DNA from: Rhodocyclus purpureus
GTDB lineage: Bacteria; Pseudomonadota; Gammaproteobacteria; Burkholderiales; Rhodocyclaceae
Direction of reading: 5' to 3'
DNA: 64,000 nt
Assembly: GCF_016653115.1 (NCBI RefSeq)
Contig: NZ_NHRX01000019.1
Span: forward strand, 1-64,000
Of this stretch, positions 1-64,000 are shown piece by piece. A program made the position numbers and the translations under genes. Each line of letters begins with the position of its first letter. Within the stretch, counting starts at the first letter, position 1. The notes below the pieces were generated by a model. That model was not told where the DNA came from, made no database searches, and saw only the letters and a program-made list of their open reading frames with translations.

Positions 1-350
1 TTTTCCCATGACGCTCACCACAGTCGCTCTTTACGACCGCAGCTCAGGGTGGTTTGGCATCTCCGCCTGATCGGCGACACCGAGGGGCCCGCCCTCATCA
101 CTGGTACAGCATGACTTCGCGGACGTTCGCCGCTACGTCTTCTTGGCACACCGACAACTATCTTGACTCAGGGGGAGATGTCTCGCGCTAATCGTTGATA
201 AGTAAAGGGGGCAGGCAGGCGATGCTGGCCAGGTGTCTAGCTCCATGGCGATATTGAGAACAATTCTTTTTACTGATAACCAGCCCACAATCTGCCGCAC
301 GACTTACGCCCCAGGTCGGTGACAGCCGGGACATACACCCCCGAGCCAGC
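1..350. other. Element DNA without a recognisable gene
   Basis: No convincing reading frame, RNA gene or known insertion-sequence end was seen here on either strand. Stops are frequent in all frames. It may be the decayed edge of the next gene of the element or non-coding DNA beside the putative origin. Confidence 0.4.
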
Positions 351-612
351 GCTTACCACGCTTACTTTTCTTCAATTTTGAGTTGGTAAGCAGAAAACCC
401 TTATCAACACAGGCTTTTCGCCATGCTTTACCGAATTACCTGATGGGGGGTGTATCCCCCCTATATAAATTTCACCCCCTACACCTACTTTTATTTTTCT
501 TTCCTTCCCTATAGAAAATGTTGGTAAAACGGTAAGGCACCCCGAAAGCCCTTATTCGGCGCGGTTTTTCGCTTACCGACCTGTCTGGTAAGCACTGGTA
601 AGCCCGGTAAGA
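351..612. other. Candidate replication origin with GGTAAGC repeats
   Basis: At least nine copies of a GGTAAGC-like box lie in 262 bases in both orientations: GCTTACC at 351 and 571, TTGGTAAGC at 383, GCTTTACC at 425, TTGGTAAA at 521, CGGTAAGG at 530, TGGTAAGC at 586 and 596, and CGGTAAG at 605. The last two TGGTAAGC copies are spaced exactly 10 bases, one helical turn. Between the two groups lies an AT-rich stretch (about 461-520) preceded by a GGGGGG-TGTAT-CCCCCC hairpin at 445-461. Iterons plus an AT-rich segment just downstream of a primase-helicase gene match the layout of satellite and plasmid origins. Function is inferred. Confidence 0.5.
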
Positions 613-640
613 TTCGGAGCAGCACACAGTCTGGGGCAGG

Positions 641-668
641 CAAAAAAACAGCCGACCCGAAGGCCGGC
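641..668 (-). terminator. Rho-independent terminator of the primase operon
   Basis: On the minus strand the sequence reads as a 7-bp stem (GCCGGCC with GGTCGGC, one G-T pair) closed by a TTCG tetraloop and followed by TGTTTTTTT. It starts 43 bases after the primase stop codon and points the same way. Confidence 0.85.
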
Positions 669-711
669 CTCTTGGCACGATAGATCAGGCGGCCGGAATG
701 CCGCCCCCGAT

Positions 712-3393
712 CTAGTCATACAGCGGATGGTCACTCTCGCCGATCTTTTTCAGCATCACCGCTTTGACCTGATGACCATTGACGGCATGAGGATAAGAGC
801 CCTTCCCGTCTCCGCTCATGCTTTTCAGGATTTCCGGCTTGCGTCGGCGGTAGGCATGAACCTCAGAGGCGTCGAAGTGCTCGAATAGGTACTCGTCGAG
901 TCGCTTGCTTGGACTTGCCAGGTAATATCTCCTGTCTTCGTCCTTGCCTTCACTTAGCAGGTAGTCACCGGCAATGCCGTGCTTCTTGTGCATCCAGCGC
1001 ACTGCGTCAGCAGCTACATCAGGCAACGAGTCTGAAAAGCGGTCATAGAGGGTATCAATGCCGTTGCGCTTGATGAAATCGTTGATCCAGCGCTCTGCGT
1101 GCGTCTGGGCTTGATCCCGGCCCATTGCCTGTATCTTCGCAACCATCCTGTTCATGGTTTCGGCCGAGTACGCCAGGATCGACGCGAAGTAGCGGGGGTT
1201 GCCGACCTCGACATAGAGCTGCCGCTTCACCAGTGATCCAGATTCCTCGAAGATCGACATGCGGTTGGCAAATTGGTCCTCAACGCCGTTCTCGGTCACC
1301 AGGCTGGCTACGCTCTCGGCCGACATAAAAAGCTTTGCGAACACCTCGACACTCGCCGTGAGCTGGTTCTTCGGGCTCAGGGTGATTTCCGACTGGAGCT
1401 GCTTCAGCTCGCTCTTCACCGTCTTGAACTCGTCGACCACAAGAGCGAAAGCACGCTTGAAGTCCTCCGGCGCACGACCGACCGGCCGGCCCTCGAACAT
1501 CGCCTCAATCTCCTTCATGCTTGTGCTGACTGAGATACGCAGCGTGTTGAGCACACCCAGCAGAAAGCCCTTGCCCCAGTCACTGTCAGCCAAGATCCAG
1601 AGATAGCACTTCTTGCGGTCCAGGGCGAAGCGGCTCTGCACCAGGAACTCCAGAAAATCGTCGAGGCGAGTGAAATGCTGCTTGTAGTCGTCGATGATGG
1701 CTTGCTCGTAGTTCCCGGGCACTTCAAACGGCTTGTGAGCAAGGACCACCCGCGCTTTGTCCTCGAGAAGGTGCATCGTAGCTTCCTCGGCGAACATGTC
1801 GCAGCGCCACTCGACGCCTTCCCTTTGGTTGTGGTGCTTCAGGTGGTCGATGATGACGGTGCCAGTAGCCTCCGTAACCGCACGACGAAGCGCCTTTTCT
1901 TGCGTCTTATCCAGGCCCTGAGCGGATATTGCCTCTTCGGTCAGATCAGCAATCGCCTGAGCGTCGACAGGGGAGCCGAACGTGCGCACCAGGAACTTGT
2001 ACGCGTCTCCGGCCTGAAACTGGTTGAGGCTCTGGGTGTCATTCAAGAGAAACAGCTTGCTCTTCGAGCCGGACCAGAATGGGCCGCGAATCATCCGCCC
2101 GATGACCTCGGTATCGACGCCAAGTTTGCGAATGGTCTCGGCATCCGCCGGGTTGATCTCAAGAGCCTTGACCAAGCGTGATCTGATGCTGTCGGCGATC
2201 CTCTCGACGGGATCAACGGCGCCAGCGTATTCGTTACCGGCATCCCCTTCCGTCGCCAGGATAGAGCCTGCGCCCGCCCCCGGCACGTCAATCACAGGCA
2301 CATGCTCATCGACTGGATCTGCCTCGGCTTGAACAGTAGCGCCGGCCAGCGCAGCGGCGATCTGCTCTGCAACCACGTCAGCACCTTCCCGGCAGGCCAG
2401 GTCATTCCAGTCGGTAGGTTCCCCGTCGAGGCTGGCGAACTGTGGCACGGCCAGATACCCGCCGACCTCCTGCGCCGCCTTGGTAGCCGCCTCAACACCT
2501 GGGTTGTACTCACCGCCGTCCTTGCGCGTGGTGAAGCGGTCATCGTCGGCGGCCAGCAGGATGATGGCGTCTGGCTGACGCTCGCGGATGGCGGCAGCAA
2601 CGGGCAGCAGGTTGCCGGCGTCGAAGCAAACCAGGGCGGCATGGCCGGTCGCTTCATGGATCGACGCGGCCGTCGCGAACCCCTCGGCCAGCACCCAAAC
2701 CTTGCGGCCGTTGAGTTCTTGCGGCTTGCCTATAGGGAAGAAACGGCCTGCCTTGGCGCCCCCAGCAAGATACAACTTGCTGCCGTTCGGCATGATCGCC
2801 TGCAGGCTCCAAAGCCTGCCGGTGCGGTCCTGGATCGGCACCAAGAGAGCTTGGTCGCTCACGCGCCGAACCTCGCCAGTCTCCTGATTGACTATATCCC
2901 AGACACCCACACACAGACCGTGCGCCTTGACTTGCTTGCGAGCGAGGTAAGGATGTTCAGTGGCCGGATCGGCAGCGTTCCGTATGGCAGAGGCTAGTTC
3001 TGAAGCCTTAGCTTGCTGTGCCGCTTTCTCCGCTGCGGCAGCCTCCGCCTTCAGGCGGGAGGCCTCTCGCATGGCGGCGATGTCGGCGGCGCTCAGCCGG
3101 CGCTCTGGACGAGACCAGGACCAGCCGTTTTCCTTCGCCAGGTGGAACAGGGTGCCGATACCCACCTTGCCGCAGGCCTTGATCGAGCGCCAGACAGCCT
3201 TGGCGTCAGCCTCGTGGTATGAGGCGGCACCCTTCGACCAATCGTGCCACAGCCATTCACCTTCTTCCGCGATTTCAGACTTGATGGCCATTGCGACGCG
3301 AAGCCAAGTCTCGCGATCATCTGGGGAGACGTAATTCAGTGCCGACTGAATTTTCTCGAGGCCGGCCGGCGCGGTCATGGCGGCGATGGTCAT
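712..3393 (-). CDS. Primase-helicase of the mobile element (PriCT_2 / Toprim-like / D5-type helicase)
   Basis: Probable replication-initiation protein of the element, 893 residues. Residues about 12-90 resemble the PriCT_2 primase C-terminal type domain (WLRVAMAIKSE, VGIGTLFHLAKENGW). Residues about 185-345 look Toprim-like (VLAEGFATAASIHEATG, ILLAADDD, DWNDLA). The C-terminal half resembles the DUF5906/D5 superfamily-3 helicase found in phage and satellite primases: a P-loop-like SDWGKGFLLG near residue 605 and the acidic ALVVDEF near 650. The P-loop is atypical because GKG replaces GK[ST]; related families also use GKG, so activity is not excluded. The start overlaps the preceding gene's stop as ATGA, so translation is probably coupled. 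A second ATG five codons in is possible. Origin-like repeats and a terminator follow. Confidence 0.85.
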   Translation of the reverse strand: MTIAAMTAPAGLEKIQSALNYVSPDDRETWLRVAMAIKSEIAEEGEWLWHDWSKGAASYHEADAKAVWRSIKACGKVGIGTLFHLAKENGWSWSRPERRLSAADIAAMREASRLKAEAAAAEKAAQQAKASELASAIRNAADPATEHPYLARKQVKAHGLCVGVWDIVNQETGEVRRVSDQALLVPIQDRTGRLWSLQAIMPNGSKLYLAGGAKAGRFFPIGKPQELNGRKVWVLAEGFATAASIHEATGHAALVCFDAGNLLPVAAAIRERQPDAIILLAADDDRFTTRKDGGEYNPGVEAATKAAQEVGGYLAVPQFASLDGEPTDWNDLACREGADVVAEQIAAALAGATVQAEADPVDEHVPVIDVPGAGAGSILATEGDAGNEYAGAVDPVERIADSIRSRLVKALEINPADAETIRKLGVDTEVIGRMIRGPFWSGSKSKLFLLNDTQSLNQFQAGDAYKFLVRTFGSPVDAQAIADLTEEAISAQGLDKTQEKALRRAVTEATGTVIIDHLKHHNQREGVEWRCDMFAEEATMHLLEDKARVVLAHKPFEVPGNYEQAIIDDYKQHFTRLDDFLEFLVQSRFALDRKKCYLWILADSDWGKGFLLGVLNTLRISVSTSMKEIEAMFEGRPVGRAPEDFKRAFALVVDEFKTVKSELKQLQSEITLSPKNQLTASVEVFAKLFMSAESVASLVTENGVEDQFANRMSIFEESGSLVKRQLYVEVGNPRYFASILAYSAETMNRMVAKIQAMGRDQAQTHAERWINDFIKRNGIDTLYDRFSDSLPDVAADAVRWMHKKHGIAGDYLLSEGKDEDRRYYLASPSKRLDEYLFEHFDASEVHAYRRRKPEILKSMSGDGKGSYPHAVNGHQVKAVMLKKIGESDHPLYD

Positions 3394-3986
3394 GCTGCCT
3401 CCTCGAAGCGAGCCAGCCGCTCGCCCATTTCACCCAGTTCAGCAAGCAATTCCAGGAAGGTCAGTCGCTTCTGGTTTTTCGGCCCCCCCTCTGGCTGCCA
3501 AAGAAAACACTGCTCGTCCGGCGAGATCAGAATTTGCGGCGCCTCTCGATCATGGGGGCGGGCCTTGCCATCGATCGAACATAGCTTGACTCGCTGCCAA
3601 CCGGGCTCGACCTGGCTTGCGGGCCGCCTGAGTTCATCCTCGTGGCAGACCATGACGCGCTCTGCGATGAGAAATACCCCTTGATTAGCAAGGAGTGCAT
3701 CGACGCCGCTGAATTTTGCAAGGTGGACGACGTACTCCGCCCAGGTATTTGTCCAGTGCTCAGCTGCAATGTCGTTGCAACGAAGACTGCGGAATCCCGG
3801 CGGCGTGTGCTCGGCTACGTACAGCAGAGCATCGACAACAGCCAACTTCACGGCAGGGCTTGCGTTTCGCTCGTTGGCGATGCAAGATTGAGTAGCTGAA
3901 TGGAGTTCGGTATGTTCGCCCTGGCCGGCAACATCCCGAGAAGACTCGCCCACCGTGGCGAGTTTTTTTTCGACTGTGATTTTCAT
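3390..3986 (-). CDS. Hypothetical protein between regulator and primase
   Basis: A 198-residue soluble protein with no signal peptide or membrane segment. I do not recognise a family. The N-terminal 45 residues are polar and may be flexible. The middle has a compact alpha/beta look (VDALLYVAEHTPPGFRSL), and the C-terminus is a Leu/Glu-rich helix (LTFLELLAELGEMGERLARF). It overlaps the upstream regulator and the downstream primase by 4 bases each (ATGA), so it belongs to the same mRNA and probably serves replication or regulation of the element. Codon use resembles its neighbours. Tight overlaps on both sides make the reading frame secure; function is unknown. Confidence 0.75.
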   Translation of the reverse strand: MKITVEKKLATVGESSRDVAGQGEHTELHSATQSCIANERNASPAVKLAVVDALLYVAEHTPPGFRSLRCNDIAAEHWTNTWAEYVVHLAKFSGVDALLANQGVFLIAERVMVCHEDELRRPASQVEPGWQRVKLCSIDGKARPHDREAPQILISPDEQCFLWQPEGGPKNQKRLTFLELLAELGEMGERLARFEEAA

Positions 3987-4207
3987 GCTGCCTCTCCTTC
4001 CAGCAGCCTTTCGACCGCATCACGCGGCCACACCAGCAGCCGATTAGGCAGTTTCCGTGGGCGAATGTTGAGGTAGTGCCCCTTACGGCAGAGGCTGGCC
4101 CGTACCGTCTGGGCTTGCACATGCAGAAGAGCTGCGAACTCGTCGGTGCTCAGGTCGCGGCGAGAAAGATCCTGCAGCGCCTGATTTGCTCGTTTTTGAT
4201 GTTGCAT
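3983..4207 (-). CDS. AlpA/MerR-like small DNA-binding regulator (excisionase type)
   Basis: A 74-residue protein with a winged-helix pattern: LSTDEFAALLHVQAQTVRAS, then a basic turn and IRPRKLPNRLLVWPRDAVERLL, where the W-P...V-E-R-L-L end is typical of AlpA/Xis-like excision regulators. In related elements such proteins drive excision or control integrase expression. It opens the operon regulator-unknown-primase. A GGAG seven bases upstream supports the ATG at 4207. The start codon lies inside one arm of a perfect 10-bp inverted repeat (4202-4211 with 4245-4254), which could hide the start in the mRNA or act as an operator. The family call is motif-based. Confidence 0.7.
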   Translation of the reverse strand: MQHQKRANQALQDLSRRDLSTDEFAALLHVQAQTVRASLCRKGHYLNIRPRKLPNRLLVWPRDAVERLLEGEAA

Positions 4208-4394
4208 TGAATTGCTCCGTGTTTAACGACGAGCGCATGGTAGCTTCAATGCAAGCCATTGAAAATACAGCAAATTTGATCAAATCAACGTTTTTGCTTG
4301 AGACATAAGGGCTTTTGCAGTATTCAACCCGCATAGAATATTTGCTGCAAAGAAAAAGAAGACTTAGATCATCCCGGAATATAGTCAAATTTGC
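4202..4394 (-). promoter_or_regulatory. Control region of the regulator-primase operon
   Basis: The 187 bases between integrase and regulator are AT-rich. They contain the perfect palindrome ATTTGATCAAAT (4274-4285) and the 10-bp inverted repeat TTGCATTGAA/TTCAATGCAA at 4202-4211 and 4245-4254. On the minus strand a TTGATT (-35-like) and TATTTT (-10-like) flank the palindrome at about 15 bp spacing, so the palindrome would sit between promoter elements. The TTTGATCAA core recurs upstream of the integrase at 5902-5910, suggesting one repressor for both units. Promoter positions are inference. Confidence 0.5.
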
Positions 4395-5825
4395 TCAGGC
4401 AACTGCTAGGGCCGGCTTCCCAATCTCCGGCGCAGGTCGCGGCTTGATGCCGGCCTCTGTCAAAATCCAATTCTCAATGCGCTCATGCCACATGCGCAGC
4501 AGGTCCAGGGGGCGGATCCGGTAATGTTTTTCGGCCGTTGCGCTCGGCTTGTGCCCCATGATTTGCGCCACCACGCCAGTGGGTACCTGGCACCACTCAG
4601 AAAGCGTGCCAAAGCTGCGCCGTAGGCCGTGAATGGTCATATCACTCGGCAGACCTGCGGCGGCGAGGGCACGCTTGTGGGCGATGCGCGGCTCTTGCAG
4701 GCGCCCGGATTCAGCGGTCGGGCTGGCAAACACCCACGGGGATGGCTCCCAAGCGTCGAGGTCGTTCTTGATGCGCTTGCCGTGCAGGACGCGCCACTCC
4801 GGTGGCGGGGTGTCGTTGATGCGCTTCAACTCTAGCAGCAAGCCTGCCACATAGGGCGTTAGCGGGATGGTGCGCTCGCCTTCCAGCTTGTCCCCGATGG
4901 TTAGGGCCTTCCACTGAAAATCCACGTCCTCCCACCGCAGGCCGGCCACTTCTTCCCGGCGAGCTCCAGTCAGCAGCGCCACCTGCAAATAGGCGGAGTG
5001 CACCGGGTTTGAGATAGCGCGTACCTGCTCAAACCACGGGCGCAGCATCTCGCGCTGCAGACAATCGTCCTTCGCCTGACGCTTAGGCAGTTCTTCCCGC
5101 ACCGCCTTTGCAGCGCATGCTCCAGTCTGCACCTGGTCTGCGAACACCGGCTGCTCTGCGCACCAGTTCAGAAAACCACGCAGCAGCCGAAAAGCGAGCG
5201 CGGCATGAGTCGGGCGCTTGGCCGCCTCGCCGGCCAGCCACGCCTGCACCCGATCAGCGTCGATCTCACGCAGCGGCAGCGCCAGCAGTGGCCGAAGGGC
5301 CCCGGCTTGAGTTGTGCCGTCATCGGTCGTCTTGCGGCCTCGAGTGATCGGCTTGCCGCCCTCAGCGCTCACCCGCTCATGGTCACGCAGCATTAAGCCG
5401 CCCCACTTCCCACGGCGAGCCTCAATGTAGGCGCTCCAGGCGTCGAGGGCTGGCGCCGACATGCGTTCAGCCTCAAGCTTCGCAGCCACAGCGGCCGCCT
5501 TCTTGGCCTCCGCTGCGGCAATGCGATCGGCCTTCTCTTGGCGCGGATCGATGCCTTGGTCGACCATCACTTGCAGGCGTCGTGCTTCTTCCCGTGCGGC
5601 GTCCAGCAGCCAAGCGTCGACGGAGCCGATCGTGACCCTGATGGGTATCGTGTTCAGTTTGGCGGCGAACACGAAGCTCTTCGCCCCCGCCGGCGTGATC
5701 CTGATGCACAGGCATCTCGGATCTTCATCGTAGACATATCGCGCCTGCTTGCCGGTAGGCGGCTCCATGCTCTTGATCCGCTGGATGGTCAGTTTCCTTC
5801 GTTCGGTATCGGCCCTCTTGCCCAT
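4395..5825 (-). CDS. int: Tyrosine site-specific integrase
   Basis: Phage/ICE-type integrase of 476 residues that would recombine the element into a tRNA gene. The N-terminal ~90 residues are the DUF4102 arm-binding domain (YVYDEDPRCLCIRITPAG, VTIGSVDAWLLDAAREEA), then a charged Ala/Lys linker, a SAM-like core-binding domain (LRPLLALPLREIDADRVQAW) and the catalytic domain. Catalytic residues are visible: Arg in LLTGARREEV, His and Arg in IHGLRRSFG, His in MGHKPSATAEKHY and the nucleophilic Tyr in the same stretch. The ATG at 5825 was chosen over upstream codons because GAGGAG lies seven bases before it. The 5' end faces the tRNA fragment, as is normal for tRNA-targeting integrases. Length is usual for the family. 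Confidence 0.95.
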   Translation of the reverse strand: MGKRADTERRKLTIQRIKSMEPPTGKQARYVYDEDPRCLCIRITPAGAKSFVFAAKLNTIPIRVTIGSVDAWLLDAAREEARRLQVMVDQGIDPRQEKADRIAAAEAKKAAAVAAKLEAERMSAPALDAWSAYIEARRGKWGGLMLRDHERVSAEGGKPITRGRKTTDDGTTQAGALRPLLALPLREIDADRVQAWLAGEAAKRPTHAALAFRLLRGFLNWCAEQPVFADQVQTGACAAKAVREELPKRQAKDDCLQREMLRPWFEQVRAISNPVHSAYLQVALLTGARREEVAGLRWEDVDFQWKALTIGDKLEGERTIPLTPYVAGLLLELKRINDTPPPEWRVLHGKRIKNDLDAWEPSPWVFASPTAESGRLQEPRIAHKRALAAAGLPSDMTIHGLRRSFGTLSEWCQVPTGVVAQIMGHKPSATAEKHYRIRPLDLLRMWHERIENWILTEAGIKPRPAPEIGKPALAVA

Positions 5826-6005
5826 GTCGGACTCCTCAGCAAACGGAGCAACGAAATCCGTTGCTCCTTTATTGCTCCCTAGTCTAACAACTCCGACCAA
5901 CTTTGATCAACGTCAAAATTTGATTAAAATTCTATTTTTCAATGTCTTATGATATTTTTTGAGCAAACAGTCAACGGCGGACAGTGTCGAAAAACGCTAT
6001 TTTTT
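5826..6005 (-). promoter_or_regulatory. Integrase control region
   Basis: AT-rich 180-base leader between integrase and attachment site. TTTGATCAA at 5902-5910 and the related ATTTGATTAAAA at 5918-5929 echo the palindrome upstream of the regulator gene (4274-4285), which makes them likely operators. Integrase arm-binding sites are also expected here but cannot be told apart by eye. Confidence 0.45.
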
Positions 6006-6055
6006 GAGGACTCATAATCCTTTGGTCCAGGGTTCGAACCCCTGCGGGCCCACCA
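6006..6055 (+). repeat. Attachment-site copy: 3' fragment of tRNA with CAU anticodon (Met or Ile2)
   Basis: Reads as anticodon stem GAGGA/TCCTT around loop CTCATAA (anticodon CAT), 5-base variable loop, T stem CAGGG/CCCTG around TTCGAAC, acceptor 3' strand CGGGCCC, discriminator A and CCA. The D arm and 5' acceptor strand are absent: upstream bases are element DNA. This is therefore not a functional tRNA but the direct-repeat copy made by integration; the intact tRNA should be at the left end of the element. The CAU anticodon fits elongator tRNA-Met, though a lysidine-modified tRNA-Ile cannot be excluded from this half. Confidence 0.85.
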
Positions 6056-6063
6056 AAATGACA

Positions 6064-6092
6064 CCCCCGACCAGAAATGGTCGGGGGTTTTT
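6064..6092 (+). terminator. Original terminator of the target tRNA gene
   Basis: A perfect 10-bp stem (CCCCCGACCA with TGGTCGGGGG), a GAAA tetraloop and five T residues, starting nine bases after the tRNA CCA. Integration has separated it from the intact tRNA gene. Confidence 0.9.
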
Positions 6093-6212
6093 CTTTGGGT
6101 TCAGCGCCCTGGAAAGCCCACTGCCGGGATGATGGCTTTCAATGGCCCCAGCTGCATCACGACCTGGAACTGGTTCTCTCCCTCAGCAATGCCAATGTCG
6201 CGAGACGTCAGG

Positions 6213-6452
6213 TCAGGGGCGCTCATCCCCGACCAGCGGCGCGGCCTCCGGGCTAGCTTCAAGCCATGCATCAAAGGCCGAAAGATCGCCGCGAGACTGA
6301 CGTTCGCGAAAATAGGCTTCCGTTTTCAAAGCGGAAACCTTCTCTGCAATCGCCGTAACGAAAAACTGGTTCATCGAGACATGCTCTTCCTCGGCGACCT
6401 GGCGAGCGTAGGCAAACAACGATTCGGGAACGCGCAGTGCGTAGTTAGCCAT
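6213..6452 (-). CDS. Antitoxin-like protein paired with a PIN toxin
   Basis: A 79-residue protein beginning MANYALRVPESLFAYARQ, which resembles a short ribbon-helix-helix or HicB-type DNA-binding strand-helix-helix (VAEEEHVSMNQFFVTAIAEKV), followed by a polar acidic C-terminus (LSAFDAWLEASPEAAPLVG) of the sort that wraps a toxin. The ATG at 6452 overlaps the toxin stop codon (TGATG), so the two are co-translated, with the toxin first. A TTG one codon upstream is the alternative start. Expected role: neutralise the PIN ribonuclease and repress the operon. Assignment rests on pairing and motif pattern. Confidence 0.75.
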   Translation of the reverse strand: MANYALRVPESLFAYARQVAEEEHVSMNQFFVTAIAEKVSALKTEAYFRERQSRGDLSAFDAWLEASPEAAPLVGDERP

Positions 6453-6889
6453 CAAATTCTCTCCGTTTGCAGTTGCCGCAGAAACTCGCCCGGCGTTGCC
6501 ACCGGCAGCCGAAAGCGGCTGGCTGCGCCAAAATCTCGAACGTTCAATGTCACCAGCAATTCGGCCCGGCCATTCAATGCTGTTTCCAGCACCATCTCAT
6601 CGGCTGGATCGCGCAGCTGTGGGCGCCACAGGTAGTGTAGATGGACGAGCTCGACGCACAAGCACAAGGCATCGAGAAAGGCATCGGTCATTGCCACACT
6701 ACGTCCACTGACTGCGAGTTGTTCCGGGCGCTTGAGCACGGCCTCGTACTCAAGCATCAGCGGAACCGAAACCAGGGCCTTGTACTGACCGTTTCTCAAC
6801 GCTTGCAGCAATGCGAAGGAAGCACCGAGCCGACTGCGCGAAGCGGCGACCAGAATGTTGGTATCGAGAACGACGCGCGACATAGACAT
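6452..6889 (-). CDS. PIN-domain toxin ribonuclease (VapC/COG1569-like)
   Basis: A 145-residue PIN-domain protein of the 'toxin component, PIN family' group. It starts SMSRVVLDTNILVAASRS with the first metal-binding Asp. Further acidic residues are in LMLEYEAVL, LRDPADEMVLETAL and VTLNVRDFG, matching the usual PIN set that binds Mg or Mn to cut RNA. Longer upstream starts exist, but the ATG at 6889 (or 6883) gives the normal family length and the core strand at the N-terminus. It precedes its antitoxin, the reverse of the commonest order. A perfect inverted repeat covers the start codon and is a likely operator. Confidence 0.85.
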   Translation of the reverse strand: MSMSRVVLDTNILVAASRSRLGASFALLQALRNGQYKALVSVPLMLEYEAVLKRPEQLAVSGRSVAMTDAFLDALCLCVELVHLHYLWRPQLRDPADEMVLETALNGRAELLVTLNVRDFGAASRFRLPVATPGEFLRQLQTERI

Positions 6890-6904
6890 ATCAAATATGA
6901 TATG
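6887..6904 (-). promoter_or_regulatory. Operator-like inverted repeat at the PIN toxin start
   Basis: CATATCA-AATA-TGATATG is a perfect 7-bp inverted repeat with a 4-base spacer covering the toxin start codon. It is AT-rich in a GC-rich setting and suits autoregulation by a ribbon-helix-helix antitoxin. Inference. Confidence 0.5.
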
Positions 6905-7028
6905 ATTCGCTCCGAAAAAGTCAAGCCACGCGTTGGTTGGCCATCGACGCGATGCACCAGTACAACTGGCCAAAGCCTGCGCGTCCGCCACTCGAACGCA
7001 GCCGCGCAACGAACGCAGATATGGCACG

Positions 7029-7550
7029 CTATTCGGGCAGATCGTTCAGCGCGTAGCTGGTACTACGCCCGCCCGCAGCATTCTTGCGCAGCACGCCGCG
7101 CCCCAGCAGGTCGCTGATGTCGCGCAGCGCGGTGTCCGGCGAACATTTGGCGATGGCCGCCCACTTGCTGCTGGTGAGCTTGCCCTCGAAGCCGTCGAGC
7201 AGTCGGTTGAGCAACTTCACCTGGCGCTCGTTCAGGGGTGTCGCCGCCCAGCGCTGCCAGAAGCGTGCCTTGAGCAGCACGGCGTCGAGCGTGTGCTGGG
7301 CTTGATCGACCGCGCGGTGCACACTGTCGAGGAACCAGGCCAGCCACTCGGTCACGTCCAGCGTCCCCTTCTGGGTCCGCTCCAGCATGTCGTAGTAGGC
7401 CTTACGCTGCCGTTGAATCTGCGCCGACAGGCTGTAGAAGCGCTGCGGGCTACCGTCGGCGCGTGCCAGCAACAGGTCGCCGATCGCCCGGGCGATACGG
7501 CCGTTGCCGTCGTCGAACGGGTGCAGGGTGACGAACGTCAGAGGTACCTG
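7029..7550 (-). pseudogene. 5'-truncated Fic-family AMP-transferase gene
   Basis: The readable part starts about LTFVTLHPFDDGNGRIAR, carrying the complete Fic active-site motif HPFxDGNGRxxR, and continues through the helical C-terminus to a winged-helix end (LNERQVKLLNRLLDGF, YALNDL). Typical relatives are about 370 residues; here the N-terminal half, including the inhibitory helix and the rest of the Fic fold, is missing. Upstream codons to 7667 read on in frame but look like unrelated filler (MTCSCGECGRYS). It ends close to the PIN gene. Probably a deletion scar; the remaining fragment cannot fold as an active Fic domain. Confidence 0.8.
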
Positions 7551-7642
7551 TAATCGCCGCAATTCATGCGGTGAATATCGGCCGCATTCTCCGCAGGAGC
7601 AAGTCATTCTCCGCTTGCAATGCGGAGACGGGCGGCATGTCC

Positions 7643-10642
7643 TCAGCCGCTCCCCCGCGCGCGCCATTCGCGCAGCGCAGCGCTGAGGATCTCGTACTGG
7701 CGGCGCAGTTCGGCAACGCTCGCGGGGTCGACCTCGCCACCGGACTTGAGCATCTGCTCGACGTCCTTCATCAGCCCGGACAGGCTCGTGCCGCCGATCT
7801 GCGCGATCATGCCCTTCATCGTGTGCGCGGCCCGGGTGGCCTGCTCGCGCTGGCCGGCATCGAGCGCCGCGGCCAGCGTGCCGAACAGTCCCGGCAGGTC
7901 GTCCAGCGCCATCTCGACGACGCTGCGGGCGAGTTCATGGTCACCGCCCAGCAGTTCGAGCATGGTCGCCGCGTCGAACACGCTGCCGGCGGGTTCAGGC
8001 GCTGGCGCCTGGCCCTCCGCTGCGCGCCGTGGCAGCCACTTTTCAAGCATCGCGGACAGCTTGCCGATCTCGATCGGCTTGCACAGGAAATCGTCCATCC
8101 CTGCTGCCAGACAGTCCTGACGGTCCTTCTCGAAGGCGTCGGCAGTGAGCGCGATGATCGGCACCGGCGGGCGTCCGCTCTCGGCCTCCCACTGGCGGAT
8201 GGCACGGGTCGCGGCGTAGCCGTCGAGCACCGGCATCTGCACGTCCATGAACACGAGATCGGGAGTCTCGCCGTAGAGCAGCGAATCGACGCCCTGGCGG
8301 CCGTTCTCGGCCTCGCGTACCTCGATCCCTGACTTCGTCAGCATGAGCTTGATGACCTGACGATTGACCGCATTGTCCTCGACCACCAGCACCCGCCCGG
8401 ACAGGCGCTGCGCCCCTTCGCCGCATTTTCTCTGCATCTTCGGATCCCCCTCCCGCCCGAGTTCGTCTCCTTCCGCGAGCACTTCGACGCGGATGCGGAA
8501 CCAGAAGCGCGAGCCCTGCCCTGGGGCGCTGTCCACCCCGGCCTCGCCGCCCATGAGTTCGGCCAGGCGGCGCACGATCGAGAGGCCAAGCCCGGTACCA
8601 CCGTACTGGCGGGTGGTCGAGCTGTCGATCTGCGAGAAGGGCTCGAACATCAGCGGCTGCTTGTCGGCAGGAATGCCGATGCCGGTGTCGGCGACCGCGA
8701 ATTCGAGCACCGCATCGCCTCCGGCGCAGGACACTTCCCGCGCCGTGATGCGGACTTCGCCACGCTCGGTGAACTTGATCGCGTTGTTCACCAGGTTGCC
8801 GAGCATCTGGCGCAGGCGCACGGTATCACCGCGGTAACGCCGTCCTGCCGCCACCTGGCTTGCCGACTCGATGCGCAAGCCCTTGGCGATGGCTGATTCG
8901 CCGAACAGCGCGTGAATTTCCTGAATGATCTGCGCGGGAGCGAAAACCATGGCTTCGAGTTCTATCCTGTCCTCCTCGACCTTCGACAGGTCGAGGATGT
9001 CGTTGAGCAAGGCGAGCAGCATCTCGCCGGAATTCAGGATGGTACGCGCGCACCTGCCGCGCTCCTCGTCGCTGATACCGGGAAGTAGCAGCACCTGCGC
9101 CATGCCGAGGATGCCGTTCATCGGCGTGCGGATTTCGTGGCTGACGGTGGCGAGGAAACGGCTCTTAGCGACGCTCGCCTGCTGCGCCTTCTGCTGCGCC
9201 TCGATCAACTCGGCCTCGGTCCGCTTCTGCGCCGAGATGTCGACGAAGGCCCAGATCGACTCTTCGCCACCGGCGTGGAGTCGGGCGCCGAAAACATCAT
9301 ACCACCCGGCCGATCCGTCCTTGCGCAGGAACTGTTTCTGCTGCCGGAAGACGCCGCCGGCCGCGATCACCGGCAGAGCCGCGTTGCCGAAAGCTCGCCA
9401 GTCTTCATCGCTCACATGGAGCAGCTGAGTCGGCTGATCGACGAGGTCTTCCTGCCGGTAGTCGAGCATGCGCGCGAAGGCGTGGTTCATCCAGACCATC
9501 CGCCGCCGCCGCAGCATGACGAAGCCGACGACTTCGCTCTGCAGGATCGCCTGCTGTTCCTCGAGCAGGCTGGCGATCCTGGCGTCGGCTTCGCGGCGGG
9601 CACTGATGTCGATGAAGCTGCCGACCATGCGCACTGGGTTGCCGTCGGCGTCACGCTCGACGACGCCGCCACGATCATGCACCCAGACGCTGCCGTCCCT
9701 GCCGAGCATGCGGTGTTCCGACTGGTAGCTCTCGCACTCGCCCTTGAGCACCGCGTCGACCCTCTGCCGGACGGCAGGACGGTCGTCCGGGTGAATCCTG
9801 GCGGCGAACTCCGCGAAGGAACCGATCTCCCCCTTGTCGTCGAGGCCGAGAATCTCGTACCAGCGCCGGTTGTGCACCACCTTCCCCGAAGGCAGGTGCC
9901 AGTCCCAGATCGCCTCGCGCGTCACCCGCAGCACGTCCTGCAGGCGACGCTCGCTCTCGGCCACCTTCTCCTGCTCGCGCACGACCAGCGAGATGTCCTG
10001 CGCGATGATCAGGACCTGCATCCTGCCCTGCGCGTCCTTGAACGGATGCTTGATCGAGCGGAAATGCTGGATCTCGCCGGTGGCGGCATTGAGCGTGTCC
10101 TCGAAGACGACCTCGGCCTCCCCGCGCGCCATGATCGCGAGTACGTTCTCACGGAAAGCATCGGCGATCTCGGGCGGAACGCCGAAATCACCGTCCTGCT
10201 TGCCGACCAGCTCTTCCGGCGTCGTGTCGTACAGCTTCGCCAGCGCCCGGTTGCCGAAGAGGAAATTGCCTTCGGCATCCTTCAGGCAGACGGGGTCGGG
10301 AATCTCGCTGATCAGGGTGCGCAGTAGGCTTTCGCTGTCGCGCAGCGCGTCGCTGCCGGCCTGCAGCGAGGCCAGTTCGTGCTCGACGCGGCACATGAGG
10401 CGCCGCAGGAGGCGCCACGCGCACAGCGACAGCAGGACGAAGGCGGCCAGCAGGGCCAGCGTCGGCAGGACCTCCTCGGGCCAGCCCGCGAGATAGTCGG
10501 CCAGCGCGACGCCATGATGCCGGGCACCCTGCCTCAGCGACAGCGCGGCCAGGGCAGCGACGAGCAGGTTGGCGACGGCCAGGCAGGCCAGCAAGCCCCG
10601 TTGCAAGTGCCGGCGGCAAGCCGCGTCGAGAAGCGATCCCAC
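7643..10642 (-). CDS. Hybrid sensor histidine kinase with three PAS domains, receiver and Hpt
   Basis: Membrane sensor kinase, 999 residues from a GTG at 10642 (GGAG six bases upstream); longer frames read into the preceding pilin gene and are rejected. Two membrane segments (about 18-37 and 58-78) enclose a very small periplasmic loop, so the signal is probably cytoplasmic or membrane-borne. PAS domains follow at about 103-220, 232-350 and 362-475 (VCLKDAEGNFLFGNRA; WDWHLPSGKVVHNRRWYEIL; MVWMNHAFARML). HisKA has H502 in FLATVSHEIRTPMNG; the ATPase has NLVNNAIKF, DTGIGIP and GGTGLGLSI; the receiver has D800 in LVFMDVQMPVLDGY; Hpt has H940 in AAHTMKGMIAQIG. All phosphorelay residues are present. 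No separate response regulator is adjacent. It lies 170 bases after the pilus genes in the same direction and may report on or control the pilus. Confidence 0.9.
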   Translation of the reverse strand: MGSLLDAACRRHLQRGLLACLAVANLLVAALAALSLRQGARHHGVALADYLAGWPEEVLPTLALLAAFVLLSLCAWRLLRRLMCRVEHELASLQAGSDALRDSESLLRTLISEIPDPVCLKDAEGNFLFGNRALAKLYDTTPEELVGKQDGDFGVPPEIADAFRENVLAIMARGEAEVVFEDTLNAATGEIQHFRSIKHPFKDAQGRMQVLIIAQDISLVVREQEKVAESERRLQDVLRVTREAIWDWHLPSGKVVHNRRWYEILGLDDKGEIGSFAEFAARIHPDDRPAVRQRVDAVLKGECESYQSEHRMLGRDGSVWVHDRGGVVERDADGNPVRMVGSFIDISARREADARIASLLEEQQAILQSEVVGFVMLRRRRMVWMNHAFARMLDYRQEDLVDQPTQLLHVSDEDWRAFGNAALPVIAAGGVFRQQKQFLRKDGSAGWYDVFGARLHAGGEESIWAFVDISAQKRTEAELIEAQQKAQQASVAKSRFLATVSHEIRTPMNGILGMAQVLLLPGISDEERGRCARTILNSGEMLLALLNDILDLSKVEEDRIELEAMVFAPAQIIQEIHALFGESAIAKGLRIESASQVAAGRRYRGDTVRLRQMLGNLVNNAIKFTERGEVRITAREVSCAGGDAVLEFAVADTGIGIPADKQPLMFEPFSQIDSSTTRQYGGTGLGLSIVRRLAELMGGEAGVDSAPGQGSRFWFRIRVEVLAEGDELGREGDPKMQRKCGEGAQRLSGRVLVVEDNAVNRQVIKLMLTKSGIEVREAENGRQGVDSLLYGETPDLVFMDVQMPVLDGYAATRAIRQWEAESGRPPVPIIALTADAFEKDRQDCLAAGMDDFLCKPIEIGKLSAMLEKWLPRRAAEGQAPAPEPAGSVFDAATMLELLGGDHELARSVVEMALDDLPGLFGTLAAALDAGQREQATRAAHTMKGMIAQIGGTSLSGLMKDVEQMLKSGGEVDPASVAELRRQYEILSAALREWRARGSG

Positions 10643-10746
10643 GAATACTCCGAAAAAGGGCGGTGCATATCCGCCGCGGCGACAAGAATACCGCGTAAAG
10701 ACAAGCGGCGTGGGGACTTGCAACGCGGACGCTGCAAAACGCATCG

Positions 10747-10778
10747 GCGCAGACACGGAGACGCTGCCGTGTCTGCGC
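10747..10778. terminator. Hairpin between pilus operon and sensor kinase
   Basis: A perfect 12-bp inverted repeat (GCGCAGACACGG with CCGTGTCTGCGC, 8-base loop) sits 34 bases after the last minor-pilin stop. There is no clear T run, only TTTT further on, so it may weaken rather than end transcription, or stabilise the 3' end. Confidence 0.5.
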
Positions 10779-10812
10779 GCAAGCGGTCCTCGGCAGCTGC
10801 CACGGCGAGTGC

Positions 10813-11505
10813 TCAGGGCAGCTTGCCGGCGGCGATCATGCGGCTGAACAGGATGTTCGGCGACAACCAGACGAGCAGGTCGTCGAATTCGCCGGCGGCA
10901 GTGCCGGCCTGGGTCGGCGGGTGCATGACGAAGTCCTTGTCGCCGTCGAGGTTCTCGCGCTCGTCGTCCGCCGGCTGCCCGCCACCGAGTCCGCCGCGAC
11001 CGTTCCGGCCGTGCGCAACGATCACCGCCGGCAGTGCGCTGCCGAGGATGTCGTCGGCGGAACATTGCGGCTTGCGCGCGACGCACAGGTCGCCGGTGCT
11101 GGCCAGCGAGAAGCCGCTCCGCGCCGACATGGCAGGAGCGACGCGGTAGCGCAGGAAATTGCCCCAGGCGTCCTCGCGACCGACACCCAACTCGCGCCAC
11201 GGCAGCCCGCCCTCGGCCGCGCGGCAGTCGCCGTCACTCTGGCGATCCTCGGCACCGTCGCCGTCGGTATCGGGACAGGGCAGGTAGGGCTTGCCCGGGC
11301 GGCTGGCGGCGTAACCGACCAGCGCCTCGATCAGTTCGGAGAACTGCCTCTGCTGCGCGGCGGTGGCGCGCAGTTCGCCTTGTGCCGACAGGGAGACGAG
11401 CATGCCGCCGAGCAGGAGGCCGGTGATGGCGAGCACGACGGCGAGTTCGACCAGACTGAAGCCATGCCGGCGGCGGCACGTGCTGCGGAGCAAGGCGGCA
11501 CTCAT
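10813..11505 (-). CDS. Type IV prepilin-like minor pilin with DxDGDG loop
   Basis: A 230-residue prepilin. The class III leader ends at G|FSLVELAVVLAITGLLLGG (cleavage after Gly15, Glu at mature position 5), so PilD-type peptidase should process it. After the N-terminal helix comes PCPDTDGDGAEDRQSDGDC, an Asp-rich loop between cysteines that resembles a calcium-binding DxDGDG motif, then LPWRELGVGREDAWGNFLRY. The same PCPDT...LPWR arrangement occurs in the neighbouring gene. The start at 11505 overlaps the upstream stop (ATGA). It is the last gene of the pilus assembly set. Likely a minor pilin or tip component; partner roles are inferred from the locus. Confidence 0.85.
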   Translation of the reverse strand: MSAALLRSTCRRRHGFSLVELAVVLAITGLLLGGMLVSLSAQGELRATAAQQRQFSELIEALVGYAASRPGKPYLPCPDTDGDGAEDRQSDGDCRAAEGGLPWRELGVGREDAWGNFLRYRVAPAMSARSGFSLASTGDLCVARKPQCSADDILGSALPAVIVAHGRNGRGGLGGGQPADDERENLDGDKDFVMHPPTQAGTAAGEFDDLLVWLSPNILFSRMIAAGKLP

Positions 11506-12701
11506 GGCCTTGCACCTGGCGGCGCTGCAGCCCTCAGGCAAAGGGCCACGTCGGCACTGGGCTGCGCCGAATCCCAGGCGCCGGCACCGGCAAGCGTCGT
11601 CGCCGGCGTGCCGAGCGCGGTGAGGTTTTCGCCCTCGAAATAGCTCCCCAGCTGCGTCCTCTCCAGCGCGCTGCGCGGACCGCCGCCGCTGCGTTCGCCG
11701 GCGAAGACGATGGCCGCGGCGCAGTGTTCGCCATTGACCGTGAGACAATCCTGCGCCGGCGTGCATACCAGGTAGCGGAGCTGGTCGTTCCACTTCTCCT
11801 TCCATTCCCGGTAGCGTGTGCCGCTGGCGAGCGCCTCGTCCGGCACCGCGCCGACCTGTTTGGCACCCTGCGCCAAGGCATCGTCCAGCTGCGGCAGCCC
11901 GGCGGCCTGCAGGCGCTCACTGATCCGGACGAGCGACAGGTTGATCTGTGCGGCGAAGTCGCTGCGCGCGCGGACGCGCGTGAAGATGTCGCGCGGCGTG
12001 ATCCAGACCAGCCGGTCGTTGATCTGGAGGTCGTCGCGCGCCCCCTGCCTGAGGGTGACGGTGCTGCTGTCGGGGAAGCTGCCCGACTCCAGATAGCTCG
12101 CGTAGTCGTTGCCCTGCTCGCCCGGGCAGATGCCGGTGCCGGCGCGACGCTGCTGGCCGGCGAGTGGCCGGCCGGGAGCGAAGATGACGGCCGCAGCGCC
12201 ATCCTCTTCAGTGAGGACGGCACCGCTGCCGGCGTCGACGACGCGCAGTTGGCCGGCGCTGTCCCAGTTGAGCAGCTTCGGTTTCGCGTTGTTCTTGAAG
12301 CTGCCGGAAACCGCGTACCACAGGCATTCGTAGTCGGCGTCGCGCAGGTCCGGCAGGTCCAGGGTCCGCCAAGGCAGGCGGCCGATGACGCTCATCCCTG
12401 CCTTGTCGCAGTACAGTTCGGCCTTGCCATCGTTGTTGGTGTCGGGGCAAGGCAGGAAGCCGGCCACCTGGCGCAGTTCGTCGTGGGAGTCGAGATGCCG
12501 CTCAGGGTAGCTCGCGGCGAAGCCGATCAGCGCTTCGCGTGCCTGCGCCAGCGCCGTCCTGGTCGCGTACTCGCGCGCCGGCGGCGTGGCACCGTCGACC
12601 TGCCCGAAGAAGATGGACATGGCCGCGAGCAGCAGGATCAGCAAGCTGACGAGCAGCGCGGCACCGCGCTGCCGGCGCCGAGACGGGGAGGCGTGCTTCA
12701 T
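11502..12701 (-). CDS. PilX-like minor pilin/pilus tip protein with DTNNDG loop
   Basis: A 399-residue membrane-anchored protein. The N-terminus RQRGAALLVSLLILLLAA is PilX-like: Arg-Gly-Ala followed by a hydrophobic helix with no canonical Glu5. The ectodomain has ALAQAREALIGFAASYPE, an Asp-rich PCPDTNNDGKAELYC loop, IGRLPWRTLDLPDLRDADYECLWYAVSG and paired cysteines further on. The loop resembles a calcium site. Similar proteins are common beside MSHA-like loci in Betaproteobacteria, usually annotated only as pilus assembly proteins. It overlaps both neighbours by 4 bases. Size and the large ectodomain suggest a pilus-tip or adhesin function; this is inference. Confidence 0.8.
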   Translation of the reverse strand: MKHASPSRRRQRGAALLVSLLILLLAAMSIFFGQVDGATPPAREYATRTALAQAREALIGFAASYPERHLDSHDELRQVAGFLPCPDTNNDGKAELYCDKAGMSVIGRLPWRTLDLPDLRDADYECLWYAVSGSFKNNAKPKLLNWDSAGQLRVVDAGSGAVLTEEDGAAAVIFAPGRPLAGQQRRAGTGICPGEQGNDYASYLESGSFPDSSTVTLRQGARDDLQINDRLVWITPRDIFTRVRARSDFAAQINLSLVRISERLQAAGLPQLDDALAQGAKQVGAVPDEALASGTRYREWKEKWNDQLRYLVCTPAQDCLTVNGEHCAAAIVFAGERSGGGPRSALERTQLGSYFEGENLTALGTPATTLAGAGAWDSAQPSADVALCLRAAAPPGARP

Positions 12702-13180
12702 GGCGAGGGGCGGCGGCGGTCGGAACTGTGACGATGGATGACGATGCTCCCGTCTCCGGGCAGACCACGCAGTTCACCGTGTGCCGGGCCGATCGTCTCG
12801 CCTGCACGCACGCTGGCTGCCGCTGCGTGCGGCGGCCCGACGGTCAAGCGTTCAGGCGCCTGCGGCCCCGCAGCGCGGGCGAATCGGGATGCATCCGCAT
12901 CCTGCGCGACCCCGTTGATCCAGGCCGTGTGGCGGCCGCTGCTGCGCAGCACCAGGCCGTTTACGGTCAGCGCCTGCGCGTCGAGCGAGTGGCCATCGCT
13001 GGTGGACGGGCGCAGGCGATCGAGTTGCTGCCGCTCGGCGGGGGTGAAGAACAGACGACCGAGCGGCTGCTCGGCACGGACGGCAGCAGCACCCAACAGC
13101 AGCGCAGCGGAAACCGTCGCCAGCAGCAGCGCCCGAGCTGCTGCCCGTGGCGCGAACGGGAGGGGACGGCGCGCGCTCAT
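12698..13180 (-). CDS. Periplasmic MshK-like pilus assembly protein
   Basis: A 160-residue protein with an N-terminal signal sequence (RAAARALLLATVSAALLLGA, cleavage near VRAEQ). The mature start EQPLGRLFFTPAERQQLDRLR is a recurrent signature of small periplasmic pilus-biogenesis proteins. It then has one compact beta-rich section (LTVNGLVLRSSGRHTAWINGV) recalling PilP/GspC-type domains that link inner membrane and secretin. The start at 13180 overlaps the preceding gene by 4 bases, the reason to prefer it over the ATG at 13222. By position and size it corresponds to MshK. No symbol is given because sequence identity to MshK proper could not be tested. Confidence 0.65.
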   Translation of the reverse strand: MSARRPLPFAPRAAARALLLATVSAALLLGAAAVRAEQPLGRLFFTPAERQQLDRLRPSTSDGHSLDAQALTVNGLVLRSSGRHTAWINGVAQDADASRFARAAGPQAPERLTVGPPHAAAASVRAGETIGPAHGELRGLPGDGSIVIHRHSSDRRRPSP

Positions 13181-13836
13181 CGCCGCTCCCCGGAGTGCAC
13201 CGTGATGCAGTCGATCTCGCACTCGGCCTGCACAGCCGCGCCGTCGGCCGCGGCGGCAGCGAACGGCAATCGCTGCAGGCTGCAGCGCTTCACCTGCAGC
13301 AGGGCTTGCGCGCGCTGCTCCAGCTCGTCGAGCAGCCGGAACAGGTCTTCCTCGTGCACGAGCCGGGCCTGCAGTTGCAGCGTGCTCACGTGGAAGCCGG
13401 GATCGGCCCGTGCGGATGCCGAAGTCACTGCCTCATCATTGCCGTCGTCGCTGCGCCTGGCGAGCGGCAGCGACGGCGATATCGCGTAGTGCAGGGCCGG
13501 CAGCTGATGCTTCTCGCGCAGTTCGGCGAGCAGGTCGGCCCAGGCAAAGCGCTGTCCCTCGCCGACGACACCGCGCTGCCGCAGTTCGGCAAACAGCCGC
13601 GCGCTGCGCGCGAGCTCCTGCTCCTCGGCGCCGACCTGCCCGAGTTGCGCGACGGACTCGGCGCGCTCGGCGGCGGCTGCGAGCTTGCCGCGCTCGGCAG
13701 CGACCCGCCGATCGTGGGCGAAGAAGACGGCAGCAGCGCCGAGGACAATCAGCAGCGACGCGACGAGAAGCGCGCGCCCGACTGCGCGCAGCCCTGCCGG
13801 CAGTCCGGACCGTTCCAGCCGCAACGCGAAGTTCAT
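13177..13836 (-). CDS. PilO/MshJ-like inner-membrane pilus assembly protein
   Basis: A 219-residue bitopic protein: one membrane helix (ALLVASLLIVLGAAAVFFA), then a coiled-coil region rich in Ala/Glu/Arg (about 45-110) and a small alpha/beta domain with HVSTLQLQARLVHEEDLFRLL typical of the ferredoxin-like PilO/MshJ fold. In MSHA and type IV pilus systems this protein pairs with the PilN/MshI partner to form the alignment subcomplex. It overlaps genes on both sides by 4 bases and directly follows the MshI-like gene, as in known loci. Confidence comes from topology and context more than residues. Confidence 0.75.
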   Translation of the reverse strand: MNFALRLERSGLPAGLRAVGRALLVASLLIVLGAAAVFFAHDRRVAAERGKLAAAAERAESVAQLGQVGAEEQELARSARLFAELRQRGVVGEGQRFAWADLLAELREKHQLPALHYAISPSLPLARRSDDGNDEAVTSASARADPGFHVSTLQLQARLVHEEDLFRLLDELEQRAQALLQVKRCSLQRLPFAAAAADGAAVQAECEIDCITVHSGERR

Positions 13837-15401
13837 CGGATTTCCCTGCGCCCGACGGCGATGACGAAGCGGGCTTCCTGGAGGCGATCGATCGCCCCGT
13901 CGTCGCTGCGCAGTGCCTCGCCGGCGGCGAAGGGAGCCTGGCGGACTTCGAGGCGCAGCTCGGGTTCAGCCTCGATCGCCGCGAGGAACGCGTCGAAGGC
14001 AGCCAGCGTCCGCCGCGTCGTGCCCGCCACGCCCGACGCCGGAACGCCGCTCGCGTGGACTTCGCCGCCATCGCGCACCCTGCCGCGCAGCAAGGCGCCG
14101 TCGACCTCGCCGGCGAGCGACACGCGGCCGTCCCCGCTCGCCGTCGCCGATGTCGATGCCGATGCCGATGCCGACTCCCAGTCGATCGCTTCCAGCTCGA
14201 TCTGCGGCGCTGCGTCGAGCAGCCGTGATAGCCGGAAGAGCAGCGTCTGCGGCGCGCTGCCCTGCGCCGCCAGTTCGGCATGGCGCCGGCCGAACAGGAG
14301 CAGTGTCTCCTTGTCGGCCGGAAGCGGCGGAAACGCGCTGACGATGCTGCGATAGCGCTGCCGGGCCGCTTCGGCTTCGGTGGCGAGTGCCGCCTCCTGG
14401 CGCAGCAGCGCCTCGCTGGCGAACCACTGCTGGCCGGCAAGCAACAGGCAGAGCGCCAGCGTGGCCGCGCCGACCGCGACGATCCCCTGCCGAATCCGGC
14501 GCAGACGATACGGCTGGCGCAGTGTCTCGTCGGCGAACTGCACGGGCGGGGGATCGGTCGCCAGCAGGTGCAGGAAGAGCGCGTCGCAACGGTCGTCGCC
14601 GGGCGGCGTCTTCAGCCCGCACCGGCGCGCGGCGTCCTCGATGTCGATGAAAGAGAAGCGCAACAACTCGTCGTCGACGCAGCACGCGGCGATCGCCTGC
14701 CGCGAGTCGGCGTGCGCCAGCAGGCGGACGGTGAGCGGCTGCTCCGCCGCCACCAAGCGCTGGCCGCGCAGGTACTGCTGCACCTGGCGTGCTTCATGCG
14801 CGAGCGCGCTGGCGAGGCCTGCCCGACTGCCGTCGGCCAGGCTGCTCAGCCGCGAGAAGCGCAGTCCGCCCTGGTCGAAGTAGCTCTGGCGAACGCTGCC
14901 CGCATGCACGCTCAGCAGCAGGCAGCTCTCGCCGGCAAGGCGCAGGCGGCGCAGCAGCGTCCCGCCGAGCAGGGCCTGCGCGTACACGCCGGACAGCGCC
15001 ACGCCGGCCTGCCGGACGACGGTGAGCCAAGGTGCCAAGCCCTCGGGATGCGTGAGTGCAGCGAGCAGCAGGCGTTCTTCGCGACGCTGCCCACGCGCGT
15101 GTCCGAGCGAAAGGAAGCTCGTCAGCGCAGCGTCGCCGAACTGCTGTCTCAATTTGCGGCGGATGACCGTGACCCGGTCGGCACCACGCAGGAAAGGGAT
15201 CGTTTCCCGCTGCCAGGCTTCCTCGGCAACATTGACGAGCAGGGCGAAGCTTGCCTCGGGGTGCTGCGCCAGATAGGCAGCGAAGCCGGCGACTCCCGCC
15301 GCGTCGACGGCGAAGCTGCCCTCCTCGCGGAGCGCCGCGCGCTGCCAGCGCCACAAGCTGAGGCGCGCGGAATCGAGGTGGAGCAGGCAGCGCTTCGCCA
15401 T
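13833..15401 (-). CDS. MshI-like pilus assembly protein (PilM-like cytoplasmic part fused to PilN-like part)
   Basis: A 522-residue protein. Residues about 1-300 resemble the actin-like PilM/MshI cytoplasmic domain (LSVHAGSVRQSYFDQGGLRFSR; FAAYLAQHPEASFALLVN). A single membrane helix follows (IVAVGAATLALCLLLAGQQW, about 315-335), then a periplasmic coiled coil and a ferredoxin-like PilN/GspL-type domain. The PilM and PilN functions are thus in one chain, as in GspL. Near residue 415 lies a Ser-Ala-Ser-Ala-rich linker, probably a slippage-prone repeat. It is separated from the MshG gene by 3 bases and overlaps the MshJ-like gene by 4. It should bridge the cytoplasmic motor and periplasmic alignment proteins. 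Confidence 0.75.
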   Translation of the reverse strand: MAKRCLLHLDSARLSLWRWQRAALREEGSFAVDAAGVAGFAAYLAQHPEASFALLVNVAEEAWQRETIPFLRGADRVTVIRRKLRQQFGDAALTSFLSLGHARGQRREERLLLAALTHPEGLAPWLTVVRQAGVALSGVYAQALLGGTLLRRLRLAGESCLLLSVHAGSVRQSYFDQGGLRFSRLSSLADGSRAGLASALAHEARQVQQYLRGQRLVAAEQPLTVRLLAHADSRQAIAACCVDDELLRFSFIDIEDAARRCGLKTPPGDDRCDALFLHLLATDPPPVQFADETLRQPYRLRRIRQGIVAVGAATLALCLLLAGQQWFASEALLRQEAALATEAEAARQRYRSIVSAFPPLPADKETLLLFGRRHAELAAQGSAPQTLLFRLSRLLDAAPQIELEAIDWESASASASTSATASGDGRVSLAGEVDGALLRGRVRDGGEVHASGVPASGVAGTTRRTLAAFDAFLAAIEAEPELRLEVRQAPFAAGEALRSDDGAIDRLQEARFVIAVGRREIR

Positions 15402-15404
15402 GGT

Positions 15405-16607
15405 TCATACCGGGAGGTGGGCGATCACGTCGTACACCGGACCGAGCACGGCGATCATGATCCAGCCGAGCAGTCCGCCGAGGACGACGGTGAGCAGCGG
15501 CTCGATCAACTGCTGCACCTTCTCGACCGCTTCGCGGACGTCGCGGTTGTAGAAGTAGCTGACGTTGCCGAGCGCACGATCGAGGTCACCGGTGTTCTCG
15601 CCGATGCGCAGCATGCGGATCACCAGCGGCGGGAACAGCCCGGCCGCCTCGAACGCCGCGCTGACGCTGCGCCCCTCGCTGATCAGCTGCTCGGCCTCTT
15701 CAACCCCCGCGCGGATCGCGAGGTTGCCGAGCACCTCGCGCGTGCTGCGCAGGGCCTCGGTCAACGGGATTCCTGCTGCGTAGAGCATCGCCAGCGTGGT
15801 CGCGAAGCGCGACAGGATGATCTTGCGCAGGATCTGGCCGAGCAGCGGCAGGCGCAGCTTGAGCGCATCGAAACGCAGGCGGGCGAGCGGGTTGCGTGCG
15901 AGCAGGAAGCGTACGAGGACGAGGGCGACCAGCAGCAGCGGAATGGCGACGTACCAGCCGGCGACGAAAAGGTCCGAGACGAAGAACAGGGCGCGCGTCT
16001 GCAGGGGCAGCTGCTGTCCCATGTTGCTCACGAAAGCCTTCAGCTGCGGCACCAGATGGATCATCAGGAAGGAGGTCGCAGCGATGACGATGGCGCCGAC
16101 GAAGGCCGGATAGAGAAGGACCTTCTTCGTCTGCGCCGCGAGTTCGTCTTCCCATTTGAGGGACTCGCAGACCCTCTCCAGCACTTCGGGCAGGCAGCCC
16201 GAGTTCTCGCCGGCGCCGACCAGGCTGACGAACACCGGATCGAAGACCCGGCCCTGCGCCGCCATCGCCTGCGACAGGGTCTGCCCGCCTTCGATGGCCT
16301 CGATCAGGCCGGCGACGACCTCGCGGAAACGCGGCTGCTCCAGGCTGTCGCGCAGGTCGCGCAAGCCGTCGAGCAGGCTCACCCCGGCGCGCGCGAGCTG
16401 TTCGAGGTGGAAGCAGAAGTTGATCAGCTCGCGCCGCGGCGGGCGCCGGCTGCGCCGGGAAGCTGCCTCGCCGAGCGGCTTGCCGTCGATCAGATCCAGT
16501 TCCATGCGGCGCAGGCGCAGGTCGAGGTCGGCGAGATTGGCAGCATCGATGCGCCCGAGCGTGCTGCGTCCGTGGGCATCGATCGCGCGGTAGCTGAAGG
16601 TCGGCAT
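15405..16607 (-). CDS. mshG: Pilus inner-membrane platform protein (PilC/GspF family)
   Basis: A 400-residue polytopic protein with two GspF domains. The N-terminus MPTFSYRAIDAHGRSTLGRI is typical. Each repeat carries the family signature FHLEQLARAGVSLLDGLRDL and RFATTLAMLYAAGIPLTEAL, and GAGENSG/RIGENTG motifs follow. Membrane segments are at about 165-190, 215-235 and 370-390. Known role: platform that couples the assembly ATPase to pilin extraction. The ATG at 16607 begins 2 bases after the ATPase gene, so the two are co-translated; a much longer frame upstream is an overlap artefact. The mshG symbol is by locus context. Confidence 0.9.
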   Translation of the reverse strand: MPTFSYRAIDAHGRSTLGRIDAANLADLDLRLRRMELDLIDGKPLGEAASRRSRRPPRRELINFCFHLEQLARAGVSLLDGLRDLRDSLEQPRFREVVAGLIEAIEGGQTLSQAMAAQGRVFDPVFVSLVGAGENSGCLPEVLERVCESLKWEDELAAQTKKVLLYPAFVGAIVIAATSFLMIHLVPQLKAFVSNMGQQLPLQTRALFFVSDLFVAGWYVAIPLLLVALVLVRFLLARNPLARLRFDALKLRLPLLGQILRKIILSRFATTLAMLYAAGIPLTEALRSTREVLGNLAIRAGVEEAEQLISEGRSVSAAFEAAGLFPPLVIRMLRIGENTGDLDRALGNVSYFYNRDVREAVEKVQQLIEPLLTVVLGGLLGWIMIAVLGPVYDVIAHLPV

Positions 16608-16609
16608 CG

Positions 16610-18325
16610 CTAGATCCGGTCGGTGAGGTCGACGACGCGCGCGAGTTCGTCGATCGAGGTCGATCCGTCGAGCACCCGCCGCAGTCCGTCGTCGGCAAGC
16701 GTGCGCCACCCCTGGCGCCCGGCGAGCTGGCGCAATTCGCGCGCGCTCGCCCGGCGGGCGATCAACTCGTCGAAGTCGGCATTGACCCGCAGCAACTCCA
16801 TGACCGCGAGGCGACCGCGATAGCCCTGGAAGTCGCAGCGCTCGCAGCCTTGCGCGCGGTAGAGCAAGGGCTGCGCCGCGGCGCCGGCTTGTCCGAGCAG
16901 TCGGCAGTCGCGCGCTTCCGGCGCGTAGGCGACGCGGCAATGCACGCACAGCCGGCGCAAGAGACGCTGCGCGACGATGCCGATGATGTTGCCGGCGACG
17001 ATGTCGGGCTGGATGCCGATGTCGAGCAGGCGCGGGATGGCGCCGATCGCCGAATTGGTATGCAGCGTCGAATACACCTGGTGCCCGGTCATCGCCGCAC
17101 GGAAGGCCATCGTCGCGGTCGGCGCATCGCGCACTTCACCGACCAGGATCACGTCCGGATCCTGGCGCATCAGCGAGCGGATGCCGCTGGCGAAGTCGAG
17201 CTTGACCGAATCGGCGACCGCGGTCTGCCGCACCAGCGGCATCGGATACTCGACCGGGTCTTCGAGGGTCATGATGTTCACACCCTCGCGGTTGATGTGG
17301 TTCAGGATCGAGTACAGCGTCGTCGTCTTGCCGCTGCCGGTGGGCCCGGTGAACAGGATCATTCCCTCGGGCCGGGCGATCATCAGTTGCAACTGCTCGA
17401 GATGGTCGGCGGCGAGCCCGAGCGCGGCGAGCGGGACGATCCCCTTCTGCCGGTCGAGGATGCGCAGGACGACGTTCTCGCCGTGAATGGTCGGCTGCAC
17501 GGCGACGCGAAAATCGATCTGCCGGCCGCTCATGTTCAGCGAGGCGTGACCGTCCTGCGGGGCGCGCGTCTCGGCGATGTTGAGCGCCGCCAGCACCTTG
17601 ATGCGCACTGCCATCGCCGGCCAGTACGACTTGTGCAGCGCGCGGATCTGCCGGAGCATGCCGTCGATACGGTAGCGGATGCGCAGGAAACCGGCTTCGG
17701 GTTCGAAGTGGATGTCGGAGGCATCGCGCCTGACCGCATCGGCGAGGATCGAATCGATGAGACGGACGACCGGCTGGCTGTACTCGCCTGCGGAGACCTT
17801 GAGGCTGGCGAAGTCGATTTCGCCGGTCTCGATCTCGCGCAGGATGCCGTCGATCGACAACTCGTAGCCGTAATGCTGGTCGATGGCGCGGGCGATCTCG
17901 GACTCGCCGGCGAGGCGTACCTCGATGTCCACGTCGTCGCCCAGCTGCGCGCGCACCTGATCGAGTGCAACGATGTCGTTCACGTCCGCCAGCGCGAGCA
18001 CGAGGCGACGCGCCACTGCGTCCCAGGCGATCGGCAGCAGCCGGTGGCGCATCGCCAGTGTCCGCGGGATCAGCGCCAGCGCGAGCGGATCGACGATCGC
18101 CTTGGCCAGATCGATGCTGCGTTGCCCGAGACTTTCCGAGAGCGCGTCGCGCAGGGTGGCCTCGGAAACGAAGCCGAGCCGGACCAGCTGCGTGCCGATC
18201 GGCAGGTTCGACTTGTGCTGCTCGTGCAGCGCGATGCGTACCTGATCCTCGCTGACGATCCTCCTGGCGATCAGCAGTTCGCCGAGGAGTCGCTCGGGAT
18301 CGTGTTGGCAGTCGGGCGAGCGCAT
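16610..18325 (-). CDS. mshE: Pilus extension ATPase (GspE/PilB family, MshE-like)
   Basis: A 571-residue hexameric secretion ATPase. The N-terminal MshEN-type region has two tandem helical motifs (LLGELLIARRIVSEDQVRIA; PIGTQLVRLGFVSEATLRDA). The catalytic domain contains Walker A GPTGSGKTTTLYS, the Asp box (LEDPVEYPM), Walker B (QDPDVILVGEVRD), the His box TGHQVYSTLHTNSA and the zinc-binding tetracysteine (CVHC...CERC). The first MshEN motif lacks the usual Arg/Gly positions and the second has Pro for the leading Arg, so cyclic-di-GMP control is uncertain. It powers pilin polymerisation at the platform. ATG at 18325, 49 bases after mshN. Confidence 0.93.
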   Translation of the reverse strand: MRSPDCQHDPERLLGELLIARRIVSEDQVRIALHEQHKSNLPIGTQLVRLGFVSEATLRDALSESLGQRSIDLAKAIVDPLALALIPRTLAMRHRLLPIAWDAVARRLVLALADVNDIVALDQVRAQLGDDVDIEVRLAGESEIARAIDQHYGYELSIDGILREIETGEIDFASLKVSAGEYSQPVVRLIDSILADAVRRDASDIHFEPEAGFLRIRYRIDGMLRQIRALHKSYWPAMAVRIKVLAALNIAETRAPQDGHASLNMSGRQIDFRVAVQPTIHGENVVLRILDRQKGIVPLAALGLAADHLEQLQLMIARPEGMILFTGPTGSGKTTTLYSILNHINREGVNIMTLEDPVEYPMPLVRQTAVADSVKLDFASGIRSLMRQDPDVILVGEVRDAPTATMAFRAAMTGHQVYSTLHTNSAIGAIPRLLDIGIQPDIVAGNIIGIVAQRLLRRLCVHCRVAYAPEARDCRLLGQAGAAAQPLLYRAQGCERCDFQGYRGRLAVMELLRVNADFDELIARRASARELRQLAGRQGWRTLADDGLRRVLDGSTSIDELARVVDLTDRI

Positions 18326-18374
18326 CGGGGTCTCCTGAGCGTCGATCGGTGACGGCAGGCACGGCCTGGCGCAG

Positions 18375-19460
18375 TCAGGGCTCCAGCTCGGCGAGCCGGC
18401 GTTCGACCATGGCCGTATCGAAGGAAGCACGGCCGCGCGCGGCGGCAGCGAGCGCCATCCGGTAGTGTTCGATGGCGAGCGGGTACTGGCGCAGGTGGTC
18501 GAGACTGACCGCCAGGTTGTGGAGGAGGTCGCCGTTCCCGGGTACCAGCGTTGCGGCGCGGAAGTAGGCTTCCCGGGCTTCGGCCCAGCGCGTCTGCCGC
18601 GCCAGGAGATTGCCGAGCGCGACGTGCAGCGAGGCCACTTCGGGCTGGCGCGCGAGCAGGTTCTTCAGCCGGCTTTCGGCCTGCAGCGGGTCGCCTTCCC
18701 CGCGCAGGTTGATGAGACCGGCCTGCACCTCGGCATCGGCCGGATTGAGCGCGAAGGCACGCAGGTACAGCGCTTCCGCCTGCGCGCCCTCGCCCCGGGC
18801 GACGGCAAGGGCGGCGAGACCGAGCAGGGCATCGAGGCTGTGCGGGTCGCGCTTGAGGAGTTCCTCGTAGTCGCGACGGGCGTCCTCGTTTCGCCCTTCC
18901 TGCCAGGCGACAAACGCGCGTGCCAGCGCCGGGTCGAGGCGCGCCGCGTGGCTGCCCGGCTTGAGGCGGACTTCGCTGCCGGCCGCGCCGCCGGCGGGAG
19001 CGACTACAGCGGCAGGCTGTGCGGCAGGCTTCGGCGCCGGCGAACGGCCCGCCGATCGGCGCGGCGGCTTTGCGGGCTGTGCCACAAGCTCGGGAGGCAG
19101 CACCGACGCCATCGACTCCGCCGGCGTCCCGTGGCCGCCCGGCGTGAGGCTTGCAAGGTCGGCAGCAGCCTCGGCGGGGAGTTCCGGCGCGGGCAACGGG
19201 TCGCCGGCGGGGGACAGCGTCGCGGCGGCGGCGGAATGGACGAACGGCGCACCGCCATGCGCGGGCGAGAAGCTGGGCAGCGCCTGCCAGGCACCGCCGA
19301 CGCTGATCGCCGCGGCGGTGATGGCGATGAGCAGGGCACGGCGGGTGACGCTCGCCTGGCTCGGCGCGAAATGCCGGCGGATCGCGGCGCGGTCGGGCAA
19401 GGTCGTTGCCGGTAGCGGCTGCGCGTCGGCGCGGGACAGGGCAGCGACGAGCCGGCTCAC
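18375..19460 (-). CDS. mshN: TPR protein of the pilus locus (MshN-like)
   Basis: A 361-residue protein with a short cytoplasmic N-terminus, one membrane helix (RALLIAITAAAISVGGAW, about 41-58), a long Pro/Ala-rich periplasmic linker and four to five tetratricopeptide repeats in the C-terminal half (AFVAWQEGRNEDARRDYEEL; ALLGLAALAVARGEGAQAEA; ALGNLLARQTRWAEAREAYF). TPR pilotins and scaffolds assist secretin assembly in related systems. It overlaps the secretin gene by 4 bases, and the order L-N-E-G follows part of the standard MSHA operon. Function in detail is inferred. Confidence 0.85.
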   Translation of the reverse strand: MSRLVAALSRADAQPLPATTLPDRAAIRRHFAPSQASVTRRALLIAITAAAISVGGAWQALPSFSPAHGGAPFVHSAAAATLSPAGDPLPAPELPAEAAADLASLTPGGHGTPAESMASVLPPELVAQPAKPPRRSAGRSPAPKPAAQPAAVVAPAGGAAGSEVRLKPGSHAARLDPALARAFVAWQEGRNEDARRDYEELLKRDPHSLDALLGLAALAVARGEGAQAEALYLRAFALNPADAEVQAGLINLRGEGDPLQAESRLKNLLARQPEVASLHVALGNLLARQTRWAEAREAYFRAATLVPGNGDLLHNLAVSLDHLRQYPLAIEHYRMALAAAARGRASFDTAMVERRLAELEP

Positions 19461-21280
19461 CGGAATCCTCCGTCGCTGAAAAAGCGGCCAGTCGGCAGCA
19501 GCGGACGCAGACTGGCCATGTCGCCGTCGACACTCGCATCCCTGAGGACGACCGGGCGCAGGAAGATCACCAGTTCGGTCTTGGTCCCCTGGTCGCGACG
19601 CTGCTTGAACAGTTCGCCGATGGCGGGCAGGCGCGAGATGCCGGGAATGGTGTTGTCGATGTAGTCGATCCGCTCCTCGATCAGCCCGCCCATGACCGCG
19701 ATGTTGCCGTTATCGACGCGCAGGACCGATTCCATCTCGCGCGTACGCACCACCGGGATTTCGCTGACGATCGGCTTGATGTCGCATTTCTCGACGTTGA
19801 AGCCGCAGGGGTTGGCCAGCGTCGGGTTCGGATCCTGGACGCTGCCGACGATGCTCGAAATGCTCGGCCGGATGTTGAGCATCACCGAGTCGCCGTCGCC
19901 GATCTGCGGCGTCACGTTCATCACGAAGCCGACCGGGACCGACTGCAGCGTCGTCGTGAAGGTCGTCGTCGAGGTGTTGGCGTTGCTGGTGGTGTCGGCC
20001 TTGAGCGTGAAATAGACCCGGTTATCGACGACCTTGAGCACCGCCGTCTGGTTGTTCATCACCGCCAGCTTCGGGCTCGACAGCACCTTGACCGTCCCGA
20101 AGGCCTCGAGCAGGTTGATCGCCGCGCGGAAGGCACCGACGCGCGAGGCGTCGTTGACGTAGGAGAGCTGCAGCAGGCTCGACGGCGGTGCGCTGATGTT
20201 GCCGACCGCACGCTGCACCACGCTGAAGCCGGCGCGGCCGAGCGGCAGCGCGCTCCAGTCGATCCCCTGCTGATAATCGCTGGCCAGCTGCACCTCGGCG
20301 ATGCTCGCCTCGATCAGCACCTGGCGCTTGACGCTGTTCATCACCCGGTCGAGGAACTCCTGGATCCTCTCGTGCTGGCGCGAGGTGGCACGCACCGTGA
20401 CGACGCCTGCCTCGGGGTTGGCGATCACCGCGGCCGCTTCGCGGAAGGTCGAGCGGCGCACCAGCGTGGTACCACTGCTCTGCATGCTGGCCGGGTTGGG
20501 GCTGGCGACGAGCGAGGGGACGCCCGGTGCCTGCCGGCCGGCCGGGGCGGCGGCGCTGGCGCCGGTACCGGTCGTGCTCTGCGCCTTGGCCTCTTCGACG
20601 ACGGTCTCGCTGGTGCCGTCGGGAAGGATCTTGTCGGTCTCGCGCAGGATGTCCTTGATGTTCTGTTCGAGCTTGTCCCAGAAGTGGTTCTGCGCCTTGT
20701 TCTCGATGCGCGTGATCGAGTTGTTGGCGCTGGCGCTGCCCGCGCCGACTGCCGGCGTCGCGCCGCCCGGGCTCCCGGCGGCCACCTGGGTGGTGACGGC
20801 GACCGTTCCGCTCGTGTCGCGGCTCATGGCAACGTAGTCGACCTTGTAGGTCCTCAGGTAGGGCGTGTCGGGAAGCACCGACAGCTTGCCGCCGTCGAGT
20901 TCGAAGCGCAGGTCCAGCTGCCGCGCGATGCGGCCGAGCAGGGCCGGCAAGGTCTCGTCGATCGCGTTGAGGCTTACCGTGCCGCTGATGCCGGGGTGGA
21001 TGTCGACGTTGAGCTGCGCATCACGGGCCAGCGCGAAGATCAGTTCGTGCACCGGGACCGCATTGACGACGACGCTGTAGGTCTCGCGCTTTGCTGCTGC
21101 GCGCGGCCGCGGCAGCACGATCGCCTGCACGACTTGAGGTGGCCTTGCCCCCGGGCGACTGCCGTCGGCGCCGGGGGGATCGGCACGCAGGTGTGCTGCT
21201 GACGGATCGCGGATCGAAGGTGGCGCACAGGCCGCGAGCAAGACCGCCGAGAGGACGAGGAAAGCTGGGCGCAATGGCAT
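19457..21280 (-). CDS. mshL: Outer-membrane secretin of the MSHA-type pilus
   Basis: A 607-residue secretin lipoprotein. The signal peptide ends in lipobox LLAAC (Cys18). An N-terminal STN domain follows (VPVHELIFALARDAQLNVDI), then the N1-type domain and a long Ser/Thr/Ala linker (EEAKAQSTTGTGASAAAP). The C-terminal secretin domain has VKVLSSPKLAVMNNQTAVLKV and the terminal ERIDYIDNTIPGISRLPAIG, then FKQRRDQGTKTELVIFLRP. It forms the ring through which the pilus leaves. The ATG at 21280 is preferred for a compact signal peptide; a GTG three codons upstream is possible and neither has a strong ribosome site. The pattern matches the MshL subgroup. Confidence 0.92.
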   Translation of the reverse strand: MPLRPAFLVLSAVLLAACAPPSIRDPSAAHLRADPPGADGSRPGARPPQVVQAIVLPRPRAAAKRETYSVVVNAVPVHELIFALARDAQLNVDIHPGISGTVSLNAIDETLPALLGRIARQLDLRFELDGGKLSVLPDTPYLRTYKVDYVAMSRDTSGTVAVTTQVAAGSPGGATPAVGAGSASANNSITRIENKAQNHFWDKLEQNIKDILRETDKILPDGTSETVVEEAKAQSTTGTGASAAAPAGRQAPGVPSLVASPNPASMQSSGTTLVRRSTFREAAAVIANPEAGVVTVRATSRQHERIQEFLDRVMNSVKRQVLIEASIAEVQLASDYQQGIDWSALPLGRAGFSVVQRAVGNISAPPSSLLQLSYVNDASRVGAFRAAINLLEAFGTVKVLSSPKLAVMNNQTAVLKVVDNRVYFTLKADTTSNANTSTTTFTTTLQSVPVGFVMNVTPQIGDGDSVMLNIRPSISSIVGSVQDPNPTLANPCGFNVEKCDIKPIVSEIPVVRTREMESVLRVDNGNIAVMGGLIEERIDYIDNTIPGISRLPAIGELFKQRRDQGTKTELVIFLRPVVLRDASVDGDMASLRPLLPTGRFFSDGGFR

Positions 21281-21384
21281 TCTCGACACACCGAAATGCG
21301 AAGAAAACGGCGCCCATGATATGCCATTTGATTTTTTTTGGCAAGCACCCGGAGGGATCGGAAAGACCCTCTGCCGCGCTCGCT

Positions 21385-22860
21385 TCAGCGCAGCTGGCGC
21401 ACCTCGCGGACGTAGGGACGAATGCCCCAGATGAGTGGCGGCAAGTCGGCCAGCGCCTGCCTGGCCTCGCCGGCCGTCGCATAATCGCCGTAGATGACGC
21501 CGATCCGCTCGCGTCCGCTCAGCGCGGAACGGTAAGCATGCACCTTCGCCGGGTCGAGCTGGCGCAAGGCATCGGCAAACACGGCCTCGGCCGTTGCCCG
21601 GTCACCGGCGCTGGTCCTGACGAGCTGGATGAAGTAGTGCGAATCCGGCAGCTGCCGTATCCATTCCTCGCTCCCGGCAATGCGCTCTTCGAGCGTGACA
21701 CGGGTGGCTGCCGGCTTGGCGACGCTGCCGTCGACCGCCTGGGGCCTGGGGGAAGTAGCGGACGCGGGCCCGTCCGCGGGCGGCGACGAGGGCGATGTGC
21801 TGGCGCTCGCTCCGCGAGCGTCCGCGTTTGCGGACTCGCGCGCGCTGCCGTCGGTATTTTCTGCGCCGGTCGCCGGGCTTGAATCGGCTGCGCTCGCGGC
21901 AGCGCCCGGTGCCGAGGCCAGTGGCTGCGCGTCGGTGCCGCTGCCCGACCAAAGGTGGAAAAGAAGGGCACCGCCGACGAGCAGTGCGAGCAGGCCGATG
22001 CCGACGCGCGTCGCCGGCACGGAACGAGCCGGCGGCAGCACCGCCAGCCCGGACGGCGCGCTGATGCGCCCGCCCGTCACCTGCCTGAGTTCGCGCAGGT
22101 CGACCAGTCGCACGCCGAGGTCGCAGCTTGCCTGCAATGCCCGGTCGGCGAGCACGTGGATTTTCCCGATCGACCCATGCGCGGCGTCGGCGATCGACTG
22201 ACTGGCCGCCGGCGTGAACAGATCCGCGCCGCGGTAGCCGGCGGCGCGCAGGCGGAACATCAGGTAGGCGGCAACATCCTCGCGATCGAGCGCCTGGAGT
22301 TCGAACTTGTGCCGTAGGCTCTCCCGGAGTGCACGCAGCTCGGGCTGTTGGGAACGCTGCCCGAGCGCTGGCGTGGAGAAGAGGACGATCCTGAGGAGCT
22401 TCTGCTGGCCTATTTCGAGATCCGAGAGCTCGCCAATGGCCGCAAGGGTTTCCGCAGAAAGGGCCTGCGCTTCGTCGACCAGCAGCACGGCCTGGCGGCC
22501 GTTCAAGTAAATCTCGACCAGCCGCTTCCTGAGCGCAGGCAGCGGATCGCCGGCAACTGGCGCGGGAACCCTGAATTCCTCGGCGAGGACCGCCTGCAGG
22601 TCCGCAGGCGAAAGCGAATGGCTGGCGATGAACACGCTATCCGCCTGCCCGGCGAGTCGCTCCAGCAGCATGCGGCAGAGCGTGGTCTTGCCGCTGCCCT
22701 CCTCCCCACACACCCAGGCCGGACCGTCCCCATGGGTGATGAGATGAACCAGCGCGTCGAGCATTTCTCCGCGGCGCGCGCCGGTGAAGAAGACGCTGCA
22801 ATCGGGTGTACTCGGGAATGGCTCCTCGCGTAAACCGAAGTGATCAAGGTAGGTGCCCAT
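21385..22860 (-). CDS. mshM: MshM/ExeA-type AAA ATPase with membrane helix and SPOR-like C-terminus
   Basis: A 491-residue protein. The N-terminus YLDHFGLREEPFPSTPD is the ExeA/MshM signature. Walker A is CGEEGSGKTT (51-60) and Walker B LLVDEAQAL (126-134), with the second helical region to about 265. One membrane helix follows (286-304), then a Ser/Ala/Pro-rich periplasmic linker and, from about 400, a SPOR-like fold (DSHYFIQLVRTSAGDRATAE, RIGVIYGDYATAGEARQALA). ExeA proteins insert secretins through peptidoglycan; SPOR domains bind denuded glycan, so the fusion makes mechanistic sense. It heads the minus-strand pilus operon. The ATG at 22860 follows a GGAG-like site; upstream codons are unlikely to be translated. 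Confidence 0.88.
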   Translation of the reverse strand: MGTYLDHFGLREEPFPSTPDCSVFFTGARRGEMLDALVHLITHGDGPAWVCGEEGSGKTTLCRMLLERLAGQADSVFIASHSLSPADLQAVLAEEFRVPAPVAGDPLPALRKRLVEIYLNGRQAVLLVDEAQALSAETLAAIGELSDLEIGQQKLLRIVLFSTPALGQRSQQPELRALRESLRHKFELQALDREDVAAYLMFRLRAAGYRGADLFTPAASQSIADAAHGSIGKIHVLADRALQASCDLGVRLVDLRELRQVTGGRISAPSGLAVLPPARSVPATRVGIGLLALLVGGALLFHLWSGSGTDAQPLASAPGAAASAADSSPATGAENTDGSARESANADARGASASTSPSSPPADGPASATSPRPQAVDGSVAKPAATRVTLEERIAGSEEWIRQLPDSHYFIQLVRTSAGDRATAEAVFADALRQLDPAKVHAYRSALSGRERIGVIYGDYATAGEARQALADLPPLIWGIRPYVREVRQLR

Positions 22861-23256
22861 CTCTCCATCCTCTGTGACTGACTGCGCTCTCGGGGTTTCG
22901 CCCACCGGCGCTCGCGCAGGCTTGCCGCGCTGGCCGGCCGACGCAGGCAGGAGGCGCAGATTCCCGAATCCTGACGCGCCGCCTCCTTCGACCACAGCCG
23001 ATTGTATCCCGCCGGCCGCAGGCGAGCATTCATTCCGGGTATCTCGCCGCACCAGGCCAACTCGCCTGACGGCTACAGCCTCCCCGCCCGCGCAAGCCTC
23101 AAGCGGCGATTTGACAGCGCCAATTTATGCACTAATCATATAATCGGCAGCCCGGGCGCAGCGGCATGCACGCCGTTGCGCCCGGTCCGCTCCAGCCTGT
23201 CCGCTCGTACCGGCGGACAGCTTCATCGCCAATCCTCATCAGTGGGAGAAGAGATC
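22861..23256. promoter_or_regulatory. Divergent promoter region between mshM operon and major pilin
   Basis: No gene is seen in these 396 bases. A TTGACA at 23111-23116 and a TATAAT at 23139-23144 point toward the pilin, but their spacing is 22 bases, too long for an ordinary sigma-70 promoter, so another -35 or an activator may be used. The pilin has GGGAGAAGAGATC just before its ATG, a good ribosome site. The minus-strand promoter for the assembly operon was not located. Confidence 0.45.
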
Positions 23257-23928
23257 ATGTGGAAAAAACAGTCGGGCTTTACCCTGGTCGAGATCGCCAT
23301 CGTGCTGATCATCATCGGACTGCTTCTCGGTGGCGTGCTCAAGGGACAGGAACTGATCGGCAACGCCAAGGTGAAGAACCTTGCCAACGACTTCCGCAGC
23401 ATCCCGGTCAGCATCTATGCCTACCAGGACAAATTCAAGGCCATTCCGGGCGACGACGACCGCGTAAATCAGCACATGCGCAACGCGGAGAGGGCGACGC
23501 CGGCAAGCACGCTCGGCAACGGCATCATCAACGGCAACTGGAATTCGACCACCCGCACCGACGAGTCCTATCTCTTCTGGCAGCACATCCGGCTGGCCGG
23601 CCTCGCTTCGGGAGCCACCGCGACGGGCGATCCCGCCTACCTGCCAACCAACGCCGAAAACGGCAGAATCGGCATCGAGGCCGGGAGCGCAGGACTGATC
23701 GGGGAAAGCGCCAACGGGGTTGCCCCCGCACTGAACGGCGCCTACATCGTCTGCTCGGCCAACATTCCCGGCGAACTCGCCAAGCAGCTCGACCTCACCC
23801 TCGACGACGGCGTCACCAACAGCGGCTCGCTGCGCGTCGTCAACCCGGAGCACGCGCGCGGCCAGGCGGCAGTGGCGACGAACGATGTGATCGACGAGCA
23901 ACCCTACACGGTGTGCATGGCAAGCTGA
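23257..23928 (+). CDS. Major type IVa prepilin (MshA-like)
   Basis: A 223-residue prepilin with leader MWKKQSG cut before FTLVEIAIVLIIIGLLLGGV; Glu5 is present. The rest of the N-terminal helix (KGQELIGNAKVKNLANDFR) and the stretch IYAYQDKFKAIPGDD are typical of a betaproteobacterial pilin subgroup. Two cysteines (YIVCSANIPG and YTVCMAS) bracket a C-terminal D-region disulfide. It is larger than E. coli-type pilins and has Gly/Asn-rich exposed loops. It is transcribed away from the assembly genes, with its own promoter region and a hairpin after the stop. As the only full pilin with strong initiation signals it is the likely fibre subunit. Confidence 0.88.
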   Translation: MWKKQSGFTLVEIAIVLIIIGLLLGGVLKGQELIGNAKVKNLANDFRSIPVSIYAYQDKFKAIPGDDDRVNQHMRNAERATPASTLGNGIINGNWNSTTRTDESYLFWQHIRLAGLASGATATGDPAYLPTNAENGRIGIEAGSAGLIGESANGVAPALNGAYIVCSANIPGELAKQLDLTLDDGVTNSGSLRVVNPEHARGQAAVATNDVIDEQPYTVCMAS

Positions 23929-23942
23929 GCCACGGGTGTGCC

Positions 23943-23977
23943 GGCGCCACGGGAGCCCGCCGGAATGCCGTGGCGCC
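23943..23977. terminator. Hairpin between convergent pilin and antiporter genes
   Basis: A perfect 10-bp inverted repeat (GGCGCCACGG with CCGTGGCGCC, 15-base loop) lies between the two stop codons. No T run is present; it may serve both directions. Confidence 0.55.
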
Positions 23978-23987
23978 GCCTGTGCGC

Positions 23988-25955
23988 TCAGCCCTGGAGC
24001 AGCTTCGCCTCGGCAGCCGCCAGCGCCGCTGGCGGCCCGAGCAGGACGACGACGTCGTCGACCTGCAGGCGGGTCTCTGCGCTCGGTTCGAGCGCGCGGA
24101 TGTTGCGCCGCCGCACCGCGGTGACTTCCACCCCCTGCGCCGTGATCCCCGTATCGGCGAGCGTGCGCCCGATCGCCCAGGCACCAGCGGCGAGGAGCAG
24201 CGAGCGCATGCGCGGCTGCTCGGCTTCCTGAACGTCGTCGGCGCGTTCGCTGCCGCCGGGGAAGAAGCCGCGCAGGCTGCGATAACGTCCGAGGCGGGTG
24301 CGCCGGACCCCCTTCAGGACACGGTTGATCGGCACCCCCGCGTGGATCAGCGCGTGCGAGGCGAGCGTCATGCTCGCTTCCAGCGCCTCGGGAACGACCT
24401 CGGCGGCGCCCGCCGACTGCAGTCGCTCGAAGTCCTTCTCGTCGTAGGTGCGCACGACCACCGGCAGGCCCGGATGCAGTTCCTGCACGTGCGCCAGCAC
24501 CTTCTCGGCGGCATGGGTCTCGGCAAACGAGACAATCATCACGCTGGCGCGCGCCACCCCCGCGGCGACCAGCGTCTCGCGCCGGGTCGAATCGCCGTAG
24601 ACGACGTTCTCGCCGGCAGCAGCAGCCTCGCGCACGCGCTCCGGGTCGAGGTCGAGCGCGACGTAGCTGATCCCCTCCTGCGCGAGGAAGCGCGCGAGGT
24701 ACTGTCCGTTGCGGCCGTAACCGCAGATCACCGCATGCTTCTCGGCGCTCATCGTCTGCGCGGCGATGCTGGTCAGCGCCATCGAGCGCAGCATCCATTC
24801 GCTGGCGGCAAAGCGCATGACCAGGCGATCGCTGTACTGGACGATCAGCGGCGCCAGCAGCATCGACAGCACCAGCGCCGCCAGCACGGCCTGCAGGGCC
24901 AGCGACGGCGCCAGGTGCAGGCTCTTGATGTCGGCCAGGAGGACGAAACCGAATTCGCCGCCGGCGCACAGCCACAGCCCCGAGCGCAGCGCCGTCGCCG
25001 TCGACGCACCGAACAGTCGCGACAGCCCGGCGACCAGCGCGAACTTGAGCAGGAGCAGCGCGCCGAGCACGGCGAGCACCAGCGGCAGGTTGCTGATGAC
25101 CAGCGAGACGTCGAGCAACATGCCGATGGTGACGAAGAAGAGCCCCATCAGCACGTCGCGGAAGGGCTTGATGTCCTCCTCGACGCGGTGGCGGTACTCG
25201 GTTTCCGAGATCAGCATGCCGGCGACGAAGGCACCGAGCGCCATCGACAGTCCGGCCAGTTCGGTCAACTGCGCGAGGCCCAGCGTGATCAGGAGAACGT
25301 TCAGCATGAACAGTTCGGCCGACTTGCCGCGTGCGACGATGAGGAACCAGTCGCGCATCAGGCGCTGGCCGAGGAAAAGCACCACGGTCAGCACGACCAC
25401 CGCCTTGAGCAGTGCGATGCCCACCATCACCGCCATTTCCTCGGGCGGCCGCGAGAACGAAGGGATCAGGATCAGGAGCGGCACCACCGCAATGTCCTGG
25501 AAGAGCAGCACGCCCATCACCTCGCGTCCGTGCGCCGAATCGAGTTCGAGGCGGTCGGTGAGGAGCTTGGTCAGCACCGCGGTCGAACTCATCGCCAGCG
25601 CGCCGCCGAGCGCGACGCCGGCCTGCCAGCCCAGCCCGAAGACCATGACGATGGCACAGGTCAGCGCCACCGTCAGCAGCACCTGCAGCGCCCCGAGCCC
25701 GAACACGATGCGCTTCATCGCGTACAGCTTGGGCAAGGAGAATTCGAGCCCGATCGAGAACATCAGAAAAACGACGCCGAACTCGGCGAGATGCTGTGCT
25801 GCCGATACCTTGTTGATCAGGTTGAACGCGTGCGGACCGATCAGCGCACCGACCAGCAGGTAGCCCAGCACCGGCGGCAGGTTGAGACGGCGAAATATGA
25901 TCACCGCCGCCACCGAGGCGCCGAGGAGCAACAGAACGATTGGCAGGATTTCCAT
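23988..25955 (-). CDS. Kef-type monovalent cation:proton antiporter
   Basis: CPA2-family transporter of 655 residues. About twelve membrane segments form the exchanger domain (ILPIVLLLLGASVAAVIIF; GVVFLMFSIGLEFSLPKL; ALAMSSTAVLTKLL). A TrkA-N/RCK nucleotide-binding domain follows (AVICGYGRNGQYLARFLAQEG, GxGxxG), then a TrkA-C domain to the end. It resembles KefB/KefC and YbaL, which export K+ in exchange for H+ under electrophile or pH stress. No ancillary KefF/KefG gene is adjacent. The ATG at 25955 begins the first membrane helix; upstream extension reads toward the divergent kdsD gene and is rejected. Confidence 0.9.
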   Translation of the reverse strand: MEILPIVLLLLGASVAAVIIFRRLNLPPVLGYLLVGALIGPHAFNLINKVSAAQHLAEFGVVFLMFSIGLEFSLPKLYAMKRIVFGLGALQVLLTVALTCAIVMVFGLGWQAGVALGGALAMSSTAVLTKLLTDRLELDSAHGREVMGVLLFQDIAVVPLLILIPSFSRPPEEMAVMVGIALLKAVVVLTVVLFLGQRLMRDWFLIVARGKSAELFMLNVLLITLGLAQLTELAGLSMALGAFVAGMLISETEYRHRVEEDIKPFRDVLMGLFFVTIGMLLDVSLVISNLPLVLAVLGALLLLKFALVAGLSRLFGASTATALRSGLWLCAGGEFGFVLLADIKSLHLAPSLALQAVLAALVLSMLLAPLIVQYSDRLVMRFAASEWMLRSMALTSIAAQTMSAEKHAVICGYGRNGQYLARFLAQEGISYVALDLDPERVREAAAAGENVVYGDSTRRETLVAAGVARASVMIVSFAETHAAEKVLAHVQELHPGLPVVVRTYDEKDFERLQSAGAAEVVPEALEASMTLASHALIHAGVPINRVLKGVRRTRLGRYRSLRGFFPGGSERADDVQEAEQPRMRSLLLAAGAWAIGRTLADTGITAQGVEVTAVRRRNIRALEPSAETRLQVDDVVVLLGPPAALAAAEAKLLQG

Positions 25956-26071
25956 GGAATCGAGTCGGGGGGCCGGAAGCGGCCGGGTGAAACCGACCCG
26001 TGCGCGGAGGTCGGCGCAGGAGCGGAATTCGCTTCTGCTATACTCGTCGCAATAATAACCGCTCACTCCCG

Positions 26072-27055
26072 ATGGACCAAACACAGTCATCATCGCCGTC
26101 ACTGACGCTGGCAAAACAGGTGCTGCGCATCGAAGCCGACGCCGTCGCCGCGCTTGCCGAGCGCATCGATGCCTCCTTCGCCGCGGCCGTCGAGCTCATC
26201 CTCGCCCGGCGCGGACGCGTCATCGTCAGCGGCATCGGCAAGTCCGGCCACATCGGCCGCAAGATCGCCTCGACGCTGGCGTCGACCGGAACGCCCGCCT
26301 ACTTCGTGCACCCGGCCGAAGCCATCCATGGCGACCTCGGCATGATCACCCGCGACGACGCGCTGATCGCACTCTCCAACTCGGGCGAGGCCGGCGAACT
26401 CCTGACCATCGTCCCGATCGTCAAGCGCGAGGGCGCCAAGCTGATCGCCATCACCGGCAATCCTTTTTCCTCTCTGGCGCGCGAAGCCGACGTGCACCTC
26501 GACGCCGGCGTCGCTCAGGAAGCTTGCCCGCTCAACCTGGCACCGACCGCGAGCACCACCGCGGCATTGGCGCTCGGCGACGCGCTGGCTGTCGCCCTGC
26601 TCGACGCGCGTGGTTTCTCGGCGCGGGACTTCGCGCGCTCGCATCCGGGCGGCGCGCTCGGCCGCCGCCTGCTCACCCACGTACGCGACGTGATGCGCGC
26701 CGGCGAGCGTGTCCCCTGCGTGGCGCCGGAAGCCAGCGTCGCCGAAGCGATCCTCGAGATCTCGCGCGGCGGCATCGGCATGACCACCGTCGTCTCGCCC
26801 GAGCGCGAGGTGCTCGGCATCTTCACCGACGGCGACCTGCGCCGTGCCTTCGCCCAGGACGTGGACCTGCGCGGCCTGCGCATCGGCGAAGTGATGAGTC
26901 CGCGACCGCGGACGATCGGTCCCGACCGTCTCGCCGTCGAAGCCGTCGAGATGATGGAGCAATTCAAGATCAACCAGCTGCCGGTGGTCGACGCATCCGG
27001 TGCGCTGATCGGAGCGCTGAACATGCACGACCTCTTCCAGGCCAAGGTGATCTGA
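26072..27055 (+). CDS. kdsD: D-arabinose 5-phosphate isomerase
   Basis: Converts ribulose 5-phosphate to arabinose 5-phosphate, the first step toward Kdo of lipopolysaccharide. 327 residues. The SIS domain (about 40-175) has VIVSGIGKSGHIGRKIASTL and ALSNSGEAGELLTIVP; the phrase GDALAVALLDARGFSARDFA and the HPGGALGRRL linker are family signatures; two CBS domains finish the protein (VRDVMRAGERVP; IGEVMSPRPRTIG). It opens the operon kdsD-kdsC-lptC-lptA, and its stop overlaps the kdsC start by one base. No strong ribosome site precedes the ATG at 26072. Confidence 0.95.
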   Translation: MDQTQSSSPSLTLAKQVLRIEADAVAALAERIDASFAAAVELILARRGRVIVSGIGKSGHIGRKIASTLASTGTPAYFVHPAEAIHGDLGMITRDDALIALSNSGEAGELLTIVPIVKREGAKLIAITGNPFSSLAREADVHLDAGVAQEACPLNLAPTASTTAALALGDALAVALLDARGFSARDFARSHPGGALGRRLLTHVRDVMRAGERVPCVAPEASVAEAILEISRGGIGMTTVVSPEREVLGIFTDGDLRRAFAQDVDLRGLRIGEVMSPRPRTIGPDRLAVEAVEMMEQFKINQLPVVDASGALIGALNMHDLFQAKVI

Positions 27056-27603
27056 TGACGACTCGCAACGACGCCACCCTGCGTGCCCGGCGGCTGCGCC
27101 TGATGGCATTCGACATCGACGGCGTGATGACCGACGGGACCATCTTCTACACGGATGAAGGGATCGAGCTGAAAGGCTTCAGTACGCTCGACGGTTTCGG
27201 CATCAAGCGCCTGCAGGAAGCCGGGATCGCCGTCGCCATCATCACCGGCCGCAAGTCGCGCTGCGTCGAACACCGGGCCCGCAACCTCGCCATCGAGCAC
27301 GTCTTCCAGGGCGTCGAGGACAAGGCCGGCGCCTTGCACGCGCTGCTCGCCGAACTCGGCATCGACGCCGGGCAGGCCGGCTACATGGGCGACGACGTGG
27401 TCGACCTCAAGGTGATGGCTGCCTGTGGTTTTTCGGCGGCGCCTGCCGACGCGCACCCGCTCGCACAACGCCATGCCGCGCTGGTGACCGCACGTGAAGG
27501 CGGTCGCGGTGCCGTGCGCGAGGTATGCGACTTCATCCTCGACGCGCAGGGATTGCTCGACGCCGCGCTCGCCCCCTGGCTACCGGCGGACCCCTGTCGA
27601 TGA
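27055..27603 (+). CDS. kdsC: Kdo-8-phosphate phosphatase
   Basis: HAD-superfamily phosphatase of 182 residues that releases phosphate from Kdo 8-phosphate. Motif I is MAFDIDGVMTDG, motif II is in AIITGRKSRC, and the late motif is GYMGDDVVDLKVM; the small C0-type fold has no cap, as in tetrameric KdsC. The ATG at 27055 shares its A with the kdsD TGA stop, and the gene's own stop overlaps the lptC start by 4 bases (ATGA), so translation is coupled. Length is normal. Confidence 0.95.
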   Translation: MTTRNDATLRARRLRLMAFDIDGVMTDGTIFYTDEGIELKGFSTLDGFGIKRLQEAGIAVAIITGRKSRCVEHRARNLAIEHVFQGVEDKAGALHALLAELGIDAGQAGYMGDDVVDLKVMAACGFSAAPADAHPLAQRHAALVTAREGGRGAVREVCDFILDAQGLLDAALAPWLPADPCR

Positions 27604-28199
27604 ACCGTCTGGCCGGCGCCCGCTTCTCCAACGCGCTGATCCCGCTGAGCTTCCTGCTGGCGCTCGCCGCCGGCACCTGGTGGCTGCGCGCTGCGGTGGA
27701 ACTGCCCGAGATCAGCCACGACAGCAAGGCGCGCCACGACCCCGACTACATCATCGAGAATTCGCAACTGCGCAAGCTCGACGCGCAGGGGCGCCTGCAA
27801 TACACGCTGACCAGCAAGGAAATCCGTCACTATCCGGACGACGACACGACCGACATCGTCGCTCCCAGCCTCGCCCATGTCGGCACCGGTCGGCCGACGA
27901 CGACGATGTCTGCCGACCGCGCGCACCTGAGCGAGGACGGTGAACGCGTCGACCTCCACGACAACGTCCGCGTGCAGCGCTCGGCGACGGGTTCGCGGCA
28001 GGCGATGCTGGCGACGATGCCGCAACTGACAGTGCTACCCGAGGCCGAGAAGGCCTTCACGCAAAGCCCGGTGCGCATCACCGAAGGCGATTCTTGGCTC
28101 AGCGGCGTCGGCATGCACATCGACAACACGACCTTGACCTACACGCTCGACGCGCGGGCCACCGGCCAGTTCGAGAGCCCGCACGCAAAGAAACCCTGA
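27600..28199 (+). CDS. lptC: LPS export protein LptC
   Basis: A 199-residue bitopic protein: an N-terminal membrane helix (ALIPLSFLLALAAGTWWL) and a periplasmic LptC beta-jellyroll (YIIENSQLRKLDAQGRLQYT; IVAPSLAHV; DNVRVQRSATG). It receives LPS from the LptBFG transporter and passes it to LptA. It overlaps kdsC and is followed after 6 bases by lptA. Divergent at sequence level, as LptC usually is, but its place in the operon makes the assignment secure. Confidence 0.9.
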   Translation: MNRLAGARFSNALIPLSFLLALAAGTWWLRAAVELPEISHDSKARHDPDYIIENSQLRKLDAQGRLQYTLTSKEIRHYPDDDTTDIVAPSLAHVGTGRPTTTMSADRAHLSEDGERVDLHDNVRVQRSATGSRQAMLATMPQLTVLPEAEKAFTQSPVRITEGDSWLSGVGMHIDNTTLTYTLDARATGQFESPHAKKP

Positions 28200-28205
28200 C
28201 CCACC

Positions 28206-28880
28206 ATGCCCAGCCTGAATCCCCTTTCGTCGCAGAGCTCGCGCCGGCTTCCTTCCCCCGCGCACCGGCTTGCGCTCGCTACGCTGCTCGGCATCGCCCT
28301 GACCGGCAGCGCGAGCCCGGCGCTGGCCGAACGCGCCGACCGCAGCAAGCCGATCATCCTCGAAGCCGACCGCATCAGCGTCGACGACATCAAGAAGGTG
28401 CAGGTCTACGACGGCGCAGTCGTCCTCACGCAGGGGACGCTGCAGATTCGCGCCGACCGCATCACCGTCACCCAGGACGCCGACGGCTTCCAGCGCGGCA
28501 GTGCCACCGGCGGCCCCAAGGGCCTGGCCAGGTTCCGCCAGAAGCGTGAAGGCCAGGACACCTGGGTCGAAGGCGAAGGCGAGCGCATCGATCACGACGC
28601 GCGCAGCGAGAAAACCGAGTTCTTCACCCGCGCCTGGGTCAGGAGCGGGCAGGACGAAGTCCGTGGCGACCACATCGTCTATGACTCGCTGAGTGAAAAA
28701 TATCTGGTCACCGCCAGTCCGGCCAGCGCGAGCAAGTCGCCGCGGGCCCCCGGGGTTCCTGCCGGGCGCGTACGCGCCATCCTGCAGCCGAAAGCGCAGG
28801 GCGACCAGGCAGTGCCCTCCCCTGCCGGCGAAGCGCTTCCCCTGAAGCCGGCCCCAACCCTGAAACGCAGCGAGGAGTAG
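28206..28880 (+). CDS. lptA: LPS periplasmic transport protein LptA
   Basis: A 224-residue periplasmic OstA-domain protein. The signal peptide ([20 protein letters not shown]) is preceded by a long polar n-region. The OstA fold begins [22 protein letters not shown] and continues with [16 protein letters not shown] and [20 protein letters not shown]. It bridges LptC to the outer-membrane LptD. The C-terminal 50 residues after KYLVTASPA are Pro/Ala-rich and absent from short relatives. The stop lies inside the ribosome site of the next gene, which is an enoyl-CoA hydratase rather than the expected lptB. Confidence 0.9.
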
Positions 28881-28884
28881 GAAT

Positions 28885-29661
28885 ATGAGCCACCAGTACA
28901 TCATCGTCGAACGCCGCGATCGCGTCGGACTGATCACCCTCAACCGCCCGCAGCAACTGAATGCCCTGTGCGACGCGCTGATCGACGAGATGGTCGTCGC
29001 GCTCGACGAGTTCGAGGCCGACGACGGGATCGGCGCGATCGTCATCACCGGCTCGGCGAAAGCCTTCGCCGCCGGCGCCGACATCACGGCGATGAAGGAC
29101 TTCTCGTACATGGACGCCTATCTCGGCGACTACATCACGCGCAACTGGGAACGGGTGAAGACCTGCCGCAAGCCGGTGATCGCGGCAGTCGCCGGCTACG
29201 CGCTCGGTGGCGGCTGCGAACTGGCGATGATGTGCGACTTCATCCTTGCTGCCGACAATGCCCAGTTCGGCCAGCCCGAAATCAAACTCGGCACCCTGCC
29301 CGGCGCCGGCGGCACGCAACGCCTGCCGCGCGCGGTCGGCAAGGCGAAGGCAATGGAACTGGCGCTGACCGGACGCCTGATGAGCGCCGAGGAAGCCGAA
29401 CGCGCCGGCCTCGTCGCGCGCATCGTCCCGGCCGACAAGCTGCTCGAAGACGCACTGGCGACCGCGGCGCGCATCGCCTCCTACTCGCTGCCGGTGGCGA
29501 TGATGGTCAAGGAGTCGATCAACCGCGCCTTCGAAAGCGGCCTGCAGGAAGGGCTGCTGTTCGAGCGCCGCACCTTCCATGCGAGCTTCGCCCTCGAAGA
29601 CCAGAAGGAGGGGATGGCCGCCTTCAGCGAAAAGCGGCCGGCAAGCTTCAGACACCGCTGA
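28885..29661 (+). CDS. Enoyl-CoA hydratase (crotonase)
   Basis: Hydrates trans-2-enoyl-CoA to 3-hydroxyacyl-CoA. 258 residues, standard length. The oxyanion-hole segment [11 protein letters not shown] and the two catalytic glutamates ([11 protein letters not shown] and [17 protein letters not shown]) are intact, matching short-chain mitochondrial-type hydratases. GAGGAG for its start overlaps the lptA stop codon, so it is probably expressed from the lpt operon. Its placement upstream of phasins fits a role in supplying hydroxyacyl-CoA for storage polymer or in fatty-acid oxidation, but substrate range cannot be read from the sequence. No terminator separates it from lptA. Confidence 0.93.
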
Positions 29662-29747
29662 GGCCCCCCTGCCCCGCCGTCATCATGCGGCGGGGCGTCG
29701 GGCCGCCGCCCGGCACAGTCCCGGAAGGTCGCGCTGCCGATGCGAAA

Positions 29748-29804
29748 AATATTTTGTGCGGCGCACCAAAAATCGCTTGACATCCGAGTCGACGCCCCTA
29801 TAAT
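29748..29804 (+). promoter_or_regulatory. Phasin promoter with PhaR-like boxes
   Basis: TTGACA (29777-29782) and TATAAT (29799-29804) are both perfect sigma-70 consensus, spaced 16 bases. Just upstream, GCACCAAAAATC (29763-29774) and, on the other strand, GCACAAAATATT (29748-29759) form a back-to-back pair that closely resembles the GCA-MM-AA-W-T type box I recall for the phasin repressor PhaR of Ralstonia; each has about one mismatch. Such a site would be relieved when PhaR binds storage granules. Confidence 0.7.
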
Positions 29805-29894
29805 TCGATTCATGTTGCAGCGCAGCAAAACGCTTCAGAACAAAGCGTCTGCACTGCCCCCAGCGACCCACCATCGACCCTCCGGAGACTCACC

Positions 29895-30461
29895 ATGTTC
29901 AACACGCCCGAACAATTCGCCGCCGCCAACAAGGCTTCCGTGGAAGCCCTGCTCAGCCTCGCCAACACCGCGCTCGCCAGCGCCGAACGCGTTGCCGCGC
30001 TCAACCTGAACACCGCCCGCTCGCTGCTCGAAGACAGCGTGAACAACACCAAGGCGCTGCTCGGCGCCAAGGACGTGCAGGAAGCCGTCGCCGTGCAGGC
30101 TTCGATGGCCCAGCCGAACGTCGAGAAGGCCGTTTCCTACTCGCGCAGCTTCTACGAAATCTCGGCCCAGTCGCAGGAAGAAATGGCCAAGCTGCTCGAA
30201 GCGCAATACGCCGAATTCCAGAAGACCGTCGCCGGCCTGCTCGACCAAGCCGCCAAGAACGCCCCGGCCGGCTCCGACGTCGCCGTCGCTGCCGTCAAGT
30301 CGGCGCTGGCCGCTGCCAACTCGGCCTTCGACAGCCTGAACAAGGCCGCCAAGCAAGTCGCCGAACTCACCGAAGCCAACGTCGCTGCCGCGACCAACGC
30401 AACGGTCAAGGCTGTCGGCGCCACCGCCGCCGCCGCGACGGCGACCGCCAAGAAGAAGTAA
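29895..30461 (+). CDS. phaP: Phasin (PHA granule-associated protein), first copy
   Basis: A 188-residue amphipathic helical protein of the Phasin_2 family that coats polyhydroxyalkanoate granules. It starts MFNTPEQFAAANKASVEALL and has ASMAQPNVEKAVSYSRSFYE, EMAKLLEAQYAEFQKTVAGL and an Ala/Thr/Lys-rich C-terminus ending KKK. No Cys or Trp. CGGAG lies before the ATG. The strong promoter 90 bases upstream and the terminator after it indicate an abundant monocistronic transcript with some read-through to the second phasin. Confidence 0.93.
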   Translation: MFNTPEQFAAANKASVEALLSLANTALASAERVAALNLNTARSLLEDSVNNTKALLGAKDVQEAVAVQASMAQPNVEKAVSYSRSFYEISAQSQEEMAKLLEAQYAEFQKTVAGLLDQAAKNAPAGSDVAVAAVKSALAAANSAFDSLNKAAKQVAELTEANVAAATNATVKAVGATAAAATATAKKK

Positions 30462-30492
30462 TCAGCACGAAGATCTGCACCAGCCGCTCAGG

Positions 30493-30518
30493 AAACCCCG
30501 GTTTCGACCGGGGTTTTT
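30493..30518 (+). terminator. Terminator between the two phasins
   Basis: AAACCCCGG and CCGGGGTTT pair around a TTTCGA loop, and the right arm runs into TTTTT. Classical intrinsic terminator, 32 bases after the first phasin stop. Confidence 0.9.
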
Positions 30519-30572
30519 CTCGAAGCGGACCAGCAGACAGCCTTTTTCAATCGAGGAACCCAAGGAGCAAAC

Positions 30573-31163
30573 ATGACCACGAATCCCATGGAACAGATGA
30601 TGCACACGCAAAAAGCCGGCGCCGACATGATGGCCGCGCTGATGCAAGCCGCCTTCAACAGCGTCGAACAACTGGCTGCGCTGAACTTCGCCGCCACCCG
30701 CGAGTTCTTCGACGTCACCACCCAGAACGCGCACCAGCTGCTGAACATCAAGGACCCGCAGGATCTGGTCAAGATGAACGCGACCATGGCGCAGCCGAAC
30801 GTGCAGAAGATGATCGACTACTCGAACAATCTGTACGCGCTCGCCGCCAAGCTGCAGAAGGACATGACCGCGATCCTCGAAGCGCAGTACGGCAACCTGA
30901 CGCGCACCGTCGCCTCGACCCTCGAACAGAGCGGCACGGCCGTGGCCGGTGGCGACGTGTTTACCGCGACGATGAAGTCGATGCTCGACACGGCCAACGC
31001 CGCCTACGGCAACCTGACGCAGATGACGCGTCAGCTGACCGAGATGGCCGACGCCAACCTGCAAGCCGCGACCAGCGCGACGACGCAGGCAGTCAGCGCC
31101 ACGGCAGCAGCCACGTCGGAAGCGGCGGCTGGTGCCAAGCGCAAGGGCGCAGCCAACGCCTGA
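30573..31163 (+). CDS. phaP: Phasin, second copy
   Basis: A 196-residue paralogue of the preceding gene. It shares MAQPNVQKMIDYSNNLYALA, EAQYGNLTRTVASTLEQ and the Ala/Thr-rich tail but has a longer, Met-rich start (MEQMMHTQKAGADMMAALM). AAGGAG precedes the ATG. Two hairpins follow its stop. The pair probably arose by tandem duplication and then diverged considerably; the two copies may differ in expression or in granule size control. No separate consensus promoter was seen in the 111 bases between the genes. Confidence 0.92.
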   Translation: MTTNPMEQMMHTQKAGADMMAALMQAAFNSVEQLAALNFAATREFFDVTTQNAHQLLNIKDPQDLVKMNATMAQPNVQKMIDYSNNLYALAAKLQKDMTAILEAQYGNLTRTVASTLEQSGTAVAGGDVFTATMKSMLDTANAAYGNLTQMTRQLTEMADANLQAATSATTQAVSATAAATSEAAAGAKRKGAANA

Positions 31164-31209
31164 GCCACAGCTCATGCAGTAAAAGCCTGATCCCTGGCGG
31201 ATCAGGCGC

Positions 31210-31243
31210 AACGGGCAGGACCGGCGACGGTCCTGCCCGTTTT
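31210..31243 (+). terminator. Strong terminator after the second phasin
   Basis: ACGGGCAGGACC and GGTCCTGCCCGT form a perfect 12-bp stem with a 6-base loop and a TTTT tail. A second hairpin (GCCTGATCC/GGATCAGGC) lies just before. It may also stop the convergent gene. Confidence 0.85.
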
Positions 31244-31251
31244 GCATTCGC

Positions 31252-32037
31252 TCAGGGGCGCGCCGTCCAGTGGATGCCACGCCTTTCCACTTCGGCGGTG
31301 ATCTCGGCCAGCGCCCGCTCGACCAGCCCGGCGTCACCCTCGACGCCGAGTTCGAGATGGCGGCGCTGGCCCTTGTCGTCGAGCGAGGGCAGGCTGAACA
31401 GGCGCAGCGCCGGATAGTCGGCGACGATGCGCTCCATCAGGTCGAGCAGCGCGCTCTCGTAGGCACCGGGTCCCGTCAGCAGCAGCGCGCGGTCGACCGG
31501 CGGCTGGCGATTGAAGAAGTGCGCATAGAAGGTGTCGAGCACCCAGGCGGCCATCGGGTGTGCCATCTGCGGGAAGCCAGGCAGGAAGTGGTGATCGCGC
31601 ACGCGGAAGCCCGGGATCCGGTTGAACGGGTTGGGGATGATGTCGACGCCGCGCGGGAAGGTGCCGAGCAGCAGTTGCTTCGCCGAAGGACCGGTCGCGC
31701 CCGGCTCGCCGGGCATCTTGCCCTCAGCGAAGCGCGCGCGGATCTCGCGCTCGGCGTCGGGATGCAGTTCCAGATCGACGCCGAGCGCCGCCGCCGCGGC
31801 CTGCCGCGTGTGGTCGTCGGGCGTGTTGCCGATGCCGCCGAAGCTGAAGACGACGTCGCCGGCAGCGAAGCTGCGGCGGAAGGCTTCGGTGAGCCGCGCA
31901 CGCTCGTCGCCGAGATACTCGACCCAGGACAGGCGCAGGCCGCGCTCGCCGAGCAGTTCGGCCAGCCGTGCGAAATGCTTGTCGGCGCGCTTGCCCGACA
32001 GGATTTCGTCGCCGATGATGAAGGCGCCGAAGTTCAT
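31252..32037 (-). CDS. CinA/MoaB-like molybdopterin-binding domain protein
   Basis: A 261-residue protein of the COG1058 group. It starts MNFGAFIIGDEILSGKRADK and continues with VVFSFGGIGNTPDDHTRQAA, the signature of the MoCF-binding fold in CinA N-termini and in nicotinamide-nucleotide pyrophosphatase-like relatives. A second conserved part has LPGFPQMAHPMAAWVLD. The usual C-terminal amidase of CinA is absent, so it is the stand-alone domain type. The ATG at 32037 overlaps the stop of the EI24 gene upstream (ATGA), showing they form one operon; the much longer upstream frame is an overlap artefact. The exact reaction is not known. Confidence 0.85.
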   Translation of the reverse strand: MNFGAFIIGDEILSGKRADKHFARLAELLGERGLRLSWVEYLGDERARLTEAFRRSFAAGDVVFSFGGIGNTPDDHTRQAAAAALGVDLELHPDAEREIRARFAEGKMPGEPGATGPSAKQLLLGTFPRGVDIIPNPFNRIPGFRVRDHHFLPGFPQMAHPMAAWVLDTFYAHFFNRQPPVDRALLLTGPGAYESALLDLMERIVADYPALRLFSLPSLDDKGQRRHLELGVEGDAGLVERALAEITAEVERRGIHWTARP

Positions 32038-32771
32038 GGTGTTTCCTCCTTGATGACGCTGACGACGGCGCCGCCACGCAAGCTGCGCAGCGCCTCGAGA
32101 CAGAAGTGGATGTAGGCGAGCGCGGCCAGCGTCGGCGCCAGCAGGCCGAGCAGCGGCACGTGCGCGAGCAAGGCCACGATGGCGCCGAGGCCGAGCAGGG
32201 GGACGCGCTGCCGTTCGAGCAGCAGCCGGCGCTCGTCGTCGCTGGCATGCACCGCCAGCGCATCGTAGGCGAAGGTGCGCCGGTTGAGCCAGGCGAGCAG
32301 GAGCACCGGCAGCACCATGCCGGCACCGGGGACCAGCCACAGCGGCAGCGAGAAGAGCCAGCCGAGCGCGAACAGCAGCGCCGCGGCGACGCTGTTCCAG
32401 GTCGAGGCCACCGTGCTGTCGCGCCCGAGTGCGGCGAGGTCGGGGTAGGCGCGCGCCGCCACCTGGCGCAACAGGAGCGGCATCACGAACACTGCCGCGA
32501 GCAGGATCGAGCTCAGCATCGCCGCCGCCAGCAGCACCGCCCAGCCACCGACGAAGGCGAGCAGGTGCGCGAGCCACAGCGCGCCCCAGCCGGACAGCCA
32601 GGTCAGCGGTGGCTGTTCGAGGAAGGCAGCGACCAGATGGTCGAGGACGAACAGCGCCAGCACCGACCAGACGACCAGCGAGACGACCGCCGGCGCCAGC
32701 AGGTAGACCCAAACCCGCGGCCAAGCCAGCGTGCGCAGGCTGCGCGCGAGCGCCTGCAGCACTTCGGGCAT
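32034..32771 (-). CDS. EI24/CysZ-like integral membrane protein
   Basis: A 245-residue polytopic protein with about six hydrophobic segments (VYLLAPAVVSLVVWSVLALF; GGWAVLLAAAMLSSILLAAV; LFALGWLFSLPLWLVPGAGM; LGLGAIVALLAHVPLLGLLA). The block PVLLLAWLNRRTFAYDAL and the final VPLLGLLAPTLAALAYIHF match the EI24 domain family, whose bacterial member CysZ takes up sulfate. Charged or cysteine-pathway neighbours are lacking, so sulfate transport is not supported by context. The ATG at 32771 is chosen at MPEVLQALARSL; a start at 32813 adds only polar residues. Confidence 0.8.
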   Translation of the reverse strand: MPEVLQALARSLRTLAWPRVWVYLLAPAVVSLVVWSVLALFVLDHLVAAFLEQPPLTWLSGWGALWLAHLLAFVGGWAVLLAAAMLSSILLAAVFVMPLLLRQVAARAYPDLAALGRDSTVASTWNSVAAALLFALGWLFSLPLWLVPGAGMVLPVLLLAWLNRRTFAYDALAVHASDDERRLLLERQRVPLLGLGAIVALLAHVPLLGLLAPTLAALAYIHFCLEALRSLRGGAVVSVIKEETP

Positions 32772-32850
32772 CCCGGCCTGCTCCCTACCGACCGCGACTC
32801 TTGTTCCAGGCACGCCTGTCCTCCTTACGAAAGCCCCAGGAAAAACCCCG

Positions 32851-32979
32851 GGCCACGAAATTCACGAAAAAACACGAAATTATTCATGCGCGTCGACGCC
32901 GGGCGGACATGCCCCCAAGGCTTGAACGTAGGACGACGGCCCCCTCTTTCGTTTAGTGGCTCTCGTGTTTTGCGTAGCC
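32851..32979. repeat. CACGAAA inverted repeat, copy A
   Basis: Left arm GGCCACGAAATTCACGAAAA (continuing with ACACGAAA) and right arm ending CTCGTGTTTTGCGTAGCC are imperfect inverse complements around about 70 unrelated bases. A second copy lies at 38205-38325, so the pair flanks hrpA. Confidence 0.75.
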
Positions 32980-33743
32980 AAAGGTCATCGCGAGCTGTGC
33001 CCCCCCCTGAGCATGAAACGCAGCCAGCCACTGCCGTCATTGCGAGGCGCGTGGCGCCGTGGCAATCCAGTTCGTTCTTCCATTCAGCCCTACGCACTGG
33101 ATCGCCACGCCCTGCGGGCTCGCGATGACGAGCTTCCGGGCAGCGGCTTCATTCCTGCGCAGTTTAACGGTAGCGATCATGGCGAGTTGCGCCGCCCCGG
33201 AGCATGAAACGCAGCCAAACGCTGCCGTCATTGCGAGGCGCGTAGCGCCGTGGCAATCCAGTTCGTTCTTCCATTCAGCCCTACGCACTGAATCGCCACA
33301 CCCTGCGGGCTCGCGATGACGAACTTCCGGGCAGCGGCTTCATCCCTTCGCAGTTTCACGATAACGATCATGGCGAGTCGTGCCCCCTCCTGAGCATGAA
33401 ACGCAGCCAGCCGCTGCCGTCATTGCGAGGCGCGTAGCGCCGTGGCAATCCAGTTCGTTCTTCCATTCAGCCCTACGCACTGAATCGCCACGCCCTGCGG
33501 GCTCGCGATGACGAACTTCCGGGCAGCGGCTTCATCCCTTCGCAGTTTAACGGTAGCGATCATGGCGAGTCGTGTCACCCCTGAGCATGAAACGCAGCCA
33601 GCCACTGCCGTCATTGCGAGGCGCGAAGCGCCGTGGCAATCCAGTTCGTTCTTCCATTCAGCCCTACGCACTGAATCGCCACACCCTGCGGGCTCGCGAT
33701 GACGAGCTTCCGGGCAGCGGCTTCATCCGTTCGCAGTTTCACG
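32976..33743. repeat. Tandem array of four ~191-bp units of the long palindromic repeat
   Basis: Palindromic cores at 33036-33129, 33227-33320, 33419-33512 and 33610-33703 each start GTCATTGCGAGGCGCG and end CTCGCGATGAC. Start-to-start distances are 191, 192 and 191 bases. The 97-base spacers are also repeated (GGGCAGCGGCTTCAT, GCAGTTTAACGGTAGCGATC, GAGCATGAAACGCAGCC). Sequence identity is very high, so duplication is recent. Short frames inside are not genes. No other gene lies in 32772-33782. Confidence 0.9.
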
Positions 33744-33782
33744 TTGATTCCAGGATGACCCGAGCGCGGATGACTCCCCGGT

Positions 33783-36700
33783 TCAGATTCCCTCCAGCAT
33801 CTTCTGCAGCCTCTTCACCGAGACCGGCGCCGGCGTGCGCAGTTCCTGCGCGAAGAGCTGCACGCGCAATTCCTCGATCAGCCAGCGGAACTGCTCGAGC
33901 TGCGCGTCGGCCACGCCTTGGCGCGCGAGGTTCTGCGCGCGCCGCTCGTACTGCGCCCACAGCGCGGCGACCTCGGCCTGCGCGCGCGTGTCGCGGGCGA
34001 TTCCCTCCGCGCCGTTCTTGCGCAGCTTGTCGAGGCGCAGCGCAGCCGCCTGCAGGTAGCGCTGGAAGTGCTGCAGGCGCTCGAACGGCGTATCGACGAC
34101 GAAGCGCTTGCCGATCAGCCGGCCGATCTGGCGCTCGATGTCGGCGAGCACCGCCGCGTGCGTGCGGAAACCGGGCAGCTTCTTCGTCAGCGCCTGCCAG
34201 TCGACCAGGATGCGCTCGACCAGCCGGCAGATCTCCTGCGCGAGCAGCCCGATCCGCTGCCTGGCGTCGGCGCAGCGCGCGGCGAAGGCGTCGGCGTCAT
34301 TCGGCCAAGGCTCGCCGAGACAGGCGCGCGCGAAGCTCGTCTCGATCAGCTGCCGGCGCAACTCGTCCGCCGAGCCGAGCGACAGGTAGAGCATCCCCAT
34401 CTGGGTGAGGTTCGGCAGGTTCTTCTCGAGGTACTTCACCTGCTCGCGGAAGTTCAGCATGAAGAGGCGCAGCAGCCCCTGCCGATGCACGCGCTTCGCT
34501 TCCTCGGGCGAGTCGAACACGCGCAAGGAAACGCTGTCACCGTCGTCTTTGAGCGCCGGGTAACCGATCGCGCTCTGCCCGCCGGCGGCGACTTCCATGA
34601 TCTCGGGCAGTTCGCCGAAGGTCCATGAGGTGAGCCCGGAATACGAGGGAGCGGCCGCAGCGCCGGCGAGCGGCGCCGCTGGCGGCGCCTCGTCCTTGAC
34701 CGGCGCGGCGCCCTTGCCCGACCACTTGCTCTTCTTCTGCAGCGCTGCCACAGGCTCGGGCGCCTCGACCCGGCGCGCGAGGCTCGCCGCAGCCGCTGCG
34801 GCGAACTCGGCGCGCGCTTCCTTTCCCCACTCGGCGCGCAGTTCGGCGAGGTGGCGACTCATCGCCAGCAGGCGGCCTTCGCGCGGGCCGCCGCAGGCCT
34901 TGTACGCGGCCGGGCTCTCGTCGAGCGACTCGACCAGGCGGAAGTTCATGAACAGGTGCGCCGGCAGCGCGTCGACGCGGAAGGAATCGGGGGTCAGCGC
35001 CCAGCCGCGCGCGTTGAGCCCGCGTGTCTCATGGATGTAGGCGATCAAGGCGGCGAGCAGCGGCTCGTCCGACGGCGTCACCGCGGCGACGAAAGCGTCG
35101 GCGAACTCGGGCAGCGGCATCAGCTTCGCGCGGATCCTCTGCGGCAAGGTCTTGACGAGCTGCAGCACCTTCTCGCGCAGGAGTCCCGGCACCAGCCACT
35201 CGCAGCGCGTCGCCGGCAGGCGGTTCAGCTGCGCCAGCGGCAAGGACAGGGTGACGCCGTCGCGCGCGCTGCCCGGCTCGAACTGGTAGGAAAGCGGCAG
35301 CGACCAGGCCGCGGCACCGCTGCCGAACGAGAGGCGCGGCGGGAAGGCGTCGCTGGTGACGCCGGCGGCCTCGTGGCGCATCAGCTCGTCGCGCTCGAGG
35401 TGGAGGAGTTTCGGCTGTTCGCGCTCGGCCTCGCGCCGCCACTGCTCGAACGAGACCGCGTCGAATACCTCGGCCGGGATCACCCGGTCGTAGAAGGCGT
35501 GGATCAGCTCGTCGTCGACCAGCACGTCGGGGCGCCGCGACTTGTGTTCGAGCGCCTCGATCTCGTCGATCAGCGCGCGGTTGTGGCGATAGAAGCCCCA
35601 GCGCCGCGCGTACTCCTCGCTCACCTCGCCACCGACCAGGCCCTCGCGGATGAACAGCTCGCGCGCCATGGCTGGGTCGAGCGGCGCCAGCGCGACGCGG
35701 CGACGCGGCGTCACCACCAGCCCGTACAGCGTCGTGCGCTCGTAGGCGACCGCCTGCATCGCCTTCTTCTCCCAGTGCGGCTCGGAATGGCTGCGCTTGA
35801 TCAGGTGCGCGCCGACCTGTTCGAGCCAGTCGGGGTCGATGCGCGCGACGCAGCGCGCGTAGAGGCGGCTGGTTTCGGCGATCTCGGCGGCGGCGATCCA
35901 CTTGCCAGCCTTCTTCTGCAGGGGCGACCCCGGATGGACGAAGAAGCGGATGCCGCGCGCGCCGAGGTAGTGCGCAGCCTCTTCGGAACGACAGCCGATG
36001 TTGCCGAGCAGGCCGGAGAGCAGCGCGCGGTGCAGCATCGCGTAGCGCGCAGCTTCGGCGCCCGGCGTGAGCGGTGCGCGTTCGGGCAGCGACGAGACGA
36101 AGGCCGCAGGTGCTTCACTGGCAGGCGCGCGCTCGCCCCGGCGCGGCGCGCCCTTCTTCGCTTCAGCCCTGCCCTCGCCCGGACGCGCCAGCCAGCCGTG
36201 CTCGGCAGCGAGCGCGTGCAACTGGCCGTGCACGTCGAACCACTCGCGCATGCGCTGCGGCGACAGGAAGTTCTCCTGGCAGGCCTGCGCCAGCTTGCGC
36301 TGCGACTTCTTGTGCGCGAGCTCGCCCTCGTACCAGCGCCACAGCTTGAGCCAGGAGAGGAACTCGGACTTGTCGTCGGCGAAGCGCGCGTGCGCGGCGT
36401 CGGCGCTGCCCAGGCGCTCCTGCGGACGGTCGCGCGGGTCCTGCACGGTGAGCGCGGCGGCGATCACCAGCATCTCCTCGAGGCAGCCCTCGGCGCGCGC
36501 GGCGACGATCATCCTGGCGATGCGCGGGTCGAGCGGCAGGGCGGCGAGGATGCGGCCGATCTCGGTGAGGCTGCGCGCGTCGTTCACGGCGCCGAGTTCG
36601 GTAAGCAGCTGGTAGCCGTCGCTGATCGCCTTCCCCGGCGGCGCGTCGATGAACGGGAAGTCCTCGATGTCGCCGAGACGCAGGAGCTTCATGCGCAGGA

Positions 36701-38171
36701 TGACGCCGGCCAAGGACGAGCGCAGGATTTCCGGGTCGCCGAAGGCCGGCCGCGCGGCGAAGTCGGCCTCGTCGTAGAGGCGGATGCAGACGCCGGCGGC
36801 GACGCGGCCGCAACGCCCGGCGCGCTGGTTGGCGGCCGCCTGCGCGATCTTCTCGACGCGCAACTGCTCGACCTTGTTGCGGTACGAGTAGCGTTTCACG
36901 CGCGCGAGACCGCTGTCGACGACGTAGCGGATGCCGGGGACGGTGAGCGAGGTCTCGGCGACGTTGGTCGCGAGCACGATGCGCAAGCCGCCGTGGGGGC
37001 GGAAGATGCGCGACTGTTCCTCGGCCGACAGCCGCGCGAACAGCGGCAGGATCTCGGCGTGCGCGCCGGCGCCGCGGAAGGTGTGCTTGCGCAGCGCCTC
37101 GGCCGCGTCGCGGATCTCCCGCTCGCCGGGCAGGAAGACGAGGATGTCGCCGGGACCGTGGCGCAGGAGTTCGTCGCAGGCGTCGACGATCGCGTCGTAG
37201 AGGTCGCGCTCCGGGGCGGCGTTGGCCCGCGCCCGCGCAGCCACGTCGCGCGCCGGCGGCCGCGGCGTCGGGGCCATGGAAGAAGCGCTGGTAGCAGCTT
37301 CTTCGCCCGTCGCTTCACCGACATCATCGCCCGCTTCCTCGTCCTCGGCGAGCAGCGGCAGTTCATGCAGCGGCCGGTAGCGCAGCTCGACCGGATAGAG
37401 CCGCCCGGACACCTCGATCACGGGCGCCGGCCGCCCGGCGAGCGCGAAATGGCGTGCAAAACGCTCGGCGTCGATGGTCGCCGAGGTGATGACCACCTTG
37501 AGGTCGGGGCGCTTCGGAAGCAACTGGCGCAGGTAGCCGAGCAGGAAGTCGATGTTCAGGCTGCGCTCGTGCGCCTCGTCGATGATCAGCGTGTCGTATT
37601 TGGCGAGCAGCGGGTCGCCCTGCGTCTCGGCAAGCAGGATGCCGTCGGTCATCAGCTTGACGAAGGCGTTCGGCGAAGTGCGGTCGGTGAAGCGGATCTT
37701 GTAGCCGACCAGCGTCCCCGGCTCGCACGCGAGTTCCTGGCCGAGGCGGCTGGCGACCGCGCGCGCGGCGATCCGCCGCGGCTGCGTGTGGCCGATCAGC
37801 CCGCGCGTGCCGCGGCCGAGCGCGAGGCAGATCTTCGGCAACTGCGTCGTCTTGCCGGAACCGGTTTCGCCGCAGACGATCACCACCTGATGCGCGGCGA
37901 TCAGCGCGGCGATCTCGTCGCGACGGCCATTGACCGGCAGGTCTTCCGGAAAATCGGGCTTCGGCAGGCGCGCAACACGCGCGGCGACGGCAGCGCGCGA
38001 GCTGGCGAGCAACGCCTCGGCTTCGGCCACCAGCGCCGCCTTCTTCTCGCCGAAGGCATGGCGCGACTCGCGCGCCAGCTGGCGCAGCCGCGCCTGGTCG
38101 GCAGCGAGGCAGTCGGGAAAATCGGCGGCGCGCCGCGGCGCTTGGGGTGCAGTGCTCAAGCTTCTACCCAT
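33783..38171 (-). CDS. hrpA: ATP-dependent RNA helicase HrpA
   Basis: DEAH-box RNA helicase of 1462 residues, somewhat longer than E. coli HrpA (about 1300). Walker A is GETGSGKTTQ (101-110), followed by QPRRIAARAVASRL, DEAHERS, SAT in VVITSATID and the late QRAGRCGR motif. Winged-helix, HA2 and OB-fold regions come next, then the DUF3418 C-terminal domain typical of HrpA. Insertions rich in Glu/Ala occur after LAEDEEAGDDVGE and near ERAPASEAP, accounting for the extra length. HrpA rescues stalled ribosomes and affects mRNA processing. It is flanked by repeats on both sides and stands alone. Confidence 0.95.
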   Translation of the reverse strand: MGRSLSTAPQAPRRAADFPDCLAADQARLRQLARESRHAFGEKKAALVAEAEALLASSRAAVAARVARLPKPDFPEDLPVNGRRDEIAALIAAHQVVIVCGETGSGKTTQLPKICLALGRGTRGLIGHTQPRRIAARAVASRLGQELACEPGTLVGYKIRFTDRTSPNAFVKLMTDGILLAETQGDPLLAKYDTLIIDEAHERSLNIDFLLGYLRQLLPKRPDLKVVITSATIDAERFARHFALAGRPAPVIEVSGRLYPVELRYRPLHELPLLAEDEEAGDDVGEATGEEAATSASSMAPTPRPPARDVAARARANAAPERDLYDAIVDACDELLRHGPGDILVFLPGEREIRDAAEALRKHTFRGAGAHAEILPLFARLSAEEQSRIFRPHGGLRIVLATNVAETSLTVPGIRYVVDSGLARVKRYSYRNKVEQLRVEKIAQAAANQRAGRCGRVAAGVCIRLYDEADFAARPAFGDPEILRSSLAGVILRMKLLRLGDIEDFPFIDAPPGKAISDGYQLLTELGAVNDARSLTEIGRILAALPLDPRIARMIVAARAEGCLEEMLVIAAALTVQDPRDRPQERLGSADAAHARFADDKSEFLSWLKLWRWYEGELAHKKSQRKLAQACQENFLSPQRMREWFDVHGQLHALAAEHGWLARPGEGRAEAKKGAPRRGERAPASEAPAAFVSSLPERAPLTPGAEAARYAMLHRALLSGLLGNIGCRSEEAAHYLGARGIRFFVHPGSPLQKKAGKWIAAAEIAETSRLYARCVARIDPDWLEQVGAHLIKRSHSEPHWEKKAMQAVAYERTTLYGLVVTPRRRVALAPLDPAMARELFIREGLVGGEVSEEYARRWGFYRHNRALIDEIEALEHKSRRPDVLVDDELIHAFYDRVIPAEVFDAVSFEQWRREAEREQPKLLHLERDELMRHEAAGVTSDAFPPRLSFGSGAAAWSLPLSYQFEPGSARDGVTLSLPLAQLNRLPATRCEWLVPGLLREKVLQLVKTLPQRIRAKLMPLPEFADAFVAAVTPSDEPLLAALIAYIHETRGLNARGWALTPDSFRVDALPAHLFMNFRLVESLDESPAAYKACGGPREGRLLAMSRHLAELRAEWGKEARAEFAAAAAASLARRVEAPEPVAALQKKSKWSGKGAAPVKDEAPPAAPLAGAAAAPSYSGLTSWTFGELPEIMEVAAGGQSAIGYPALKDDGDSVSLRVFDSPEEAKRVHRQGLLRLFMLNFREQVKYLEKNLPNLTQMGMLYLSLGSADELRRQLIETSFARACLGEPWPNDADAFAARCADARQRIGLLAQEICRLVERILVDWQALTKKLPGFRTHAAVLADIERQIGRLIGKRFVVDTPFERLQHFQRYLQAAALRLDKLRKNGAEGIARDTRAQAEVAALWAQYERRAQNLARQGVADAQLEQFRWLIEELRVQLFAQELRTPAPVSVKRLQKMLEGI

Positions 38172-38204
38172 CGAAGAAAACGTTCATCCTTGAAACTTCT
38201 TTTC

Positions 38205-38325
38205 AGCCACGAAAGACACGAAATAAAACAGAGGATGCAGTCGTTCAAGGTGAAATCCATCGGGCCATGCCCGGCGCCACCTCAGCCCATGCATGCTTTC
38301 GTGTCTTTTCGTGCCTTTCGTAGCC
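38205..38325. repeat. CACGAAA inverted repeat, copy B
   Basis: AGCCACGAAAGACACGAAAT at 38205-38224 and TTTCGTGTCTTTTCGTGCCT (continuing TTCGTAGCC) at 38297-38325 are inverted arms around about 72 bases unrelated to the core of copy A. It lies 34 bases from the hrpA start, between hrpA and crcB. Confidence 0.8.
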
Positions 38326-38376
38326 AACTGCCTTTTCCAGATTCATTCGCAGCGGGGGCGCAGGCTGCACCGCGGC

Positions 38377-38766
38377 CTACGACCAGATCCGCTGCGCGCC
38401 GACCGAAACGAGCCCGAGCCAGGTCATCGTCAGCGAGCCGACGACATGCAGGCCGGCCGCCGCCAGCGCCCAGCCCAACTGTCCGGCGAGCAGGCGTTCG
38501 ACGACCTCGGCGGAAAAGGTCGAGAAGGTGGTCAGCCCGCCGAGAAAGCCGGTGATCACGAACAGCTTCAACTCGGGCGGCAGGTCGGCCGCATGATGAA
38601 AGACGCCGAGCGCGACGCCGATCAGGTAGCCGCCGACCAGGTTGGCGGCGAGCGTCCCCAGCGGCAACGCCAGCAGCAGCGGATTCAGCGCGAGGCCGAG
38701 CAGCCAGCGCGTCCACGCACCGAGCGCGGCGCCGACGCCGATCACCGCGAATGCCAGCAGGTTCAT
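38377..38766 (-). CDS. crcB: Fluoride exporter CrcB/Fluc
   Basis: A 129-residue four-helix dual-topology fluoride channel. Family motifs are present: [26 protein letters not shown] (the Asn of the pore) and [16 protein letters not shown] (the Phe box and TFSTFS polar track). The ATG at 38766 gives the normal length; eight upstream codons read from a repeat-like leader. I looked for a fluoride riboswitch in the 285 bases upstream and saw no convincing one. The next gene leftward is hrpA, unrelated in function. Confidence 0.95.
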
Positions 38767-39052
38767 GCTCGCTCCTTCGTGCCGCCGCATTCAGCGCGGC
38801 GAACTGCGCAAAACATGATTTTACCTTTTTCCGGAACCTGCCCTTGCCGTCGTCAAAGTTCGCACCGGAAAGCTGGTCCCGGTCAGCCACGCGGCCGGAG
38901 TGCTCATTCGACGCAGCGAGCGTGAGCCTCTGCCTGCGGCCGGTAGCATGTGCCGTCAGCGCCAAGCTGCCATTCAGCAGGCTTAGCCACTCCGCTCGTC
39001 GTCGCTCCTGGTGCCGAGATCCTGTTTTTGCGGGAGCCGGAGCGCCTCCGGC

Positions 39053-40027
39053 TCACGGGACAGCGCGCGCCACGTCGATGCCCTCGCCCCCTGGCGCGGT
39101 CTGCGCCAGCAGGGCCGCGCGGGTGACCGGGCTCTCCAGGCGATTGAGCCACCACTGCAGCGCCCGCCCCTGTCTTCCTCGCTCGCTACTGCGCCACACA
39201 TAGGTGACCTGGATTCCGGGAATCGGGCGCGCGACTTGCCGGGTCACGAGCTGTCCCAGATCGATGTAGGGCTGCGCAATGCAGGTCGGCAGGAAGCCGG
39301 CGCCCACGCCCTTGATCTGCGCCGACAGCATCATCGACATGTCGGTCACCGTGAGCACGTCCTGGCCGGCCTGCAGCCCCATCGCGATCCCTTCGGCGAG
39401 CCGCGCCGAATCGGCAATCGACACCGCGCGATGCTTGCGCAAGTCCGCGTCCGACAAGGGCTCGGCGGCGTGCGTCAGCGGATGACGGGGCGACATGGCG
39501 AAGACGTGCTGCAAGGTACCGAGCACTTCCCGCTGCACGCCCGTGGTCGCACTCGTTTCCACGACGACGCCCAGGGCGAGATCGGCTTCGCCGGAGGTCA
39601 CCGCTTCCAGGGTGCCGGTCAGCGTTTCCGTGCGCAGGCGGAGCCGGGTCGGCGGGTTCAGCTGGAAAAACAGCTCGCAGAGTTCCGTGATCGTGGGGCG
39701 GTCGATGATGCAGTCCACGGCAATCGTGAATTCCGGCTCCCACCCGGTCGCCACCCGCTTCACCCGGTTGGCGATGGCGTCGATATCCGCCAGGAAGCAA
39801 CTGCCCTCGCGCAGCAGTTCCTCCGCGGCCTCGGTCGGCCGGGCCTTGCGCGAACTCCGGTCGAAGAGCAGGACATCGAGCGCCTCCTCGATCTGGCGTA
39901 CCCGGTAGGTGAGGGCACTGGGCACCATGTTGAGGGCGCGTGCCGCCGCCGCAAAGCTTCCGGTCTCGGCGATCACCTGCAACATGGAGAAGGCGGCCGG
40001 AGTCAGGACATCGCGTGGAGTGAGCAT
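39053..40027 (-). CDS. LysR-family transcriptional regulator
   Basis: A 324-residue LysR regulator. The N-terminal winged HTH is SMLQVIAETGSFAAAARALN and VPSALTYRVRQIEEALDVLL, then the substrate-binding fold (ITELCELFFQLNPPTRLRLR; GEADLALGVV; VTDMSMMLSAQIKGVGAGFL). It is divergent from the isochorismatase-type gene, with 151 bases between and a TTCA-N7-TGAA palindrome at 40042-40056, so it probably controls the hydrolase-cytochrome-azoreductase-catalase run. Effector unknown. Sequence style resembles YafC/YhjC-type regulators of oxidoreductase genes, but I cannot name a closer group. Confidence 0.9.
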   Translation of the reverse strand: MLTPRDVLTPAAFSMLQVIAETGSFAAAARALNMVPSALTYRVRQIEEALDVLLFDRSSRKARPTEAAEELLREGSCFLADIDAIANRVKRVATGWEPEFTIAVDCIIDRPTITELCELFFQLNPPTRLRLRTETLTGTLEAVTSGEADLALGVVVETSATTGVQREVLGTLQHVFAMSPRHPLTHAAEPLSDADLRKHRAVSIADSARLAEGIAMGLQAGQDVLTVTDMSMMLSAQIKGVGAGFLPTCIAQPYIDLGQLVTRQVARPIPGIQVTYVWRSSERGRQGRALQWWLNRLESPVTRAALLAQTAPGGEGIDVARAVP

Positions 40028-40041
40028 GAGAAGCCTCGTCG

Positions 40042-40056
40042 TTCAGTATTTTTGAA
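40042..40056. promoter_or_regulatory. LysR-type operator candidate
   Basis: TTCAGTATTTTTGAA, a T-N11-A dyad (TTCA-N7-TGAA), sits 15 bases from the regulator's start codon in the divergent promoter region. This is the usual form of a LysR autoregulatory site. Inference. Confidence 0.5.
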
Positions 40057-40178
40057 GAGTATCGTCAAAGCAGCAGAACCATCAAGCCAGCCCGCCGCCG
40101 CATACTTCGTCCCGTCACCACAACGCCTGGCCCGGACCAGCGTTCTGGAGTTCATCCACCAGACGAAGGAGTCTTACC

Positions 40179-40892
40179 TTGAACCTCAAGAATCTCATCA
40201 AAGCGGCATTGCCCTTCATGCTCGCCCTCTCGATCATGCCCCAGGCTAACGCCGCACCGCCGTCGGACAAGTTGCTGACGCCGACCAACCACACCCTCAT
40301 CCTGATCGATCACCAGCCGCAGATGGCGTTCGCGACGCGTTCCATCGACATCGCCGAACTGCGCAACAACGTCACCGGCCTGGCCAAGGCGGCGGCGGTC
40401 TTCAAGGTCCCGACCATCCTGACCACGGTGGCGGAAAAGTCCTTCAGCGGCCCGATCTTCCCGGAACTGCAGGCCGTCTTCCCGAAGCAGAAGCCGATCG
40501 ACCGCACCACCATGAATACCTGGGAAGACCAGCGCGTGGTCGATGAAGTCAAGAAGCACGGCCGCAAGAAGGTGGTCATGGCCGCCCTGTGGACCGAAGT
40601 CTGCCTGCTTGAACCCGTGCTCTCCGCCATCGACCAGGGCTACGACGTGTACATCGTCACCGATGCCTCCGGCGGCGTGAGCAAGGAAGCCCATGACATG
40701 TCCGTGCAGCGCATGATCCAGGCCGGCGCGCAGCCCGTCACCTGGTTGCAGTACATGCTCGAACTGCAGCGTGACTGGGCGCGTGGCGAAACCTACATGC
40801 CGGTCATGAAGATCGCCACCGAGCACGCGGGTGGCTACGGTCTCGGCGTCATCTACGCCCAGGAAATGTTCCAGGCGAAGGAAGGCAAGTAA
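40179..40892 (+). CDS. Exported isochorismatase-family hydrolase
   Basis: A 237-residue protein with a clear signal peptide (LPFMLALSIMPQANA) and an isochorismatase-like fold close to the YcaC group: HTLILIDHQPQMAFATRS with the first catalytic Asp, and the nucleophile Cys in VVMAALWTEVCLLEP. Most relatives are cytoplasmic, so export to the periplasm is unusual. Substrate unknown; the fold covers amide and C-O hydrolysis. It is first in a run with cytochrome c and azoreductase and lies divergent from the LysR gene, so it is likely the main target. An intrinsic terminator follows, suggesting that the later genes need read-through or their own promoters. Confidence 0.88.
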   Translation: MNLKNLIKAALPFMLALSIMPQANAAPPSDKLLTPTNHTLILIDHQPQMAFATRSIDIAELRNNVTGLAKAAAVFKVPTILTTVAEKSFSGPIFPELQAVFPKQKPIDRTTMNTWEDQRVVDEVKKHGRKKVVMAALWTEVCLLEPVLSAIDQGYDVYIVTDASGGVSKEAHDMSVQRMIQAGAQPVTWLQYMLELQRDWARGETYMPVMKIATEHAGGYGLGVIYAQEMFQAKEGK

Positions 40893-40910
40893 GTCCCCCA
40901 CTGAAACACA

Positions 40911-40937
40911 GGCGCCCCTGCGGGGGCGTCCGCCTTT
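40911..40937 (+). terminator. Terminator after the isochorismatase-type gene
   Basis: GGCGCCCC and GGGGCG(TCC)GCC pair around TGC and run into CCTTTTG. Moderate intrinsic terminator 19 bases after the stop. Confidence 0.6.
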
Positions 40938-40952
40938 TGCGAAGAAAGTCTC

Positions 40953-41345
40953 ATGCCTGCGCGCTTGGCCGCTATCGTCCTTCCCGTGCCGCCCGTCCGT
41001 CGAGTTCGTCCTGTTCGTCGACTCGCTACGCTGGCCCTGCTTGGCCTTCCGGCCCTGCTCGCCCTGCTGCCATCCCTCTCGCTGGCCGCCGACGCAGCGC
41101 CGGGCGAGGAGGGACGCCGCGTCTATGAATCGGTTTGCAGCGCCTGCCATGCCCCGCAGAACGTCATGGTCAGTTCGCCCAAGGCCGGTGACGCCGTCGC
41201 CTGGCGGCAGCGCCTGGCGAAAGGCCTTCCGGCCACGGTCGATAACGCGGTGAACGGCCTGGGCGCGATGCCGCCCAAAGGCGGCGCCAGCGAGTTGTCC
41301 CGCGAGCAGATCCGGCAGGCCATCCTGTACATGAGTACTCCCTGA
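40953..41345 (+). CDS. Periplasmic mono-heme cytochrome c (c5-like)
   Basis: A 130-residue protein. A basic, long n-region and a hydrophobic stretch ([25 protein letters not shown]) form the signal peptide. The heme site is CSACH in [12 protein letters not shown], and the axial Met is in [19 protein letters not shown], a pattern of cytochrome c5 and related small electron carriers. Mature size near 85 residues. It lies between a periplasmic hydrolase and an azoreductase, so it may carry electrons for a redox step linked to them, though this is only context. Weak ribosome site; the start could be slightly different. Confidence 0.9.
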
Positions 41346-41412
41346 CTCGCGCAGCGGCGAGGGCGTGCCCCTGCCTACTCTGCCTCCTATTCATTCCTGG
41401 AAAAAAACGATC

Positions 41413-44293
<2,881 letters not shown>

Positions 44294-44300
44294 TATCGTC

Positions 44301-44331
44301 GGGCGAGGGGTCACTGTCCGTCCTCTCGCCC
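44301..44331 (+). terminator. Hairpin after katG
   Basis: GGGCGAGGGG (44301-44310) and CCTCTCGCCC (44322-44331) form a 10-bp stem with one mismatch. No T run. The remaining bases up to 44577 show no gene. Confidence 0.5.
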
Positions 44332-44577
44332 AAAGATGAAGCGCATGGTGTCAGGTCCGGCAATGCGACGTCAGCGTTTGTCGGGCAGAGCCACCATCTC
44401 GGCGACGGCGCGCGGAATGGTCACCCGACGCGGCGATGCGAACACTGACACCGGCCGCACGCCGGATTGCTGCCGACGTGCTGCCTGCTCCGACACCGCC
44501 ACTCGTGCACTCCGGGTGGCTGCTTGCTTGAGCAACGGAGCCGCATTCCGAAGCATCGACAGCCTCAAGAAAGAACC

Positions 44578-45531
44578 GTGGATATCACCCAGATCAGCCA
44601 GACGCTGCGCGACGACGCGCTAGTAATCGTGTTCACGAACGTCCTGATGCAACAGCTCGGATTGCCGGTACCGGCAGTCCCGACGCTACTCCTCGCGGGC
44701 AGCCTGGCCGCGAGTTCAAGTTCCCTCGGCCAGATGTTGGCGGCCGCCATGGTCGCCTCGGTCGTCGCTGACTGGCTCTGGTACTGGTCGGGCCGTGTCT
44801 TTGGCTACAAGGTCCTGGCGGGACTGTGCAAGCTGTCGATCAATCCCTCTTCGTGTGTGAGCCAGACCGAGGCTCGCTTCATGCGCTGGGGTCTTCCCTC
44901 AGTGGTCGTCGCCAAGTTCATCCCCGGCTTTTCGACCGTTGCGCCCCCCATAGCGGGAGCGATGCGCATGAGTCAGCCCGGCTTCCTCGTTGCGGCAGGC
45001 ATCGGTGCCGGCTTGTGGGCGGGGCTGGCGCTCTGTGTAGGGTGGCTGATGCAGGATACCGTGCAGTCCGTCATCGTCGTGCTCGAGGCGCATGTCGGCA
45101 GAGTCCTCACCGTCGCGATCCTGCTTCTCGCGTGCTGGCTTGGCTGGAAAATCTGGCGGAAATATCGATTCACCCAGTCCATTGGGATCCCGCACATCAC
45201 GCCGGATGAATTGCTTGCCGTCCTTGATGGCGAAAGTCCCCCGCTGATACTTGATCTGCGCGGCGCGACGCTGATCGCCGAAACGGGGCCGATCCCGGAC
45301 GCACGGATCACCACACAGGCTTCGTTACTGGAGACGGTGAGCGCATGGCCGAAGGAGCACCCCATCGTGACCTTGTGCGCCTGTCCGCAGGACGCCAGCG
45401 CAATCCAGGCGGCACGGGCGCTGCTGCGCGCAGGTTACGTATCTGCCAGGCCACTGAAAGGGGGGTATGAGGGATGGATCGCCTCCACCCAACGGCCCCT
45501 CTCTGCCACATCGTGCCCGAGCAAGGCCTGA
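44578..45531 (+). CDS. DedA-family membrane protein fused to a rhodanese domain
   Basis: A 317-residue protein. Residues 1-205 are a DedA/VTT membrane domain: ALVIVFTNVLMQQLGLPVPA (membrane-reentrant loop), DWLWYWSGRVFGYKVLAG and VVVAKFIPGFSTVAPPIAGA, which carry the charged residues of this lipid-scramblase/transport family. After a further helix (VAILLLACWLGWKIW) comes a rhodanese-like domain of about 100 residues (HITPDELLAVLDGESPPLIL; IVTLCACPQDASAIQAARAL) with the Cys of the active loop in CACPQDASA. The GTG at 44578 begins VDITQISQ; a weak AAGAAAG precedes it. The fusion suggests thiosulfate or persulfide chemistry at the membrane, but no substrate is known. Shorter relatives lack the rhodanese part. 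Confidence 0.88.
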   Translation: MDITQISQTLRDDALVIVFTNVLMQQLGLPVPAVPTLLLAGSLAASSSSLGQMLAAAMVASVVADWLWYWSGRVFGYKVLAGLCKLSINPSSCVSQTEARFMRWGLPSVVVAKFIPGFSTVAPPIAGAMRMSQPGFLVAAGIGAGLWAGLALCVGWLMQDTVQSVIVVLEAHVGRVLTVAILLLACWLGWKIWRKYRFTQSIGIPHITPDELLAVLDGESPPLILDLRGATLIAETGPIPDARITTQASLLETVSAWPKEHPIVTLCACPQDASAIQAARALLRAGYVSARPLKGGYEGWIASTQRPLSATSCPSKA

Positions 45532-45558
45532 ACTCCCGAAGATCCGGCGCGTGACGAC

Positions 45559-45646
45559 CGGGCGCCGCCTCTGCGCTTGCCGCGACCGCAAAACTGTCTG
45601 CATCGGCCACCCGCATGAACGAGATCATGGCGTCGAGACGGCTCAT
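45559..45646 (-). pseudogene. Remnant of a LysR-family regulator (N-terminal HTH start)
   Basis: The minus-strand frame begins MSRLDAMISFMRVADADSFA then VAASAEAAPG, clearly the first helices of a LysR regulator (compare MDRLDAM-FVRVVEAGSFAAAA). After about 28 codons the similarity stops and the frame turns into antisense of the DedA gene end. Regulators of this type normally sit divergent from pirin genes, exactly as here. A deletion has removed the rest of the gene, so pirin has probably lost its regulator while the operator survives. Confidence 0.75.
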
Positions 45647-45647
45647 T

Positions 45648-45664
45648 GTTGCTCTAACAGCAAC
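45648..45664. promoter_or_regulatory. Leftover LysR operator upstream of pirin
   Basis: GTTGCT-CTAAC-AGCAAC, a perfect 6-bp dyad just upstream of the decayed lysR start codon and 108 bases from pirin. Typical form and place for the divergent promoter operator. Confidence 0.5.
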
Positions 45665-45771
45665 TATCAATTACTCATTGTCCTCTATTTAAGCTCATTG
45701 GAGATATCTAAATTTCGGTCATCGCCAAGCTTCGACGGCAGTGCGCCTGAGCTGTCTCAACATCCGAGGAT

Positions 45772-46497
45772 ATGCAAATCATGGAAATCCGCCCCGCCGC
45801 AGAACGCGGCCTCGCCAACTTCGGCTGGCTGCATTCGCAGCACAGCTTTTCCTTCGGCAGCTACTACGACCCGCAGCACATGGGGTTCTCGGACCTGTTG
45901 GTGATCAACGAAGACCGCGTGCGCCCGGGCCGGGGCTTCGACCCCCACGGCCATCGCGACATGGAGATCTTCTCCTATGTCCTCGAGGGTGCACTAGAGC
46001 ACAAGGATTCGATGGGCAACGGTTCGGTGATCCGCCCGGGCGACGTGCAGATGATGAGCGCCGGCACCGGCGTGCGGCACAGTGAATACAACGCCTCCCG
46101 CGAAGACTTGGTGCACTTCCTGCAGATCTGGATCGTGCCCGAGCGCAAGGGCGTGGCGCCGCGCTACCAGCAACAGCATTTTGCCGTCGCGGAAAAGCGC
46201 GGCAAGCTGCGGATGATCATCTCGCCCGATGGAGCCGAGGGCTCGCTGTCGGTGTATCAGGACGCCCGCGTGTACGCCGGCCTCTTCGACGGGAATGAAG
46301 CGCAATCTTTCCAGTTGCCTGCGAACCGTTTCGCCTACGTTCATGTCGTGCGCGGCACGCTCGAGGTCAATGGCCAGCGCCTGGCCGCCGGCGACGCGCT
46401 CAAGCTGCGTAGCGTACGCGAGATCGGCTTCGCGAAGGGTGAGCAGGCCGAGGTACTGCTGTTCGACTTGAGCCCCAACGAAACGCCGCATTACTGA
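45772..46497 (+). CDS. Pirin-family protein (YhhW-like quercetinase fold)
   Basis: A 241-residue bicupin of the pirin family. The metal-binding residues are in GFDPHGHRDMEIFSYVLEGA (His59, His61) and VRHSEYN (His103, Glu105). E. coli YhhW uses the same set to bind a divalent metal and cleave quercetin. FSFGSYYDPQHMGFSDLLVI is the family's N-terminal signature. GAGGAT precedes the ATG at 45772. It lies divergent from a broken LysR gene. Natural substrate unknown. Confidence 0.93.
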   Translation: MQIMEIRPAAERGLANFGWLHSQHSFSFGSYYDPQHMGFSDLLVINEDRVRPGRGFDPHGHRDMEIFSYVLEGALEHKDSMGNGSVIRPGDVQMMSAGTGVRHSEYNASREDLVHFLQIWIVPERKGVAPRYQQQHFAVAEKRGKLRMIISPDGAEGSLSVYQDARVYAGLFDGNEAQSFQLPANRFAYVHVVRGTLEVNGQRLAAGDALKLRSVREIGFAKGEQAEVLLFDLSPNETPHY

Positions 46498-46693
46498 CCC
46501 AGCAAGCCGGTCGCTCGCCTCGGGCTGGCCAAAGTCACCGTCCAGCGATTGCATCTGCCCGGCTTTGCCTGATGGCAGTGCGACGGCCCGGCCAATGCGA
46601 AATGGCCGCACCTCGGCGTCAAGTATCGGCACGCGGCCGGCCACGGGCCGCCCTGCTGCTAAAATAGGCGGCTTCCGGAAACGAGGAACCGCC

Positions 46694-48520
46694 GTGAGCA
46701 CCACCCCGAACGAAAACGCCGCGCCCGCCAGCAACTTCATCCGCAACATCATCGACGCCGATCTGGCCGCCGACAAGTTCGCCCAACGCCGCTGGCGCGG
46801 GCAACCAGGTGCTGCCGCCGACCACGGCGCCGCGCCGCTCGACCCGGCACGCATCCGCACGCGCTTCCCGCCCGAGCCGAACGGCTACCTGCACTACGGC
46901 CATGCCAAGTCGATCTGCCTCAACTTCGGCCTCGCCGAACAGTATGGCGGCCGCTGCCACCTGCGCTTCGACGACACCAACCCGGAGAAGGAAGACCAGG
47001 AATTCGTCGACTCGATCATCGACGCGGTGCGCTGGCTCGGCTTCTCCTGGCAGGACGACAAGGAGGACAACCTCTACCACGCCTCCGACTACTTCCCGTG
47101 GATGGTCGCGTTCGCCGAGCACCTGATCGTCACCGGCAACGCCTACGTCGACAGCCAGAGCGCCGAGGAAATCCGCGCCGGCCGCGGCACGCTGACTCAA
47201 GCCGGCGTCGATTCGCCCTACCGCACGCGCAGCGCCGAGGAGAACCTCGACCTCTTCAAGCGCATGCAGGCCGGCGAATTTGCCGACGGAACGCACGTGC
47301 TGCGCGCGAAGATCGACATGAGCGCGCCGAACATCAACCTGCGCGACCCGCTGATCTACCGCATCCGCCACGCCGAGCACCACCGCGCCGGCAACCGTTA
47401 CTGCGTCTATCCCCTGTACACCTTCGCGCACCCGATCGAGGACGCGCTCGAAAACATCACGCACTCGATCTGCACGCTCGAATTCGAGGACCAGCGCCCG
47501 TTCTACGACTGGCTGCTCGAACGCCTGGCCGAGACGACGACGCTTGCCGACGGGCGCGTCGTCGGCGGGCTGCTGCAGCGCCCGCTGCCGCAGCAGATCG
47601 AGTTCTCGCGGCTGAACCTCACCTACGTCGTCCTCTCCAAGCGCAAGCTGATCCAGCTGGTCGACGAAGGCCACGTCGACGGCTGGGACGACCCGCGCCT
47701 GCCGACGCTCGCCGGCGCCCGCCGCCGCGGCTACTCGCCCGAGGGCTTCCGCCTCTTCGCCGAGCGCATCGGCGTCTCCAAGTCGGACTCGCTGATCGAC
47801 TTCACCCTGCTCGAAGACTGTCAGCGCGAGGCACTCAACGAATCGGCCGAGCGCCGCATCGCCGTGCTCGACCCCCTGAAGCTGATCATCACCAACTACC
47901 CGGAAGGCCAGCGCGAGGACTGCTCGGCGCCGAACCACCCGCAGAAACCCGAGCTCGGCAGCCGCACCATCCCCTTCGGCCGCGAGCTGTGGATCGAGCG
48001 CGAGGACTTCATGGAAGTCCCGAGCAAGGGCTACCGCCGCCTCTTCCCCGGCAACCTGGTCAGGCTGCGCTACGGCTACGTGGTGCGCTGCACGGGCTGC
48101 GAGAAGGACGCCGACGGCAAGGTCACCGCGGTGCTCTGCGAATACCTGCCCGAGACCAAGTCGGGGACGCCCGGCGCCGACTCGGTCAAGGTCAAGGGCA
48201 ACCTGCACTGGGTGTCGGTCGCCGACGCCTACACCTGCGAGATCCGTCTCTACGACCGGCTGTTCGCGGTGCCGGCGCCCGGCGCCCGCAGGGAGGGAGA
48301 TGCCGAAGGACTCGAACGCAACTTCCTCGACGACATCAACCCGAACTCGCGCGTGACGATCACCGCACAGCTCGAGCCGGCGCTGAAGGACGCCGCGCCC
48401 GAAGCGCGCTTCCAGTTCGAGCGCCATGGCTACTTCGTCGCCGACCGCGTCGACAGCCGCCCGGGCGCGCCGGTATTCAACCGCGCGGTGACGCTCAAGG
48501 ACTCGTGGAACAAGGGCTGA
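46694..48520 (+). CDS. glnS: Glutaminyl-tRNA synthetase
   Basis: Class I synthetase of 608 residues that charges tRNA-Gln. The HIGH-like motif is PPEPNGYLHYGHAKS and the KMSKS-like motif VLSKRKL; RFDDTNPEKEDQEFVDSI and the beta-barrel anticodon domain (FGRELWIEREDF, NLVRLRYGYVV) follow. It starts at GTG 46694 with GAGGA upstream, giving ATSTTPNEN-like polar residues before NFIRNIIDAD. About 50 residues longer than the E. coli enzyme, partly in an insertion near GARREGDAEGLE. A TAAAAT at 46660-46665 may be the -10 box. A hairpin terminator follows. Confidence 0.97.
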   Translation: MSTTPNENAAPASNFIRNIIDADLAADKFAQRRWRGQPGAAADHGAAPLDPARIRTRFPPEPNGYLHYGHAKSICLNFGLAEQYGGRCHLRFDDTNPEKEDQEFVDSIIDAVRWLGFSWQDDKEDNLYHASDYFPWMVAFAEHLIVTGNAYVDSQSAEEIRAGRGTLTQAGVDSPYRTRSAEENLDLFKRMQAGEFADGTHVLRAKIDMSAPNINLRDPLIYRIRHAEHHRAGNRYCVYPLYTFAHPIEDALENITHSICTLEFEDQRPFYDWLLERLAETTTLADGRVVGGLLQRPLPQQIEFSRLNLTYVVLSKRKLIQLVDEGHVDGWDDPRLPTLAGARRRGYSPEGFRLFAERIGVSKSDSLIDFTLLEDCQREALNESAERRIAVLDPLKLIITNYPEGQREDCSAPNHPQKPELGSRTIPFGRELWIEREDFMEVPSKGYRRLFPGNLVRLRYGYVVRCTGCEKDADGKVTAVLCEYLPETKSGTPGADSVKVKGNLHWVSVADAYTCEIRLYDRLFAVPAPGARREGDAEGLERNFLDDINPNSRVTITAQLEPALKDAAPEARFQFERHGYFVADRVDSRPGAPVFNRAVTLKDSWNKG

Positions 48521-48557
48521 CGCCGCAGTCGCACCCCTCACTTCGCCGCATCTTCCC

Positions 48558-48587
48558 GGGGTCCCGTCGCCATCGCGACGGGACCCC
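48558..48587 (+). terminator. Hairpin after glnS
   Basis: GGGGTCCCGTCGC and GCGACGGGACCCC form a perfect 13-bp stem with loop CATC, 37 bases after the stop. It is followed by mixed TTCATTTG and not a pure T run. Confidence 0.7.
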
Positions 48588-48612
48588 TGATTCATTTGTC
48601 CCTGCTGAAACC

Positions 48613-49779
48613 ATGACCGAAAGCACCCTCGAACTCCGCCCCGCCGCCTCTGCCAGCCAGCCCCACCTCGACCCGATCGTCGGCGGCCGCGTCGAACTGC
48701 AACTGCTGACCACCCTGAAGTGCAACTTGAAGTGCACCTACTGCTCGCTCGGCGTCGGCGACGTGCTCGGCTCGCAGACCGAGTTGAAATACGACATCGA
48801 GCAGCTCGCCGCCTTCATCGACAAACAGCTCGCCGGCAAGGAAATCTACGTCACCTTCTACGGCGGCGAGCCGACCCTCAACCTGCCGCTGATGAAGGAA
48901 GTGATGCGCCGCTTCCCCGGCTTCCGCTACCAGTTGCAGACCAACGGCACGCTGCTCGACAACCTGCCCGACTGGATGCTGCACAAACTCTCCAACGTGC
49001 TCGTCTCGATCGACGGCGGCGAGGCCACCACCGACGGCTTCCGCGGTCGCGGCGTCTGGCGGCAGGTGCAGAAGAACGTCGCCCACGTGCGCGACCGAAT
49101 CGGCGGCACCGTCACCGCGCGCGTCACCTGGGGCAAGCCGGAAACAAGCTTCGAGGAACTCGACGACCTCGCCGAGAGCTTCGACTACCTCTACTGGCAG
49201 TTCGTCGCCGACGAGCAGTACGGCGGCGACTCGCTCGAACGGCGCAAGGAAGTGCTGGTGCGCCTGATCGACAAGTTCTTCAACCGCACCGACAAGCTCT
49301 ACCCGCTGATCCCGCTGATGGGGATGGTGCGCAACAAGGTGCTGCCCTCGCGCGTCGAGGAACTGTGCCACGGCCTCACGCAGTGCCGCGTATCGACGCA
49401 CATCCTCAACGTGATGCCCGACGGCCGCATCTTCCCCTGCCCCGACATGCTCTACGACCCGGCCATGCAGATGGGCGAAATCCAGGGCAACTGGTTGAAG
49501 TGCAGCCCGCTGCAGCCGCACCCGGCGATGCCCTGCGAGTCCTGCGAGGCCTTCGCCTGGTGCCGCAGGAACTGCATGAAGAACCTGCACCGCGGCTACG
49601 TGCAGGGCGACGCCGCCTACCGCGAGCGCGTCGTCGAACCGATCTGCGAGCTGATCCGCTTCATGGGCCGCGAGATCGACCGCCACGACCCGCAGGCGTG
49701 GTTCGCCGAAGCGACCCTGCCGGTCAGGAAGCAGGTGGCGGATGCGGAGGTCTACGAGTACGTCGAGATCATGCCGTAG
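48613..49779 (+). CDS. Radical SAM/SPASM-domain enzyme
   Basis: A 388-residue radical SAM protein. LTTLKCNLKCTYC holds the 4Fe-4S Cys set (Cys37, 41, 44), followed by VTFYGGEPTLNLP (the GGE motif) and LQTNGTLL. The C-terminal half has a SPASM-like array of cysteines (CRVSTHILNVMPDGRIFPCP; CESCEAFAWCRRNC) for auxiliary clusters. Such enzymes mature peptides or proteins (anSME, mycofactocin or RiPP types). No small precursor peptide or leader-binding protein was found on either side: glnS lies upstream, a MazEF pair downstream. Its substrate therefore cannot be inferred. The ATG at 48613 has no good ribosome site; a slightly different start is possible. Confidence 0.88.
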   Translation: MTESTLELRPAASASQPHLDPIVGGRVELQLLTTLKCNLKCTYCSLGVGDVLGSQTELKYDIEQLAAFIDKQLAGKEIYVTFYGGEPTLNLPLMKEVMRRFPGFRYQLQTNGTLLDNLPDWMLHKLSNVLVSIDGGEATTDGFRGRGVWRQVQKNVAHVRDRIGGTVTARVTWGKPETSFEELDDLAESFDYLYWQFVADEQYGGDSLERRKEVLVRLIDKFFNRTDKLYPLIPLMGMVRNKVLPSRVEELCHGLTQCRVSTHILNVMPDGRIFPCPDMLYDPAMQMGEIQGNWLKCSPLQPHPAMPCESCEAFAWCRRNCMKNLHRGYVQGDAAYRERVVEPICELIRFMGREIDRHDPQAWFAEATLPVRKQVADAEVYEYVEIMP

Positions 49780-49837
49780 GCGGCAAGAACGCCCGCCGCT
49801 GCAACGGATCCCGGGTGCTGCCGATGACCGTACAGGC

Positions 49838-50164
49838 TTACTCGGCGATGCCGAGAAAGACTGCCAGGCAGCGCTCGACTTCCAGCATCCGGCCTGCATC
49901 GAGCCTGCCGAAGCTCGGCCCGACTTTCTCGCGTGCGACGGTCATGCATTTGTCGACCATCACTTGCGACGAACTGCGCAAGCCGTTGGCGGGCGTCGGT
50001 TCGACGGCGACGCGAAAAAGCGCCGCGTCGCGCAGTTCGCTGGTGACGTGCAAGACCGTCACCGACGGATGGGCAGCAAAGAAATCGGACTGGATGACCA
50101 GCGCCGGTCGCGGCTTCCCGTAGTCTCCTTGCAGTGCGATCGTGACCAGGTCGCCGCGTCTCAT
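49838..50164 (-). CDS. MazF/PemK-type toxin endoribonuclease
   Basis: A 108-residue toxin: RRGDLVTIALQGDYGKPRPA, LVIQSDFFAAHPSVTVLHVT and SSQVMVDKCMTVAREKVG give the MazF/PemK SH3-like barrel. The conserved Arg in KPRPALV and the Thr/Ser region near VLHVTSE form the active site that cuts single-stranded mRNA at short motifs. The start at 50164 overlaps the antitoxin stop (ATGA). It converges with the radical SAM gene, 58 bases away. Confidence 0.92.
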   Translation of the reverse strand: MRRGDLVTIALQGDYGKPRPALVIQSDFFAAHPSVTVLHVTSELRDAALFRVAVEPTPANGLRSSSQVMVDKCMTVAREKVGPSFGRLDAGRMLEVERCLAVFLGIAE

Positions 50165-50373
50165 TCCCAGCCCTCGACGTCGGCAGCCGCCGCGATCCAG
50201 TCGAGAACATCCCGCTCCTGTGTGTCGCCGCGCAAGGACTCGGACTGGCGGCGGCATTCTTCAGCAAACGAGGGGCGGCGCGTATCCGGCACCCAAAGCT
50301 GTACCGGACGCAGTCCAGCCATGCGCAGGGCCTGTCGGCGCTTCTGGACTCTGGCAGTCACTGTCGTGGTCAT
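50161..50373 (-). CDS. MazE-like antitoxin (DUF3018 type)
   Basis: A 70-residue antitoxin. TARVQKRRQALRMAGLRPVQ then LWVPDTRRPSFAEECRRQ is the DUF3018/MazE-like signature; the last third is acidic and disordered (ERDVLDWIAAAADVEGWE), the part expected to thread into MazF. GGAGAATCTC before the ATG at 50373 fixes the start, four codons inside the longest frame. It lies first in the operon and overlaps the toxin by 4 bases. Palindromes immediately upstream are probable autoregulatory sites. Confidence 0.9.
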   Translation of the reverse strand: MTTTVTARVQKRRQALRMAGLRPVQLWVPDTRRPSFAEECRRQSESLRGDTQERDVLDWIAAAADVEGWE

Positions 50374-50387
50374 GAGATTCTCCATGA

Positions 50388-50429
50388 GTTACATGTAACA
50401 AGATAGCCGCCTCTTGCGTTACATGCAAC
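50388..50429. promoter_or_regulatory. Twin operators of the MazEF module
   Basis: GTTACATGTAAC (50388-50399, perfect palindrome) and GTTACATGCAAC (50418-50429, one mismatch) are 30 bases apart start to start, about three helical turns, so both sites face the same side of the DNA. They lie just before the antitoxin's ribosome site. Confidence 0.65.
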
Positions 50430-50521
50430 TTGAGCGTCACGGCCACTGCACTGCCAAGCACCGCAACAGCCGGCCGGGCAGGGGCTCACGCGCGGCGACG
50501 CTGAAGGCAGGACACTCCCGA

Positions 50522-51784
50522 TCATGCCGCAGGCTCGACGCAAGGCCGGGGCGCTGCCACGGTCTCACCTGCGCCGGCAGCATCGACCCCTGCGCTGCGC
50601 CGCTCCTCGGCCATCACCGCCCGAAGCAGGAACATGCCGGCGCCCATGACCACGGCGGTGACGACCAGCGCGCCGTGATAGCTGCCGGTGGCGGCGGCGA
50701 TGTAGCCGCTCATCGCCGGGGCGCCGATCTGCGCGACGCCGTAGCCGAGCGTCATCCTCGCCATCGCCTTGGCCGGGTTGGCCGGGAAGTGGCGGCCGAT
50801 CAGGGTCAGCGTCAGGCTGACGATGCCGACGAAGGTCGCGCCGAAGAGGATCGCGCCGAGCACGTTGAGCGCGGGACTGTCGCTGAGCACCGGCAGCAGG
50901 GTCGCCACCGCCTGCAGCCCGTAGGCGATCATCAGCGCGCGGATCTGGCCGATCGACGCCGCGACGCGGTCCCAGACGAAACAGGAGGGCGCCGCGGCGA
51001 GGCCGACGATCACCCACACCCAGCTGCCCTTGCCTGCGAGCAGCGGCAGTTGCACGAGGATGGCGACGATGAAGGTCGCGCTGACGACGAAACCGAACCC
51101 GGCGCAGAAGTAGGCGGCGATCATCAACCACAGCCAGCGCAGCGTCGGCGGCGCGACAGCCGTCGTGCTCGCAGCGCCCGCCGCCGGCTTGAGCGTCGCC
51201 GGTGGCGGCAGCCAGCGCCACGCCGGGACGAAGAAGCAGAGCCCGAGCAGGCCGAGCCCCAACCACTGCTGGTCCCAGGGGAGCCAGTCGACCATCGCGC
51301 CGACCGCGAATCCGGAGACGGCGATACCGAGCCCCAGTCCCATGAAGTGCAGTCCGAGTTCGGGACGGTGTCCCTGCCGCAGCAGCCAGTTGAGGACGAG
51401 GCCGGAAGCGAGCAGGAGCCCCGCCGTGCTGGAGAAGCCGGCGACGAATCGCAACAGCGCCCACAGCACGACGTCGTCGGTGAGCCCCATCGCCGCCGTG
51501 CTGGCGACGCCGAGGACGAGCCCGAGCCGGTAGAGGACGAACTTGCGCCCGAGGTCGCTGATCGAGGCCGCCAGCAGCGCGCCGAAGATGTAGCCCGCGT
51601 AGTTGATGGTCGCCAGCCAGCCACCGGCGACGTGCGACAGTTCCGCCTGCTCGCGCATGATCGGCAAGAGCGGCGTATAGGCGAAGCGCGCCAGCCCGAC
51701 GGTGAGGATCAGCGCGCAGACGCCCGCGGCGATGACGCGATAGCGCTCGCTGCGCACGGCCGGCGTCAGACTGCTCGTATTCAT
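50522..51784 (-). CDS. YbfB/YjiJ-family MFS transporter
   Basis: A 420-residue transporter with about twelve membrane segments. The N-terminus VIAAGVCALILTVGLARFAY then TPLLPIMREQAELSHVAGGW is the YbfB/YjiJ signature; the loop DLGRKFVLYRLGLVLG resembles the MFS motif A region. Substrate unknown; relatives are predicted exporters of small molecules. GGAGA lies before the ATG at 51784, which is preferred to the upstream codon at 51817. It is divergent from an AraC regulator, separated by two palindromic repeats, so the regulator may or may not control it. Confidence 0.9.
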   Translation of the reverse strand: MNTSSLTPAVRSERYRVIAAGVCALILTVGLARFAYTPLLPIMREQAELSHVAGGWLATINYAGYIFGALLAASISDLGRKFVLYRLGLVLGVASTAAMGLTDDVVLWALLRFVAGFSSTAGLLLASGLVLNWLLRQGHRPELGLHFMGLGLGIAVSGFAVGAMVDWLPWDQQWLGLGLLGLCFFVPAWRWLPPPATLKPAAGAASTTAVAPPTLRWLWLMIAAYFCAGFGFVVSATFIVAILVQLPLLAGKGSWVWVIVGLAAAPSCFVWDRVAASIGQIRALMIAYGLQAVATLLPVLSDSPALNVLGAILFGATFVGIVSLTLTLIGRHFPANPAKAMARMTLGYGVAQIGAPAMSGYIAAATGSYHGALVVTAVVMGAGMFLLRAVMAEERRSAGVDAAGAGETVAAPRPCVEPAA

Positions 51785-51939
51785 CGGTTGTCTCCTCGCT
51801 CGAATCGTCATGTCCATGTTAGCGAGAGAGCACAGGCACGCCTTTCGATATACTGACGATGACTATCGACGAAACGCCAGGAACCCGATAACGGTCATGG
51901 CGAGTTGCGCCAACCCGGAGCATGGCCCGTCCGCTACCG

Positions 51940-52071
51940 TTCATTGCGAGGCGCGCAGCGCCGTGGCAATCCAGTTCGTTCTTCTCTCTCCTCGCCCTCA
52001 GCAGCTTTCCAGGGCGCGCCGATAACAGCCCTACGCACTGGATCGCCACGCCCTGCGGGCTCGCGATGACG
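51940..52071. repeat. Long palindromic repeat, copy 5
   Basis: Begins TTCATTGCGAGGCGCGCAGC and ends GGCTCGCGATGAC. The inner spacer is longer than in the tandem array, giving 132 bases. The 51785-52303 gap holds only this copy, the next one and short flanks. Confidence 0.85.
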
Positions 52072-52095
52072 ATGTCGTTCCAGCTGGCGCTTTTA

Positions 52096-52276
52096 GTCAT
52101 TGCGAGGCGCGCAGCGCCGTGGCAATCCAGTTCGTTCTTCTGTCTCCTCGCCCTTACCAGCTTTCCAGGGCGCGCCGATATCAGCATCTACGCACTGGAT
52201 CGCCACGCTCTGCGGGCTCGCGATGACGGGTTGCTGCTCCGGGGCAGCGGCTTCATCCCTTCGCAGTTTCACGTTA
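52096..52276. repeat. Long palindromic repeat, copy 6 with 3' tail
   Basis: Palindromic core at 52096-52227 (GTCATTGCGAGGCGCGC to CTCGCGATGAC), then the tail GGGGCAGCGGCTTCATCCCT and TCGCAGTTTCACGTTA, also seen after other copies. Only 24 bases separate it from copy 5. Confidence 0.85.
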
Positions 52277-52303
52277 AATCGGGCAATACGGCAGGAGTAA
52301 AGC

Positions 52304-53089
52304 ATGCTGGAGAGCGGAGACTGGACCACCATCGAGGTACCCGAGATCGACGCGCTGCCGGGCAAGGTCTTCCTGCGCTCGCAGAACCTGGCCGCACGCG
52401 AGCTCTTCCCGCCGCACACGCACCGCTGGCACCAGTTCGTGTACGCCACCTCGGGAACGCTGGTCGTCACCGTCGCCGACCGCTGGTACGTGATCACGCC
52501 CGAGCAGGCGATCTGGGTTCCGGTAGGCGTCGCGCACAGCACCGGCGCGCTCAGCGGCGCGGCCTTCCGCAACCTCTACGTCGCAGACTTCCCCGGACTC
52601 GACATGCCCGACCAGTGCACGGTTTATGCCGTCACCGGCCTCCTGCGCGCGCTGATCGTCGAGCTCGAACGCTGCGCCGAGGAGGGCGAAAGCGCGACCT
52701 ACGTCGACAAGGTGAACGAGCTCCTCTGCGAACAGCTCGGGCGACTCTCCCGGCAGGACTTCCACCTGCCGTGGCCGCGCAGTGCACAGCTGAACCGGAT
52801 CTGCTCGACGCTGCACGCCAACCCCGCCGACCCGCGCAGCATCGACGACTGGGGACGCGAACTCGGTGCCTCGGGACGGACCCTGGCGCGCCGATTCGAG
52901 AAGGAAGTCGGCATCTCGCTGCGCGAGTGGCGGCACAAGCTGCGCCTGTTCCTGGCGATGGAATGGCTGTGCGCCGGGCGCCCCGTCACCGACATCGCGC
53001 TCGACCTCGGCTACGCGTCGACCTCGGCGTTCACCTACATGTTCAGGCAGGAAATGGGCTGCCCGCCATCGGCATGGCGGTCGCGCTGA
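52304..53089 (+). CDS. AraC-family transcriptional regulator with cupin sensor
   Basis: A 261-residue regulator. Cupin-like N-terminal domain (FPPHTHRWHQFVYATSGTLV; ITPEQAIWVPVGVAHST), C-terminal AraC double HTH (IDDWGRELGASGRTLARRF; AMEWLCAGRPVTDIALDLGY and STSAFTYMFRQEMGCPPSAW). Such proteins resemble YdeC/NimR-type regulators that control efflux transporters, often divergent from MFS genes, which fits the neighbouring YbfB-type gene. AGGAG-like bases lie before the ATG. The repeat pair between them lengthens the intergenic region. Confidence 0.92.
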   Translation: MLESGDWTTIEVPEIDALPGKVFLRSQNLAARELFPPHTHRWHQFVYATSGTLVVTVADRWYVITPEQAIWVPVGVAHSTGALSGAAFRNLYVADFPGLDMPDQCTVYAVTGLLRALIVELERCAEEGESATYVDKVNELLCEQLGRLSRQDFHLPWPRSAQLNRICSTLHANPADPRSIDDWGRELGASGRTLARRFEKEVGISLREWRHKLRLFLAMEWLCAGRPVTDIALDLGYASTSAFTYMFRQEMGCPPSAWRSR

Positions 53090-53169
53090 GGGCGCTGGTG
53101 TGTCGGCGCGAAATCCCGCAGAATGCGCCGGCTGTTCATCCAACGCCCTCCTTCCCGACTCACTCAGCG

Positions 53170-54174
53170 ATGCAACTCGACACCCTCCGCCAGCGCCTGC
53201 GTGCGCTCGGCGCCAAGCCGGCGCACGAGGCGCGCTTCCTGCGCGCCTGGGTGCAGGCGCGTTCGCTCGACAACCGCAAGAGCCGCGCCGAGGACTTCCT
53301 GCCGCTGGCGCTGCGCGAGGCTCTGCCCGAGATCGGCGCCGAGCTCGACGCGCTCGCGCGGGTCCGCTCCGAGCATCCGGGTGCCGACGGGTCGGCGCGC
53401 CTCCTCGTCGAACTCGCCGACGGGCAGACGGTGGAGAGCGTGCTGCTGCCGCGCGACGGGCTGTGCGTGTCGTCGCAGGTCGGCTGTGCGGTCGGCTGCG
53501 TTTTCTGCATGACCGGCCGCGACGGCCTCCTGCGCCAGCTGGGCAGCGCCGAGATCGTCGCGCAGGTGGTGCTCGCCCGGCGCCGGCGGCTGGTGAAGAA
53601 GGTCGTCTTCATGGGCATGGGCGAGCCGGCGCACAACCTCGACAACGTGCTCGACGCGATCGACTTCCTCGGCAGCTTCGGCGGCATCGGCCACAAGAAC
53701 CTGGTGCTGTCGACGGTCGGCGACCGCCGCGTCTTCGCGCGCATCGGTTCCGGCCCGGTCAAGCCGGCGCTGGCGCTGTCGCTGCACACGACGAAGGCGG
53801 ATCTGCGCGCGCAACTGCTGCCGCGCGCGCCGCGTCTTGCGCCCGAGGAAATCGTCGAGCTCGGCGAAGCCTACGCGCGCGCGAGCGGCTACCCGATCCA
53901 GTACCAATGGACACTGATCGAGGGCGTGAACGACGGCGAGGACGAAATCGACGGCATCGTCCGCCTGCTCGCCGGCAAGTACGCGCTGATGAACCTGATT
54001 CCGTACAACGCCACGGCCGCGCTCGAATTCCGCCGCCCGGCCTGGGAGGCAGCGACGGCGATGGCGCAGGAGCTGCACCGGCGCGGCGTGCTCACCAAGC
54101 TGCGCGATTCGGCCGGACAGGACGTCGACGGCGGCTGCGGGCAGTTGCGCGCGCGCACGCTTGCCGGGACCTGA
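53170..54174 (+). CDS. RlmN-like radical SAM RNA methyltransferase
   Basis: A 334-residue class A radical SAM methylase. Cys99 in GLCVSSQVGC and Cys323 in DVDGGCGQLR correspond to the methyl-carrying cysteines of RlmN/Cfr, and CAVGCVFCMTG (Cys106, 110, 113) binds the 4Fe-4S cluster. GMGEPAHNLDNV, LVLSTVGDRR and LSLHTTKADLR complete the family set. RlmN methylates C2 of A2503 of 23S rRNA and A37 of some tRNAs. The N-terminal domain is shorter and unlike the common form, so this may be a second paralogue, with the canonical gene elsewhere; hence no symbol. No strong ribosome site precedes the ATG. Confidence 0.9.
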   Translation: MQLDTLRQRLRALGAKPAHEARFLRAWVQARSLDNRKSRAEDFLPLALREALPEIGAELDALARVRSEHPGADGSARLLVELADGQTVESVLLPRDGLCVSSQVGCAVGCVFCMTGRDGLLRQLGSAEIVAQVVLARRRRLVKKVVFMGMGEPAHNLDNVLDAIDFLGSFGGIGHKNLVLSTVGDRRVFARIGSGPVKPALALSLHTTKADLRAQLLPRAPRLAPEEIVELGEAYARASGYPIQYQWTLIEGVNDGEDEIDGIVRLLAGKYALMNLIPYNATAALEFRRPAWEAATAMAQELHRRGVLTKLRDSAGQDVDGGCGQLRARTLAGT

Positions 54175-54195
54175 GCCGCGACTGCCACGCGTCAT

Positions 54196-54960
54196 TCACG
54201 GTTCAGGCTCGGGGCTCGCCACCGTCGCCTGCGCGATCGCCGTATCGAGCAGCTTCTGCATCCGCTGCCAGTGCGACCCTGGCCAGAACACTCGCCCGCA
54301 ATGATCGCAGGTGGTGAAGCGCGCCTGCCGTGCCCTGACTGAAGGCGGCAGGCGGTCGGCTACTTCCGACTTGTCGACCGCACGCAGCGGCGCGTTGCAT
54401 TCGAGGCAGCGCGTGAAGGGTTTGACGCAAGGCACGAGTTCGAGCCGCGCGACGATCTCGGCCAACTGCTGCCGCGGTTCCAGGGCATGCACGTAGCAGC
54501 CGTGCTCGAGCGTGCGCAGCTTCAATAGTTCGCGGTCGCGCGTGAGCAGGATGCGGCCTTCGCGGACGGCGAGCTCGGCCAGTTCGACATCCCGATAGTC
54601 GTTGCGATAGAGCGTGTCGAAACCCGCCATGCGCAGCAGGCGGGCAAGCCCGCCGAGATGCGCGTCGGCGACGAAACGCGGCTCGCCCGGCAGGCTCCGG
54701 CACAGGCGCGGGTTCACCCCGGTCGCGGCGCGGTGCGGATGGACAGCGACGCGGTCGCCGTCGCGCAGTTGCCGGTCGAAGCCGACCGACTCGCCATTGA
54801 CCAGGATCAGCCCGACCTCGGTGTGCGGAACGCCGAGCGCCTCGATCATGTGCTTGGTGGTGGCGCTGCGCGCGCAGGGCACGCCGAACTCGCGTCGCCG
54901 CCGCTCCGGCGGCAGGAAGTCGTTGAGTTCGTCGTGGAAGCGAAAAATTGCCGTCGTCAT
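54196..54960 (-). CDS. Mut7-C RNase domain protein with ubiquitin-like N-terminus
   Basis: A 254-residue protein of two parts: a ubiquitin/ThiS-like N-terminus (AIFRFHDELNDFLPPERRRR; LILVNGESVGFDRQLRDGDR) and the Mut7-C PIN-like nuclease (FVADAHLGGLARLLRMAGFD then TLYRNDYRDVELAELA; GRILLTRDRELLKLR). A zinc-ribbon end follows (CLECNAPLR, CDHCGRVFWPGSHW). Acidic residues of the PIN site (Asp in VADAHL, DRELL) are present. Biological role unproven; RNA degradation is expected. Converges with the RlmN-like gene, 21 bases apart. Confidence 0.9.
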   Translation of the reverse strand: MTTAIFRFHDELNDFLPPERRRREFGVPCARSATTKHMIEALGVPHTEVGLILVNGESVGFDRQLRDGDRVAVHPHRAATGVNPRLCRSLPGEPRFVADAHLGGLARLLRMAGFDTLYRNDYRDVELAELAVREGRILLTRDRELLKLRTLEHGCYVHALEPRQQLAEIVARLELVPCVKPFTRCLECNAPLRAVDKSEVADRLPPSVRARQARFTTCDHCGRVFWPGSHWQRMQKLLDTAIAQATVASPEPEP

Positions 54961-55076
54961 CGATCCTGGCCTATCATCTGCGTATCGCGTAGCGCTGCCG
55001 GATCATCCGGCAAGCGCAGACAGCACCGTCGCGGAACGGCACGCAGCCGCGAGCCCAGCCAAGGGAGCCACACCTC

Positions 55077-55361
55077 ATGAGGCAAGTCATCCCGCAGACC
55101 CACGCGGACTACGACGAGACGCGGATCATCGAACGACCGGACGGCTTCTACTGGACCACGAAGGATGGGGAACGCGAGCTCGGGCCGTTCGCGACGCTGG
55201 TCGAGGCGGTCGAGGAGATGGAGTCCAGCGACGACGAAGCCTTCACGCCCGGAGAGTCGCTCGCCGAAGCCGAAGACGAGATCGGCATCGCCGACTGGAT
55301 CGACCCCGACACGCACGAGCCCGCCGAGGAAGGCCGGGCGAGGATCGACGACAGCCATTGA
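55077..55361 (+). CDS. Small acidic conserved hypothetical protein
   Basis: A 94-residue soluble protein, very acidic at the C-terminus (ESSDDEAFTPGESLAEAEDE). The N-terminal half (YDETRIIERPDGFYWTTKDG then ERELGPFATLVEAVEEM) looks like a small beta-sheet with a GPF turn, as in many short proteins of unknown function. AAGGGAG upstream of the ATG at 55077 is a strong ribosome site. No family name can be given. It stands alone between a Mut7-C gene (divergent) and pldA (convergent). Confidence 0.8.
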   Translation: MRQVIPQTHADYDETRIIERPDGFYWTTKDGERELGPFATLVEAVEEMESSDDEAFTPGESLAEAEDEIGIADWIDPDTHEPAEEGRARIDDSH

Positions 55362-55384
55362 GCAGGAAGCCGCAGCGGGCGGCC

Positions 55385-56491
55385 TCACATCCAGTCGGTG
55401 AGCAGCACACCGAAGCCGATCGTATCCTGCCGGTGGTTGTAGTCGATCATGCTCTCGCCGTAGCCGGTGGTGAACTGCACGTAGCCTTTCAACTGACCCG
55501 CGCTTTTGCTGCTCTCGTCGCGCTGCAGCCAGCTGGAGAGCGGGAAAGTCCAGTCGAGCTGCAGGAAGCCACGCCTCGCGTCCCAGGTGCTGCGTCCGAG
55601 CAGGCTCAGGGTCTGACTGCCGAAGCGGTAGCTCGCCTCGGCCTCGTAATCGCCGACGTAGCGGTTGATGCCCGGGTTATCGTCGCTGTCGGCGCTTTCC
55701 CTGATCCGGTACCAGGGTTTCAGGATCAGCTGGAACTTGTCGCCGTATTCGAAGCCGGCCTGCGCGTAGAGCCGGTTCCAGCTACGCGACAGTGGCTCGC
55801 TGCGACCGTTCGACTGGTGCGAGAAACCTAAATTGACGAAGCGGCCGCGCAGTCCGAGCAGCGGGTAGTCGGCAGGCACGGTGACGAAGATCTCGGGTTC
55901 GTAGTTCGTCTCGCGGAAGGGCGCCGAGATTCCCGCGTTGTACAGTTGCCAGCTGTTCTGCTGCGTGTAGCCGAACCATAGGTCGGCGCCGCGCCCGAAC
56001 AGGTTTTCCGCCGCCTTGGTCTTGAAACTCAACTGGAACTTCACTTCGGCCGGATCCAGCCCCTCGTCGCGACCGTTCGCGCTCTTGAAATAGCCGACAT
56101 AAGGGCGCTGGTTCACGCTGTCGGTGTAGCGTGCGAAGAGGAAGTAATTGGGCTTGTGTGGCCGGAAGGACCAGGTGCCGTTCTTGCTTTCGGGATCGAG
56201 TTCCCAGCGCGCGGAGAGCGGCGTGACGGTTCTCGCTTCGCCGGCGAGCGCTGGCCGGAGCGTCGCCGACGGATCCGCTGCAGCGGCGTCCCCGGAGACG
56301 GGCTGCGGGGTAGGCTGAGCTGCGGTCTGCGCGGCAGCCGCCAGCCTGTCGAAGCAGCGCAGTCGCGCCACGTCTTCGGCGATCGACGCGCACTCGCGCA
56401 GCGTCATCGTGTCGGCCGCCGATGCGCCGAAGGCGGCGCCGAACAGGACGGTTCCGAAAATTTCCCGCATTGTTCTTGAGCTGCTTGGCAT
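55385..56491 (-). CDS. pldA: Outer-membrane phospholipase A
   Basis: A 368-residue outer-membrane beta-barrel. Short signal peptide (REIFGTVLFGAAFGASA), then an extended N-terminal region rich in Ala/Pro, then a barrel with alternating strands. The active-site block NLGFSHQSNGRSEPLSRSWN holds the catalytic His and Ser (HQSNG) and the later Asn of PldA. The protein ends in an aromatic/hydrophobic strand (GFGVLLTDWM). It hydrolyses misplaced phospholipids in the outer leaflet when dimerised with calcium. The ATG at 56491 has GGGAGG five bases before it; the far longer upstream frame is spurious. The N-terminal 80-residue spacer is longer than in E. coli. Confidence 0.92.
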   Translation of the reverse strand: MPSSSRTMREIFGTVLFGAAFGASAADTMTLRECASIAEDVARLRCFDRLAAAAQTAAQPTPQPVSGDAAAADPSATLRPALAGEARTVTPLSARWELDPESKNGTWSFRPHKPNYFLFARYTDSVNQRPYVGYFKSANGRDEGLDPAEVKFQLSFKTKAAENLFGRGADLWFGYTQQNSWQLYNAGISAPFRETNYEPEIFVTVPADYPLLGLRGRFVNLGFSHQSNGRSEPLSRSWNRLYAQAGFEYGDKFQLILKPWYRIRESADSDDNPGINRYVGDYEAEASYRFGSQTLSLLGRSTWDARRGFLQLDWTFPLSSWLQRDESSKSAGQLKGYVQFTTGYGESMIDYNHRQDTIGFGVLLTDWM

Positions 56492-56785
56492 CAAGCCTCC
56501 CCCCCTGAGTTGCGCTGACCGGCCGCAGCCGGCCAGCCAACATTGTAGTGAGATCGGCGCCCCCGAATGACAAAAAGATCGTCTGTGGCGCAGGTCCGGC
56601 GAACGCCGGCAACTGGCATCCGCTGCGCCGACGCTCAGCCAAAAGGGGCGACGACGCTTACAATGTCGGCTTCGGCGAGCTCGGCTGCGACCGCGACCCC
56701 GGCCTACGCGTCTGCGCCGGCGCCAGCTACCAGCTTCCCCGCAGCCATCGCCCCTTCTTTCCTTCCGCCGCGCCGATACCGCCCC

Positions 56786-57622
56786 ATGCACACATCCGAC
56801 AGCCAACACGCCACCTTCGTCGATCGCCTCAACGCCGCCTGGACGGCCAGCGATTCGCTGCTCTGCGTCGGTCTCGACCCCGACCCGGCACGCTTTCCCG
56901 CGCAGCTTGCCGGGCGCCCCGACGCGATCTTCGAATTCTGCAAGCAGATCGTCGATGCCACCGCCGACCTCGTCTGCGCGTTCAAGCCGCAGATCGCCTA
57001 CTTCGCGGCGCAGCGTGCCGAGGACCAGCTCGAAGCGCTGATCGCGCACATCCACGCCGCTCACCCCGGCATTCCCGTGATCCTCGACGCCAAGCGCGGC
57101 GACATCGGCAGCACCGCCGAGCAGTACGCGGTCGAGGCCTTCGATCGCTACCGCGCCGACGCTGTGACGGTCAATCCGTACATGGGCCGCGACTCGATCG
57201 AGCCCTACCTCGCCTGGAGCGACCGCGGCATCATCCTGCTCTGCCGCACCTCGAACCCCGGCGGCAGCGACCTGCAGTTCCTCGACGTCGGCGGCGAACG
57301 CCTGTTCGAGCGCGTCGCCAGGCTCGCTGCCGGCGACTGGAACAGCAAGGGGCAACTGGCGCTGGTCGTCGGCGCGACCTTCCCGGCCGAGATCGCGCGC
57401 GTGCGCGAGCTGACCGGCGACATGCCGCTGCTGGTACCGGGGATCGGCGCCCAGGGCGGCGACATCGAGGCGACGGTCAAGGCCGGCCGCGACAGTCGTG
57501 GCCGCGGGCTGATGATCAACTCCTCGCGTGCGATCCTCTACGCCGGCAAGGGCGAGGATTTCGCCGCCGCCGCGCGCGCCGCCGCGCTGGCGACGCGCGA
57601 CGCGATCAACCGGTACCGCTGA
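56786..57622 (+). CDS. pyrF: Orotidine 5'-phosphate decarboxylase (type 2)
   Basis: A 278-residue TIM-barrel enzyme that makes [28 protein letters not shown] and the catalytic [16 protein letters not shown] identify the longer type 2 PyrF form; [19 protein letters not shown] and [12 protein letters not shown] bind phosphate. The ATG at 56786 gives the usual N-terminus (FVDRLNAAW). No ribosome site is obvious, and the leader from 56492 to 56785 carries no gene. It is followed by a small gene after 18 bases. Confidence 0.95.
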
Positions 57623-57640
57623 GCACGGGAGGAGACGAAG

Positions 57641-57847
57641 ATGGCTTCAGGCGGCTGGGGTTGCCCGCACGAAGTGAACAACACCTGCAACAAGGTCGCC
57701 GGACGCCCCTGCGACCCGGGGATGAAGGGCTGCGAGCTCGCCGGCCGCTACACCTTCTTCAGCGAGGACAAGAACACGCGCCTGCGCCAGAAGCAGGCGC
57801 AGCGCGCGGCCGCCGAGGGCACCTCCGGCAAGGATGGAACGGCGTGA
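57641..57847 (+). CDS. Small cysteine-containing hypothetical protein
   Basis: A 68-residue protein with four conserved-looking cysteines (GWGCPHEVNNTCNKVAGRPC then DPGMKGCELAGRYTFF) and a charged Lys/Gln tail. The pattern suggests a small metal- or disulfide-bound motif. I recall similar short proteins near pyrF in other Betaproteobacteria, but no function is known. GGAGGAGA precedes the ATG. Its TGA overlaps the GTG of the M23 peptidase gene, so the three genes pyrF, this and the peptidase likely share a transcript. Confidence 0.85.
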   Translation: MASGGWGCPHEVNNTCNKVAGRPCDPGMKGCELAGRYTFFSEDKNTRLRQKQAQRAAAEGTSGKDGTA

Positions 57848-58830
57848 GCGGCAGCTTGCGGTGCCCGGGAACGGTGCGCGCAATGCTCGCCGCTGCGGCG
57901 TTCGCGCTGGCGCTGCCGGCCGGCGCGAGCGAGTTCGACACGAAGCTGGCGAGCGTCTCGGCGACAGTGCCGACGGCCCGCGCCGATGCGCCACCGATGC
58001 GGCCTGTGGCACTGCCGCGCGCGCTTGCGGTCCCCGGCGGAGTCGCGCGCGTCGACCTCGGAGCGGCGAGCAGCTCGCCGCGCCCTATCGCCTGGTTCGG
58101 CGAGGCGCGCGTCCGCGTCCTCGACACCGACGGTCGCTGGCAGGCGCTGGTCGGCCTGCCGCTCGACCTGCGCCCCGGCCGTCACGAACTGCGTGCCACG
58201 GTCGATGGCCAGGAACGTCGGGTCGGCTTTCTCGTCGGCAACAAGGACTACCCGGTGCAGCGCGTCACCCTCCCCGACGACCGCCGCGTCCGCCTCTCCG
58301 CCGCCGACGAGGAACGCGCCGAGCAGGAGGCCGCGCAGATCGCGCTGCTCAAGAAAACCTGGCGTGAATTCCCCGACTTCGCCGGCAACGCAGCCAGCGG
58401 CACGGCGTTCGCGCGCGACGCGCTGCTGCTGAACCCTGTCGCCGGCCGGGACGCTGGCAAGCTCGGCAGCAACTTCGGCAACCGGCGCATCTTCAACGGC
58501 GAGCCACGCGCACCGCACTCCGGTCTCGACATCGCCGCCGCGCGCGGAACGCCCGTGCGCGCCGCAGCCGCCGGCGAGGTGCTTGCCACCGGCGACTATT
58601 TCTTCAGCGGCAACGCCGTCTTCATCGACCACGGCGAAGGCCTGATCACGCTCTACGCGCACCTCGACCGCATCGACGTCGCACCCGGTGATGTCCTCGC
58701 TGCGGGCCAGCGCGTCGGCGTCGTCGGCGCCACCGGCCGCGCCAGCGGACCGCACCTGCACTGGGGCGTCATCCTCAACGGCGCATCGGTCGATCCACGC
58801 CTGTTCGTCCCGGCGGCGCCGAAATCCTAG
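57844..58830 (+). CDS. M23-family peptidoglycan endopeptidase
   Basis: A 328-residue exported LytM-type zinc peptidase. A signal peptide follows (MLAAAAFALALPAGASEF after a basic stretch). Residues about 40-190 form an N-terminal beta domain (ARVRVLDTDGRWQALVGLPL); the catalytic domain has PHSGLDIAAARGTPV (HxxxD), ITLYAHLDRIDV and GPHLHWGVILNG (HxH). All zinc ligands are intact, so it should cut cross-links in peptidoglycan. The GTG at 57844 overlaps the previous stop; an ATG at 57883 would remove the positive start of the signal peptide. Confidence 0.9.
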   Translation: MSGSLRCPGTVRAMLAAAAFALALPAGASEFDTKLASVSATVPTARADAPPMRPVALPRALAVPGGVARVDLGAASSSPRPIAWFGEARVRVLDTDGRWQALVGLPLDLRPGRHELRATVDGQERRVGFLVGNKDYPVQRVTLPDDRRVRLSAADEERAEQEAAQIALLKKTWREFPDFAGNAASGTAFARDALLLNPVAGRDAGKLGSNFGNRRIFNGEPRAPHSGLDIAAARGTPVRAAAAGEVLATGDYFFSGNAVFIDHGEGLITLYAHLDRIDVAPGDVLAAGQRVGVVGATGRASGPHLHWGVILNGASVDPRLFVPAAPKS

Positions 58831-58843
58831 GCGCTTTCATCCC

Positions 58844-59025
58844 GTCATTGCGAGGCGCGCAGCGCCGTGGCAATCCAGTTCGTTCGTCTGACTACTCGCC
58901 CGTTCCAGCCATCCAGGGGCAACCCGATATCAGCCCCGAGCACTGGATCGCCACGCCCTGTGGGCTCGCGATGACGGGCTGCTGCTCCGGGCAGCGGGCC
59001 TCGTCGCTTCGCAGTTTCACCTTAC
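58844..59025. repeat. Long palindromic repeat, copy 7 with 3' tail
   Basis: Core 58844-58975 (GTCATTGCGAGGCGCGC to CTCGCGATGAC), then a tail with CTGCTCCGGGCAGCGGGCC and CGCAGTTTCACC. It starts 13 bases after the M23 stop codon and lies between two convergent genes. Confidence 0.85.
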
Positions 59026-59075
59026 TACGTGGCCCGCGGCGTCTCATCGAGCGCAGCCGCGGGACTTGCCGACGC

Positions 59076-60623
59076 TCAGAAGGACTCGTCGTCGCCGAGG
59101 TAGCGCCACTGCCCGAGCGGCAGCAGCCCGAGACGGACGCCGCCGATGCGCACGCGCTTGAGGCCGACGACCTTGAGGCCGACCAGCTCGCACATGCGCC
59201 GGATCTGCCGCTTGCGCCCCTCGCGCAGCACGAAGCGCAGCTGATCCTCGTTCAGGCGCTCGACCTTGGCCGGACGCAGTTCGCGACCGTCGAGGCTCAG
59301 GCCGTGGTTGAGCAGCTTCAAGCCTTCCTCGGTGACCACGCCCTCGACACGGACGAGGTACTCCTTGTCCACCGTCGAGTGATCGCCGATCAGCGCGCGG
59401 GCGATGCGGCCGTCCTGCGTGAGAACCAGCAGCCCGGTCGAATCGATGTCGAGGCGACCGGCAGGCGCCAGCCCCGGCAGGATCCCGGGGCGGAACGGAC
59501 GCGCCGGCGTCCCCTCCGGAACGTACTGGTTTTCGGGCAGGATCAGCTTGACCGCCGGGATGCAGCCCGGCTCCGGCTGCCCGGAAACGTAGCCGACCGG
59601 CTTGTGCAGCAGGATGGTGGCGCGCTGCGTCTGCTGCACCTGCGCTTCGGGAGCGAGCGTGATCTTCGAGGTTGGCGCGGCGCGCGCACCGAGTTCGGTG
59701 ACGCGCTTGCCGTCGACGAAGACCCAGCCGCGTTCGATGTACGAATCCGCCTCGCGCCGCGAACAGAGGCCGAGTTCGGAGAGGAGCTTCGAGATGCGGA
59801 TGCCGGCAGCCGGCCTGGCATCGGCCCTGCCCATGGATTCGGGACGCGAAGGCTGCGCGTGCGCGACCTGTGGCTTGCCGGTACGCGGCGCCGCTTGCGC
59901 GCTTCCCTTCGGCGCGCCGGGTGCCGCCTTGCGCGCGGCGAATTCGGGGCGTTCCTGGCGCTCGGGACGCTCGCCACGGGCAGGCCGCTCCTGGCCGAAG
60001 CCGCCCGAGCGAGCGTCGCCGGCAGGCCGCTTGCGCTCGCCGGGAGCGCCCGCCTCCGCCTTGCGCGCGAAGCCGCTTCCAGCCTGCGGCTTGGCGAAGC
60101 CGACGCGGCGTTCCTCGCGCGATCGCTCATCTCTAGCCCGGTCTTCACGCGGCCGGTCTTCCCACGGCCGATCCGCGCGCGCGCCGTCTTCGCGCGCTTT
60201 GTCAGTGCGTGGCTGGCCGGCCTTTTCCGGGCGCGGCTTGCCGGCCCAACTTCTTTCAGCCTGAGGCTTTTCAGACCAAGGCTTCGCACCGCGCGGCTGA
60301 TCGCTGCGCGTATCACTGCGGCCCTTGTCGCCGCGTGGCTTGTCAGACCGTTCACCCCTGGCCTTGCCGTCGCGCGGCGGCAAGCCTGCGGCAGCACCCG
60401 GTGCGGCGGGCTGGCCGCGCCATTGCCCGGCGGGTTTGCCTGCCCCGGCCGGCTTGCCGGCGGCACCTTCGCGGCGCGGCGCAGCGGGAGTGACAGCAGG
60501 AAGCACCGCGGCACCCGGCTGCCGCTTGCGCGGTGCGTTGGCGACGCGTAGCGGACGACGGCCACGCGTATTTTCTTCGCTGGCCGCCTTGACCGGCAGC
60601 GTCAGTGTCTTGCGCGTGCTCAT
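59076..60623 (-). CDS. RsuA/RluB/RluF-family rRNA pseudouridine synthase with long disordered N-terminus
   Basis: A 515-residue enzyme. The C-terminal half is a standard small-subunit-type pseudouridine synthase: an S4 domain ([20 protein letters not shown]) and the catalytic domain with [20 protein letters not shown] (nucleophilic Asp), [26 protein letters not shown]. The N-terminal ~270 residues are low-complexity, rich in Arg, Pro, Ala, Gly, Asp and Lys, with repeated [22 protein letters not shown]-like runs. That is likely RNA-binding or condensate-forming and far longer than in E. coli relatives. Base specificity (RluB or RluF type) cannot be fixed. It starts 10 bases after an FKBP gene. 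Confidence 0.9.
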
Positions 60624-60633
60624 CGCGCTGCGG

Positions 60634-60978
60634 TCAGCGGACGTCGAGCAGTTCGACTTCGAACACCAGCGTCGCGTTCGGCGGGATGACGCCGCCGGCG
60701 CCACGCGGGCCGTAGCCGAGATGCGAGGGGATGGTCAGCTTGCGTACGCCGCCGACACGCATGCCGGCGACGCCCTCGTCCCAGCCGGCGATGACCTGGC
60801 GGGCGCCGAGCTGGAAGCGGAAAGCCTGCTTGCGGTCGAGGCTGGAGTCGAACTTGGCGCCGCTGGTGAGCCAGCCGGTGTAATGCACGCTGACCATCTG
60901 GCCGGCAGCGGCGGTGGCGCCCTCGCCGACTTTGATTTCCTCGATCTGCAGACCGCTGGCGGTGGTGGTGACGGACAT
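60634..60978 (-). CDS. FKBP-type peptidyl-prolyl isomerase
   Basis: A 114-residue one-domain FKBP, no signal peptide, so cytoplasmic. [60 protein letters not shown] and [16 protein letters not shown] are the canonical active-site strands with the Tyr, Phe, Trp and Ile of the binding pocket. It speeds proline isomerisation during folding. The gene is upstream of the pseudouridine synthase and probably co-transcribed. Standard length. Confidence 0.96.
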
Positions 60979-61123
60979 GTTCTGACCCCTTGCTGGAAAA
61001 GGGCGAAGTGTAGACCAGCGCGACGGGCGCGACCAGCACGCGCGCAGTCTGCGACCGACACAGCCAACGCTTTCCGCGAGCGCGGGAGGCTGCTTCCGCT
61101 CCCGATGCTGCTAAACGTGCCCC

Positions 61124-61147
61124 TTCGCGGCTGACGCCGCTCCCACG
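61124..61147. repeat. Short REP-like sequence, copy 1
   Basis: TTCGCGGCTGACGCCGCTCC continuing CACG. The same 24 bases recur at 62687-62710. It resembles the GC-rich hairpin REPs frequent after genes in proteobacteria. Confidence 0.7.
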
Positions 61148-61169
61148 CGCAACGCGCACTTCCACAGCC

Positions 61170-61672
61170 GTCATTGCGCGGCGCGCAGCGCCGTGGCAAT
61201 CCAGTTCGTTCTTTCGCAACCTCGCCGGCTCGGGCGATCCGATAACAGTCCTACGCACTGGATCGCCACGCCCTGCGGGCTCGCGATGACGGGTACGCTT
61301 TCAGCCCCTCGCCATGCATTCCCGGCACTACCGTCATTGCGAGGCGCGCAGCGCCGTGGCAATCCAGTTCGTTCTTTCGCCGCCTCGCCAGCTCGGGCGA
61401 TCCGATAACAGTCCGACGCACTGGATCGCCACGCCCTGCGGGCTCGCGATGACGGGTACGCTTTCAGCCCCTCGCCATGCATTCCCGGCACTGCCGTCAT
61501 TGCGCGGCGCGCAGCGCCGTGGCAATCCAGTTCGTTCTCCTGTCTCTTCACTCTTGGCAGCCGCCCACATGCCAGACCTACGCACTGGATCGCCACGCTC
61601 TTCGGGCTCGCGATGACGTGTTGCTGCTTCGGGGCAGCTGCTTAATACCTTCGCAGTTTCACGTTAGACTCA
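61170..61672. repeat. Long palindromic repeat, copies 8-10 in a 163-bp tandem array, plus tail
   Basis: Cores at 61170-61290, 61333-61453 and 61496-61617 each start GTCATTGCG(A/C)GGCGCGC and end CTCGCGATGAC, exactly 163 bases apart. The 42-base spacers after copies 8 and 9 repeat (GGGTACGCTTTCAGCCCCTC, GCCATGCATTCCCGGCACT). Copy 10 is followed by GGGGCAGCTGCTTAATACCT and TCGCAGTTTCACGTTAG. With copy 1 of the short REP, it fills most of the gene-free 60979-61859 stretch. Confidence 0.88.
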
Positions 61673-61859
61673 TGGGTTCCTCGCGACCAGCGGCGCAGCA
61701 GGCAGCGCGCGCAGGTAGAACTTTCGGTGAATCGAGAATGCCCTTCAGCCAGTACATCTCCGGCAGCAGCAAGACGGCCACGCGCCCGCCTGCGGCCATT
61801 TCCGAGTCACGTCCAGCAGCGGCGCCGCTCGCCCCCCGCCCGCACAGGCTGGGCGCAGC

Positions 61860-62627
61860 ATGAGCGACGCGGACATCGCCCGCCGCTTCGGCGGCGTCGG
61901 CAGGCTCTACGGCACGACGGCGCGCGAGCGCTTCGCCTCCGCGCACGTCTGCGTCATCGGCATCGGCGGCGTCGGCTCGTGGGTCGCCGAGGCGCTGGCG
62001 CGCTCGGCGATCGGCGCGATCACGCTGGTCGACCTCGACATGGTCGCCGAGTCAAACGTGAACCGGCAGATCCATGCGCTCGGCGACAACTTCGGCCGCG
62101 CCAAGACGAGCGCGATGGCCGAGCGCATCCGCGCCATCAACCCCGACTGCCGCGTCACCGAGATCGAGGACTTCATCACCGCCGACAACGTCGCGACGCT
62201 GCTCGACGTCGGTTCCGGACAGGATTACGACTTCATCGTCGACGCGATCGACCAGGTGCGACCGAAGGCGGCACTGATCGACTGGTGGACGCGGCGCGGC
62301 GGCAAGCTGGTGACGGTTGGCGGCGCCGGCGGCAAGACCGACCCGACGCGGATCACGGTCGCCGACCTCGCGCACACCGAGCAGGACCCGCTGCTCGCCA
62401 AGCTGCGCGCGACGCTCAGGCGCGACTACGGCTTCACGCGCGAGCCGGGCAAGAAATTCCGCGTCGGCGCGGTGTATTCGAGTGAACCGATGCGCCGGCC
62501 GCAGAACGGCGACGCCTGCGTCCCGGTGAGCGGCGACTTGAGTTGCTCGGGCTACGGTTCGAGCGTCTGCGTCACGGCGAGCTTCGGTATGTTCGCCGCA
62601 GCGCAGGCGCTGGCGCACCTCGCGTAA
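61860..62627 (+). CDS. tcdA: tRNA threonylcarbamoyladenosine dehydratase
   Basis: A 255-residue E1-like enzyme that cyclises t6A37 in tRNA to ct6A with ATP. The start RRFGGVGRLYGTTARERFAS is a family mark. The nucleotide-binding fold has VCVIGIGGVGSWVAEALARS, LVDLDMVAESNVNRQIHAL and DYDFIVDAIDQVRPKAALI; GGKTDPTRITVADLAHTEQD and GSSVCVTASFGMFAA complete it. Length normal. The ATG at 61860 follows the remnant region beside the repeats; no strong ribosome site is seen. Confidence 0.95.
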   Translation: MSDADIARRFGGVGRLYGTTARERFASAHVCVIGIGGVGSWVAEALARSAIGAITLVDLDMVAESNVNRQIHALGDNFGRAKTSAMAERIRAINPDCRVTEIEDFITADNVATLLDVGSGQDYDFIVDAIDQVRPKAALIDWWTRRGGKLVTVGGAGGKTDPTRITVADLAHTEQDPLLAKLRATLRRDYGFTREPGKKFRVGAVYSSEPMRRPQNGDACVPVSGDLSCSGYGSSVCVTASFGMFAAAQALAHLA

Positions 62628-62686
62628 GAGAGGCGCCAGCCGCGACCCCGTCGGCGAGATGACCGCGAGGGCGCCAATTCCGGCAG

Positions 62687-62742
62687 TTCGCGGCTGACGC
62701 CGCTCCCACGAAGACGCTCGCGCCATCGGCTTCTCGTGGGAG
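62687..62742. repeat. Short REP-like sequence, copy 2 with inverted half
   Basis: TTCGCGGCTGACGCCGCTCC continuing CACGA at 62687-62711, and TCGTGGGAG at 62734-62742, so the element can fold. It lies between tcdA and the convergent MBL gene. Not a simple T-tailed terminator. Confidence 0.65.
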
Positions 62743-62797
62743 GAGCGTCGGGCCCGTACTTGGGGAGAGCATGATTCATACCCTCCCCGCCCGACTT

Positions 62798-63805
62798 TTA
62801 ACCTGCGGTCGCCCCCAGCCAGACGTCGAGACCCTGCGCGTTGAGTTCGAGGTCGGTGGCGAAGATGTCGACGATCTCCTCCGCCGGCAGGGTGCAGCCG
62901 AACGCGGCGCACTCGGCGAGCAGCAGTTCGGTCAGCCCGGCGCGGATGTGCGCGACGCGGTCGAAGGCCGAGGCGGCGTCGTCGTTGCGCGCGGCGGCGG
63001 CCTCCTCGTCCCTGGCGCGCTGCGCGATCGCCAGATGCGCGTCGAGCAAGCGGTGCAGCTGCGCGGCCTGGGCGGGAACGTCGCGCAACTGGCTGTAGTG
63101 CGTGAGATAGACCGCGTCGATCGGCAGCGCCGCGATGCGGTCGACGGTCGCGCGCATCGCTTCGGGCTCGAACTGCACGGGAGTCGTCGTCGGGAAGACG
63201 AACTGACGGTCGCCGACGTCGAGCTCGCGGTAGGAGAGGCCGAAGGCGTCACCGGTGAAGGCCGCACGACCGACCGGGTCGAACAGGACGAGGTGGTGGC
63301 GCGCGTGTCCCGGCGCGTCGAAGCAGACGAGTTCGCGCCCGCCGAGCGACAGGCGCTGGCCGTCGGCGGCCTCGATGATTCGTGATGGGTCGATCGGCAG
63401 CACCTCGCCGTAGAGCCGGCGCACCTCGTCGACGCCATAGACCGCCGCCGCACCGGCGACCAGCTTCGACGGGTCAGCCATGTGCCGCGCGCCGCGCGGA
63501 TGCACGACCAGGCGCGCCTTCGGGAAGGCGCGCATGAAGCTGCCGGCACCGCCGGCGTGGTCGAGGTGGATGTGCGTGAGGATCACGTAATCGACGCTGG
63601 CGTTGTCGAGTCCGAGCAGGGCGAGCGCCGCCTCGACGCGCGGCAGCGATTCGTTCACGCCGGTATCGACCAGCGCGACGCGCCCCGCATCGACGATCAG
63701 GTGGATCGAAGCGAGCAAGGGCCGGACGTAGCCGGCGTCGATCGCGTAAAGCCCGCGCGGGTAGCGGATGAGGTCTTCGGGGCGGAGGATTGCCGGAGGC
63801 TGCAT
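62798..63805 (-). CDS. MBL-fold metallo-hydrolase
   Basis: A 335-residue metallo-beta-lactamase-fold hydrolase. The zinc site is ILTHIHLDHAGGAGSFM (HxHxDH), with further ligands in FDAPGHARHHLVLFD, FTGDAFGLSYRELD and AVYLTHYSQL. Residues 215-330 form a helical extra domain (RDVPAQAAQLHRLLDAHLAI). Relatives include general hydrolases and glyoxalase II-like proteins; its substrate is unknown. The ATG at 63805 has GAAAGGTG nine bases before it; a TTG at 63823 is the alternative. It stands alone. Confidence 0.9.
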   Translation of the reverse strand: MQPPAILRPEDLIRYPRGLYAIDAGYVRPLLASIHLIVDAGRVALVDTGVNESLPRVEAALALLGLDNASVDYVILTHIHLDHAGGAGSFMRAFPKARLVVHPRGARHMADPSKLVAGAAAVYGVDEVRRLYGEVLPIDPSRIIEAADGQRLSLGGRELVCFDAPGHARHHLVLFDPVGRAAFTGDAFGLSYRELDVGDRQFVFPTTTPVQFEPEAMRATVDRIAALPIDAVYLTHYSQLRDVPAQAAQLHRLLDAHLAIAQRARDEEAAAARNDDAASAFDRVAHIRAGLTELLLAECAAFGCTLPAEEIVDIFATDLELNAQGLDVWLGATAG

Positions 63806-63878
63806 GGACGCGACACCTTTCAACGATGCGTAAGAAAGATCCGCATGATAAACGATGCAGCCGGCGAGCGCGCCTGCC

Positions 63879-64000
63879 TCAGGCGATGCGCTCGGCGAAG
63901 TAGCGGCGGAACTTGGCGATCTTCGGCGCGATCACGGCCTGGCAGTAGCCCTGGCGCGGGTGCAGCGCGTAGTAGTCCTGGTGGTAATCCTCGGCCGGGA
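63879..64000 (-). CDS. msrA: Peptide methionine sulfoxide reductase MsrA (3' end, partial)
   Basis: The last 40 codons of msrA run off the window: [20 protein letters not shown] then [19 protein letters not shown]. The [10 protein letters not shown] motif and the resolving-type Cys in GYCQ are diagnostic. MsrA reduces methionine-S-sulfoxide in damaged proteins. The N-terminal GCFW catalytic motif is outside the window. Confidence 0.93.

Follow-up and report, generated by a model that had tools for sequence, protein, structure and literature searches.

A Putative Replication Origin of Two Mirrored Box Arms beside the Primase-Helicase Gene of a tRNA-Integrated Element in Rhodocyclus purpureus

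A dense cluster of short boxes lies directly 3' of a primase-helicase gene in Rhodocyclus purpureus, within the 64-kb stretch of DNA that was analyzed here as a whole (the window). The locus raises the question of whether these boxes form the replication origin of the element that carries them, and which part of which protein would read them. An iteron-type origin had been proposed in a first-pass annotation, and by comparison with relatives this reading is strongly supported. We propose, with a probability of roughly 0.9, that the element, which is satellite-like and integrated in a tRNA gene, starts its replication at 351-612 and that its own primase-helicase recognizes this origin, because box clusters accompany most of the tested genes of the protein family, their spacing is largely kept, box and protein C-terminus changed jointly in one plasmid pair, and the layout resembles a satellite origin.

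The Box Cluster and the Element That Carries It

Under a rule that accepts GGTAAGC with at most one mismatch, or any box starting with GGTAA, 11 boxes were found in 351-612: five exact (351-, 385+, 571-, 587+, and 597+), three with one mismatch (360-, 531+, and 606+), and three with two mismatches (426-, 434-, and 523+). The first-pass annotation had described about nine GGTAAGC-like boxes in both orientations; the cluster and its two orientations were confirmed, and the count was raised to 11. Read along the sense of the primase-helicase gene (minus), the boxes are spaced <9<10<16>40<8<89>8>41<25>9>, that is, in two mirrored arms (table 1); the window's right inner box pair was recovered incompletely by a weight matrix and rests on the GGTAA rule. 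In addition to what had been noticed before, the region forms an imperfect palindrome about position 481.5, in which 52% of 101 arm positions pair, compared with a mean of 36% and a maximum of 43% in 200 shuffles. The AT-rich stretch, the GC hairpin, and the position right after the primase terminator, all noted earlier, were also recovered: 461-540 has 35% GC compared with 67% for the window, a hairpin of GGGGGG TGTAT CCCCCC was read by eye at 445-461 within the centre, and a second hairpin, also read by eye, separates the boxes from the primase-helicase stop at 712. The AT content of the centre as delimited between the arms is only 61%, with its T-rich side at 462-522 on the plus strand, and the order of its T-run and purine-rich stretch resembles that of relatives in weak alignment only. 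The cluster is thus bounded by the gene's stop and hairpin on one side and by the 5' part of a group II intron on the other.

CTTACC occurs seven times within 300 bp and GCTTACC five times, against maxima of five for any 6-mer and four for any 7-mer in 2000 dinucleotide shuffles of 301-700. The raw word count by itself is not unique to 351-612, because other words of the 64 kb attain similar counts within 300 bp: eight copies for four 6-mers, seven for four more, and five for at least seven 7-mers; the competing words listed are all G+C-rich, in a sequence of 67% GC. Ten of the 25 window copies of GGTAA/TTACC fall between 353 and 610, where 0.06 are expected from the rest of the window. Across the 3.62-Mb genome, the 8-mer TGGTAAGC has 36 copies, four of them in the box region, compared with 55 for the reversed control word, and the close pair TGGTAAGC-N0-20-GGTAAG has a single location, the box region. 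Thus, on the genome scale the cluster is rare and special, but the 8-mer is not rare. Six of the TGGTAAGC copies, most of them about 1.3 kb apart, lie on contig C2 at 495-8669, which suggests a large tandem-repeat gene.

The integrase, AlpA-like, 198-aa protein, and primase-helicase genes share one orientation. The AlpA assignment is weak, as the HTH_17 match of the 74-aa protein reaches 23.8 bits against a cut-off of 27. The 3' part of a tRNA-Met gene is repeated at 6006-6056 of the window, which starts contig C19, and the intact tRNA-Met lies on contig C8 (locus L066, 6365-6441), beside a gene that reads by eye as rpoD; these 51-bp attachment repeats suggest that the element runs over C8 1-6363 and C19 1-6056 and is 12.4 kb or more long. 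Its unassembled middle is flanked by the intron on C19 and, on C8, by an apparent transposase end. Copies of window positions 1-175 stand at four further places in the genome, of which two are contig starts, and a copy of 1-127 stands at a fifth; this multicopy group II intron is the probable cause of the break in the assembly within the element. On the C8 part, 867-1847 of L066 reads by eye as an IS transposase gene, and an apparent end of a second transposase copy lies at the contig start (1-30). Among the scanned proteins of this part, no capsid or packaging gene was recognized (six in PHROGs, seven in Pfam); one of the six gave a weak HNH-endonuclease match in PHROGs, and none of the seven had a Pfam match. 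Because the intron interrupts the element near the origin and a transposase gene is present, the element may be decaying. The carrier had been proposed to be a satellite or a plasmid; it is a tRNA-Met-integrated element, more like P4 or a phage-inducible island, so that satellite-like remains a suitable description and plasmid is less apt. On the chromosome side of the attachment repeat, at 6213-7027, a HicB/Arc-like gene (below the Pfam cut-off) and a PIN-domain gene have the look of a toxin-antitoxin pair.

Table 1. Features of the putative origin and of the window part of the element
Feature	Position	Strand	Basis or remark
5' part of group II intron	1..175	-	RF01999 at 1-96; the window's contig starts here
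Putative replication origin, two mirrored arms	351..612	-	Shuffle tests, palindrome, box reading
Distal arm, 5 boxes	351..440	-	434-440, 426-432, 385-391 (inverted), 360-366, 351-357
Centre between arms, presumed DNA unwinding element	441..522	no strand	61% AT
Gene-proximal arm, 6 boxes	523..612	-	606-612, 597-603, 587-593, 571-577 (inverted), 531-537, 523-529
Terminator-like hairpin with T run, 3' of primase-helicase gene	642..670	-	By eye
Primase-helicase, 893 aa	712..3393	-	PriCT_2 aa 15-86, Toprim_3 234-339, predicted SF3-fold helicase and C-terminal winged-helix-like domain ~392-893
198-aa protein	3390..3986	-	Pfam, PHROGs, and NCBIfam gave no family at E 0.01
74-aa HTH_17 protein, AlpA-like regulator (name inferred)	3983..4207	-	Below Pfam cut-off
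Tyrosine integrase with Arm-DNA-bind_3	4395..5900	-	Later start possible
Attachment repeat, copy of tRNA-Met 3' part	6006..6056	+	Identical to contig C8 6364-6414

The Primase-Helicase and Its Family

At E 0.01, neither Pfam nor NCBIfam gave a match for the second half of the protein; residues 392-880 matched one phage family, PHROG 35045, labelled DNA primase. In an AlphaFold model (pLDDT 87.5), this half is predicted to have an SF3-type helicase fold with Walker motifs. Foldseek and VIA matched it to the C-terminal region of NrS-1 (Z 13.5, 349 residues, 7.1 A), poxvirus D5 (8apl; Z 11.3, 363 residues, 6.7 A), papillomavirus E1 (2v9p; Z 10.8, 187 residues, 3.5 A), and the SaPI5 primase-helicase (7ola; Z 10.2, 317 residues, 7.2 A); the comparison with PriRep1 (7pds) gave Z 9.3 (284 residues, 6.2 A). 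The GK and acidic motifs are conserved across 15 family sequences. The C-terminal domain was predicted with helices and a beta hairpin (pLDDT 76.9), and in the model the last hundred or so residues look like a winged helix. For this domain Foldseek gave no match at E 0.001, and the best VIA match, a weak one below the sure-match level, was to a relaxosome accessory protein (5vfy; Z 6.3, 97 residues, 3.5 A), a sister entry of which contains oriT DNA; the match to SaPIbov1 Rep was also weak (8tch; Z 4.0, 88 residues, 4.6 A). By sequence, no link to solved structures was found for the helicase family up to E 1, and no meaningful one for the C-terminal domain. Comparison of the family profile with P4 alpha and EcCICFT073 Rep by hhalign, a weak test with templates of one sequence each, also gave nothing.

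Matches to the N-terminal part are frequent (63 of 200 genomes, counting that of the window). By comparison, the helicase family is rarely seen: scans that each included the genome of the window found it in 3 genomes out of 369 for the class, 1 out of 395 for the family, and 1 out of 399 for the order. A profile search of viral sequences gave 15 loci, where an earlier whole-protein search had given none; L046, a second copy of CP-T1, was excluded before counting. A scan of genome contigs yielded L033 and L034, the second of which was rejected as a helicase relative: its match is confined to the primase half (aa 4-385, 79%), and no cluster lies downstream. The carriers of the family are tailed phages, free 11-15 kb enterobacterial plasmids, metagenomic contigs, and one integrated element, that of the window. 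In these proteins a similar second half is fused to differing first halves, identified with Pfam as a CHC2 zinc primase in L033, an NrS-1-type HBD in CP-T1, Prim-Pol with PriCT_1 in L048, Prim-Pol with PriCT_2 in L045, and PriCT_2 alone in L053; no Pfam match was obtained for L036, L040, L052, L057, and L074, or for the 523-aa plasmid protein of L038. On the free plasmids (L038, L039, L067, L068, L069, and L071-L073), the probable initiator is annotated as hypothetical or unannotated, and on several of them a ribbon-helix-helix protein is encoded close to it. None of the other genes of plasmid NZ_CP132287.1 bears a replication name, and most of its 13 annotated genes are called hypothetical. 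A short DNA query for the boxes in phages gave nothing useful, and among the titles and abstract starts listed from the open-licence literature, none described this origin or helicase family.

Box Clusters, Spacing, and a Natural Swap among Relatives

Thirty family genes with usable coordinates, the window included, were compared with 100 shuffles of each 1-kb flank. In 25 of them, a 6-mer cluster exceeded all shuffles in one flank, downstream in 23 and upstream in two (L037 and L050); the opposite flank, available for 23 of the 25, exceeded its shuffles once (L053, 6 against 5). The five without such a cluster were L035, L036, L047, L051, and L070. The CP-T1-type loci L035 and L047 have long nested inverted repeats instead, which in L035 surround an AT-rich centre (symmetry 0.53); L036 tied with its shuffles in a tested flank of just 284 bp, L070 is a shorter gene copy, and L051 has no cluster. 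L069, the coordinates of which were wrong in the cluster test, was read separately by eye. In the Vibrio phage CP-T1 locus (L035, 501-686), a run of CCTACGCGGCGCA-type repeats upstream of the primase gene has the look of a pentapeptide-repeat coding stretch.

The box sequences vary among the relatives (GGTAAGC, CGATTAC, GGTTACA, GGTAACA, TGTAACA, GGTTCCA, GTTAACA, GGTGAGG, GGGACAG, and others). The typical layout has a close pair on each side of an AT-rich centre, then about 41 bp, one inverted box, and more boxes. A motif of a pair (7-11 bp) followed after 40-44 bp by an inverted box was present in 17 of 22 origins, compared with a mean of 2.3 and a maximum of 7 under random placement, and in both arms of 7 of the 22; it was absent from L043, L052, L054, L056, and L074. 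This sample left out the near-duplicates L038, L071, and L073, the truncated L036, and L035, L047, L051, L070, and L069. These counts overstate the strength of the rule, because it was formulated after the layouts had been seen and several members are closely related pairs rather than independent cases.

As an intended negative control, we picked 20 stretches behind better-scoring PriCT_2/Toprim matches from more than 80 match rows; in these proteins the match ends before the helicase half, and downstream DNA was available for 19. The control did not prove negative: 7 of the 19 have 3' clusters above all shuffles, so 3' box clusters are wider than this helicase family. These seven (L078, L079, L081, L083, L089, L091, and L094) combine PriCT_2/Toprim with other second halves and have dense clusters of differing box words, such as TGCACA, CGGCAC, and GGGACA. 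The spacing rule was found in 5 of 13 non-family origins (11 control stretches, P4 ori, and P4 crr; random mean 1.0, maximum 5), which makes its presence outside the family suggestive only.

A natural swap bears on the question of the reader. The plasmid genes L072 and L073 are 94% identical; at the DNA level they agree at 98-100% across the first 60% of the gene (4777-5796) and diverge from there into the origin. Of the 29 amino-acid differences, three are at residues 53, 326, and 327 and the other 26 fall within residues 384-501 of the 519, and the box is GGTTACA in one plasmid and GGTTCCA in the other. That the box was recoded along with the last quarter of the protein suggests that it is read by the C-terminal domain; the joint change is one event, which linked divergence alone could mimic. 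The first-pass annotation had assigned box recognition to the PriCT_2/helicase protein. It is the helicase half with the C-terminal domain, and not the PriCT_2 part, that goes with the boxes, with the qualification that the seven PriCT_2/Toprim relatives whose match stops short of the helicase half also have clusters.

The same comparisons bear on other explanations of the locus. A structure-dependent origin, in which a long imperfect stem-loop is recognized rather than the boxes, would also be an origin and is not fully exclusive of our reading. In PMC4234260, a stem-loop located 3' of the gene for an SF3 primase-helicase is reported to be required, and such origins are proposed for the plasmid pRN1 and the Bordetella phage BIP-1. 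Consistent with this, the single strand of the window folds at z = -4.0 at the box region, and palindrome symmetry exceeded shuffles in the window and, with 60 shuffles each, in 9 of 13 further cases. However, of the remaining four (L033, L045, L048, and L051), the first three keep box identity and spacing with symmetry at the shuffle level, and the one-base recoding of the box together with the protein C-terminus fits recognition of sequence; because of this spacing and recoding evidence, we regard the stem-loop explanation as improbable. The boxes might otherwise be regulatory operators, or a partition or incompatibility site, bound by some other DNA-binding protein that the element encodes. 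Groups of inverted and direct boxes are a usual feature of operators and partition sites too, and several plasmid relatives encode ribbon-helix-helix proteins. However, the boxes stand downstream of the gene, beyond a terminator-like hairpin, occur with the helicase gene on phages, on plasmids, and on the island, and changed in sequence along with the helicase C-terminus, and we give this explanation equally little credence. Chance or decayed repeats without function, for which the intron that interrupts the element and the transposase gene could speak, are very improbable in view of the shuffle tests, the symmetry, the spacing kept across relatives, and the open 893-aa reading frame.

Proposed Mechanism and Comparison with Known Systems

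For the iteron-type origin recognized by its own primase-helicase, we propose that the C-terminal winged-helix-like domain would bind one box per subunit, and that the roughly six boxes of each arm would assemble one SF3 hexamer on each arm, face to face. The two hexamers would then melt the AT-rich centre, the Toprim/PriCT_2 half would prime, and, once the element has been excised or induced, a host polymerase would extend bidirectionally. That each arm seats one hexamer is a model that we somewhat favour. A broader joint reading, which is tentative and which we hold to be rather less probable than not in all three of its parts together, is that a common half-origin of about six boxes (two boxes close together, then a space of about four helical turns, an inverted box, and two to four more) seats one SF3 hexamer; that the window type sets two half-origins face to face, whereas P4 keeps them kilobases apart as ori and crr; and that the C-terminal domain and the boxes form one exchangeable specificity cassette, the primase half being exchanged independently. 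If this were true, phages, satellites, and plasmids would change their replication specificity by swapping the cassette only.

The closest layout is that of Gram-negative phage-inducible islands, for which parts of PMC6092414 describe two iteron sets flanking an AT-rich region just 3' of rep, and a rep-ori segment of EcCICFT073 that was tested in E. coli for plasmid maintenance and shown to work. Islands of the EcCICFT073 type have an integrase, an AlpA-type regulator, a primase/Rep, and an origin 3' of rep with two mirrored iteron sets, and the window element has like parts, of which the AlpA-like regulator is a weak assignment and the origin putative. The region 3' of the EcCICFT073 primase gene reads <9<47>21<11<9<32>11>21<47>9>, with 11 boxes at no more than one mismatch to GGTAGAC, compared with 11 in the window by a slightly wider rule around GGTAAGC. 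The pairs of EcCICFT073 are its outermost boxes and lie 47 bp from the inverted box, compared with 40-41 bp in the window, so that this island falls outside the 40-44 bp rule. Of the genes that run in one direction in these islands, the integrase and the primase-helicase are present in the window element; no packaging gene was recognized among the scanned proteins of the C8 part of the element, the middle of which is unassembled. D5_N, DUF5906, and Pox_D5 are carried by P4 alpha and matched by EcCICFT073 Rep, whereas the window protein has none of them at E 0.01 in Pfam, and by these domains it is not of the P4 type.

P4 otherwise resembles the window in its Toprim_3 primase and in boxes directly 3' of the alpha terminator (crr). 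Its ori has six boxes (>10>11>23<42>10>) and resembles a single window arm; so does each repeat of crr, in which a weight matrix finds six boxes (>15<7<11<42>9>) and the record annotates five. The P4 box is GGTGAACA compared with GGTAAGC, and crr and ori lie about 4.7 kb apart on the P4 record, whereas the arms of the window are together. In the SaPIs, according to portions of PMC7581432, Rep reads iterons just downstream of its own gene through its C-terminal domain, apparently as two hexamers; the putative origin of the window likewise lies just downstream of a helicase gene, and the likeness of the proteins is structural only (to 7ola and 8tch, at the Z scores given above). pRN1 and BIP-1 have an SF3 primase-helicase with a winged helix and an origin 3' of the gene, as is predicted for the window, and in PMC4234260 their origins are reported as stem-loops without iterons, unlike the boxes of the window. 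The position of the cluster 3' of the initiator gene is not new, because the crr boxes of P4 also lie directly 3' of the alpha terminator. What is new here is the family of initiators, the box that goes with it, the occurrence of this family on phages and free plasmids, and the spacing that its members share: the origin layout is found beside an initiator with a helicase half that neither Pfam nor NCBIfam matches at E 0.01, and kept spacing with recoded boxes provides a simple rule to find such origins and to predict the pairing of initiator and origin.
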